DNA of 35,937 bases from contig CADBDE010000012.1 of assembly GCA_902793375.1 (NCBI GenBank), positions 1 through 35,937 on the forward strand, read 5' to 3'. The translations under genes were made by a program, and so were the position numbers. This document shows, piece by piece, positions 1 through 35,937 of the stretch. The notes under the pieces were generated by a model. That model saw only the letters and a list, made by a program, of their open reading frames with translations, was not told where the DNA came from and did not search any database. This DNA is from an uncultured Erysipelotrichaceae bacterium. Its GTDB lineage: Bacteria > Bacillota_I > Bacilli_A > RF39 > UBA660. Position 1 is the first letter of the stretch; the number at the start of each line of letters is the position of its first letter.

Positions 1-339
1 ATCTACACTTATCCAGTAATACTTATATCCTTTTCCATCATATATTACTGCAATATAAGCTTCAGTAAATTCCCCATATGGAGACTTACTAGCATTCTCT
101 GTTTTTATATAACTTGATGGAATATAATAAGTTGCACTTGTATCAAACATACCTAATTTTCCATCATTTACTTTGTTTCTTGTTCCTGATACTATTTCTT
201 TTGCTGTATCAACATAACTTGCTTTTCTAGAATCACTTATGTACTTTGTTACACTTGGTATTGCTATAATCATTAAGATTCCTAAAATTATGATAACTGC
301 TAGTAACTCAATTAAGGTAAATCCGTTTTTCTTTTTCAT
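1..339 (-). CDS. Prepilin-like surface protein, 3' end beyond window
   Basis: This is the first 113 codons of a minus-strand gene that runs off the left edge. It begins at an ATG (339) behind a GGAGGAAG ribosome binding site. The N-terminus is a basic stretch followed by GFTLIELLAVIIILGIL, the class III prepilin (N-methylation) signal. A conserved pseudopilin body follows (Thr-Ala-Lys-Glu near residue 45, then SPYGEFTEAY and YYWIS). The same body occurs in the two cargo genes of the mobile element at 12381-20579, so this belongs to the same paralogous family. Prepilin-type proteins are cleaved by a prepilin peptidase and assembled or anchored at the membrane; what this one displays cannot be seen because its C-terminus is missing. 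Confidence 0.85.
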   Translation of the reverse strand, partial: MKKKNGFTLIELLAVIIILGILMIIAIPSVTKYISDSRKASYVDTAKEIVSGTRNKVNDGKLGMFDTSATYYIPSSYIKTENASKSPYGEFTEAYIAVIYDGKGYKYYWISVD

Positions 340-482
340 TTCTCTTCCTCCTACTCTACTATAATATTATCATAGTTTTAGAGATAAATAAATAATATAT
401 TTTTTTCACATTCATTCCTATTTTATATTTTTATTATAAATTATGTTTTTTAATAAGACAATATATCTACTGAAAAAATAAA

Positions 483-506
483 AGATTTACATATAAATGT
501 AAATCT
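483..506 (-). terminator. Rho-independent terminator of the CofE-like gene
   Basis: A perfect 10-bp stem (AGATTTACAT / ATGTAAATCT) with a 4-nt loop overlaps the stop codon at 505. On the minus strand it is followed by a T-rich tract. Confidence 0.75.
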
Positions 507-1692
507 AATCTGATGCTAAATTATCAAAGTATCCTTGAATAAATACAACAGGTGTTCCCTTATCTCCACTTCCACTTGTTAAATCACATAAAGATCCAAT
601 TAAATCAGTAAGTCTTCTTGGTGTAGTTCCTTGAGATAACATATTCCCCTTTAAATCAGCTTCTTTTTGTCTTATTTCATTTTTAATTGCTTCTTTAAGC
701 TCGTCTCCAGATAAATCCGCAAATTTATTATCTGATACATATTTTAATTTGATTTCATTTGGTGTACCATTTAATCCTTCAGTGTACGCAGGAGATACAA
801 CAGGGTCAGCAAGTTCCCAAATTTTTCCTACTGGATCTTTAAAAGCTCCATCTCCATAAACCATTACTTCAATAGTTTTACCAGTTAATTCTTTTAATCT
901 ATTTTGAATTGTATAAACAAGTTTTTCACCAGTTTTAGGAAATAATTTTAATCTTTCTTCTGTTGATTTATTTGATCCTAATAAACCATATTGTGGATTA
1001 CAACCTGAATTTCCAACTGGAGATGTCATTACTTCAAATAATCCATAAACTGTATTTGCACCTGCTTCCTTAAGAATTTTCTTAGTTCTTATTCTAGTAT
1101 GTATATCACAAGTTAATACATCCTTTGTATAATTTAATATTACTTTTGGATCATTTGCAAAAACAAACTCTACTTCACAGTTTTCATTTTTAATTAATTC
1201 TCTATAAAAATCAACCATATTAATTCCAGTAAATGGATGAATCCAAGTACCAAATGTTTCTTTGTATTGTTCTTCTGTTATTATACTAGATAAATTATAC
1301 TGACTATTATCAAGTACATCTTCATCTAGTATTCCATTACCTACTTCATCACTTGGAAAAGAAAGTAACATCGTAATTTTATCCATCGCTCTTGCAATTG
1401 CTTTTAAAATCATTGAAAATCTATTTCTACTTAATATTGGAAAAACTACTCCAATATTTCCACTTGGAAATTTGTTTTTTAAATCTTGTGCTATTTCATC
1501 AACAGTAACATAGTTTCCTTCACTAATTCCAACAACTGCTTCAGTTATTGCAACAACATCTTTATCACGGAATTCAAATCCTTCACTTTCTTTTGCTTTC
1601 ATTAATGAATCTACTACAATAGTTGCTAAATCATCATTTTCCTTAATTATTGGTGTACGAATTCCACGTACTACTGTTCCTACGTTTCTCAT
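505..1692 (-). CDS. Coenzyme F420-0:L-glutamate ligase-family protein
   Basis: A 395-residue protein starting at an ATG behind GGAGGATAT. The N-terminus (GTVVRGIRTPII, then DVVAITEAVVGISEGN) and the internal GNSGCNPQYGLLGSN and EVMVYGDGAFKDPVGKIWELADP blocks match the CofE-like family (F420-0 gamma-glutamyl ligase fold). Family enzymes add glutamate to a phosphorylated cofactor with GTP. Low-GC gut Firmicutes are not known F420 producers, so the real substrate may differ; the family assignment is firmer than the reaction. It is longer than archaeal CofE (about 250 residues). It ends in its own terminator and appears monocistronic. Confidence 0.7.
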   Translation of the reverse strand: MRNVGTVVRGIRTPIIKENDDLATIVVDSLMKAKESEGFEFRDKDVVAITEAVVGISEGNYVTVDEIAQDLKNKFPSGNIGVVFPILSRNRFSMILKAIARAMDKITMLLSFPSDEVGNGILDEDVLDNSQYNLSSIITEEQYKETFGTWIHPFTGINMVDFYRELIKNENCEVEFVFANDPKVILNYTKDVLTCDIHTRIRTKKILKEAGANTVYGLFEVMTSPVGNSGCNPQYGLLGSNKSTEERLKLFPKTGEKLVYTIQNRLKELTGKTIEVMVYGDGAFKDPVGKIWELADPVVSPAYTEGLNGTPNEIKLKYVSDNKFADLSGDELKEAIKNEIRQKEADLKGNMLSQGTTPRRLTDLIGSLCDLTSGSGDKGTPVVFIQGYFDNLASD

Positions 1693-1761
1693 ATATCCTC
1701 CATATCATTTAAATTATACCATATTAAAAGATGATATATATCATTTTTTTTAATAATTAAA

Positions 1762-1796
1762 AAATAGTGAATAATATTAAGTACTATTCACTATTT
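1762..1796 (-). terminator. Terminator of the S8 protease gene
   Basis: A perfect 12-bp stem (AAATAGTGAATA / TATTCACTATTT) with an 11-nt loop lies just beyond the protease stop codon. It is followed on the minus strand by a T-rich run. Confidence 0.8.
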
Positions 1797-1797
1797 A

Positions 1798-4782
1798 TTA
1801 TTGTTGATAAAAACATTTAAGTCCTAGTCCATATCCTATAAATGTTTCTCCTTTAGGAACTAGCTTTATCTCTATTCCTTCTAGTCGATATGCAAAACCC
1901 GCTGTTCCTGCTTGTTCTCCGTTTTTTGCCCATCCAAGCCATCCAAAGTTTTGAGCATGTACTCTATAATATACATCATAGTATTCTTCTATCTCTCCAG
2001 TTAGTTTTATCTCTATTGCTTCTAGTCTATATGAAAGACCACTTGTTCCACTCATTTCATCATTTTTCTTGAAGTTTGTTTCCCATCCAATATTTTGTAT
2101 ATGTGTTCTGTACTCTATATTTCCTGAATACTCTTGATTTAGAAGTTTTACTTTTATTCCCTCTAGTCTTAAACTTTGCCCACTTGTTCCTGCCATTTGT
2201 CCATCAACAACGTAGTTTTGCCATCCAACATTTTGTACATGGGTTGTATATCCTACTAATGCATCATCTTTTATTGGTACTATTTTTCCAATATTCTTAT
2301 CATAGAATATTACGCCACTTCCATATTCTTCTAGTTTATTTCCTTTAAGTACTAGTTTAATTTCTATTCCTTCTAGTCGATATGCGTATCCAGCAGTTCC
2401 TGATTTTTCTCCGTTTCTAGCCCATCCAAGCCATCCAAAGTTTTGAGCATGTACTCTATAATAAATATCATAATGTTCTTCCATTTCTCCAGTTAGTTTT
2501 ATCTCTATTGCTTCTAGTCTATAAGAAAGACCACTTGTTCCACTCATTTCATCGTTTTTCTTGAAACTTGATTCCCATCCAATATTTTGTATATGTGTTC
2601 TATATTCTATATCTCCAGAATAATTTTGGTTTTCTAATTTTATTTTTATTCCCTCTAGTCTTAAACTTTGTCCACTTGTTCCTGCCATTATTCCATCTTG
2701 TACATAGTTTTGCCATCCAATATTTTGTACATGGGTTGTATAAGAAACAGATGGTAAATTACCTTCTGATAATGTTGAAATAGTATTAACATTTGTTTTA
2801 GTAATATTATTTGCTTGATCATAAATTTCAGCATAAATATTATAATTTGTATAATGATCTAAATTATTTATACTTTTTGATAAGTCAACATTTGTTAATT
2901 CACCATTCAATTCATCAACTATTGTATTATAAGAAGAATCATTGCTTCTTTTATAATACCAAACTACTTTAGATAATCCAGAAGTTTCATCTTTAACAGA
3001 TAATGATAAATCAATTGAAGAGGTTGTCTTATTACTGACACTCATTTCATTTATTACTAAAGGTTTTATATTATCTATTTTATTTACAACAAATTGAGTA
3101 TGTGTTATTCCTATATTATCAAAATTCTTCAATGTATTTCCAATTGTTTTAGTAGTTTTGGAATTGTTTTTTATCCATAAGTAATGAATACCATTTTCAT
3201 TTATTTCTTGACTAATTGAAATGTTTTGTGTCTTTGGTAAACTAATCCAATTTGTAGGTTCAATTTCTTCAGTAGTAATTGCATAATAATTTGTATCACT
3301 TGCTGCTTCTGCAGTTACAGTTAAAGTATTAGTTTTATTCCATTTATCACTAACAGAAATATCATTAATAATTGAATGAAGACTTATACTTCCATAACCA
3401 TAATACTTATCTTTTCCTTTTGTACCTAAATCAACTACATTTTGCTTTAAAATATTAATTATTTCATCTCTTGTAAGTGTTGGATTATTCATTTTTATAA
3501 GTGCTATTGCTGCAGCTGCAAAAGGAGATGAAAAAGAGGTTCCACTTTTACCACTAACATACTTATCATCACCTTGAATAGCAGGTAATAGTAAGTCTTC
3601 TCCAGGAGCTGCAAAATCAACTTCATTTCCATAATTAGAAAATAAAGATGAAAAATTATTATTTATATCAACTGAAGATATTGCAAGAGTATATAAGCTA
3701 CTTGCTGGATATGAAACAGAAGTTGATTCATTTCCAGAAGCTGCAACTATTATTAAATTGCTATTTTCATATATTGTTTTTAATTCATTATCAAATATAT
3801 CATCAGATATAGAAGCTCCCAAACTTAGATTAATAATATCAACCTTATCCTTTATATCATTAATTGCATGTAGAATATCTGAAAGTGATCCTGTACCATT
3901 ACTATCTAAAACTTTTATAGGTACTATTTTTACATTTTTTGGAGTTGACTCTGCTATTATTCCAGATACCATAGTCCCATGACCATAGTCTACAACTGTA
4001 TGTTCAACACCATTTTTATCTTCATATGTTGTCTGATAATTATCATCAGTTGGATCATTATCATCATTTACATAATCATAGGCGCCATCATAATCAATTC
4101 TATCTTTTTCTTCAACAGAAGTAAAAGCTTCATGAGTTGATCTAATACCTGTATCCAAAACTGCTATTTTAACAACATTGTTATTTCCTTCTTTTATTTT
4201 ACTAGTATAAAAATCAAGTCCCATACTAGAAACACCCCAAGAATCCATAGTAACATCATATGAAGAAACATCATTAAAAGCTACAACTTTTATATCTGTT
4301 GATACTTTATTTATTTTTTCATCATTCTTTAACTCTTCAAAACCATCTTTTGTATCTTTTGCATTATTGTATTCTACTTTATATAAATTATCTGATATTT
4401 CTTCTATTCTTTCTATATTATCATATTCATCCAAAACACTAATATTATCTGTTTGAACAATTAAACTCTCTAATGAATATGGATTAGTTATTTTTATTTC
4501 ATCATTTTTAAGAGTAACTTCTCCATACGAATTATCTTTTATATAATCATATAATTCATTTTTAGAAATATCTTCTATTTCTTCTATTTTATATTTTTTT
4601 CCATCAATAGTTGCAGTGGAATCATTTACATTTATTGAAATATCATAGTAATTGTCGTTTATTTCACTTAAATTTATCTTTTCAATATCATTGTCACTAT
4701 TTGTTTTATTTATATTATTACTATTAATTATAAAAATAAATAAAATAATTATGAATAAAAACAATAATCTTTTCTTTTTCAT
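1798..4782 (-). CDS. Secreted subtilisin-like (S8) serine protease with six ChW repeats
   Basis: A 994-residue exported protease. Residues 1-20 are a basic and hydrophobic signal or anchor segment, and residues 30-170 look like a propeptide. The S8 catalytic domain (about 175-470) carries Asp210 in AVLDTGI, His268 in DYGHGTMVSG, the oxyanion Asn351 in AASGNE and Ser416 in GKSGTSFSSP, so the full triad is present. A region resembling a fibronectin or Ig-like domain covers about 571-672. Six Clostridial hydrophobic W (ChW) repeats follow at about 679-715, 726-763, 774-810, 843-879, 889-927 and 936-974, each with a conserved GW and a GT(S/A)G...RLEGI pattern. ChW repeats are known from clostridial surface proteins and are thought to bind other surface or extracellular ligands. 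A TATAAT box lies at 4816-4821 (minus strand). Confidence 0.93.
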   Translation of the reverse strand: MKKKRLLFLFIIILFIFIINSNNINKTNSDNDIEKINLSEINDNYYDISINVNDSTATIDGKKYKIEEIEDISKNELYDYIKDNSYGEVTLKNDEIKITNPYSLESLIVQTDNISVLDEYDNIERIEEISDNLYKVEYNNAKDTKDGFEELKNDEKINKVSTDIKVVAFNDVSSYDVTMDSWGVSSMGLDFYTSKIKEGNNNVVKIAVLDTGIRSTHEAFTSVEEKDRIDYDGAYDYVNDDNDPTDDNYQTTYEDKNGVEHTVVDYGHGTMVSGIIAESTPKNVKIVPIKVLDSNGTGSLSDILHAINDIKDKVDIINLSLGASISDDIFDNELKTIYENSNLIIVAASGNESTSVSYPASSLYTLAISSVDINNNFSSLFSNYGNEVDFAAPGEDLLLPAIQGDDKYVSGKSGTSFSSPFAAAAIALIKMNNPTLTRDEIINILKQNVVDLGTKGKDKYYGYGSISLHSIINDISVSDKWNKTNTLTVTAEAASDTNYYAITTEEIEPTNWISLPKTQNISISQEINENGIHYLWIKNNSKTTKTIGNTLKNFDNIGITHTQFVVNKIDNIKPLVINEMSVSNKTTSSIDLSLSVKDETSGLSKVVWYYKRSNDSSYNTIVDELNGELTNVDLSKSINNLDHYTNYNIYAEIYDQANNITKTNVNTISTLSEGNLPSVSYTTHVQNIGWQNYVQDGIMAGTSGQSLRLEGIKIKLENQNYSGDIEYRTHIQNIGWESSFKKNDEMSGTSGLSYRLEAIEIKLTGEMEEHYDIYYRVHAQNFGWLGWARNGEKSGTAGYAYRLEGIEIKLVLKGNKLEEYGSGVIFYDKNIGKIVPIKDDALVGYTTHVQNVGWQNYVVDGQMAGTSGQSLRLEGIKVKLLNQEYSGNIEYRTHIQNIGWETNFKKNDEMSGTSGLSYRLEAIEIKLTGEIEEYYDVYYRVHAQNFGWLGWAKNGEQAGTAGFAYRLEGIEIKLVPKGETFIGYGLGLKCFYQQ
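1861..2256 (-). repeat. Second ChW triplet (duplicate of 2353-2748)
   Basis: Three ChW repeats (protease residues 843-974) repeat the order and wording of the three at 2353-2748, offset by 492 bp. Matching units in the two triplets are far more alike than neighbouring units within a triplet, so the triplet was duplicated as a block. Confidence 0.85.
2353..2748 (-). repeat. First ChW triplet of the S8 protease
   Basis: Three ChW repeats (residues 679-810), the partner copy of 1861-2256. A roughly 32-residue linker encoded between the triplets is not repeated. Confidence 0.85.
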
Positions 4783-4861
4783 CTTATCACTCCACTGCTA
4801 TTATATTTCAATAGTATTATAACATATAAAATGATAATTAGTTATTAATATATAGTTTTTT

Positions 4862-4939
4862 TTAAATAATTAACAAAATTCCAATACTTATCAGAGACTT
4901 TCTAACATAAGATAAAAATGGTAGTGTCACACCAATACT
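4862..4939 (-). pseudogene. Degenerate second copy of the ftsW 3' end
   Basis: Read on the minus strand, this gives 25 codons and a TAA. It contains GVTLPFLSY and later LISIGILLII, which line up with the last residues of ftsW at 5892 (GVTLPFLSYGGSSLL and ISIGILLNI). At DNA level TAACAAAATTCCAATACTTATCA matches the ftsW end at 22 of 23 bases, followed by a short deletion in the copy. No upstream part of the gene is attached; the ORF6N gene starts directly beyond it. This is a remnant left by duplication or gene-end replacement, or the tail of an FtsW-family paralogue. Confidence 0.8.
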
Positions 4940-4966
4940 CTTTCTTGGTTGAACAAAAATAATATG

Positions 4967-5848
4967 TCACTTTTTCTGGTTGTTTATTTTTTCAATATCA
5001 TTAATAATTGTATTTTTAATTATTTCATCTCCAATTATATCAATGCTTGATTTTCTATATCCAATATGATTTATTGAATTTCCTGAATGGTATATTATTT
5101 CTTTATCAATTATAAAATATCTATCATGAAATGTATCATCATAGATTATTTGTAAATTATTGTAATCGTTGTTATATTTTTCTATATCGGTTTTTGTAAG
5201 TTTTGTTTTATCACTTGTTATTAAAATTATTTTACATCCTAAATTTTTAATCATATCTAAAAATGTTTTATCTGTGTATCTATCAATTATAATCAATTCT
5301 TTTTTTGCTTCTTTAAATATATCTACTACTTTTGAATATGAATCATATATCTTTCCATTAAAATATATTTCATTTATTTCTTTATTTTTTTCTAATTTAT
5401 CAAATGATTCTTGAAGTAATTTTATACTTCTATCATGTTCTATTACTTTTGTTTCAACATTGGATAATCTATGTTCAGAATTTCCTATATAGTGTCTCAT
5501 TTCTACAAAAGCTTTAATTATTTTTTTACTTTCATCTATAGCTATTTTTGTATGTAATACACTTGACAACATTGCAACACCTAGCTCAGTAAAAACATAT
5601 GGATTTGTTCTTGACATATTATTTGCGGTTCCAATTTGGAACCACAAATAATTTTTTTCTGAATCAGTCAACTGAAAATAAAAGTCAGAATCAAATCTAT
5701 CAATATTCCTTTTAACTGCTCTATTAATATCCTTTGTTCCATTTGCACACTGATATAATCTTGCTAAGTCAGAATCAAGCATTACTTGTTTTCCTCTTAT
5801 TTCATATATCATATTTTCTATATTTTCTTCAGCTATTAATTCTTCCAT
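4967..5848 (-). CDS. ORF6N-domain protein with PLD-like C-terminal domain
   Basis: A 293-residue protein with a good GGAGG site before its ATG. The N-terminal half (about 8-120), including IYEIRGKQVMLDSDLARLYQ, RNIDRFDSDFYFQLT and NPYVFTELGVAMLSSVL, is the ORF6N domain, a putative DNA-binding module common in phages and mobile elements. A heptad-rich stretch follows at about 125-155. The C-terminal part, with LIIIDRYTDKTFLDM and HDRYFIIDKEIIYHSGNSIN, resembles a phospholipase D-like fold with one H-x-D-type motif; a full HKD motif is not obvious, so catalysis is uncertain. It lies between the real ftsW 3' end and a decayed duplicate of it, which suggests arrival by insertion. Possible roles are antirepressor, regulator or defence; none is shown. 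Confidence 0.75.
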   Translation of the reverse strand: MEELIAEENIENMIYEIRGKQVMLDSDLARLYQCANGTKDINRAVKRNIDRFDSDFYFQLTDSEKNYLWFQIGTANNMSRTNPYVFTELGVAMLSSVLHTKIAIDESKKIIKAFVEMRHYIGNSEHRLSNVETKVIEHDRSIKLLQESFDKLEKNKEINEIYFNGKIYDSYSKVVDIFKEAKKELIIIDRYTDKTFLDMIKNLGCKIILITSDKTKLTKTDIEKYNNDYNNLQIIYDDTFHDRYFIIDKEIIYHSGNSINHIGYRKSSIDIIGDEIIKNTIINDIEKINNQKK

Positions 5849-5891
5849 AAAACCTCCTATAATAGATTATAGAATGTTTATATATTTTTTC

Positions 5892-6273
5892 TTAATTATT
5901 TTTAGAAATATTTAACAATATTCCAATACTTATCATACTTATTAGTAAACTACTTCCTCCATATGATAGAAAAGGTAACGTTACACCCGTTACTGGAATA
6001 AGACCAATAACAACAGATAAATTCAATATTGCTTGAATAATTATTTGAAATATTAAACCAAATGACAAATATTTTGCAAAATCATCTTTTATGTTAATTG
6101 CAATTTTAAAGCCATAATATAATAAAAGTGCAAACAAAGAAACAACAATTATTACTCCCATTACTCCAAATTCTTCACTAATAATTGAAAAAATAAAATC
6201 TGTTTGTGGTTCTGGTAGATAAAATTGTTTTTGTCTTGATTTTAAAAATCCCATCCCCATAAGTCCACCTGGA
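5892..6273 (-). CDS. ftsW: ftsW/spoVE lipid-II polymerase, 3' half (interrupted)
   Basis: This is the C-terminal third (124 residues) of a SEDS-family glycosyltransferase: GLMGMGFLKSRQKQF, LPEPQTDFIFSIISEEFG, then three membrane segments and TGVTLPFLSYGGSSLL. The gene is cut at the GPGG codons by element 1; its 5' part is at 9657-10368. Joining 10368-9657 to 6265-5892 gives 1,086 bases, an in-frame 361-residue protein of normal FtsW/SpoVE length with no lost or added codon. While the element is present, an alternative ATG at 6320 inside it opens this frame, but such a product would lack most membrane segments and the upstream catalytic region. FtsW works with a class B PBP to polymerise septal peptidoglycan; the split PBP lies in the same cluster. 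Confidence 0.93.
6266..6273. repeat. Element 1 attachment core, left copy
   Basis: CACCTGGA shared with 9657-9664. In the rebuilt site the flanks form the dyad ATAAGTCC-ACCT-GGACCTAT, with one mismatch in the arms. Its centre coincides with that of the attP arms (6285-6293 and 9635-9643), placing the crossover at the CC/GG dinucleotide. Confidence 0.88.
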
Positions 6274-6279
6274 TTTAGT

Positions 6280-7521
6280 TTATAGCGATAAACAAGGATT
6301 TTTAAAATTAAAATAAACATCTATTGTTTTATCACTATGTACTTCTATTTTTTTTATTAATAGTAATAGTAATTTTCTATTAATCTCTACATTCAAATTA
6401 TAATGATTCATAAGTATTTTAATTTTATTTATTATTATTTTTTCTATTTTTTTATAATTATTTGAATGAGAACTACATAGTCTTTGTTTTGAATATTTTT
6501 TATAAGTATTACAAATTAAATAAACATTATTCTTATTTTTTTGAAATGACATTCTTTTTTTACATTCAAAACAAGTAATAAATCCAGTTAATAAATAATT
6601 ATTCTTATTATTTTTCTTAATTACATTCTTTTCTTTAAAGATTTTTTGAACTCTATCAAAATCTTCTTTATCAATTATTACATCGTGTGTATTGTTTACT
6701 ATTATCCATTCATCTCTATTATTGTTTTTTAATTTTCTTATTTTATAATTAATTCTACATCTTCTATTTTGAACTAAATTTCCAGTATATAGTTCATTTT
6801 TTAATATTGTTTTTATAGTTGTTGAACTCCAATATCCTTCTTTAGAATACTTAGAATTTTTTTTATTATTTCTAATTAGTGTTGGAGTTTTAACTTTATT
6901 ATTAAATAAATACTCTTTAATTTTATTTATTGAGTATCCACTTAAGAATAATGAATAAATTTTTCTAACTATTATTGCTTCTTCATAATTTACTACTAAA
7001 TGATTTTTATCATTAACATCTTTACTATATCCAAATGGTGTACATCCTCCAACCCATTTACCCATTTGTTGTTTTATTCTCAAAGCAGCTTTTATTTTTT
7101 TTGAATTATCTTTGGAAAACATATCATTTATTATTGCTTTAAATGGCATATATTCATTAATATTATTTATAGAATCATAATTATCAAGAATAGAAATAAA
7201 TCTTATATTTTTACTTGGAAAAAACATTTCTAAATAGTATCCAGTAATAATATAGTCTCTTCCAAATCTTGATAAATCTTTAACGATTATTAAATCTATT
7301 TTTTTATTATTTATATCATCAATTAATCTAAGAAAACTTGGTCTATTAAAATTAGTTCCAGTATAACCGTCATCTATATAATAATCATAAATTTTATAAT
7401 CATTTTTATTTGCATACTCAGTTAGTATATTTTTTTGATTTTCAACACTTTCACTATTTGTGTTATTTTTATTTTCATCTTCTTTAGATAATCTTATATA
7501 AAGAGCCGCATTATAATTCAT
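6280..7521 (-). CDS. Large serine recombinase of element 1
   Basis: A 413-residue site-specific recombinase. The N-terminal resolvase domain holds the nucleophile Ser13 in YIRLSKEDE, then DDGYTGTNFNRPSF and DLSRFGRDYI. The recombinase domain follows (about 160-270, GGCTPFGYSKD through GYWSSTTIKTILKNELYTGN). A zinc ribbon (CFECKKRM ... CNTYKKYSKQRLCSSH) and the typical IEVHSDKTIDVYF end come after it. It is the TnpX/TndX type of clostridial elements but on the short side. The start (ATG 7521) overlaps the stop of a 31-codon ORF, implying translational coupling. Its stop lies only 7 bp from the att core. It probably inserts and removes element 1 in ftsW. Confidence 0.95.
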   Translation of the reverse strand: MNYNAALYIRLSKEDENKNNTNSESVENQKNILTEYANKNDYKIYDYYIDDGYTGTNFNRPSFLRLIDDINNKKIDLIIVKDLSRFGRDYIITGYYLEMFFPSKNIRFISILDNYDSINNINEYMPFKAIINDMFSKDNSKKIKAALRIKQQMGKWVGGCTPFGYSKDVNDKNHLVVNYEEAIIVRKIYSLFLSGYSINKIKEYLFNNKVKTPTLIRNNKKNSKYSKEGYWSSTTIKTILKNELYTGNLVQNRRCRINYKIRKLKNNNRDEWIIVNNTHDVIIDKEDFDRVQKIFKEKNVIKKNNKNNYLLTGFITCFECKKRMSFQKNKNNVYLICNTYKKYSKQRLCSSHSNNYKKIEKIIINKIKILMNHYNLNVEINRKLLLLLIKKIEVHSDKTIDVYFNFKNPCLSL

Positions 7522-7606
7522 ATACTAAATCCTTATTATTAATATTCTTTATTAACTTATCTAAAGAATCTTTTCCTTCATAATAAAAATTAATAGATTT
7601 ATTCAT
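7511..7606 (-). CDS. 31-residue ORF coupled to the element 1 recombinase
   Basis: A short ORF starting at the ATG at 7606 behind TGGAGGTAT and ending inside the recombinase start region (the stop overlaps ATGAATTATAA). Sequence begins MNKSINFYYEGKD and ends LIKNINNKDLVYEL. No family recognised. The strong ribosome site and overlap suggest it is translated and couples translation to the recombinase; a helper or directionality role is only a guess. A longer upstream reading frame exists but has no ribosome site. Confidence 0.55.
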   Translation of the reverse strand: MNKSINFYYEGKDSLDKLIKNINNKDLVYEL

Positions 7607-7654
7607 AGATACCTCCATGAATAATCTATTAATTAATTTAAAAAAATATACAAA

Positions 7655-7680
7655 AAAAGTGTAATAATAATTACACTTTT
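7655..7680 (-). terminator. Terminator after the element 1 secreted-protein gene
   Basis: A perfect 11-bp stem (AAAAGTGTAAT / ATTACACTTTT) with a 4-nt loop lies just past the stop at 7686. It separates the cargo gene from the recombinase unit. Confidence 0.8.
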
Positions 7681-7685
7681 TTATC

Positions 7686-8489
7686 CTACCAAGTACCAGA
7701 CCAGTATACTTCCGCTTCATTAATTGTATCAAACATATTATATACTGAACTATCATGTACAATTCCAAGAGTTGCGTTAACATCATGATTTAATGCTTGA
7801 CTCAAAGTTAAAGATGAATCAATACCATGAGTATAATCACCAGCAGCAACTTGGCTTGTTACTGTACTATATGGATTTACTTTTTGAATATCATAATAAT
7901 AAGTTACTGTTAATGAACTTAAATTTGGAAGTGGTAACATAAATGTTGCGCTTTCTCCTTTTGTAAATGATTGTGATGTATAATAGAATAAATTAAAATG
8001 CGTACCAGAAGTTGTATAATATTCCAAATTAAAATATGGAGAACCACTAATAGTAACATCACTATAATGTCCAATTCCAATTACATCATATGATCTAACT
8101 GCAGGAAAGTTTAACCAATTTAATTGATTCTTATAACGATACGTATTGTTAACATAAGTTAAATAAGTAGTCATCATTTTATAAGTTGTTTCAACTGTTG
8201 TTGAATCTCTAGTAACTAATGTTTTACTTATATCAGTATCTGCATTTTCATATTCTTCTTTTGTAAGTTCATATGAATCACTACTAATCAAATCAGCTTT
8301 TACTATATTACCATATGAGTCTTTTTCAACATTTTCATAAACATTTACCGTTTTTAAATACTTAGTTGATTCATTTAATATAATTTCTTTTTCTTCATCA
8401 ACATTTTTAGTATTATTATCAGCATTAACATATGTTGGAATAATAACCAATATAGTAATAAAAAGTAATACCATTATTTTCTTTTTCAT
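7686..8489 (-). CDS. Secreted protein of unknown function, element 1 cargo
   Basis: A 267-residue protein not matched to a known family. A clear Sec signal peptide (MKKKIMVLLFITILVIIPTY, then VNADNN) with a likely AxA-like cleavage near residue 23 is followed by a charged region and a Tyr/Thr/Ser-rich, probably beta-rich domain (about 95-267) without cysteines in the mature part. AGGAGGAACT precedes the ATG. It is read alone between the XRE regulator and the recombinase and has its own terminator. Similar secreted proteins are often lantibiotic-like or surface proteins, but nothing here identifies the activity. Confidence 0.8.
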   Translation of the reverse strand: MKKKIMVLLFITILVIIPTYVNADNNTKNVDEEKEIILNESTKYLKTVNVYENVEKDSYGNIVKADLISSDSYELTKEEYENADTDISKTLVTRDSTTVETTYKMMTTYLTYVNNTYRYKNQLNWLNFPAVRSYDVIGIGHYSDVTISGSPYFNLEYYTTSGTHFNLFYYTSQSFTKGESATFMLPLPNLSSLTVTYYYDIQKVNPYSTVTSQVAAGDYTHGIDSSLTLSQALNHDVNATLGIVHDSSVYNMFDTINEAEVYWSGTW

Positions 8490-8579
8490 AAGTTCCTCCT
8501 TTCAAGCAAAATATACAATAAAAAAAAGAAAAAGTATATTGCTTAAAAAGAGAGTATTGAAAATATCAAAATAATAGAA

Positions 8580-9275
8580 TTAATAATTTATATTTAATGC
8601 CATTCTATTATTATTTTCACCCATAAATATTATCATTAGTTGTAAATTTTCCTTATCTATCTTTTTTTTATAATCAATACTTATTGTATAATTATCCAAA
8701 ATTTCTAATATTGATTTATTTGTTTCAATATTAATTGATTCATTATATATTATTTCGTCTTTATTTTTTAATATTAATCTAATAGATTTTATATTATTAT
8801 TAACACTATTATCTACCCCTATTTCACTTATTACTATTTTTGATTCTTTATTATTACTTATAATAAATCCTTTAGAAGATATACTATCATTAGAGTATAA
8901 ACTAGTTATTTTCCAACTATAATAATCTTCAATAAGAAATACAAAAAATACACTTAATAAGAATAATAAAAAGAAAATAGTAAAATATTTAATAAGTTTC
9001 CTTTTAGTCATTTTTGAATAAATATCTATTGCTTCAACCGTGTCTACTTTATTAACTTCTTCACCTATTAGTAATTCTTCTACAGAAACATCTAAGGTTT
9101 TTGCAAGTGAATTTAACAATGTTATATCTGGTGCAACTACACCTTTTTCCCATTTACTTACTGTTTTATCACTAACATCTAAGATATCTCCAAGAGTCTT
9201 TTGAGTATATCCTTTACTCTTTCTTAAATCAGAAATATGTTTTCCCATCTTTATCATGCTAGATCTATCATTCAT
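8580..9275 (-). CDS. Membrane-anchored XRE-family regulator, element 1
   Basis: About 231 residues from the ATG at 9275, which has GGTGAAAAT upstream; an upstream TTG at 9308 lacks a good site. The N-terminal helix-turn-helix is a classic XRE domain: ISDLRKSKGYTQKTLGDIL, VSDKTVSKWEKGVVAPDI, LLNSLAKTLDVSVEELL. One transmembrane helix (LIKYFTIFFLLFLLSVFFVFLI) follows, and about 130 residues would lie outside the cell. That layout fits a one-component sensor that binds DNA inside and senses a signal outside. It neighbours a secreted-protein gene and lies upstream of the recombinase gene, so it may govern cargo or excision; this is inference. Confidence 0.85.
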   Translation of the reverse strand: MNDRSSMIKMGKHISDLRKSKGYTQKTLGDILDVSDKTVSKWEKGVVAPDITLLNSLAKTLDVSVEELLIGEEVNKVDTVEAIDIYSKMTKRKLIKYFTIFFLLFLLSVFFVFLIEDYYSWKITSLYSNDSISSKGFIISNNKESKIVISEIGVDNSVNNNIKSIRLILKNKDEIIYNESINIETNKSILEILDNYTISIDYKKKIDKENLQLMIIFMGENNNRMALNINY

Positions 9276-9364
9276 ATTTTCACCAACTTCATAACTAATA
9301 ATATACAATAATTATCATTAATAGTTAGATTAGTATTCTTATAGTAAACAAAAAAATGTTGTAT

Positions 9365-9529
9365 CTAATCAACATTTTTCTTTTTACAATTTAACCTATC
9401 AATAATATATTCTGTTCTTATATATTGTTTAGGAATTTTATCAATATAAGATACATGTTTTTCCTTAATCTGAGATAATACTAAAAAGCTATTCCTAGCT
9501 TTATTATCTTCATAACTATCTTTTCTCAT
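9365..9529 (-). CDS. 54-residue ORF at the attR end of element 1
   Basis: Starts at ATG 9529 behind AAGGAGACTAAA and ends at a TAG at 9365. A small, charged protein (11 Lys, 5 Arg) beginning MRKDSYEDNKARNSFLV and ending in a Lys-rich tail. No family recognised. It is the first gene inside the element. Small basic proteins at this position are often excisionases or regulators, but no direct motif supports this. Confidence 0.55.
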   Translation of the reverse strand: MRKDSYEDNKARNSFLVLSQIKEKHVSYIDKIPKQYIRTEYIIDRLNCKKKNVD

Positions 9530-9543
9530 TTTAGTCTCCTTTC

Positions 9544-9555
9544 TTGTTATAACAA
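9544..9555. promoter_or_regulatory. Perfect 12-bp palindrome, candidate operator
   Basis: TTGTTATAACAA is a perfect inverted repeat just upstream of the ribosome site of the 54-codon ORF. It is a plausible binding site for the XRE regulator of the same element; no second copy was noticed. Confidence 0.4.
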
Positions 9556-9656
9556 CTATATGATAATAACAAATAATAAATATTTTTTTAGTATCTAAAA
9601 TTGCGAATTATGTATCTTATAAAGCGACTTTACAGTTTATCGCATCATACTTTACT

Positions 9657-9664
9657 CACCTGGA
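9657..9664. repeat. Element 1 attachment core, right copy
   Basis: Second copy of CACCTGGA, at the last intact codons of the ftsW 5' half. The interrupted frame reads GPG, then Glu and a TAG stop inside the element. Confidence 0.88.
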
Positions 9665-10368
9665 CCTATTGCATATAAAGATTGAATTATTTGAAACCCA
9701 GTCCCTAAAGGATCACTCCATGGATTTAAAAAAGAAGTAATTCTATTTACTCTATATGGTGCTATTAGAATTAATCCAATTATTCCAAAAATACCCAACA
9801 AAAAAAGAGAAATAAAAAACTTAATACTAACTCCTGCAATAAAAAGAAGAGAAATAACACTTACTATAATTATCATTCCAGTTCCAAAATCTGGTTGTAA
9901 CATAATAAGTCCAAAAACTAAAAATAAAACTAATAATATGGGAATAACACCTTTTTTTATATCTTTTATATATTTATTTGAATTGCATAAATAATTACTA
10001 GTTAAAATAATTAAGCTTATTTTTGAAAATTCACTTGGTTGTATTCCAAAAGATCCAATTCCAAACCAACTTCTACTTCCGTTTCTTATACTTCCTATAC
10101 CAGGAATCAAAACTAGAATAAGAAGAACTATACTTATTATAAATATAATTTTTGAGTATTTTTTATATAGTCTATAATCAATTTTACTAATTATAAAAAT
10201 TAAAAATAAACCAATTAAAAAAAAGAGAAATTGATGTTTTACATATTTAAATGAATCATTATACTTAAAAGAAGCCCAAATACTAGATGAAGAATAAATC
10301 ATTATAATTCCAAAAACAATCAGTATTAAAGATATTACAAGCAAATAATATCCATTTTTTTTATTCAT
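9657..10368 (-). CDS. ftsW: ftsW/spoVE lipid-II polymerase, 5' half (interrupted)
   Basis: The first 237 codons of the SEDS glycosyltransferase, starting at ATG 10368 behind AGGTGATTTA. It encodes hydrophobic segments starting YYLLVISLILIVFG, then GSRSWFGIGSFGIQPSEFSK and LMLQPDFGTGMI-type SEDS signatures, and ends SLYAIGPG at the att core. In the present state the frame continues one codon (Glu) into the element and stops at 9652. The rest is at 5892-6273. A weak hairpin lies between it and mraY. FtsW polymerises lipid II with its partner PBP; SpoVE is the sporulation paralogue, and the two cannot be told apart here. Confidence 0.93.
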
Positions 10369-10406
10369 TAAATCACCTAGTATATTTTATATTTAGATAA
10401 TAAAAA

Positions 10407-10426
10407 AAAGAACTAAAAAGTTCTTT
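10407..10426 (-). terminator. Hairpin between mraY and ftsW
   Basis: An 8-bp stem (AAAGAACT / AGTTCTTT) with a 4-nt loop overlaps the mraY stop codon and is followed on the minus strand by seven Ts. It would end or attenuate transcription before ftsW. Confidence 0.6.
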
Positions 10427-11411
10427 ATAACCATACTCCAAAGTATACTCCTGCCATTGTAAGAATTAATCCAACAACCCAGAATAATTTTACTATATCA
10501 GTTTCACTCCATCCTATTTTTTCAAAATGATGATGAAGTGGAGTCATTAAAAATAATTTTTTATGGAATAAAAACATCCATACTACTTGTAATATTACGC
10601 TTAGTGTTTCAACAACAAATACACTTGCAACAACTAATAATGTTATTTCTCTATGTGTTAGAATTGCAATTGCTGCCATAACTGCACCAAGTGCGAGAGA
10701 TCCTGTATCACCCATAAATATCTTTGCCGGATGAGTATTGAATATTAAGAATCCCATTAATCCACCAACAAGAATAAAAGTAAATAGTCCAATCTCTTCA
10801 AAACCAACAGCAATAGATATAAGACCAAAAGCAATAAATGATATAGCTGATAATCCACCTGCTAAACCATCAAGTCCATCTGTTAAGTTAACTGCATTTG
10901 ATGCTCCAATTAGAATAAATAACAAAAATACTCCATAGAACCATCCCATTTCAATATTAATACCTAAAGTAGATGAAACAAGTGATGTTTTTCCTCCATT
11001 TTCCATATATAAATAGAAAAATACAAGTGCTATTATTAATTGTAAAAATAATTTTTGATATGTCGATAAACCTTCATTATTCTTCTTTTTTATACTTAAA
11101 AAGTCATCCAAGAATCCAATAAAAGCATATCCAATAAATACAAATAAAATAATAATTAAATTTGGAGTGAGTTCAAGTTTATTTGTTAAAACCAGAGCAA
11201 TCGTTGCTATAATCGTCGGTAATACAAATATTAAACCACCCATAGTAGGAGTACCTTCTTTTTTCTTATGAGTATCTCCAACATATATACTAATTCTTTG
11301 ACCTATTTTTTTTCTTTTTAAAAATGGAATTAGAACAAGTCCTAATACTATTGCTGATAAAAATCCTATCATAATAGTAAATACTGACTTCGTTAATAAT
11401 AATATTCCCAT
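10425..11411 (-). CDS. mraY: Phospho-N-acetylmuramoyl-pentapeptide transferase
   Basis: A complete 328-residue polytopic membrane enzyme that transfers phospho-MurNAc-pentapeptide from UDP to undecaprenyl phosphate, making lipid I. All MraY landmarks are present: THKKKEGTPTMGGL near the N-terminus, the Asp pair D102-D103 in GFLDDFLSIKKKNNEGLS, NLTDGLDGLAGG (about 175-186), FMGDTGSLALG (about 233) and PLHHHFEKIGWSE (about 291). The GTG/ATG region has an AGGTGAATAAGATATG start context. It is the only intact gene of the cluster here, between the split PBP and split ftsW, and is left untouched by both elements. murD, usually found between mraY and ftsW, is absent. Confidence 0.97.
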   Translation of the reverse strand: MGILLLTKSVFTIMIGFLSAIVLGLVLIPFLKRKKIGQRISIYVGDTHKKKEGTPTMGGLIFVLPTIIATIALVLTNKLELTPNLIIILFVFIGYAFIGFLDDFLSIKKKNNEGLSTYQKLFLQLIIALVFFYLYMENGGKTSLVSSTLGINIEMGWFYGVFLLFILIGASNAVNLTDGLDGLAGGLSAISFIAFGLISIAVGFEEIGLFTFILVGGLMGFLIFNTHPAKIFMGDTGSLALGAVMAAIAILTHREITLLVVASVFVVETLSVILQVVWMFLFHKKLFLMTPLHHHFEKIGWSETDIVKLFWVVGLILTMAGVYFGVWL

Positions 11412-11523
11412 ATCTTATTCACCTCAAGCTTATTTAAGTTTACCATAATACTATAAATATTTCATTACTTTTTTTAATATTTTACTAATAATATATTCAT
11501 TTATTAATTAATTATCAAAATAA

Positions 11524-12390
11524 TTATCCTAAAAGAACTCGTATTTTACTTGTAATATCTATTTTTTCTTTTGGAGATGGTGATTGTTCTATTATATAAT
11601 CTCCATTTCCAGAAACTTCAAGTTCGACTGGATATATTAATTTTGTAGCTTCACTTACTTTTAATCCAATTAAATTAGGGACTTCATAATATTTTATATC
11701 ATTCCATATATATTTTTCTTCTATTCCACCTTCTTGTTTAGGAATAGATAATGCATCAATTATATCAAGAAGTATTCTTCTAGCAATTGGAGCAGTTGTA
11801 TAACTTGATAAAAGTGCTGTATTTTTTGGATTATCAATTGCAAGATATAATACAGCTTTTGGATCATTAGACGGAACTACAGCCATAAAGCTCATAATAT
11901 AGTTATTAACTAAATATTTTCCATCTTCTACCTTTTGAGCTGTTCCTGTTTTTCCTCCAACACGATAATCTTTAATAAATGCATATCTTCCTCCACCAAG
12001 GGCTACTACACTTTCAAGAGCATATTTCATAATATCACTTGTTTCTTTTGTAATTGTCTTTCTTATAAATGTTTTATCAAATTCTTTAATAACACTATTT
12101 GTAGTTGGTTCTTGAATACTTTTTACAATATATGGTTTATATAGATTACCTCCATTAACTACTGCACTAACTGCTCTAACTTGTTGAATTGGAGTTACAC
12201 TTACACCTTGCCCAAAAGCAGTTGTAGCAAGTTCCAAATCTTTTACTTTATCAAGTGAAAAAAGTATTCCATTACTTTCCCCATTTAAATCAATTCCTGT
12301 TTTTTCTCCAAAGCCAAACAAATCAATATAGTTAAATAGCCTTTCTTTTCCTAAAAGCATACCAAGTTTTACAAACCCTGGATTACAGGA
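11524..12390 (-). CDS. pbpB: PASTA-domain class B PBP (PBP2/SpoVD type), 3' half (interrupted)
   Basis: The C-terminal half of a septal or cortex transpeptidase. Joined to 20570-21617 it forms a 634-residue protein. This part carries the KTG motif in VGGKTGTAQK (rebuilt residues about 493-495) and ends in one PASTA domain, starting YYEVPNLIGLKVSEATKLI (about 582-634). PASTA domains occur in Bacillus SpoVD and streptococcal PBP2x and bind peptidoglycan or stabilise the enzyme. Restored codons across the junction read QNSCNPGFVKLGMLLG. An ATG at 12360 could start a fragment, but it would lack the SxxK serine and membrane anchor and so could not be a working transpeptidase. Confidence 0.94.
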   Translation of the reverse strand, partial: SCNPGFVKLGMLLGKERLFNYIDLFGFGEKTGIDLNGESNGILFSLDKVKDLELATTAFGQGVSVTPIQQVRAVSAVVNGGNLYKPYIVKSIQEPTTNSVIKEFDKTFIRKTITKETSDIMKYALESVVALGGGRYAFIKDYRVGGKTGTAQKVEDGKYLVNNYIMSFMAVVPSNDPKAVLYLAIDNPKNTALLSSYTTAPIARRILLDIIDALSIPKQEGGIEEKYIWNDIKYYEVPNLIGLKVSEATKLIYPVELEVSGNGDYIIEQSPSPKEKIDITSKIRVLLG

Positions 12391-13958
12391 ATTTTATCTA
12401 GAGATACTTTATTATTTATATCAATAATCATATCATCATCTTCATAATTAAATACAATCCTTAATCTAATATTATTTCTATTATTATTAATCTTACTTAC
12501 TATTATTTTATTTACAAAAATATTAAAATAATCTTTAATATTATTTTCAACTATAAGTAATCTTTTTATTTCTTTATCTATTTTATTTAGATTAATACAA
12601 TTATTTATTTTATTATTACTAATTATTTCTAATTCTTTTTTTATTTTATTATTCTTTTCTTTATATTCACTTTCGTTAATTATTTTATTAAGTAATAAAT
12701 CAAGTAATTTTTCTTTAATAGTATCAAGTTGTTTTATTTTTTCTTCTAAATTATTAGACATCAATTCAACTTTATTAATAATTACTTTATAATCATTGAT
12801 AATCTCTTCTTTTAAGTTCTTATATTTTTTAATTTTATTTTTAATAATTTTATTAAATATAACATTTAAATCTTTTTCAAATAATCTAGGAGTTATACAT
12901 CCTTTTAGTCCATGACGCAAATAATTATTACATTGCCAAACTGGATTATTCTTCCTTTTTCCACTAGCAGATCTAATAAAAGGAATATTATGTTCATAAC
13001 ATATTATTTTTGAAGTATACATTCTATTTTCAAATATTGATTTATTTTTCTTACTATTTTTTTCTAAAACTTCATTTGCTTTTTTCCATAGTTTTTCAGA
13101 AACAATTGCTGGAATAAAACCTTTATTATCTTTATATATAATCCATTCTTTTTTATCTTTATATATTCTTTTATGTGTTTTATAATCTTCTACTTCACTT
13201 AAGTTTGCTGTATAAAAACCTTTATACCTTGGATTCTTAATCATTTTTTTTAAAGAAGTATCAGAAAATACTTTTCCTTTTCTTGTAAAAATATTTCTCT
13301 TTGCTAATACTTCTCCAATTCTTTTTAAGCCATAATTTTCACTTGAATACATTTTAAAAATCATTTTAACTACTTTTGCTTCATCTTCAATAATTGTAAG
13401 CTTTGAATTATGTTTTAGATAGCCATATAATCCTCCACCACCTACTTTTCCATCTTTAATACTTCTTTTAATTCCAAATTTAACTCTTTCTGATAGTTTT
13501 CTTACTTCATCTTGTGCCATTGATGCCATAAGAGTTAATCTAAATTCACTATCTTTATAAATAGTATTAATATTATCAGTAATAAAGAAAACAATTACTC
13601 CATAACTTAATAATAACTGTGTATACTTAATACTATCTATTGTATTTCTAGCAAATCTTGATACTTCTTTTGTAAGAATTAAATCTATTTTTCCATTTTT
13701 TGCATCTTCTATCATTTTTAAAAATTGTTCTCTTTTTCTTACTTCAGTACCACTTAGTCCCTCATCAACATAACTATTAACATGTTTCCATTTTTTTACT
13801 CCTTTTATAAAATCATTAAAATAATTTATTTGATTTTCTAAAGAATTAACTTGTTCATCTTTATCAGTTGATACTCTTCCATAATCAACTACTCTTAAAT
13901 TCATATCATATATTGTTTTTCCAAGTAATAAATCATTTCTTGCTTTAATAATATCCAT
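12369..13958 (-). CDS. Large serine recombinase of element 2
   Basis: About 529 residues from the ATG at 13958; a GTG at 13967 is an alternative. The resolvase domain has the nucleophile serine in DYGRVSTDKDEQ, then YVDEGLSGTEVRKREQF and LTKEVSRFARNTIDS. A recombinase domain (GGGGLYGYLK through LKKMIKNPRYKGFYTANL), a short zinc-ribbon-like region (CYEHNIPFIR ... CNNYLRHGLKGC) and a long coiled coil (about 380-480) follow. It is a different subfamily from the element 1 enzyme. Its reading frame runs through the att core and ends at a TAA supplied by the host PBP gene (ending IPVIQGL). In the excised circle the same frame would end differently (IPVILSFVKRY), so the C-terminus depends on integration. 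Confidence 0.95.
   Translation of the reverse strand: MDIIKARNDLLLGKTIYDMNLRVVDYGRVSTDKDEQVNSLENQINYFNDFIKGVKKWKHVNSYVDEGLSGTEVRKREQFLKMIEDAKNGKIDLILTKEVSRFARNTIDSIKYTQLLLSYGVIVFFITDNINTIYKDSEFRLTLMASMAQDEVRKLSERVKFGIKRSIKDGKVGGGGLYGYLKHNSKLTIIEDEAKVVKMIFKMYSSENYGLKRIGEVLAKRNIFTRKGKVFSDTSLKKMIKNPRYKGFYTANLSEVEDYKTHKRIYKDKKEWIIYKDNKGFIPAIVSEKLWKKANEVLEKNSKKNKSIFENRMYTSKIICYEHNIPFIRSASGKRKNNPVWQCNNYLRHGLKGCITPRLFEKDLNVIFNKIIKNKIKKYKNLKEEIINDYKVIINKVELMSNNLEEKIKQLDTIKEKLLDLLLNKIINESEYKEKNNKIKKELEIISNNKINNCINLNKIDKEIKRLLIVENNIKDYFNIFVNKIIVSKINNNRNNIRLRIVFNYEDDDMIIDINNKVSLDKIPVIQGL
12381..12390. repeat. Element 2 attachment core, left copy
   Basis: GATTACAGGA shared with 20570-20579. Read on the minus strand it holds TCC TGT AAT, the codons of the PBP SxN active-site motif. 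Confidence 0.9.
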
Positions 13959-13959
13959 T

Positions 13960-14085
13960 TTATTCACCTATTAATTTAGATAAGGTTTTTTCCATTTCAT
14001 TATATATTTCATAATCTATTATTTGATTATCAAATAAATACTTATTATAGTATTTTTTTAACATAATTATTTCTTTTTTATTCAT
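13960..14085 (-). CDS. 41-residue SHOCT-like ORF preceding the element 2 recombinase
   Basis: Starts at ATG 14085 behind AAGGTGATTTA and stops one base before the recombinase ATG, so it is almost certainly co-translated. The pattern MLKKYYNKYLFDNQIIDYE followed by IYNEMEKTLSKL resembles the short SHOCT helix-loop-helix proteins often found just upstream of serine recombinases in Firmicutes elements. The function of those is not established; a role in oligomerisation or control of the recombinase is possible. Confidence 0.6.
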   Translation of the reverse strand: MNKKEIIMLKKYYNKYLFDNQIIDYEIYNEMEKTLSKLIGE

Positions 14086-14123
14086 TAAATCACCTTATAT
14101 AAGTTATTATTAAAGTAAAAAAA

Positions 14124-14142
14124 ATAGAACTTATAGTTCTAT
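14124..14142 (-). terminator. Terminator after the BspA-type gene
   Basis: A perfect 8-bp stem (ATAGAACT / AGTTCTAT) with a 3-nt loop, followed on the minus strand by seven Ts. It isolates the cargo operon from the recombinase unit. Confidence 0.8.
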
Positions 14143-14152
14143 CTTTTATTTA

Positions 14153-17100
14153 TTAACTTTTTAAAGTAAATGTTAATGCTGTTGGTTTTCCACTTGATGA
14201 ATTATATTTATTAACATCTGTTTGGTTCTTACCATATGCTGTAGTAACTGAAGTACATCCAAAGAACATTTGTGTTGTACTTGAAACTCTACTTGCATTA
14301 AAGTAACTTAAATCTAATGATGTTAGTTTATTACAATTGTAGAACATATAACTCATATTAGTTACATTGTTTGTATTAAATGAACTAAAACTCAAATTAG
14401 TTAAATTACTACAATTATAGAACATATAAGCCATATTAGTTACATTACTTGTATTAAAGCTACTTAAATCTACACTTTGTAAACTCATACAATTATTAAA
14501 TAAGTATGACATGTTTGTTACTCTTGAAGTATTCCATGTATTAAGTCCAATAATATTTTTTAATCCTGTTGCTCCAGAGAACAAACTACCAATTTCTCTT
14601 GTATTTGATAAATTCCATCCAGTTACATCTATAGTTTCTAGAGAAGATCCTACTCCCCAATTGCTTAACCAACTTGAGAATGTTGAAGGAAGTGTCCAGT
14701 TTTTTACAGATAATGTTTTTAATGAAGAAGTTCCATTTATTACACTAGACATATAACTACTCATAGATGACATAATTGATAGATTCCATCCATCTAATAC
14801 TAGATTTGTTAATCCACTACATCCATAGAACATATAAGAATAATAATATACTTTATTTGTATTAAAATGACTTAAATTTAAACTTGCCAAACTTCTACAA
14901 TTGTAGAACATTCTTTCAAAAGATGTTGCATTTGCTGTATTAAAATTGCTAATATTTAGATTTGATAAATTTGTACAGTTATAAAACATATATGCAAAGC
15001 TTGTTACTTTAGCTGTATTGAAATTACTTAAATTCAAACTTGTTAATCCACTACATCCATAAAACATATATGATATTGAAGTTACATTAGCTGTATTAAA
15101 ATTACTTAAATTCAAACTTGTTAATCCACTACATCCATAAAACATCGAAGACATATTTGTTGCTTTAGATGTATCAAAATTACTTAAATTTAGATTTGTA
15201 AGTGAACTACAATTATAAAACATTGAGTCAAATCCTGTTACTTTACTTGTGTTAAAACTACTTATATTTAAATTTGCTAATTTACTACAACCACTAAACA
15301 TTGAAGACATATATGTAACATTAGTTGTTACAAAATTGCTCAAATCTAAGCTTGTTAGATTACTACATCCATAAAACATTCCAGACATACTAGTTACTTT
15401 ACTTGTATCAAAGTTACTTAAATTTATTGAAGTTAATCCTGACATATAACCAAACATATATGACATGCTTGTTAGATTTGTAGTTACAAAATTACTTATA
15501 TTTAAATTATTTAGTTTTGTACAATAATGGAACATATATGACATATTTGTTACTCTACTTGTATCAAATCCTGATAGATTTAAATTAGTTAGATTAGTAC
15601 AATTTGCAAACATATTTGACATATTTGTTACTTTACTTGTGTTAAAACTTGATAAATCAAGAGAAGTTAACCCAGAGCATCCATAGAACATATAACTCAT
15701 GTCAGTAATATTTGTGGTATTAATTTGAGCTAAATTAATATTTGTTAATTTACTACAATTGTAAAATAAATTTGATAAACTAGTTAATCTACTAAAATCT
15801 AATCCACCAAAATCTATTGTAGTAAGATTTGAACATCCCGAGAATAATCCATTAATAGATGTTACTTTACTTGTATTTAAATCACTTAAATCTACATTTT
15901 TTAAATTAGTATCATTAGAGAACAAATATGAAATATTTGTAACATTACTTGTATTAAGACTTGTCAAATCAATTGATTCAAAAGTATTACCTCCAAACAT
16001 TCCACTCATATTTGTTACTTTACTTGTATCAAGATTAGCAAAATTCAAACTCATATTACGACAACCATATAACATATATGACATATTTGTTACCTTGCTT
16101 GTATTAAAATCTGAATAATTAATAGGTAATTTATAACAATTATAGAACATATATGACATGTTTGTAACATTACTTGTATCAAAATTTGAAAAATCAACAT
16201 TTATAAGTTCATTACAATTATAGAACAAATAAGACATATCTGTTACTCTTGATGTATCCCATGTATCAAGTCCTACAATATTTTTTAACAAGTTAGCGCC
16301 ATAGAATGTTTGATATAAACTTGTTACTGTACTTAAATCCCAACCAGTTACATCTAAAGTTTCAACATAGTATAAATAAATGTTACTTCCATAAAATGGT
16401 CTTGAACCAAATGCCCAGTTTTTCATAGAAATTGTTTTTAAATTATTAGTGTAATAAAACATAGAACTATAATTGCTTAATTTTGACATATCCCAATTAT
16501 CTAAATTAAGAGATGTTAATCCTCTACAATAATAGAACATATAATTTGTATTTGTTAATCTAGAAGTATCCCATGTATCAAGTCCTATAATTTCCTTTAG
16601 ACCTGATCCATTATAGAATAAATAAGCTAAGCTAGTATTACCACTTAAATCCCAGTCAGAAACATCAATTGTTTCAACATTTGTTGGAATACTAAAATTA
16701 GATATTAAATATGTAAACTCATTTGGAATTTTCCAATCTTTAGCAGATATTGATTTTAAACTTGAAGCTCCACTAAAAAAACCATTTGCAAAAGTTGTAG
16801 ATGGAAGTCTTTTAAAATTCCAATTATCTAATACTACACTTCTAAGTGAAGTACATCCCTGAAAAACATTTTTCATATTTGATACATTAGATGTATCAAA
16901 ATCACTTAAATCAATTGTTTCTAAAGAACTACATCCACTAAATAACGAACTAATATCTCTAACATTAACTGTATTCCACGTATCAAATCCAACTACATCT
17001 TTTAGTTTTTTTGCATCTGCAAATAACCCTTCTAATTTTTTAGTTTCTGATAAGTTAACATCAGTTACATCTATTGTTTCAATTGATTGACTCTGGAAAA

Positions 17101-18178
17101 ATGAGAATGGTACTTCATTTCCAAAAGTAGCACTTCTTATTGATACTGTTTTTAAACTTGGAGTATTTACAAATACATTTTTACCATTTTGACCAATTTT
17201 TGAAAAATTAAATTCATCTAATTTAATTGTTCTAAGTGAAGAAGCACCATTAAACATTCCATCAATGTTCATAAGTCTTCCTGTAGCAAGTTTTGATAAA
17301 TTTACTTCAGTTACTCCAGTTGCATTTAAAAACATATTTGACATATTTTCAACACTAATTGTGTCAAAACTACTAAAATCTATACTTGTTGCTTTACTAT
17401 TAGCAAACATATTACGCATTGATACAATTGGTTTTTGATTTATTGTTGAACATAAACCTGATTCAACTGGATCTGTTGAGTTTTTATCTGTTAATACAAC
17501 TCCCCAACCATCAGCATTTACATCAACCCAATTAGTACCATCAAATTCTTGTTTATATCTATAAGTATACTGTCCATCAATATATTCTGCACCAACAGTT
17601 AATTCCCCATCAAACGAACAAGTATTTAATTCAAAATATTCTCCATTTGGAAGAATTCTTCCTTCTCTTGTAGTTTCACAATCTTCCGTATATCTAAATA
17701 CTTTTTTTCTTCCGTCAACTACTGCAGTTACTATGATATCGTCTTTTTCAATATCTGATTCTAAATCATCCTCATCAAAATCTTCAACATTAATAGGATC
17801 TTTTACTCCTATACCTGCTTCATCACGACTCATCCAGTAATAGTCATAGCCTTTTCCATTTCCTTTAAAGTTTACAACTACATAAGCAGGATCAAATTCA
17901 CCATAAGGAGATTTAGCAACATCTCCATTTTCTACTCTTATACATGAACTAGGAACATAATATGTAGTTTCCTCATCATGAAATTTGTATTCTTCACTAT
18001 TAATCTTTGTTGTTACTCCATCAACAATTTGTTTTGCTGTATCAATATAAGCTGTTTTTCTAGAATCATTAATTAGTTTTGTTACGCTTGGAATAGCAAT
18101 AATAATTAAGATTCCAAGTATTATGATAACAGCTAATAGTTCAATTAATGTGAATGCTTTTTTATTCATCTTTCTCAT
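14153..18178 (-). CDS. Giant prepilin-anchored BspA-type leucine-rich repeat surface protein
   Basis: 1,341 residues. The N-terminus has the prepilin signal AFTLIELLAVIIILGILIII and the shared pseudopilin body (SPYGEFDPAY, YYWMSRDEAG; to about residue 160). A linker with a GTNWVDVNADGWGVV segment follows. From about residue 255 to 1310 it is a long tandem array of roughly 24-residue BspA/DUF285-type repeats, whose consensus reads like LTSLDLSSFNTSKVTNMSNM with FYGCS after it. These repeats form a solenoid and occur in adhesins and immunogenic surface proteins of gut and oral bacteria. Some units are longer and degenerate (NWDLS.., WKIP..). It is the main cargo of element 2, 11 bp after the glycine-rich gene. 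Adhesion is inferred from the family. Confidence 0.92.
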   Translation of the reverse strand: MRKMNKKAFTLIELLAVIIILGILIIIAIPSVTKLINDSRKTAYIDTAKQIVDGVTTKINSEEYKFHDEETTYYVPSSCIRVENGDVAKSPYGEFDPAYVVVNFKGNGKGYDYYWMSRDEAGIGVKDPINVEDFDEDDLESDIEKDDIIVTAVVDGRKKVFRYTEDCETTREGRILPNGEYFELNTCSFDGELTVGAEYIDGQYTYRYKQEFDGTNWVDVNADGWGVVLTDKNSTDPVESGLCSTINQKPIVSMRNMFANSKATSIDFSSFDTISVENMSNMFLNATGVTEVNLSKLATGRLMNIDGMFNGASSLRTIKLDEFNFSKIGQNGKNVFVNTPSLKTVSIRSATFGNEVPFSFFQSQSIETIDVTDVNLSETKKLEGLFADAKKLKDVVGFDTWNTVNVRDISSLFSGCSSLETIDLSDFDTSNVSNMKNVFQGCTSLRSVVLDNWNFKRLPSTTFANGFFSGASSLKSISAKDWKIPNEFTYLISNFSIPTNVETIDVSDWDLSGNTSLAYLFYNGSGLKEIIGLDTWDTSRLTNTNYMFYYCRGLTSLNLDNWDMSKLSNYSSMFYYTNNLKTISMKNWAFGSRPFYGSNIYLYYVETLDVTGWDLSTVTSLYQTFYGANLLKNIVGLDTWDTSRVTDMSYLFYNCNELINVDFSNFDTSNVTNMSYMFYNCYKLPINYSDFNTSKVTNMSYMLYGCRNMSLNFANLDTSKVTNMSGMFGGNTFESIDLTSLNTSNVTNISYLFSNDTNLKNVDLSDLNTSKVTSINGLFSGCSNLTTIDFGGLDFSRLTSLSNLFYNCSKLTNINLAQINTTNITDMSYMFYGCSGLTSLDLSSFNTSKVTNMSNMFANCTNLTNLNLSGFDTSRVTNMSYMFHYCTKLNNLNISNFVTTNLTSMSYMFGYMSGLTSINLSNFDTSKVTSMSGMFYGCSNLTSLDLSNFVTTNVTYMSSMFSGCSKLANLNISSFNTSKVTGFDSMFYNCSSLTNLNLSNFDTSKATNMSSMFYGCSGLTSLNLSNFNTANVTSISYMFYGCSGLTSLNLSNFNTAKVTSFAYMFYNCTNLSNLNISNFNTANATSFERMFYNCRSLASLNLSHFNTNKVYYYSYMFYGCSGLTNLVLDGWNLSIMSSMSSYMSSVINGTSSLKTLSVKNWTLPSTFSSWLSNWGVGSSLETIDVTGWNLSNTREIGSLFSGATGLKNIIGLNTWNTSRVTNMSYLFNNCMSLQSVDLSSFNTSNVTNMAYMFYNCSNLTNLSFSSFNTNNVTNMSYMFYNCNKLTSLDLSYFNASRVSSTTQMFFGCTSVTTAYGKNQTDVNKYNSSSGKPTALTFTLKS

Positions 18179-18189
18179 AATTATTACCC

Positions 18190-19590
18190 CTATTCATCTA
18201 TATGTGTTATTCTTATAAAACCATTTCCAGTATGACCAATTTCTATTCCACCATCAGGTGAATCAAATGGTTGATTTCCACCTATTGTTTCAGCATTTTG
18301 CAAAAAATAAGAACTATCTAATTGGCACTGTGAAGTACAGTATGATGCATTACTTGAGGTATAGATATAACCAGATCCGCCACCGCCACCTCTGTCGTCA
18401 TCTCCACCTCCATCAGGATAAGTTCCAGATCCACCATACCAGCCTCCGCCACCGGCTCCACCGTAGCCATTAGCATGATATACTCCATTTCCTCCAAAAC
18501 CAAATCCTGCATATATATTTGGTTTATAATCGTCTACATCAGTTGGTTGTGTTGATACGACATATGAAGAACCTCCACTATTTCCACTAGCAGTTCCTCC
18601 GTATCCACCAGATCCATAAGATTGAGTAACTGTTTCTCCAAAAGTTCCTCCACCAGAACCACCAGGCTTACCAGTTGCTCCATCAGATCCTCCACCACCT
18701 GCTACAATTACTCTAGCATATGGACTTGTACTATTTATTCTTATATCGGAAGCTCCACCACCACCATAGTATTTATTACGGCTACCTCCTCCATTAAATC
18801 CACCTTGACAAAGCGTTTGACCACATCCATTAGATCCATGGCCTGCTGCTCCACCAACGTAAATATATAATGTATCTCCATCTTTTAATTTAACTACACC
18901 ATGTGAATATCCACCTTTTCCACTATAATTTTGATTAGTTCTATATCCACCTTCTGCACCCCAAATTTCTAAATTATAACTACCTGCACAAGTAATCTTT
19001 AAAGATTGTACATTACCCGTATAATTAAACTCAAGAGGAAGTGCACTACATGCTCCTCTTTTTTCACCACCAGAACAATCAGCATTAAAAACATATGTAT
19101 AATCTCTTGTACCAACAGTTCTATCAGTTCTAATATCAGAAGCTTTTAAGCCACTAACAATATCACTTTCATCTAAATCATCATAACTAGTTGGTACTTT
19201 AACTCCAAATCCTTCAGTATCTCTACTTACCCAGTAATACTCAAATCCTTTACCATTTTCAGAATAATTAACTACTACATAAGCTGGATCAAAATCTCCA
19301 TAAGGAGAACTAGTTGAATTTTCACTTTTTATACATGTCGTTGGGATAAAATAAGACATGTTAGTATCATAAAATGATATTTTACCTTCATTTACTATAT
19401 TTCTAGCAGCAGCCATTATATTTTTTGCTGTTGCTACATAAGAGTCACTTCTTGAACTATTCAAATATTTTGATACTGCTGGAATAGCTATAATTAATAA
19501 AATACCAAGTATTATTATAGCAGCAAGTAGTTCAATAATAGTAAATCCCCTTTTTCTTTTTTTCTTTTTTTTATTAAGTAATTTAAACAT
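18190..19590 (-). CDS. Prepilin-anchored glycine-rich surface protein
   Basis: 466 residues. A very basic start (KKKKKRKR) precedes GFTIIELLAAIIILGILLII, the prepilin signal, and the same pseudopilin body as its neighbour (SPYGDFDPAY, YYWVSRDTEG). Residues about 195-466 form a glycine-rich domain (WGAEGGYRTNQNY, YIYVGGAAGHGS, ARVIVAGGGGSDGATG, GGGGWYGGSG, then YIYTSSNASYC) matching the Gly_rich family also found in the ALK/LTK ectodomain. Several cysteines could form disulfides. It lies in an operon with the BspA-type gene. GC is locally high because of glycine codons. Surface display is inferred from the anchor; the ligand is unknown. Confidence 0.88.
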   Translation of the reverse strand: MFKLLNKKKKKRKRGFTIIELLAAIIILGILLIIAIPAVSKYLNSSRSDSYVATAKNIMAAARNIVNEGKISFYDTNMSYFIPTTCIKSENSTSSPYGDFDPAYVVVNYSENGKGFEYYWVSRDTEGFGVKVPTSYDDLDESDIVSGLKASDIRTDRTVGTRDYTYVFNADCSGGEKRGACSALPLEFNYTGNVQSLKITCAGSYNLEIWGAEGGYRTNQNYSGKGGYSHGVVKLKDGDTLYIYVGGAAGHGSNGCGQTLCQGGFNGGGSRNKYYGGGGASDIRINSTSPYARVIVAGGGGSDGATGKPGGSGGGTFGETVTQSYGSGGYGGTASGNSGGSSYVVSTQPTDVDDYKPNIYAGFGFGGNGVYHANGYGGAGGGGWYGGSGTYPDGGGDDDRGGGGGSGYIYTSSNASYCTSQCQLDSSYFLQNAETIGGNQPFDSPDGGIEIGHTGNGFIRITHIDE

Positions 19591-19649
19591 AACGAGACCA
19601 CCATCCCTATTATCTTAATTCTATCATACATAATATAAAAAACAAATAA

Positions 19650-19675
19650 AAAAGAATTTTTTTCTAAATTCTTTT
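19650..19675 (-). terminator. Hairpin between the 266-residue gene and the glycine-rich gene
   Basis: A 10-bp stem (AAAAGAATTT / AAATTCTTTT) with a 6-nt loop and T-rich flank just past the stop at 19677. It would end or attenuate the leader gene before the prepilin cargo. Confidence 0.65.
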
Positions 19676-19676
19676 T

Positions 19677-20477
19677 TTAATTAATATATGTTCTTATAAA
19701 ATTATAATTATTATCAAATTCCCAAATTAAAGTTTCAAATTTTGATTCATTTCCAAAAAAATCTTCAACATCTATTACTTCATTAGAATTAACTGTTTTA
19801 AATGTATCTTTCTCTTCTCCTTCTTTTCTATTTTCCATCAATCCAATATATTGATAAACATAATAATGATCATTTTCATATTTATAATTATAAGTTTTGT
19901 AATAAAGTATACTATCTCCATCATTTTTACATTCATTAGATAAATATATTCTCTTTATTCTTGTATCTAATTTATATACACTTGGGCATGTATTAAACTC
20001 TATTAAACTATTTTCATCATATTTAGGTTCATTTCCAAATAACTTCTCATATTCTTTTTCAAAAGTTCTTGAAGAAGTAGATTGCATATTTTTACTAAAA
20101 TCTCCTAAAACTGGATCAGTCTTATACTTTTCAGCTAGATTATCTGGAGTTACTTTTTCAAATACTGGTTGTATATTAATAACATATTGTAAAGCAAACA
20201 GGTTTTTTTGATTATTTGATAATTTATTAATTCCTTTTGCAAAATCATATGCTAATCCTTTATATCCAAAATCATTATACATACCAGTTTTAACAAAGTT
20301 ATTTAATTTTTCAATTTTAACAACATCTCTTACAACATTTTTAAATTTATCTTCTTCAACATTTTTTGGTCTTGTAAGTAAAAATACTATTACACCTACA
20401 ATAATTGCTAAAATAACACATAATATTATAATTATTAATAACTTTTTTGATTTATTTTTTTTAGTTTCTTCATCCAT
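19677..20477 (-). CDS. Single-pass membrane protein of unknown function, first gene of element 2 cargo
   Basis: 266 residues beginning at ATG 20477 behind CGGAGGGCAT. A short charged, Lys-rich cytoplasmic tail is followed by one transmembrane helix (about 14-34, LLIIIILCVILAIIVGVIVFLL) and a roughly 230-residue extracellular, Lys/Asp/Tyr-rich domain with two cysteines. No family was recognised. The strong promoter just upstream (20510-20538) lies inside the element, so the cargo is expressed independently of the host gene. It may help assemble or anchor the prepilin-like proteins, but this rests on position only. Confidence 0.75.
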   Translation of the reverse strand: MDEETKKNKSKKLLIIIILCVILAIIVGVIVFLLTRPKNVEEDKFKNVVRDVVKIEKLNNFVKTGMYNDFGYKGLAYDFAKGINKLSNNQKNLFALQYVINIQPVFEKVTPDNLAEKYKTDPVLGDFSKNMQSTSSRTFEKEYEKLFGNEPKYDENSLIEFNTCPSVYKLDTRIKRIYLSNECKNDGDSILYYKTYNYKYENDHYYVYQYIGLMENRKEGEEKDTFKTVNSNEVIDVEDFFGNESKFETLIWEFDNNYNFIRTYIN

Positions 20478-20509
20478 ATTTAATATGCCCTCCGTATTAT
20501 TACAATTGC

Positions 20510-20538
20510 ATTATACACTAATATAATTAATCTTTCAA
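20510..20538 (-). promoter_or_regulatory. Sigma-A-type promoter of the element 2 cargo
   Basis: On the minus strand TTGAAA (20533-20538) and TATAAT (20510-20515) are separated by exactly 17 bp. It lies about 30 bp inside the attR core and reads into the 266-residue gene. Confidence 0.8.
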
Positions 20539-20569
20539 TTATTAATTAGTATCTCTTTACAAAACTCAA

Positions 20570-20579
20570 GATTACAGGA
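20570..20579. repeat. Element 2 attachment core, right copy
   Basis: Second copy of GATTACAGGA, inside the SCN codons of the PBP 5' half. It sits within an inverted repeat, CAAAACTC (20560-20567) and GAGTTTTG (20578-20585). Confidence 0.9.
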
Positions 20580-21617
20580 GTTTTGTAATACTTGCAAAAA
20601 GGTTTGCATTCCATGACCTGATGGTTTCCAACATCCAATTCTTGTTCCACTTACTATAACATGACCTGAATCATAAAATGTATCATTAAACAAATCTACT
20701 ACTTTTTCATTAACCGCAGCAGAAGTAGTTATTATTTTAAAAGTACTTCCTGGTTCAAATGAAGCCCATATAGGAAGATTTCTATTGATTGTTTCAACAC
20801 TTGCTTTTTTATAATTATTTGAATCATATGTTGGTCTTGAACTCATTCCTAATATTTCTCCAGTATTAGGATCCATTACAATTGCAAGAGCCATATCAGG
20901 AGAAAACATTGATACAATATTATTAAGTTCTCTTTCAAGAGATTGTTGAATATTATAATCAATTGTTAAAGTAATATTCATACCCTGTTGTGGAGCAACA
21001 TAAATATCAGATAATTTTAAGCTATTTCCTTTAGCATCACTAAAATATTTAATAGCTCCATCTACACCTGTTAAATAATTATCATATTCTAACTCTATTC
21101 CAGATAGTCCTTGATTATCAATACCAACATACCCTAAAACATGAGATAACATTTCATTATTTGGATAGTATCTTTTTGATTCTTTTACTAAATATACTCC
21201 TTTATACTTTAATTTATCTATTTTATCTGCTATTTCAAATGGTAATTGTCTACCTTCTGGATGTACTCTTTCAATGGATGTTTCTTTATACACATGTTTA
21301 TCCATTTTATCTTTTGATATTCCAAGAATATTGGCAAGATTTGTTGACACGTCTTCCTTATTTTCAAGTTGAGATGGAATAAGAACTAAACTTGTTGTTG
21401 TAATATTATTTGCAAGAACAACTCCATTTCTATCAAGAATTAAGCCTCGATCTGCAGCAAGAGGAAGATTTCTACTCCACAAATCATTAGCTTTTTCATT
21501 TAACATTTTATAATCAAATAATTGAATATAAATCACTTTTAAAATTATTATTATTAAGAATAAAATAAGTATAAGAAACAATAATCTAATTTTTTCATCT
21601 ATTTTTTTTGTAAACAT
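20570..21617 (-). CDS. pbpB: PASTA-domain class B PBP (PBP2/SpoVD type), 5' half (interrupted)
   Basis: The first 349 codons of the transpeptidase, from ATG 21617 with GGTGATAT upstream. A membrane anchor (about 11-33) is followed by the PBP dimerisation region (LPLAADRGLILDRNGVVLA, GYVGIDNQGLSGIELEYDNY) and the start of the catalytic domain with Ser291 in the SxxK motif (PGSTFKIITT). The frame runs into the element after the SxN motif (QNSCN) and stops at 20535, adding LEFCKEILINN. It lacks KTG and PASTA, so the fragment should be inactive. The remainder is at 11524-12390. The partner is the FtsW/SpoVE polymerase, also split. Confidence 0.94.
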
Positions 21618-21700
21618 TATATCACCAATAAAAAATATGTTGTACTAAGGCTTTTTTTTACTAGATTTTAAAAAATGATTTAATTTAAGAAATAATATAG

Positions 21701-21706
21701 TATAAT
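21701..21706 (+). promoter_or_regulatory. -10 box of the aquaporin gene
   Basis: TATAAT 30 bp before the start codon. No good -35 was seen at the usual distance. It lies in the divergent gap to the PBP gene. Confidence 0.45.
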
Positions 21707-21730
21707 AGTATTAAATAGGAGGTGAATTTT

Positions 21731-22372
21731 GTGAAGAAGATTGTAAGAAAATGTATCGTTGAATGTTTTGGAACTATGATGTTAACACTTATCGCTTGTG
21801 GTGTTGCAGTAAGAACTGGTAATTTACTTGCTACAGCATTTGCATTTGGTCTTGTACTAACTGCAATGATTTACACAATTGGCGATATTTCAGGATGTCA
21901 TATTAATCCAGCTGTTTCATTTGGAATGTGGGCTGCAGGAAAAATGAAAATAAGTGATATGTGGAAATACATAGTAGCACAAGTTGTTGGAGCCATTATT
22001 GGTTCTCTTCTACTAGCTCTTTGCTTAACAAGCTTTAAAAATCTTGGAGCAAATATGATGGTTAGTGATACTAATGTATTTATAGGACTTATAATTGAGT
22101 TAATTCTTACTTTCATATTTGTAACTGTTATTCTTGTTGTTACAGATAAGAAAGAAAACAATCAGGCTGGTATTATTATTGGTCTAACTTTAACTCTAGT
22201 ACATCTATTTGGAATTGGATTTACTGGAACAAGTGTTAACCCAGCAAGAAGTATTGGACCAGCACTTTTCGAACTTGGTGATACATTTTTACAACTATGG
22301 ATATTCATTTTAGGACCTATGGCTGGAGCATTCCTTGCTGGATTGTTCTACAAATTTGTTCTAAAAGACTAA
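21731..22372 (+). CDS. Aquaporin-family (MIP) channel
   Basis: A 213-residue integral membrane channel. The start is taken as GTG 21731, because the AGGAGGTG ribosome site (21717-21724) overlaps the upstream GTG at 21722. Six membrane segments and the two half-helices with NPA boxes are visible: HINPAVSFG (N59) and VNPARSIGPALF (N170). The serine after NPAR, where glycerol facilitators have Asp (NPARD), favours a water-type channel over GlpF. It is transcribed opposite to the neighbouring genes and ends at a shared bidirectional terminator. Confidence 0.9.
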   Translation: MKKIVRKCIVECFGTMMLTLIACGVAVRTGNLLATAFAFGLVLTAMIYTIGDISGCHINPAVSFGMWAAGKMKISDMWKYIVAQVVGAIIGSLLLALCLTSFKNLGANMMVSDTNVFIGLIIELILTFIFVTVILVVTDKKENNQAGIIIGLTLTLVHLFGIGFTGTSVNPARSIGPALFELGDTFLQLWIFILGPMAGAFLAGLFYKFVLKD

Positions 22373-22388
22373 ACAATAATTCACAAAA

Positions 22389-22410
22389 AAAAGACTTATT
22401 AAAGTCTTTT
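22389..22410. terminator. Bidirectional terminator between aquaporin and lipoprotein genes
   Basis: AAAAGACT / AGTCTTTT stem with a 6-nt loop, A-run before and T-run after, placed between convergent genes. Confidence 0.8.
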
Positions 22411-22411
22411 T

Positions 22412-23026
22412 TTATTTTACAAATATACTTATTTTATTACTTCCTGTAGCATTAACTATTTTTTTTAGTTCACTATTCATTTCATTTAAACTATAAGATT
22501 GATTATTGTCTAAATTATATAAATCTTTATAGGCTTTTATTTCTTCTAATTGTTCAATAGATTCTAATTCTAATGTTTTATATGAAGTTAAATCTGTTCC
22601 AATATTTTTTCCGTCAAGAGCAAGTACATAATAATTGTATATTGATGAATCATAAGTTACTCCAACAAAGATATATTTCCATTCATTACTATATGGTGAA
22701 GTATCCTTATTTTCTGTAACAAATTCACCCTTTGCTACAGGAAATAAATATAATGTTTTGGTATCACTAATTGAATATTTACCAGTCATAGTAACTGTTT
22801 TAATCATATTTACATATGCATCAATTGCTCTAACATAAGAATAATTCATTGTATCACTTAATGAAACTGTTTCTTGTTTTTCTTTATTCTCTATATTACT
22901 CTTTTCTTCATTTTTAGTTTCTGTATTTATTGTATTCTCTTTATTTTCAGTTTTCTTATCAAAACATCCACTAAAAGTAAATAAAGACACTACTAACAAA
23001 AATATAATTAATTTATTTTCTTTCAT
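22412..23026 (-). CDS. Lipoprotein of unknown function
   Basis: 204 residues from ATG 23026, chosen because AAGGAGTG sits just upstream and overlaps the alternative GTG at 23035. The signal peptide ends in a lipobox, FTFSGC, so the protein is lipid-anchored on the outside. A Lys/Glu/Asn-rich spacer (about 22-55) leads to a compact domain starting SDTMNYSYVRAIDAYVNMI and containing FVGVTYDSSIYNYYVLALDG. Family not recognised. The start overlaps the end of the pyrophosphatase gene by 14 bp, so they are co-transcribed. Confidence 0.8.
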   Translation of the reverse strand: MKENKLIIFLLVVSLFTFSGCFDKKTENKENTINTETKNEEKSNIENKEKQETVSLSDTMNYSYVRAIDAYVNMIKTVTMTGKYSISDTKTLYLFPVAKGEFVTENKDTSPYSNEWKYIFVGVTYDSSIYNYYVLALDGKNIGTDLTSYKTLELESIEQLEEIKAYKDLYNLDNNQSYSLNEMNSELKKIVNATGSNKISIFVK

Positions 23027-23579
23027 TTTTATCACTCCTTAAATAATCTAATAATTGTAGATACGCATCTTGATTAAAAAATGCTATATGTTCTTCTTCA
23101 CTCATTTCAGAAAACGTTCTATAATCATTTTCTGGAATAAAGATTTTATCATAGTCATATCCTCTTCCTTCATGAACTCTATCCGCTATATAACCATTCG
23201 ATTTAGATGTAAAAGATACAGGGTCTTTTCCTGGCTCACAGTAACTTAATACTTCAATCCAATAAGCTTTTCTATTATTATTTCCTTCCAATAGTTTAAC
23301 AAAACCTTCTGCTTTAACTTTATCTTCAGCATATTTTGCAAGTGCTCCAGGGAATCCCTCTAACGCTTCAATAAAAAATCCTGAATCATTTTTTAATACT
23401 GGTTTATTTAAAAGATTACAAGCATATTTAGAAGAATAATTAGCAATTTCTTCACAATCAAGTGATTGTATCTCAGGAGTATCAATATCTTCTTGTATTA
23501 CTTCTACTCCTTCTTTTTCAAATATACTTTTTGCAAGAGCCATTTTTAATTCATTTCCAGTTACATAATAAAGTTTCAT
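23013..23579 (-). CDS. RdgB/HAM1-family non-canonical purine NTP pyrophosphatase
   Basis: 188 residues. Family features: the N-terminal YYVTGNELKMALAKSIF (phosphate-binding loop), DIDTPEIQSLDCEEIA, the active-site block VLKNDSGFFIEALEGFPGAL with the key acidic residue, and GYDYDKIFIPEN near the C-terminus. The enzyme hydrolyses XTP, dITP and ITP to monophosphates, cleaning the nucleotide pool in the cytoplasm. It is a somewhat divergent member (ITGN is replaced by VTGN). It follows the flippase by one base and overlaps the lipoprotein gene. Confidence 0.85.
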   Translation of the reverse strand: MKLYYVTGNELKMALAKSIFEKEGVEVIQEDIDTPEIQSLDCEEIANYSSKYACNLLNKPVLKNDSGFFIEALEGFPGALAKYAEDKVKAEGFVKLLEGNNNRKAYWIEVLSYCEPGKDPVSFTSKSNGYIADRVHEGRGYDYDKIFIPENDYRTFSEMSEEEHIAFFNQDAYLQLLDYLRSDKNERK

Positions 23580-23580
23580 A

Positions 23581-25113
23581 CTATCTCTTCTTTCTAAGTA
23601 TCTTTCTAAAAATCTTCTTAATTAAATTTTTAAAATATTGATATGGCATTGTATTTCTAAATATAATAATATTTATAACATTTGGAATAATTAAACAAAT
23701 TCCAGCTTTTAAGAATAGAGAAACCCATCTTCCATATGTTATAAAGCTGCATAAATAATAACTTAATGCACAACATACAATGGTAATAATTGCATACATA
23801 AAATACAGTTTAAAATACTCTCTTAATTTTTCTTTAAATCCATATTTGTAAAGTATAAGTGGTTCTACCCAAACACAAACAGTTACTGAACTAATGAAAG
23901 TTCCCAAAAATACTCCAAAAGTTCCAAATTGTATTGCTAGAATAATAGATGCACCCAAATTAATTATTGCTTCAACTACAGCTTTCCACCTATCTCTATA
24001 GAAAAGTCCACTAGCTTCTCTAAACGTTAAAACAGATTTTCTCATACCAGCTATATAGAAGTTAATAACTATAATACATACTACATCAAAACTAAATAAA
24101 TAGTCTTTTCCAATCCATAATTCTATAAATGGATTAAATAAACATAACAAACATACCGAAATAAATGAATACATAAAGTAATCTAAAAAATATACTTCTC
24201 TAAAAACACGATATGCGTTTTTACTATCACTTGTTGCAAATAAATTACCAACACTTGCTGTTAAAGAATTGAAAACATGTGTTGTAACACTATTTAATGC
24301 ATTTGTAATAAAAAAATAGTTTGAATATAGTCCTACTGAATCAAGGGATACAAACATAGATAGAAGAATATTATCAGTAGAATTAACAACTACATTTCCC
24401 ATTTTATGCATCATCATTGCTTTTGTATTCTTGACTATCTTTTCTTTTTCTTCTTTATCAAGTGGAACACTTTTTTCATATTTTAAGAATTTATACATTT
24501 TATTTGCTTTTCTTGAAACCATTATATTATCAGCAAGAGTTGCCACAATCATTATTATCAAATATCCAATATAATTTTTAAATAAAATTAAATAAACTAT
24601 TTCTAAGAATGTAAATACTGCATGTGCAAGATATCTATAAAACGTTGCAATATATCTTTTTTGATCAGCAATTATTAAGTTTCTTTTGTATGAAAAGAAA
24701 TAAGAAACTGCTGTATTAACAACAAATAAAACATATATTAATTCTATATATGGAATATCAGGCATATTCTTTATAATTATAGGTAAAAAAGGAGTTAATC
24801 CTATTCCAATTAAAAGAATTGCACAACCAATTACTATATAAACTTTTCTATAAAGCTGCATTAACATTGTACATTTTTTTGTGTCATTGTCTGCAAGAGG
24901 TTTATATAAACTAAATGTTATAGCTTCTCCAACACCAAGTTCAGCAAGAGACAAAATAGTAAGAACATTTGTAAATAATCCATTAAGTCCTAAATATTCT
25001 CTTCCAAGAATTCTTATGAAGAAAATTCTTGCAACAAAACTAATGACAAAGCCCAAACCTTGCCCAACTATAGCATAACTTAAATTTCTAACACTATTTC
25101 TTGTTCTTGACAT
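23581..25113 (-). CDS. Wzx-like polysaccharide flippase (MATE/MOP superfamily)
   Basis: About 510 residues from ATG 25113, with GAGAGGA before it; the TTG at 25128 overlaps that site. The start MSRTRNSVRNLSYAIVGQGL, then FVARIFFIRILGREYLGLNG and LAELGVGEAITFSLYKPLA, are typical of Wzx/oligosaccharide flippases. About 14 membrane segments and a basic C-terminal tail follow. Such proteins flip undecaprenyl-linked glycans to the outer face. With the ABC exporter and GT-C protein at 30342-34285 this suggests a decorated wall. It is first in a small operon with the pyrophosphatase and lipoprotein genes. Confidence 0.88.
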   Translation of the reverse strand: MSRTRNSVRNLSYAIVGQGLGFVISFVARIFFIRILGREYLGLNGLFTNVLTILSLAELGVGEAITFSLYKPLADNDTKKCTMLMQLYRKVYIVIGCAILLIGIGLTPFLPIIIKNMPDIPYIELIYVLFVVNTAVSYFFSYKRNLIIADQKRYIATFYRYLAHAVFTFLEIVYLILFKNYIGYLIIMIVATLADNIMVSRKANKMYKFLKYEKSVPLDKEEKEKIVKNTKAMMMHKMGNVVVNSTDNILLSMFVSLDSVGLYSNYFFITNALNSVTTHVFNSLTASVGNLFATSDSKNAYRVFREVYFLDYFMYSFISVCLLCLFNPFIELWIGKDYLFSFDVVCIIVINFYIAGMRKSVLTFREASGLFYRDRWKAVVEAIINLGASIILAIQFGTFGVFLGTFISSVTVCVWVEPLILYKYGFKEKLREYFKLYFMYAIITIVCCALSYYLCSFITYGRWVSLFLKAGICLIIPNVINIIIFRNTMPYQYFKNLIKKIFRKILRKKR

Positions 25114-25205
25114 ATTATTTCCTCTCAAATTACTCTATTTATATTATACATTTATTTAATAATAATAGACAAGTATTATTAAATCTAGTTTACTATAAAA
25201 TGTAA

Positions 25206-25238
25206 AAACCTAATATAACATTTTTTTATATTAGGTTT
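25206..25238 (-). terminator. Terminator after the kinase-fold gene
   Basis: A perfect 12-bp stem (AAACCTAATATA / TATATTAGGTTT) with a 9-nt loop, positioned downstream of the stop at 25263. Confidence 0.75.
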
Positions 25239-25262
25239 ATTCAAACTAATTAAATTATTATT

Positions 25263-26147
25263 TTACTTTCTTACTTTATTATAAACATAACTTTTAGCAC
25301 GACACACCTGTTCTTCATTTAAACTTTCTACAAATGGACCAGGATTTGAATTATTCTTATTAGAAACTAGATTTGCAAAAGCATCAATTAATCCAGTATT
25401 AATTCCTATTTTTTTTAAATACTCTAAATAATTATAATATTCTTCTAAAGACAGACTATCTACTCCTCTTCCATAAAGAAAAGAAAGAAGCATAATACAA
25501 TAACAATAAAGATCTGTATTTTCATCTGCCTTAACAAGTCCAGGCTCACTTCCATCAGTAATAAAATGATATTTACCTTTTACATTATTTAAAAGTCCAA
25601 AGTCATTTAAATATCTTGATACTGATGTTTTATTTCCTTTTATTTTACAACTATCTAAGTCGATTACAGATAATTTTTTGTTATCTAGATTTGCAATAAA
25701 ATTAGATGAATGTAAGTCTCCAATATAAATATCCTTTAATGGAGTACAGTTTCTTATTGCTCTTAATTGATTTAATATTTCTCCTACTCTTGCTAAATAA
25801 TACTTTTTTTCTTCCAAAGATATTTCCTTATTAGATAATAATTCTGCTAAATTAATACCATCTACAAAAGGAATTGAAAAACCTTGAATATGCCCTGATA
25901 CCGATATTAAATAATCAGGTGTACAAAATGAATCAGGTAAATATTTACTATTATAAGAAAGCATTTCTAAAGTATATAGTTTATTAGCAAAAATATCTCC
26001 TTCTTGATAAAATAATTTTTTTATTACCTTTTCTTTACCTTGATAATTAAAATTAAAAACTTGTGATTCCGTAGATAAAACTTCTCTTGATAACTTAAGT
26101 GGTTCAAGATTTTCAAATTTCCTTTTAGATAGAGTTATAACTTTCAT
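25263..26147 (-). CDS. Protein kinase-like / APH-fold protein
   Basis: 294 residues with kinase-fold landmarks: EKVIKKLFYQEGD (candidate ATP-binding lysine), IQGFSIPFVDGINLAELL (hinge), and the catalytic region IYIGDLHSSNFIANL (an HxxN-like loop, D and N kept) followed by LSVIDLDSCK (metal-binding D in place of DFG). No glycine-rich loop is obvious. The substrate could be a protein, a small molecule or none. A well-formed promoter lies upstream (26174-26202), and the AAGGGGG site is near the start. The gene is divergent from the P-type ATPase. Confidence 0.75.
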   Translation of the reverse strand: MKVITLSKRKFENLEPLKLSREVLSTESQVFNFNYQGKEKVIKKLFYQEGDIFANKLYTLEMLSYNSKYLPDSFCTPDYLISVSGHIQGFSIPFVDGINLAELLSNKEISLEEKKYYLARVGEILNQLRAIRNCTPLKDIYIGDLHSSNFIANLDNKKLSVIDLDSCKIKGNKTSVSRYLNDFGLLNNVKGKYHFITDGSEPGLVKADENTDLYCYCIMLLSFLYGRGVDSLSLEEYYNYLEYLKKIGINTGLIDAFANLVSNKNNSNPGPFVESLNEEQVCRAKSYVYNKVRK

Positions 26148-26173
26148 GATTATACCCCCTTAAAATTGCCTAC

Positions 26174-26202
26174 ATTATACCATAAAATATCGAATAAATC
26201 AA
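26174..26202 (-). promoter_or_regulatory. Sigma-A-type promoter of the kinase-fold gene
   Basis: On the minus strand TTGATT (26197-26202) and TATAAT (26174-26179) are 17 bp apart, about 27 bp before the gene start. Confidence 0.75.
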
Positions 26203-26234
26203 GTTTTAGTCTCATAATATTAATTGGAGGAACT

Positions 26235-28796
26235 ATGAATACTAATGGATTAACTGATAAAGAAGTTCTCGAAAGTAGAAAAAAATATGGTACTAATACT
26301 CTAACAAAAATTAAATTAGATAGTTTTATAGACTTATTTTTAGAATCTTTAGGAGATCCAATCATAAAGATTCTTTTAATTGCATTAGGAATAAAAATTG
26401 TTTTTTTAATTAAAGATTTTGATATATTTGAAACTATTGGTATCTTAATTGCTGTTTTAATTTCTTCTTTTGTCTCAACAATTTCTGAATATGGATCAAA
26501 TAAAACATTTATAAAAATGCAAGAAGATAGTGAAATGATAAAATGCAAAGTAAAAAGAAACAACAAAATTATTGAAATACCTATAGAGGAAATAGTTAAA
26601 AATGATATTGTTCTTTTAGAATCTGGTGATAAGATTCCTGCTGATGGAATAGTTATAGATGGTGTTATTTCTACAGATGAATCTTCAATAACTGGAGAAT
26701 CAAAAGAAATTCAAAAAGAAAAAAATAGTAATTTATATCGTGGATCTATTGTTACTAACAAAAGATGTTTAATGCTTGTTACAAAAATAGGAAAAGAAAC
26801 TATATATGGTAAATCAAATGAAGAACTATTAAACTCCTCACCTATTAGTCCATTAAAATTAAGACTAAAAAAGCTTGCTTTAACTATAAGCAGAATTGGA
26901 TATTTTGGAGCATTCCTAGTTACTACATCTTATCTATTTTCTAAAATAGTAATTGATAATAACTTTAACATTGATTTAATAATAGAAACAATAACTAATT
27001 TTAGAGTAATGATGAACTATTTAATATATGCTTTAACACTTGCTGTTACCATAATAGTAGTAGCAGTTCCAGAAGGACTTCCGATGATGATTACTTTAGT
27101 ACTTTCAAGAAATATGAAAAAAATGATAAAAGAAAATGTATTAGTAAGAAAACTAACTGGAATAGAAACAGCAGGAAATATTAATATTCTATTTACTGAC
27201 AAAACAGGAACACTTACTAAGGGACAATTTGAAATAACTAATATTACTCTTGGTAATTTGAATAGTTTTAATTCAAAACAAGATATAAAAAAGTTTAATA
27301 AGTACTATGAATTACTTTCTGATTCAATTATTTATAATAGTGATTGTTATTATGATAATGTACGTATTATTGGTGGAAATTCTACTGATAAAGTACTTTT
27401 TTCTTTTTTTCATAAAGAAATTGATAATAATGTAAAAAAATTAGAAGAAAAACTCTTTAATAGTAAAGATAAATATTCTAAAACAACTATATATTTAAAT
27501 GAAAAAATAGATTTAATTAAAGGTGCTAAAGAAGTTATTCTTCCTAAATGTAAATATTTCTATAATGAAAAAGGAATTAAAGAAAGAATAATAAATAGAA
27601 TTGAAATAGAAAAATATATTAATACAATTTCAAGTAAGGGAATAAGAGTTATATGTGTTGCAAGGAAAAAAAGTACTGAAGAATATTATTCTCTTGTAGG
27701 TATTATTTCCATTAAAGATGAAATAAGAGATAATACAAAGGATGGAATTAAATTAATTAAAAATGCAGGAATTCAAATTGTTATGATAACTGGTGATAAT
27801 GTTAATACAGCAATATCTATTGGTAAAGAATTAGATATTTATAAAGATGGTGATATATATTTAACTCATGAAGAATTAGAAAAGAAAACTGATGAAGAAA
27901 TAAAAGAAATATTACCTAATTTAAGAATAGTAGCAAGAGTTCTTCCTAGTGATAAAACAAGATTAGTTAAAATTGCTCAAAGTATAGATTTAGTTGTTGG
28001 AATGACTGGAGATGGTATTAATGATGCTCCAGCACTTAAAAACTCTGATGTTGGATTTTCAATGGGAAGCGGTACTGAAATTGCTAAGGCTGCATCTGAT
28101 ATAGTAATAATAGATAATAATATTAAATCAATCTCTAATGCTATTTTATATGGAAGAACAATTTTTAAAAGTATTAGAAAATTTATTATTTGTCAGTTAA
28201 CAATCAACCTATGTGCTATTGGTTTATCTTTAATTGGTGTATTTATTGGAATAGATACACCAATAACAGTTATTCAAATGCTTTGGATTAATATGGTAAT
28301 GGATACTTTAACTGGTCTTGCATTTTCATATGAACCAGCACTAAAAGAATATATGAATGAATTGCCAAAGAAAAAAAATGAACCAATTATAAATAAATAT
28401 ATGTATAGTGAAATAATAATTACTGGTCTTTACTCTTTTATAATATGTATATTATTTTTAAAATCAAATTTTATTCTTTCAATTTATAATAATAATTATA
28501 ATCACTTATTATCAGCATTCTTTGGATTATTTATTTTTATTGATATTTTTAATAGTTTAAATGCTAGAACAGAAAGAATAAATATTTTTTCAAATATTTT
28601 AAAGAATAAATGTTTCTTATTCATAGTTTCATTTATTGCAATTACTCAATTATTCTTAATATACTATGGTGGTAATATGTTTAGAACAACTTTTTTAAGT
28701 ATAAAAGAATTAGAGTTTTTTATTATATTAGCATCTACTGTAATACCAATTGATTTTATAAGAAAAATAATAATTAAAAAATATAAAAACACTTGA
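26235..28796 (+). CDS. Calcium-type P-type ATPase (P2)
   Basis: 853 residues from ATG 26235, which has GGAGG upstream; an earlier in-frame start at 26166 lacks one. The cation N-domain opens with LTDKEVLESRKKYGTNTL. Actuator motif TGES (153-156), PEGLP in helix M4 (279-283, as in Ca pumps), phosphorylated Asp322 in DKTGTLT, MITGDN and GDGINDAPAL (about 592-601) are all present. The M6 region WINMVMDTLTGLAFSYEPA resembles PMCA/SERCA-type pumps. It should export Ca2+ or a related cation using ATP. The nucleotide-binding domain is rather short. It ends with a TGA overlapping the terminator stem. Confidence 0.93.
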   Translation: MNTNGLTDKEVLESRKKYGTNTLTKIKLDSFIDLFLESLGDPIIKILLIALGIKIVFLIKDFDIFETIGILIAVLISSFVSTISEYGSNKTFIKMQEDSEMIKCKVKRNNKIIEIPIEEIVKNDIVLLESGDKIPADGIVIDGVISTDESSITGESKEIQKEKNSNLYRGSIVTNKRCLMLVTKIGKETIYGKSNEELLNSSPISPLKLRLKKLALTISRIGYFGAFLVTTSYLFSKIVIDNNFNIDLIIETITNFRVMMNYLIYALTLAVTIIVVAVPEGLPMMITLVLSRNMKKMIKENVLVRKLTGIETAGNINILFTDKTGTLTKGQFEITNITLGNLNSFNSKQDIKKFNKYYELLSDSIIYNSDCYYDNVRIIGGNSTDKVLFSFFHKEIDNNVKKLEEKLFNSKDKYSKTTIYLNEKIDLIKGAKEVILPKCKYFYNEKGIKERIINRIEIEKYINTISSKGIRVICVARKKSTEEYYSLVGIISIKDEIRDNTKDGIKLIKNAGIQIVMITGDNVNTAISIGKELDIYKDGDIYLTHEELEKKTDEEIKEILPNLRIVARVLPSDKTRLVKIAQSIDLVVGMTGDGINDAPALKNSDVGFSMGSGTEIAKAASDIVIIDNNIKSISNAILYGRTIFKSIRKFIICQLTINLCAIGLSLIGVFIGIDTPITVIQMLWINMVMDTLTGLAFSYEPALKEYMNELPKKKNEPIINKYMYSEIIITGLYSFIICILFLKSNFILSIYNNNYNHLLSAFFGLFIFIDIFNSLNARTERINIFSNILKNKCFLFIVSFIAITQLFLIYYGGNMFRTTFLSIKELEFFIILASTVIPIDFIRKIIIKKYKNT

Positions 28797-28809
28797 TAAC
28801 AAGTGTTTT
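28786..28809. terminator. Bidirectional terminator between the P-type ATPase and the 148-residue gene
   Basis: A perfect 10-bp stem (AAAACACTTG / CAAGTGTTTT) with a 4-nt loop, overlapping the ATPase stop codon; T-run on the plus side. Confidence 0.85.
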
Positions 28810-28811
28810 TT

Positions 28812-29246
28812 CTATTTATCTTTTTTTCTAAATCTTGAAAAGAAATCAAAATGTTGCTTTGCTGTCATAGCATCACCAATAACTGGCATACTTCTTGCTT
28901 TACTTTCAATATCTTGTCTTGCTCTTCTTCTAACAGCGCGTTCCATATCATCTTTTAATTCATCATGTAATGTATATTCTTCTTGAACATCTACTACTGG
29001 AGCTTTCCCATCAACAGTTTTTTCAGTATTCATTATTTGGACAAACAAATCTGAATACTCTTTACAAAGTGGACTTGCTGCAAACGCTGTTTCAAATGCC
29101 ATTACATCATTATAGTCTTTAGCAAATTCTTCAACTTTTTTAAAATATTCTTCAATAGTTTTTAAATTACCAGGATCTTGTATATCATATTGAGAAAACA
29201 AAGCTGTTTTTCTACTTTCTATACATGGTTTTAAAATATCATTCAT
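28812..29246 (-). CDS. Hypothetical small helical protein
   Basis: 144 residues from ATG 29246, behind TGGAGGTTTTT. No family recognised. The sequence is soluble and mainly helical: a region around IEEYFKKVEEFAKDYNDVMA with FETAFAASPLC following, an acidic linker (VVDVQEEYTLHDELKDD), then a basic segment with MERAVRRRARQDIESKARS. It is the last gene of a minus-strand run, 14 bp after the zinc-ribbon gene. Confidence 0.7.
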   Translation of the reverse strand: MNDILKPCIESRKTALFSQYDIQDPGNLKTIEEYFKKVEEFAKDYNDVMAFETAFAASPLCKEYSDLFVQIMNTEKTVDGKAPVVDVQEEYTLHDELKDDMERAVRRRARQDIESKARSMPVIGDAMTAKQHFDFFSRFRKKDK

Positions 29247-29259
29247 AAAAACCTCCAAA

Positions 29260-29901
29260 TTATACCATTTTATTTGTTTTCAAAAATTCAATTGTTTCAT
29301 CAAACCATTTATCTTCAAACCTTGATAAATTATTCGCAGTTATAGTTAGAAATATATTTGTATCACTATCAAATTCATAAAGAATCAATCCATAATCTAT
29401 GTCATCTAATTTACTCTTAATTAAAATATAATCATCTTCATTAATTTTTTTAGAATTCAATTCTATATTTGTAAATCCTTGTTTTTGTAATTCATTTATC
29501 AATAATTCTTTATTATTTATAATATCTTTATAACCCAAAGGATATTCTTTATAAAAAACTATATAATAATCATTTTTTATATAACTATTTAATTTATTTT
29601 TATAACTAGAAAAACCATCAGGTACTTTTAAAATATAGTTTTTAAATAATATTTCTTTATCTTCATCAATTAAAATATCTATATTATCTTTTTTATTATT
29701 CTTATTACTGTTATGAAAGGCTATAATACATACACTAATACTTACTGAAATAATTAATAACAAAAAAATTGTAATAATAAATGCTTTATTACTTTTTTTA
29801 TTATTAGCATTTATTATTTCAACATTTTCTTGACATAATCCACAATCACTGCAATATTTTGCGTCCTTTTTTAGTTTTCTTCCACAATTAATGCATTTCA
29901 T
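29260..29901 (-). CDS. Zinc-ribbon single-pass membrane protein
   Basis: 213 residues from ATG 29901. The N-terminus, MKCINCGRKLKKDAKYCSDCG, is a four-cysteine zinc ribbon (two CxxC pairs). One membrane helix (about 40-62) is followed by an outside domain of about 145 residues (IDEDKEILFKNYILKVPDGFS onward), which resembles uncharacterised Firmicutes zinc-ribbon proteins. The ATG sits within two bases of the VanZ stop, so translation is likely coupled. Function unknown. Confidence 0.75.
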   Translation of the reverse strand: MKCINCGRKLKKDAKYCSDCGLCQENVEIINANNKKSNKAFIITIFLLLIISVSISVCIIAFHNSNKNNKKDNIDILIDEDKEILFKNYILKVPDGFSSYKNKLNSYIKNDYYIVFYKEYPLGYKDIINNKELLINELQKQGFTNIELNSKKINEDDYILIKSKLDDIDYGLILYEFDSDTNIFLTITANNLSRFEDKWFDETIEFLKTNKMV

Positions 29902-29902
29902 A

Positions 29903-30349
29903 TTAATGTCTCTCTTCCAATTTTTTAACAATTAGTATTCCTGTTATACTTCCAATAGTATCTAATATAATATCAACTAAATTACCATCTCTTCCAATTA
30001 CAAATAACTGATGGAATTCATCGCTACAAGAATAAATATAACATAATAAAATTGCCAAATATACATTATTAATTTTAAACTCTCTAAGTGTTAAAAATAT
30101 TAAAATACCGAGAATAAAATATTCTGTAAAATGAGCTATTTTTCTTACGGGAACATCCCAAGTATCTATTATATTTTCTATCTTTTCATCACTTGGATTA
30201 TTATCAAACAATTTATAAATTCTAACAATAGTATTTGTAATTAAAGAATGACTTCTATTTGTCGATTGAGTACTTTTTTGATTAGAAAATATAAAAATTG
30301 ATGTCATCCACAATACTGTTAAACATACTAATAATACTTTTTTAACCAT
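29903..30349 (-). CDS. VanZ-family membrane protein
   Basis: 148 residues with four predicted membrane helices and the VanZ-family patterns WMTSIFIFSNQKSTQSTNRS, VRKIAHFTEYFILGIL and CYIYSCSDEFHQLFVIGRDG, then VDIILDTIGSITGILIV. VanZ-like proteins are linked to glycopeptide (teicoplanin) resistance in one enterococcal cluster but most are uncharacterised wall-associated proteins. Its start overlaps the end of the ABC ATPase gene by 8 bp. It is near wall-glycan export genes, so a wall-related role is plausible. Confidence 0.85.
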   Translation of the reverse strand: MVKKVLLVCLTVLWMTSIFIFSNQKSTQSTNRSHSLITNTIVRIYKLFDNNPSDEKIENIIDTWDVPVRKIAHFTEYFILGILIFLTLREFKINNVYLAILLCYIYSCSDEFHQLFVIGRDGNLVDIILDTIGSITGILIVKKLEERH

Positions 30350-31124
30350 TTTTTTTCTTCTTCTTCTTTAAAGATTCATCATAGCTAATACCCATTTGAT
30401 TAAAGTAATATTCATCACATACTTCTTTACTTGATCCAATTTTAACTATTTTACCATGATCTAACCAAATTACTCTATCACAAAGACTTTTAATACTTTC
30501 AATTGAGTGAGAAACAAACAAAACAGTTGTACCACCCTTAATTAATTCCATCATTTTATTTAAACTTTTTTCTTGGAATTTAATATCTCCAACAGATAAG
30601 ATTTCATCAACAATTAATATGTCTGGAGACACTACTGTAGAAATTGAAAATGCAAGCTTAGCAATCATTCCTGAAGAAAAATTTTTAACAGGTACATCTA
30701 AAAAGTCCCTTAGTTCAGAAAAATCAACAATTTCATCAAATTTTTCATTTAAAAACTTTTCAGAATATCCTAAAACTGCTCCATTTAAGTAAATATTTTC
30801 TCTTGCTGTTAATTCGGTATCAAATCCTGCGCCTAACTCTATCATTGGAGCAATTGTACCATTAACAAAGACTTTTCCCTTTGTTGGTTTCATAACACCA
30901 CTAACAACTTTAAGCATCGTACTTTTTCCAGCACCATTACTTCCAACAAATCCAATAACTTCTCCTTTTTCAACTTCAAAACTAACATTATTTAAAGCCC
31001 AAAAATACTCTTTTTTTCTTCTTCTTTTTTTATCAAAAATTGAAATAAACTTATTCTTAAAAGAATTTTCTTTTTCAATTCCCAAATCAAATTTCATTGA
31101 TACATTTTTTACACTAATCATCAT
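30342..31124 (-). CDS. Polysaccharide/teichoic acid ABC exporter, ATPase subunit (TagH/Wzt type)
   Basis: About 260 residues from ATG 31124 behind AGGTGAT. Walker A GFVGSNGAGKST, signature VKNFSSGMIAKLAFS, Walker B DILIVDEILSVGD and switch FVSHS are complete. The N-terminal MISVKNVSMKFDLG and insert with KKRRRKKEYFWALNNVSF are typical of TagH/Wzt-type subunits, which pair with a six-helix permease (here the next gene) to export lipid-linked polymers. The C-terminal carbohydrate-binding domain of long Wzt proteins is absent. A poly-Lys tail ends the protein. Confidence 0.93.
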   Translation of the reverse strand: MMISVKNVSMKFDLGIEKENSFKNKFISIFDKKRRRKKEYFWALNNVSFEVEKGEVIGFVGSNGAGKSTMLKVVSGVMKPTKGKVFVNGTIAPMIELGAGFDTELTARENIYLNGAVLGYSEKFLNEKFDEIVDFSELRDFLDVPVKNFSSGMIAKLAFSISTVVSPDILIVDEILSVGDIKFQEKSLNKMMELIKGGTTVLFVSHSIESIKSLCDRVIWLDHGKIVKIGSSKEVCDEYYFNQMGISYDESLKKKKKKNG

Positions 31125-31133
31125 AAATATCAC

Positions 31134-31940
31134 CTATGCATAATAAATAAATTTATCTTGTTCTTTTTTAAATACAAATGAACCAATTGCAAGAGTTCCA
31201 ATACCTATCAAAAACATAGATATCATTGATACTGCATCTGGACATTCGCCAAATAATATAATTGTTCTAGCACTATTAATATAAATATATAATGGATTTA
31301 ATTTAAAGAATGGTTGATAAGATTCTGGAATTAATGTTATTCCCCAGAATATTGGAGTAACATAGTTCCAAATAGTAAGAATTATTCCATATATATAAAA
31401 CATATCTCTTAAAAATACAGATATTGTAGATATTAATAAACCTAATCCAGCAGTAAAGAGTAGCATACATATAAACACATATGGTAAGAGAAAATACCAC
31501 AAACTAATTACACATTTTGTTTCACCACTTCCAGTAAATATAATTAAAAAGAAAAGTGGTATTAATGTAAGTAAGAAGTTTATTCCACAAAAAAGTACCT
31601 TTGATATAGGAAAAATATACTTTGGAATATACACTTTATTAATTAAACCAAAATTAGATACAACTGAAGCCATAGCACTATTTGATGCTTCACTAAAGTA
31701 ATTAAACATAACTAAACCAGTCATCAAATAAACCAAATAGTTTACTCCATCCATTTTAAACTTAAACATGTGAGAGAAAACTAGAGCCATAACAGCCATC
31801 ATTAAAATTGGATATAAAATACTCCATAAAATTCCTAAAACACTTCTTTTATATTTAACTTTAAAATCTCTCATTATCAATTGTTTCATTAAGAAACTAT
31901 ACCTTTTTACATTAGAAAGCGTATTTTTTATAGCCGACAT
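31134..31940 (-). CDS. Polysaccharide/teichoic acid ABC exporter, permease (TagG/Wzm type)
   Basis: 268 residues of the ABC2-type membrane family. It starts at ATG 31940 behind AAGGAGGACTT. Features: MRDFKVKYKRSVLGILWS (typical cytoplasmic entry helix), then about six membrane segments, with GVNYLVYLMTGLVMFNYFSE and FLRDMFYIYGIILTIWNYVTP. Together with the ATPase encoded next it forms a flippase-exporter for wall teichoic acid or a similar polymer. The two genes are 9 bp apart. Confidence 0.92.
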   Translation of the reverse strand: MSAIKNTLSNVKRYSFLMKQLIMRDFKVKYKRSVLGILWSILYPILMMAVMALVFSHMFKFKMDGVNYLVYLMTGLVMFNYFSEASNSAMASVVSNFGLINKVYIPKYIFPISKVLFCGINFLLTLIPLFFLIIFTGSGETKCVISLWYFLLPYVFICMLLFTAGLGLLISTISVFLRDMFYIYGIILTIWNYVTPIFWGITLIPESYQPFFKLNPLYIYINSARTIILFGECPDAVSMISMFLIGIGTLAIGSFVFKKEQDKFIYYA

Positions 31941-31978
31941 AAGTCCTCCTTACAAACATTAAAATTATATCATAATAA

Positions 31979-32830
31979 TTAAGAATTCTCAACCAATCTA
32001 TAAAAATAACTGTCAATTTTCGATTTAAAAACTAATATTTTTTTATTAATAGGATTAATTATTTCTAAAGTTTCAGCATGAAGCATCATTCTTTTAACAC
32101 TCTTATCTTTTTTTCCATATTTAAAGTCTCCAGCTATTGGATGGTTAATATTTTTTAATTGAACTCTTATTTGATTTCTTCTTCCTGTTTTAATAATTAT
32201 TTTTAATAAAGAATATTTATCATTAAACTTCATTCTTTCATACTCGGTAATTGCAAGTTTTCCATCACTACTTACGTAAGTCATCAAATTCTTATCTTCC
32301 TTTAAATAAGATTTTAAGACTTCTTTTTCTTTAGTTTTTCCATATACTACTGCATAATAAGTCCTTTTCGCAATATCATTCCAATTATCTTGTAATAAAT
32401 CTTTTAGTTTTTCATTTTTTGTAAACAATACAACTCCTGAAGTATCTTTATCTAATCTATGTACTACATATATTTTACTACTACTACTTTTTCTTTTAAC
32501 ATATTTAGATAATACATAATACAAGTTATTATTTGAATCTTTATCTTCTTCTGTAGCAACAGTTAACATTCCACTTGGTTTATCTACTACTAAAAAATCT
32601 TTATCTTCATAGATTATTTTAATATTACCAAGAAAACTACTTACTTTCTTTGCACCAATACTTATTTTATCATTTATTTTCAATAAATAATTATACTGAG
32701 TAACTGTTTTATCATTAACAGATACTAATTCATTAGAAAGTAATGATTTAATATTATTCTTACTTCCCTTAACATTTTCTTTTAAAAATGTTAATAGTTC
32801 TTCTTCTTTTGTAACTATATACTCTTTCAT
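31979..32830 (-). CDS. RluA-family pseudouridine synthase
   Basis: 283 residues. An S4 RNA-binding domain (about 14-62, SNELVSVNDKTVTQYNYLL) is followed by the catalytic domain: IIYEDKDFLVVDKPSGMLT, the active-site HRLDKDTSGVVLFTKN with catalytic Asp127, and GRRNQIRVQLKNINHPIAGD. These enzymes isomerise uridine in rRNA or tRNA; which site cannot be told from the sequence. It directly adjoins the GT-C-like gene upstream (1 bp). Confidence 0.92.
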   Translation of the reverse strand: MKEYIVTKEEELLTFLKENVKGSKNNIKSLLSNELVSVNDKTVTQYNYLLKINDKISIGAKKVSSFLGNIKIIYEDKDFLVVDKPSGMLTVATEEDKDSNNNLYYVLSKYVKRKSSSSKIYVVHRLDKDTSGVVLFTKNEKLKDLLQDNWNDIAKRTYYAVVYGKTKEKEVLKSYLKEDKNLMTYVSSDGKLAITEYERMKFNDKYSLLKIIIKTGRRNQIRVQLKNINHPIAGDFKYGKKDKSVKRMMLHAETLEIINPINKKILVFKSKIDSYFYRLVENS

Positions 32831-34285
32831 TTAATCACCTAATTCATACACTACAAAATAATCATCATTATATAATATTTTATAATTTTCTTTTTCCTTA
32901 ATAGTTGAATAAAGAGATGTTGTCTTTTTTAATATCAAGTGAGTTATTTGGTATTTTTTAAAATAATAATCATAATAAGTTTTTGCAGAAAAATAATCTT
33001 CAAATACAGTACAGTCCTTATTAAACTCCTTTAAGTATAGATCTGCTCTTGAATCAATAAATACAGGAATATCTTCATACATTAAATAACTTCCAAAATC
33101 ATATTGATTAAATAATCTAATATTTTTATAATCTAAATTTTCTTTTATAAATTTACTAGCTTCTACTGGATAAGATTTTTCATTAACATAATCTTTCTTA
33201 GAGTAAACTCCTATAGATACAAAAAATGTAATAACAAAAAATAATAGTAATACACTAACGAAATATTTATACCATATACTATTATCTATATTTTTTAGAT
33301 TAAATGAAGATAACAATCTAATATATACAAACATAGATAATATAATCAATAATGAAATATTCTTTATTGATGAAAATGCTAATATAAAAAGACCAACTAA
33401 TAAGAATATTTCTCTTAGTCTTATTTTTACTTTTTTATTTAATAAAAGAATTAAAGTAACAAAACAGAAGAAATAAACATAAGGGTAACCTTCTATAGTA
33501 ATAGCAGAATGCTCATTTATATGCGAAAGAGAAACTCCTTTTATAGTATTTATATAATACGTAAAAGGTACTAAGAAATTAGGTGTTAAAAATCCAGTTA
33601 ATAAGCATAATCCAAAAGCTATCATAGTTATTTTTAATTTACTTTTTTCAATTTCTATATTAAAACTTTTAAATATTTTAATATCAAATTTCTTAATAAT
33701 AATAGCAATAATATCTTGAACAATATAAGTTAAAAAAAGTGCAAAAGTAAATAACCAAACAGCAGCATGCATGTTTGCAATCATCAAAGAAGATATAAAT
33801 AAATATATTAAATATCTTTTTTTATTTGTATTTCTAAGCATCTCTAAAGAATACAAAATAACTACAAAGAAAATATAACTAAACATTTGAGCTCTAGCAG
33901 TAAAATATCCACTTAAAAAGAAACTAAAAACAGTTATTATTATGTATGAAATATATTTATTGTATCCAAGTTTAACTGAAAAATTATAAATAGAAAATAA
34001 TAATATAAACCCTAGTACTATAGTAGATATATAAATGAATTGCATTCCACCAAGTGAGTATATAAAATAGATAAAACAATCATATAACCAATGTGGATAA
34101 GTATAAGCAAGATTAGTTATGAAAGAAAAATGATCTTTCATATCTATACCATTTTTAAAAATAGATTCACCTACTTTAATTGTATAAAAAGTATCATTTT
34201 GAAATACTTTTTGAGCAAGTAAATAAGAAATAACTAGAAAACTAATTATTACTAAAATATAAAAATAAATATTATTTTTCTTCAT
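32831..34285 (-). CDS. Polytopic GT-C-like membrane protein
   Basis: About 484 residues from ATG 34285 (AGGTGC upstream). It has about 11 hydrophobic segments, an early acidic loop (QKVFQNDTFYTIKVGESIFK, where GT-C enzymes carry a catalytic Asp), and a soluble C-terminal domain with LFNQYDFGSYLMYEDIPVFI then DSRADLY. This matches glycosyltransferase-C (PMT/STT3-like) proteins, which move sugars from lipid carriers to acceptors outside the membrane. The family call is by topology and the VFIDSRADLY pattern; no substrate can be given. Confidence 0.65.
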   Translation of the reverse strand: MKKNNIYFYILVIISFLVISYLLAQKVFQNDTFYTIKVGESIFKNGIDMKDHFSFITNLAYTYPHWLYDCFIYFIYSLGGMQFIYISTIVLGFILLFSIYNFSVKLGYNKYISYIIITVFSFFLSGYFTARAQMFSYIFFVVILYSLEMLRNTNKKRYLIYLFISSLMIANMHAAVWLFTFALFLTYIVQDIIAIIIKKFDIKIFKSFNIEIEKSKLKITMIAFGLCLLTGFLTPNFLVPFTYYINTIKGVSLSHINEHSAITIEGYPYVYFFCFVTLILLLNKKVKIRLREIFLLVGLFILAFSSIKNISLLIILSMFVYIRLLSSFNLKNIDNSIWYKYFVSVLLLFFVITFFVSIGVYSKKDYVNEKSYPVEASKFIKENLDYKNIRLFNQYDFGSYLMYEDIPVFIDSRADLYLKEFNKDCTVFEDYFSAKTYYDYYFKKYQITHLILKKTTSLYSTIKEKENYKILYNDDYFVVYELGD

Positions 34286-34294
34286 ATTAAGCAC

Positions 34295-34951
34295 CTATAT
34301 TACATATAACAAGATAGATAAAAAATGTAGAATTGATGCTGCAAGAACAAACATATGAAATATTGAATGAAAGTATTTTATTTTTTTACCTAAAGCATAA
34401 ACTATTGCACCAATTGTATATATAACTCCACCAGCAATTAATAGAAGTACGCCACTCCAATCAACTGCTTCTTTTAAAGGGCCATATGCAAATATTATTA
34501 CCCATCCTAAAATAACATAACTAATTAAAGAAATAACTTTGTATTTTTTTAAATTTATAGAGTTTAATACTATTCCTAAAATAGCTATACCCCAAACAAT
34601 TCCAAATATATAATAACCAAGTGGTTTTTCTAATGATATTAAAGTATATGGTGTATATGTTCCTGCAATAAGTAAAAATATACTGCAATGATCTATTATT
34701 CTAAATACTCTTTTAGCATTATTAACTGCTAAAGAATGGTATAGTGTAGACATAGTATATAAAATAATTAAAGTAACTCCATATATAATACTACTAATTA
34801 CTGCAACAGTACTACCATGACTTGCACTAATAACAGTACATAAAACAAGAGCAACTATTGCAAGAAGTGCTCCTACTCCATGAATTACTGCACTCATTAT
34901 TTCTTCTCCTAAAGAGTATTTTGGTACATCAATTTTTTCTTTTAATGACAT
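34295..34951 (-). CDS. Hemolysin III / PAQR-family membrane protein
   Basis: 218 residues, about seven membrane helices. PAQR/HlyIII landmarks are present: GEEIMSAVIHGVGALLAIVA, TMSTLYHSLAVNNAKRVFRI then IDHCSIFLLIAGTYTPYTLI, and FHSIFHMFVLAASILHFLSI. The Ser, His and Asp metal-site residues are present (STLYHS, IDHCSIF, FHMFV...HFL), so a zinc-dependent membrane hydrolase-like fold is likely. The true role in bacteria is not settled. It starts behind AAGGTGAGAAA and heads the minus-strand run down to 28812. Confidence 0.9.
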   Translation of the reverse strand: MSLKEKIDVPKYSLGEEIMSAVIHGVGALLAIVALVLCTVISASHGSTVAVISSIIYGVTLIILYTMSTLYHSLAVNNAKRVFRIIDHCSIFLLIAGTYTPYTLISLEKPLGYYIFGIVWGIAILGIVLNSINLKKYKVISLISYVILGWVIIFAYGPLKEAVDWSGVLLLIAGGVIYTIGAIVYALGKKIKYFHSIFHMFVLAASILHFLSILLYVI

Positions 34952-35147
34952 TTTCTCACCTTTTTCATTTCACTATAATTTTATCATATTTTTTAATAAA
35001 TATAAATAAAAGACTGATAAAATATCAGTCAAATAATATATAGTATTTTAATTCTAATAACATTTATGTTTTGTAAAATATAAATTAATATATTTTACTT
35101 TTATATAAATTGTTATTAAAGATATATTTCGTGTCCTCTTATAGATT
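34952..35147. other. Intergenic region before the repeat R1
   Basis: AT-rich and non-coding as far as can be seen. It carries the ribosome site of the hemolysin III gene and one hairpin terminator (35012-35030). Nothing else was recognised. Confidence 0.6.
35012..35030. terminator. Terminator-like hairpin upstream of the hemolysin III gene
   Basis: GACTGATA / TATCAGTC, a perfect 8-bp stem with a 3-nt loop, flanked by A-rich sequence on the left. It probably ends transcription arriving from the repeat-bearing gene. Confidence 0.6.
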
Positions 35148-35306
35148 CTAGATAATTATAACTGAGCGAACGCCGAAGTTGTTGTTCACGTTGCGGTTGT
35201 TACCAAACACGCTCCATACGTTGTTAGTGTTGGAAGAGCGCGGAGAATAACAACATCGAAAAAGACACGGGGTCTCATAATAGTAATACCCTATACTATA
35301 AATCAC
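35148..35306 (-). pseudogene. R1: GC-rich VR/TR-like repeat with gene-end remnant
   Basis: An open frame on the minus strand bounded by TGA (35307-35309) and TAG (35148). It reads YYYYETPC, an unrelated stretch, then SPRSSNTNNVWSVFGNNRN and VNNNFGVRSVI, parallel to the end of the gene at 35475 (WLETPRSD...YGVRPVI). The part at about 35160-35245 is GC-rich and full of AAC codons in a background that otherwise uses AAT. It has no ribosome site of its own. It is either the template repeat of a diversity-generating retroelement, or a decayed variable repeat that lost 21 bp of the repeat. Confidence 0.6.
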
Positions 35307-35377
35307 TCAATAGTACCATTTTTAAAATCTTTATCGGTCGACTTTTCTTCTTTTCTCTTTTTATTCTTTAATATCGT

Positions 35378-35413
35378 CTTGCCGACCATAGGTCTATCGC
35401 CTCGGTCGACAAG
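35378..35413. other. GC-rich hairpin between R1 and R2
   Basis: CTTGCCGACC (35378-35387) pairs with GGTCGACAAG (35404-35413) over 10 bp with one C-A mismatch; the loop holds an inner ATAG/CTAT pairing. CGGTCGAC also occurs as a direct repeat at 35335-35342 and 35403-35410. It lies in the gap after the variable-repeat gene and may be an RNA or DNA structure. Confidence 0.45.
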
Positions 35414-35474
35414 ATTTATTACTTTTCTAATTTTATATTTCAGTCATAGTTTTTTTATTTTTCTTTTATTCTAT

Positions 35475-35937
35475 CTAGTTTGAGATATTAGACGTTAGAA
35501 CTGTAATGACCGGGCGGACGCCATAGAGGCTCGTATAGTTGGCGCTGTAGTTGCTCACGCGGCGGTCGCTACCATACACGTACCAAACGCGGTTAGTGTA
35601 ATCAGAGCGCGGAGTCTCTAACCAGTATCCGTATGCTCCTGAAGATCCTTCATATTGTCCTAAGTTCTCCATCAACCATGTACAATTATTTAGGTATCCT
35701 GCTGTAGTCATTCCACTACTTCCACATGCTGATGCTACTTCTTGATATGTTAAGAATCTTGCTGCTTTATCTGTATATGTAAATGATTCTATCGTTCCTC
35801 CACTTGTACTTCCATTTCCGTTTTCTGCGACTATTTGCCTTGTTCCTGGTGCTATTAATCCTGGATTATCCCATTCACTTGTACTTGGTAAATATTGATA
35901 TCCTGTTCTTGGTCCATGATAGTTTTGATTATTTGAG
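35475..35937 (-). CDS. C-type-lectin-like (DUF6273-type) surface protein, candidate DGR target; 5' end beyond window
   Basis: The last 153 codons of a gene entering from the right edge. The visible part reads WDNPGLIAPGTRQIV, then RFLTYQEVASACGSSG, CTWLMENLGQYEGSSGAYGY and WLETPRSDYTNRVW, ending in YGVRPVITVLTSNISN. The WLETP...YGVRPVI end is that of DUF6273 and related C-type-lectin folds, including DGR variable proteins. From 35616 down to 35503 (R2) the base composition jumps to GC-rich with CGC, GGC, AGC and AAC codons. R2 matches R1, and most differences fall at A positions of R1. Given its AT-rich neighbours, the segment looks rewritten from a template. The N-terminus, perhaps prepilin-like as in its relatives, is not visible. 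Confidence 0.75.
   Translation of the reverse strand, partial: SNNQNYHGPRTGYQYLPSTSEWDNPGLIAPGTRQIVAENGNGSTSGGTIESFTYTDKAARFLTYQEVASACGSSGMTTAGYLNNCTWLMENLGQYEGSSGAYGYWLETPRSDYTNRVWYVYGSDRRVSNYSANYTSLYGVRPVITVLTSNISN
35503..35616 (-). repeat. R2: candidate DGR variable repeat
   Basis: The 3' coding end of the lectin-like gene, homologous to R1 (35160-35245) with 21 extra bases. In the 66-base aligned block starting CCGCGCTCT, 11 of 16 differences fall on A in R1 (changed to G, T or C). The other five are compatible with both being copies of an AAC/AAT-rich master template. Confidence 0.65.

Follow-up and report, generated by a model that had tools for sequence, protein, structure and literature searches.

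An element that interrupts a penicillin-binding protein (PBP) gene exactly within a catalytic motif raises the question of whether this gene is lost, switched in growing cells or rebuilt by excision at a certain stage of development. In Bacillus and Clostridium, a small number of sporulation genes are known to undergo programmed excision, and the intervening elements described for mother-cell genes are gin, vfbin (in spoVFB), vrin (in spoVR), yin (in yabG) and kamA prophages. A similar arrangement exists in cyanobacterial heterocysts, where the serine recombinase XisF excises the fdxN element from a gene that only a terminal cell requires. The skin element in sigK of B. subtilis and C. difficile is excised precisely and without a scar by a serine recombinase (SpoIVCA/Skr) and is inherited via the spore chromosome (PMC4191935, PMC5025042, PMC6957869). 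Prophage SP-beta has the order attL-rdf-int-attR (PMC6957869), while gin, inserted in gerE of B. cereus, is a non-phage element carrying a restriction system (PMC5595907). In the literature searched on intervening elements, spoVD, spoVE and spoIVA are not reported as targets and no codon-by-codon radiation of integrases is described. Here, we addressed the nature and the possible fate of two elements found in a stretch of 35,937 nucleotides (hereafter the window), comparing them with their kin in the genomes of the family.

Element 2 splits spoVD at the SxN codon

The initial annotation had proposed a 10-bp core at both ends of the element, and GATTACAGGA indeed has exactly two occurrences in the window, 12381-12390 and 20570-20579, a number reached in 0 of 100 shuffles; the length of element 2 is 8,189 bp. 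The features of this locus are as follows.

11524..12380, minus strand, spoVD 3′ half (KTG, PASTA)
12381..12390, minus strand, core TCCTGTAATC, spoVD 3′-half junction
12369..13967, minus strand, element 2 large serine recombinase (Resolvase and Recombinase domains), VD350 clade
13963..14088 (approximate), minus strand, small ORF of 41 aa, MNKKEIIMLKKYYNKYLFDNQ..., directly upstream of the element 2 recombinase; candidate recombination directionality factor (RDF)
14153..18178, minus strand, element 2 cargo, 1341-aa BspA-type leucine-rich repeat protein with prepilin-type N-terminus
18190..19590, minus strand, element 2 cargo, glycine-rich (ALK/LTK GRD-like) protein with prepilin-type N-terminus
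19677..20477, minus strand, element 2 cargo, 266-aa membrane-anchored protein, no Pfam family
20570..20579, minus strand, core TCCTGTAATC, spoVD 5′-half junction
20570..21617, minus strand, spoVD 5′ half, codons 1-349, ending in the core at the Asn codon of SxN; STFK at 291

When 21617..20570 is fused to 12380..11524 (minus strand), the product measures 1,905 bases and encodes an uninterrupted protein of 634 aa with QNSCNPGFVKLG across the join, STFK (SxxK) at 291 and SCN at 347-349, just as had been read before (in-frame join of 634 residues with Ser291 in SxxK and SCN). By its sequence, the gene split by element 2 is the sporulation-specific spoVD: with TIGR02214, the spoVD equivalog of NCBIfam, the join gains 695.2 bits versus a cut-off of 688, and the halves 360 and 307. 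This sporulation context was missed in the initial annotation. Expression of spoVD and spoVE in the mother cell is presumed here by extension from B. subtilis. The insertion point is the Asn codon of SxN, with the crossover at AA of this codon, and removal of one core copy leaves a 634-codon spoVD aligned without gaps against intact relatives. In six species of the same genus the site is empty and spoVD is uninterrupted with no indel at the join. The earlier proposal is supported in that a recombinase element divides the PBP gene exactly at SxN and is removable scarlessly. In the attP assembled from the element 2 ends, perfect inverted arms of 9 bp (AGTATCTCT/AGAGATACT) flank the crossover AA with exact symmetry, and the geometry is that of a large-serine-recombinase site. 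The 3′ end of the recombinase gene overlaps both the core and the host gene, with the stop codon in host sequence (ORF end 12369). Since both halves are open and conserved, one might suppose that they act as a split, trans-complementing enzyme making excision unnecessary; nevertheless, the cut passes inside the active site, parting SxxK from KTG, the 3′ half is left without a membrane anchor and other active-site codons are cut in other genomes, rendering this arrangement extremely improbable.

Element 1 splits the partner gene spoVE

In the same window, element 1 interrupts spoVE, the SEDS partner of SpoVD, at GPGG. The spoVE join encodes 361 aa, is gapless versus intact relatives and has TIGR02615 as its best model.

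5892..6273, minus strand, spoVE 3′ half, starting in core TCCAGGTG (6266-6273)
6280..7521, minus strand, element 1 serine recombinase, VE240 clade
7512..7607 (approximate), minus strand, small ORF of 31 aa, MNKSINFYYEGKDSLDKLI..., directly upstream of the element 1 recombinase; candidate RDF
7686..9308, minus strand, element 1 cargo, secreted protein (7686-8489) and HTH regulator with membrane tail (8580-9308)
9657..10368, minus strand, spoVE 5′ half, ending in core TCCAGGTG at GPGG
10425..11411, minus strand, mraY, intact, between both split genes; dcw-type order spoVD-mraY-spoVE

Outside the window, a third element interrupts a LysM amidase gene of the same genome, and the fourth recombinase of this genome (C4) adjoins relaxase-type genes, with no split gene recognized for it. 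The host carries spoIVA, sigma-E- and sigma-K-type factors and gpr, and from these genes it is predicted to sporulate. The second intact PBP copy contemplated in the initial annotation is present in so far as intact class B paralogues are encoded elsewhere in the host genome, together with intact SEDS proteins, but these are vegetative ones, the PBPs being 32% identical. Thus, from the former interpretation the exact split and the scarless removal persist, while a reversible on/off switch becomes the weaker reading, as the gene is spoVD and spoVE is split too; a phase switch of a vegetative PBP is probably not what this locus represents. It is plausible that integration turns spoVD off and excision turns it on, though the sense of this changes with SpoVD identity.

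We consider it likely that both elements behave in a skin-like manner, i.e., that their excision in the terminal mother cell restores spoVD and spoVE. Element 2 would then be a serine-integrase mobile element residing in the SxN codon of a mother-cell gene, harmless in the chromosome during growth, when SpoVD would not be needed. Upon sporulation, the integrase assisted by a directionality factor (probably the product of the small ORF that immediately precedes its gene) would recombine attL with attR via the central AA, whereupon the element would leave as a circle and scarless spoVD would be back in the mother cell, which dies. Element 2 would be inherited because the forespore retains the unrearranged chromosome, and element 1 would follow the same course in the partner gene spoVE. 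Since SpoVD is taken to be a mother-cell protein and spoVE next door is also split, skin-type excision appears a better reading than a reversible vegetative switch.

Recurrence across the family

Among about 60 relatives, spoVD is split in about 24, at three places only (Lys of SxxK, Asn of SxN and TPxQ). SxN is targeted at the same codon in several genera, in agreement with the earlier notion that a conserved catalytic motif is the target. In relatives, spoVE is split at GPGG and also at PVTG, spoIVA recurrently at position ~122 and the LysM amidase gene recurrently at a fixed codon of its SNHxNAGG motif, which gives about seven fixed positions spread over four genes with structural or cell-wall roles. 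Each of the recurrent targets found is associated with sporulation (spoVD, spoVE, spoIVA and the co-occurring amidase). Several elements per genome are encountered, with up to three in one gene and sizes of about 3-19 kb. One further genome (G012) resembled a split case, but its two contigs overlap by exactly 127 bp over an intact site; this is an assembly break, and the gene was counted as intact. The gene for the forespore protease GPR is split in none of the 38 family genomes holding gpr (Fisher p about 1e-6 versus spoVD), and sigK is intact in about 42 (p about 4e-7 versus spoVD).

These data bear on reversible PBP phase variation in a growing population, unrelated to sporulation. Where a serine-integrase element has an RDF, recombination is in principle possible in both directions, and contigs often break at the junctions, as mixed states in a sample would give. 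However, the breaks are confounded by the occurrence of one element in several species, arising in part because genomes of three genera (G008, G050 and G055) share identical element ends; moreover, the recurrent targets are sporulation-associated, whereas the vegetative paralogues (FtsI and FtsW/RodA), which share these motifs, are unsplit and of full length among the matches listed. Phase variation is therefore very unlikely.

Maintenance of split genes

The residents may also be ordinary mobile elements in a gene dispensable for growth, spoVD and spoVE being simply inactivated and sporulation lost or degraded in the lineage. In line with this, the own assembly contains neither an intact attB nor a rebuilt junction or circle, and the spoVE-331 element of one relative (G001) carries conjugation or partition genes, implying that some residents are ICE/IME-like. 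Nevertheless, split genomes retain spoIVA, sigma-K-type factors and mostly gpr, while relatives without spoIVA mostly have no spoVD and spoVE orthologues either; non-sporulating relatives lose whole genes rather than keep split ones, and such recombinases are scarcer in them (mean 1.3 versus 4.4, p = 0.005). Both halves are open in several split species, and judging from their sequences the split alleles are under purifying selection: split-split dN/dS equals 0.033 for the N-half of spoVD (G008/G009) and 0.02-0.17 for spoVE, although low ratios over saturated dS are only partly informative where insertion may be recent. Congeners still sharing split spoVE are far diverged at silent sites. Static inactivation is thus considered unlikely, albeit less so than phase variation.

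Codon-specific integrases and comparison with known elements

PF00239 and PF07508 score above cut-off in both window recombinases, which places them among large serine recombinases. For each of five target sites tested, the integrases form one monophyletic clade (0-1 of 500 label shuffles were as clustered). The attP arms lie symmetrically on either side of the crossover dinucleotide, ~15 bases away from it in both window elements and in most related elements of other species; att sites with a core of only 2-6 bp were aligned by hand on the central dinucleotide. Pfam or NCBIfam comparison of the larger ORFs in both window elements revealed no phage structural genes, and scans of viral contigs gave no close relatives of the two recombinases. 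The best match in a phage collection (MT837325, 44%) is unannotated, G+C-rich and has no terminal repeat, and is not an excised circle of such an element. The nearest NCBIfam match of the element 1 recombinase is XisF, far below cut-off; it is not an orthologue, and the developmental system is different.

As with skin, a serine recombinase element resides in a mother-cell sporulation gene, its excision being inferred here from sequence. In contrast to skin, sigK is intact, and the targets here (spoVD, spoVE, spoIVA and the amidase) have structural or cell-wall roles; they are interrupted by small elements without recognized phage structural genes, several per genome. The amidase element of one relative (G000) carries a restriction system, as gin does. 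The targets are new and the density and codon-specificity are unusual; the principle of excision from sporulation genes is already known. Programmed excision appears to be common across a whole family of uncultured gut Bacilli, with matched integrase clades. If so, mobile DNA would find a favoured niche in mother-cell genes, codon-specific integrases with defined att sites would be available as a ready set, and sporulation genes that look broken or missing in metagenome-based predictions of spore-formers would be explained. More tentatively, such genes might serve as a general docking platform, on which codon-specific serine integrases have radiated, each having evolved towards one invariant catalytic codon of a protein essential for spore building, and the terminal mother cell makes the off state cost-free. 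As one genome may have several genes, or several codons of one gene, split, spore-wall synthesis would need multiple independent excisions per mother cell, possibly acting as a coincidence check or timer.

Small ORFs upstream of the recombinases

A small ORF precedes 22 of the 23 element recombinases examined and is conserved within clades. No recognized RDF domain was found in it; by its position, it is a candidate for the directionality factor. SP-beta in spsM (SprA/SprB) similarly combines a small ORF before the integrase with a target expressed in the mother cell; unlike this active prophage, the window elements are not phage-like and elements of the family span about 3-19 kb. A sigma-E-like box is present in 0 of 17 cases in the VD and VE clades, both window elements included. 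For the clades of spoIVA and amidase elements, a sigma-E/K-like -10 box, CATANNNT, occurs 19-31 bases upstream of the small ORF in 10 of 13 (0.6 expected) and resembles CATATNAT found upstream of spoIVA and sigK in genomes of the family.

Interruption of spoVD and spoVE

The following features of the window and of contig C2 of the same genome are referred to below:

11524-12380 and 20570-21617, minus strand: two parts of spoVD
12381-12390 and 20570-20579: the only two copies of core GATTACAGGA in the window
12381-20579: element 2, 8,189 bp
5892-6320 and 9652-10368: two parts of an FtsW/SpoVE-type gene
6266 and 9657: copies of core TCCAGGTG, bounding element 1
6266-9664: element 1, 3,391 bp, with its own serine recombinase
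contig C2, 78427-90968: third element, ~11 kb, in a LysM N-acetylmuramoyl-L-alanine amidase gene

The proposal of the initial annotation that element 2 splits a transpeptidase gene at SxN and is removable without a scar was borne out by the paired core (two copies in 0 of 100 shuffles) and by the minus-strand join 21617..20570 + 12380..11524, which gives 1,905 bases of open frame (634 aa) reading QNSCNPGFVKLG across the seam, with STFK at 291 and SCN at 347-349. Against the NCBIfam SpoVD equivalog (cut-off 688) the join scores 695.2, while the halves remain below it (360 and 307). The same genome also encodes further PBPs and two SEDS proteins, all of them intact, the FtsI-type PBP on contig C8 being 32% identical to the split one. 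Since the join passes the SpoVD cut-off and other PBPs and SEDS proteins are intact, the split gene is, judged from sequence, the sporulation paralogue and not the sole transpeptidase of the cell. Within element 2, cargo at 14153-19590 encodes a BspA/LRR array and a glycine-rich domain, each fused to a prepilin-type N-terminus; such a surface-display pair is unusual for a mobile element.

SpoVD and SpoVE form the PBP/SEDS pair for spore cortex synthesis, and here both members are interrupted alike in one genome, with mraY lying between them. The N-part of the FtsW/SpoVE-type gene fits SpoVE best (278 bits vs 234 for FtsW); joining restores 361 codons with the seam IGPGGLMGMGF at the GPGG site. 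The third element cuts the amidase gene after its SNHxNAGG motif and carries a recombinase, reverse transcriptase and type I restriction-modification genes (named by reading translations). Of the genome's four serine recombinases, three thus lie within such split genes; the fourth, at a contig end (C4), adjoins relaxase-type genes.

Distribution and conservation of split genes

Among ~60 family members with a spoVD orthologue, the gene is intact in ~36 and split in ~24, and all of the splits lie close to one of three sites, namely the SxxK lysine codon, the SxN asparagine codon and TPxQ; one genome (G060) has two elements within a single spoVD and two (G066, G033) apparently three. In spoVE the GPGG site is interrupted in seven species belonging to the window's genus, and a second site, PVTG, is hit in eight genomes. 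SpoIVA is split at residue ~122 in six genomes, and the amidase at a single place in ten by sequence and more by match pattern; a flanking recombinase was confirmed for the subset of splits read closely. Close named matches are metagenome assemblies from animal guts that bear the label uncultured Bacilli or Erysipelotrichaceae. The element at one PVTG site (G001:C14:4000-16500), encoding ParA/ParB, SSB, relaxase, sortase and a large surface protein, is ICE/IME-like, and no rec1/rec2-type recombinase was found in 12 kb there.

By comparison, the forespore protease GPR is split in 0 of 38 family genomes holding it, and vegetative FtsI and FtsW/RodA homologues, whose catalytic motifs are the same, have their full length in every listed case. 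SigK, the classic target of skin, is a single unsplit ORF in about 42 genomes. Fisher tests of spoVD splits against GPR and sigK gave p near 1e-6 and 4e-7, ignoring phylogenetic dependence. Family members lacking SpoIVA mostly lack SpoVD and SpoVE orthologues too (exceptions G047 and the incomplete G007), and the seven lacking all three have fewer such recombinases than the rest.

In the split alleles the reading frames stay open and dN/dS is low: the spoVD N-half of two split relatives (G008/G009) gives dN 0.015 and dS 0.46, and spoVE of six split species 0.02-0.17, with dS saturated in several pairs. The lone exception, the G008/G009 spoVD 3' part, is near-identical, with too few changes to judge.

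The principle of such interruption is already established by skin/sigK, SP-beta/spsM, vfbin, vrin, gin/gerE, yin/yabG and kamA prophages (PMC4191935, PMC5595907, PMC10747680, PMC6957869). The open-access literature searched yielded no paper describing spoVD, spoVE or spoIVA as a target; new are these target genes, the fixed positions at catalytic codons together with their matching integrase clades, how many elements a genome carries and the family-wide extent.

Recombinases and attachment sites

In spoVD, spoVE and spoIVA elements the recombinase adjoins the 3' host fragment in the same orientation. In the recombinase tree each target site has a clade of its own (VD300, VD350, VD410, VE240 and IVA122), so that codon choice appears to be set by the integrase. 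Element ends identical in three different genera (G008, G050, G055) and VD410 recombinases near-identical across genera (G008, G006, G033) point to recent horizontal movement. Genomes of ~1.2-1.5 Mb contain up to 20 large serine recombinases (G060, G008 and others); because these outnumber the known split sites, further interrupted genes are likely.

The reconstructed attP of element 2 has inverted arms AGTATCTCT/AGAGATACT symmetric about a central AA, and that of element 1 GTTTATCGC/GCGATAAAC about a central GG, both offset by 15 bases. Several relatives per clade have akin arms; long arms at this offset are absent in G004, G010 and G001. No excised state, as rebuilt junction or circle, was seen among assembled contigs. 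Contig ends cluster at element junctions, which could reflect mixed states; one element present in several species could produce the clustering too, so it is not taken as proof.

A small ORF, conserved inside each clade, directly precedes the recombinase in 22 of 23 cases examined. Because this arrangement matches attL-rdf-int-attR of SP-beta (PMC6957869), the ORF is a candidate directionality factor. A CATANNNT box precedes it in 10 of 13 members of the spoIVA and amidase clades (0.6 expected) and in 0 of 17 of the VD and VE clades, so mother-cell control has promoter evidence behind it only in these sister elements and in neither element of the window. Sporulation itself, like excision timing and the directionality function, is inferred. 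The stop codon of the element 2 recombinase lies in host spoVD past the crossover (12369-12390), and excision would therefore alter its C-terminal residues; such overlap with the host gene is present in other elements as well.

Follow-up and report, generated by a model that had tools for sequence, protein, structure and literature searches.

A large serine recombinase gene that appears to contain its own attP, and would be cut by its own reaction, in the family of an element splitting spoVD

Does the recombinase of a mobile element that splits a spoVD-type PBP gene exist in two forms, one marking the integrated and the other the free state of the element? The question arises in a 35,937-nt stretch of DNA from an uncultured Erysipelotrichaceae bacterium (the window), which makes up the complete contig C12 of a genome of 1.59 Mb in 31 contigs. 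On its minus strand, the gene order is spoVD-mraY-spoVE, and both outer genes are split, with element 1 and element 2 each carrying a serine recombinase (Table 1). Element 2, which is 8,189 bp long, interrupts the PBP gene at the codon of the SxN-motif Asn. Its recombinase contains the Pfam domains Resolvase (9.6e-29) and Recombinase (1.9e-20), both above the Pfam cut-offs, and a possible zinc ribbon domain, which scores 20.4 bits, below its cut-off of 25.3. In the window itself, the tail swap of this protein comprises a few residues and is ordinary. For the family behind element 2, the comparison of relatives shows what we read as an attP embedded in the gene of a serine recombinase, so that the gene would be cut by the reaction of its own product.

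Table 1. Positions of the features discussed, in window coordinates.
Feature	Position	Strand	Remarks
Element 2 large serine recombinase gene, integrated reading	12369..13967	-	GTG start, 532 aa; host DNA supplies the QGL tail and the stop
Host-coded end of the recombinase frame past the crossover	12369..12384	-	PBP gene out of frame
Element-coded, circle-only end of the recombinase frame	20549..20573	-	ILSFVKRY and stop
ORF overlapping the recombinase start, candidate accessory protein	13960..14085	-	41 aa; relatives at same place in most site-A elements
5' part of spoVD-type PBP gene	20572..21617	-	TIGR02214 positions 5-350, 358.5 bits
3' part of spoVD-type PBP gene	11524..12384	-	TIGR02214 positions 342-635, 333.4 bits
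att core GATTACAGGA, recombinase end of element 2	12381..12390	none	Crossover placed at 12383-12384
att core GATTACAGGA, other end of element 2	20570..20579	none	Crossover placed at 20572-20573
attP inverted arm AGAGATACT	12400..12408	none	Within recombinase coding end
attP inverted arm AGTATCTCT	20548..20556	none	Encodes KRY of circle tail
Element 1	6266-9664		3,391 bp; splits FtsW/SpoVE-type gene (5' part 9655-10350, 3' part 5892-6284)
Element 1 core CACCTGGA	6266-6273 and 9657-9664		Read by eye

Precise removal of element 2 restores the spoVD-type frame (TIGR02214), and a congener with an intact spoVD (G001) provides a natural empty site. The attP of the element is palindromic, with a 9-nt arm on either side of a central TT (AA on the coding strand), at a distance of 15 nt, and this equal spacing of both arms places the crossover at the positions given in Table 1. 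A palindromic attP and a central crossover dinucleotide are as expected of a large serine recombinase. The sequence-only reading had claimed that the recombinase frame crosses the att core, which is confirmed by the ORF and by the repeat GATTACAGGA. Its description of both C-termini held as well: the integrated protein terminates with ...DKIPVIQGL and a TAA (12371-12369) from the PBP gene, which is out of frame here, and joining the outer end by script reproduced the circle end IPVILSFVKRY (...DKIPVILSFVKRY followed by a stop; 536 aa compared to 532 aa in the integrated form), so that the differing residues are QGL and LSFVKRY, respectively. Since attP overlaps the 3' end of the recombinase gene, the residues past the crossover are host-coded when the element is integrated and element-coded in the circle. 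A tail of 3 or 7 codons is easily open by chance, and the window alone is, therefore, not beyond chance.

The wider recombinase tree (62 rows) has one clade per target site, with 30 rows for site A, 5 for site B, and 5 for site C; L148, for which the flank is missing, falls within the site-A clade. Four recombinases (L143, L144, L146, and L164) are 91-99% identical, while the spoVD 3' parts of their hosts share only 64-86%, which indicates recent movement between species. The hosts of the relatives are Candidatus Onthousia (Bacilli) and uncultured Bacilli or Tenericutes MAGs. For most relatives, an early att finder using the longest common substring yielded false cores, owing to their shortness. 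Cores were then located with a motif anchored at the Asn codon; from the early finder, only the result for the window and the L161 stop position were retained.

Whether homologues keep the frame across the core was read in 35 distinct recombinases, 30 from site A and 5 from site B. Of those from site A, 16 continue through the crossover and 14 end ahead of it, with L161 scored as stopping on the basis of the early finder and L158 containing internal stops. The crossing genes do so in frame 2 in 14 of 16 cases and in frame 1 in the window and L152. Furthermore, the frame runs through the crossover in all 5 recombinases of site B and ends ahead of it in all 5 of site C. The proposal of two forms marking the integrated and free states is, thus, true of the sequence and extends, in relatives, to a conserved C-terminal domain separated on integration (see below), but several points speak against a conserved switch in element 2 itself. 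Of the 30 site-A genes, 14 stop before the core, and so does L044, which uses the same site A and is the nearest relative of the element 2 recombinase by tree path. The element 1 recombinase stops (6280-6282) 6 bp before its core (to 6273), so its tail is unchanged by integration. The host-coded tails of the near-identical recombinases (91-99%) are unrelated, with different lengths and sequences, which makes the integrated tail itself look arbitrary. The C-terminal domain of the sister elements is apparently gone in the window, where the circle tail would be a stub of little or no effect. Much of this would also fit a neutral overlap, in which attP often abuts the 3' end of integrase genes and the tail following the coiled coil is dispensable, leaving a C-terminal change without function: nearly half of the site-A genes stop early, near-identical recombinases tolerate tails of different length, and the window has a short circle tail whose sequence is in part set by the att arm. 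As an account of the whole family, we nevertheless regard it as doubtful, owing to what is found at the other end of the elements.

In frame-2 elements, the far end is open in the recombinase frame over long stretches, which are start-less and span 217-311 codons in full-length cases (G058, 217; G206, 218; G066, 221; G004 and G045, 308 each; G061, 311), with 191 codons in G213. An ATG is absent from the stretch of G066 and first appears at codon 177 in G058, 112 in G061, 93 in G206, and 48 in G045. Shortened or broken extensions are found in L154 (32 codons), G029 (88), G207 (123), and G214 (149), while in G210 only 14 codons are in frame and the homologous stretch sits in another frame. Among elements for which both the recombinase frame and attR were read, an open stretch of at least 32 codons is present at attR in 11 of 12 frame-2 elements compared to 1 of 11 others, the exception being L151 with a remnant of 61 codons; attR ends without a recombinase reading (G050, G055, G115, and G116) and L161, whose crossover is not fixed, are excluded from this count. 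A Fisher test of frame 2 against the rest, computed by hand, gives about 1e-4 for rows that are related. The attR stretches encode homologous proteins with 36-55% identity, which begin at the crossover codon, and pN is below pS over the whole stretch in 12 of 13 pairs; in the pair L082/L144, dN exceeds dS. At site B, a 35-codon tail with the same stop is found in 3 of 4 readable attR ends, from three genomes. It is this conserved, start-less coding of up to 311 codons from the crossover, with its association with frame 2, and the site-B tail ending at the same codon in three genomes that a neutral overlap explains poorly. While the window is not beyond chance, the family is, given 14 of 16 crossing recombinases in the same frame and long conserved coding at the other end.

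The attR stretch could also be a separate gene, with a start of translation that is internal or not an ATG, or with translation coupled to the truncated spoVD frame; its continuity with the recombinase frame in the circle would then be incidental. The DUF5655-type stretches would allow for this, as translation of a separate gene might begin at their internal ATG, which is codon 48 in G045 and, following an SD-like stretch, codon 47 in G004. G004 also retains an open frame although its recombinase stops before the crossover. However, the 221 codons of G066 lack any ATG and G058 has none before codon 177, and residues are conserved from the first codon past the crossover, ahead of any ATG. Moreover, the family-I-type profile A1, which matches in 11 of 30 chosen genomes, with all 11 matches at attR immediately behind the ...NSC codons of spoVD, is found in 10 of the 14 genomes whose recombinase crosses in frame 2 compared to 1 of 16 others, G004 being among these 16 with a family II stretch missed by A1. 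We therefore consider a separate gene unlikely. Frame-2 crossing together with a start-less, in-frame stretch at attR rather indicates that the recombinase gene of relatives is longer and encloses attP, and integration would consequently amputate a C-terminal domain. For several elements (G058, G061, G066, G206, and others), the two ends are on different contigs, so we infer their pairing. A circle or attP junction was seen in none of the assemblies, and the long recombinase form in relatives is a predicted product of the circle only.

Pfam returned nothing significant for three family I extensions and, for one family II extension, DUF5655 at 5.8e-4, which is below its cut-off; a PDB sequence search with A1 gave no match at E-values up to 1. 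An AlphaFold model of the extension has a mean pLDDT of 66, and the best Foldseek matches to it, a YdhG-like structure (9t2w, E 2.8e-3) followed by the DUF1801 protein YdhG (2oc6, E 1.1e-2), provide a lead only towards a YdhG-like/DUF1801 fold. Scans of viral contigs with recombinase 2 and with A1 yielded no relative.

The switch of large serine recombinases between integration and excision is commonly ascribed to a small directionality factor that is a protein apart from the enzyme. We propose, with a probability of roughly 0.6, that attP lies in the 3' end of the recombinase gene, that integration detaches the C-terminal domain in relatives, and that the long and short forms act differently. 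According to this proposal, the long form would have been present early in the site-A family and lost repeatedly. Excision, which would be expected in the mother cell during sporulation, would rejoin spoVD and, in relatives, also regenerate the long recombinase gene. The long form may then be active in the free circle, for re-integration and transfer, and excision from the chromosome would fall to the truncated form together with a directionality factor, such that recombination itself would decide which protein form is made; the lost domain might thereby control direction. A gene with a 3' domain attached and detached by recombination would be a built-in record of the state of the DNA. More tentatively, the family may include a self-switching serine recombinase, whose circle form carries a C-terminal control domain that integration removes by shifting its coding sequence to the opposite element end, which would give each direction of recombination a separate enzyme form, in elements that occupy catalytic-motif codons of sporulation genes and rejoin these genes at spore formation.

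A candidate for a directionality factor is the 41-aa ORF overlapping the recombinase start, which may alternatively be a SHOCT-like protein. Similar small ORFs end beside the recombinase start at 34 of 35 loci, with a different family at site B. Sigma-E-like promoters, searched for with a regular expression, are not enriched ahead of the recombinase, with 1 and 0 of 35 compared to shuffled means of 3.1 and 2.2.

Integration also divides the tyrosine integrase gene of SSV1-type archaeal viruses; while the likeness lies in the splitting of an integrase gene, the catalytic part remains whole here and only the C-terminal domain is lost. The likeness to phage systems drawn by the sequence-only reading fits mycobacteriophage BPs in part: as described in the available portion of PMC4557955, attP lies inside a gene and integration shortens its product, but that product is a repressor whose circle form carries an ssrA-like degradation tag, whereas here it is the recombinase and, in relatives, a whole domain. 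A corresponding degradation switch, in which the circle tail destabilizes the recombinase and integration removes it, is very improbable despite the shared topology, since the lost part is domain-sized in relatives and none of the circle tails, with ends read by eye, is ssrA-like (KRY, LQV, QKR, DVL, FIEI, and the like). In favor of our preferred reading, that the long and short recombinase forms act differently, an artificial C-terminal fusion of an integrase and an RDF alters direction (PMC5737554); the recombinase proposed here, with a natural domain in the position of the added one, would be a natural counterpart of such fusions. A case of attP inside a serine integrase gene was not found in the literature searched, including PMC10083194, which is not proof of absence.

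By analogy, the split spoVD resembles known intervening elements of sporulation genes. Those in sigK (skin), spsM (SPbeta), spoVFB (vfbin), gerE (gin), and yabG (yin), covered in the available parts of PMC10747680 and PMC5595907, are, like element 2, recombinase-bearing elements inside a sporulation gene, and gin and yin share with it short direct repeats and the restoration of the gene by precise excision, which is predicted for element 2 (PMC5595907, PMC10747680). In contrast to these elements, the targets here are spoVD and spoVE, often with several sites, in one operon of uncultured gut Bacilli; attP lies within the recombinase gene; and the element is known from sequence, with developmental excision being a prediction. 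The main text of PMC10747680 and PMC5595907, as far as available, does not name spoVD or spoVE as targets, and a literature search on spoVD excision by a recombinase yielded, in the portions accessible, work on integrative elements.

A profile search with TIGR02214 (spoVD_pbp) across 117 genomes of the family found the gene above cut-off in 62, with 3 more being full length just below it. We sorted the other 52 into 27 with spoVD split at element sites, 7 that are ambiguous due to breaks at contig ends, and 18 without the gene. SpoIVA is present in 60 of the 65 genomes with intact spoVD (59 above cut-off), in 6 of 7 ambiguous genomes, in 5 of 18 without spoVD, and in 27 of 27 split genomes, which, thus, keep a hallmark of sporulation. 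The genome of the window also has SpoIVA, as well as other PBPs and two other FtsW/RodA genes, so the split spoVD/spoVE pair need not serve growth. In L147 and L149, a pair of close relatives that share the insertion, dN is 0.009 and dS 0.26 for the spoVD 3' part, which suggests, for this pair only, continued selection on spoVD while it is split. The median dN/dS of spoVD 3' parts is 0.30 in split genomes (373 pairs), slightly above the 0.23 of intact ones (347 pairs).

Break points in the spoVD profile lie near positions 297, 349, and 413, the first two at what we take to be the PBP motifs SxxK and SxN, respectively, so that spoVD is a hot spot of insertion at three places; in G060, G066, and G078, at least two breaks leave it in three or more pieces. 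Contigs end about 120 nt or less from the spoVD junction in G013, G028, G050, G055, G056, G091, G116, and G199, as if the assemblies branched there, possibly from mixed empty and filled sites. Insertions are not confined to spoVD. In G001, spoVE is split at the same place as by element 1, with a recombinase 61-62% identical to that of element 1, for whose relatives 30 of many loci were read. Moreover, 7 of the 117 genomes (G013, G031, G056, G062, G099, G103, and G200) have a spoIVA that is interrupted close to position 120 of the profile. Genes for D-Ala-D-Ala carboxypeptidases are split at SxxK or SxN codons in G006, G019, G035, G037, G070, G109, and G115, with short shared attR tails resembling the spoVD case; their crossover is not fixed, and they were left out of the counts. 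Insertions in spoVD, spoVE, spoIVA, and D-Ala-D-Ala carboxypeptidase genes point to uncultured gut Bacilli as a source of intervening elements of sporulation genes. A restriction of the targets to sporulation genes was rejected, as one recombinase clade adjoins an ABC-transporter substrate-binding gene (named by eye).

The cargo of element 2 (14153-19590, minus strand) encodes two pilin-like N-termini; 78-nt repeats follow one of them, and a glycine-rich domain of the ALK/LTK type follows the other. Finally, the 58 nt upstream of the spoVE gene (10357-10414) and those upstream of the recombinase operon (14074-14131) are 81% alike; the shared stretch comprises a putative terminator, spacer, and ribosome site and may reflect common control of spoVE and the recombinase operon.
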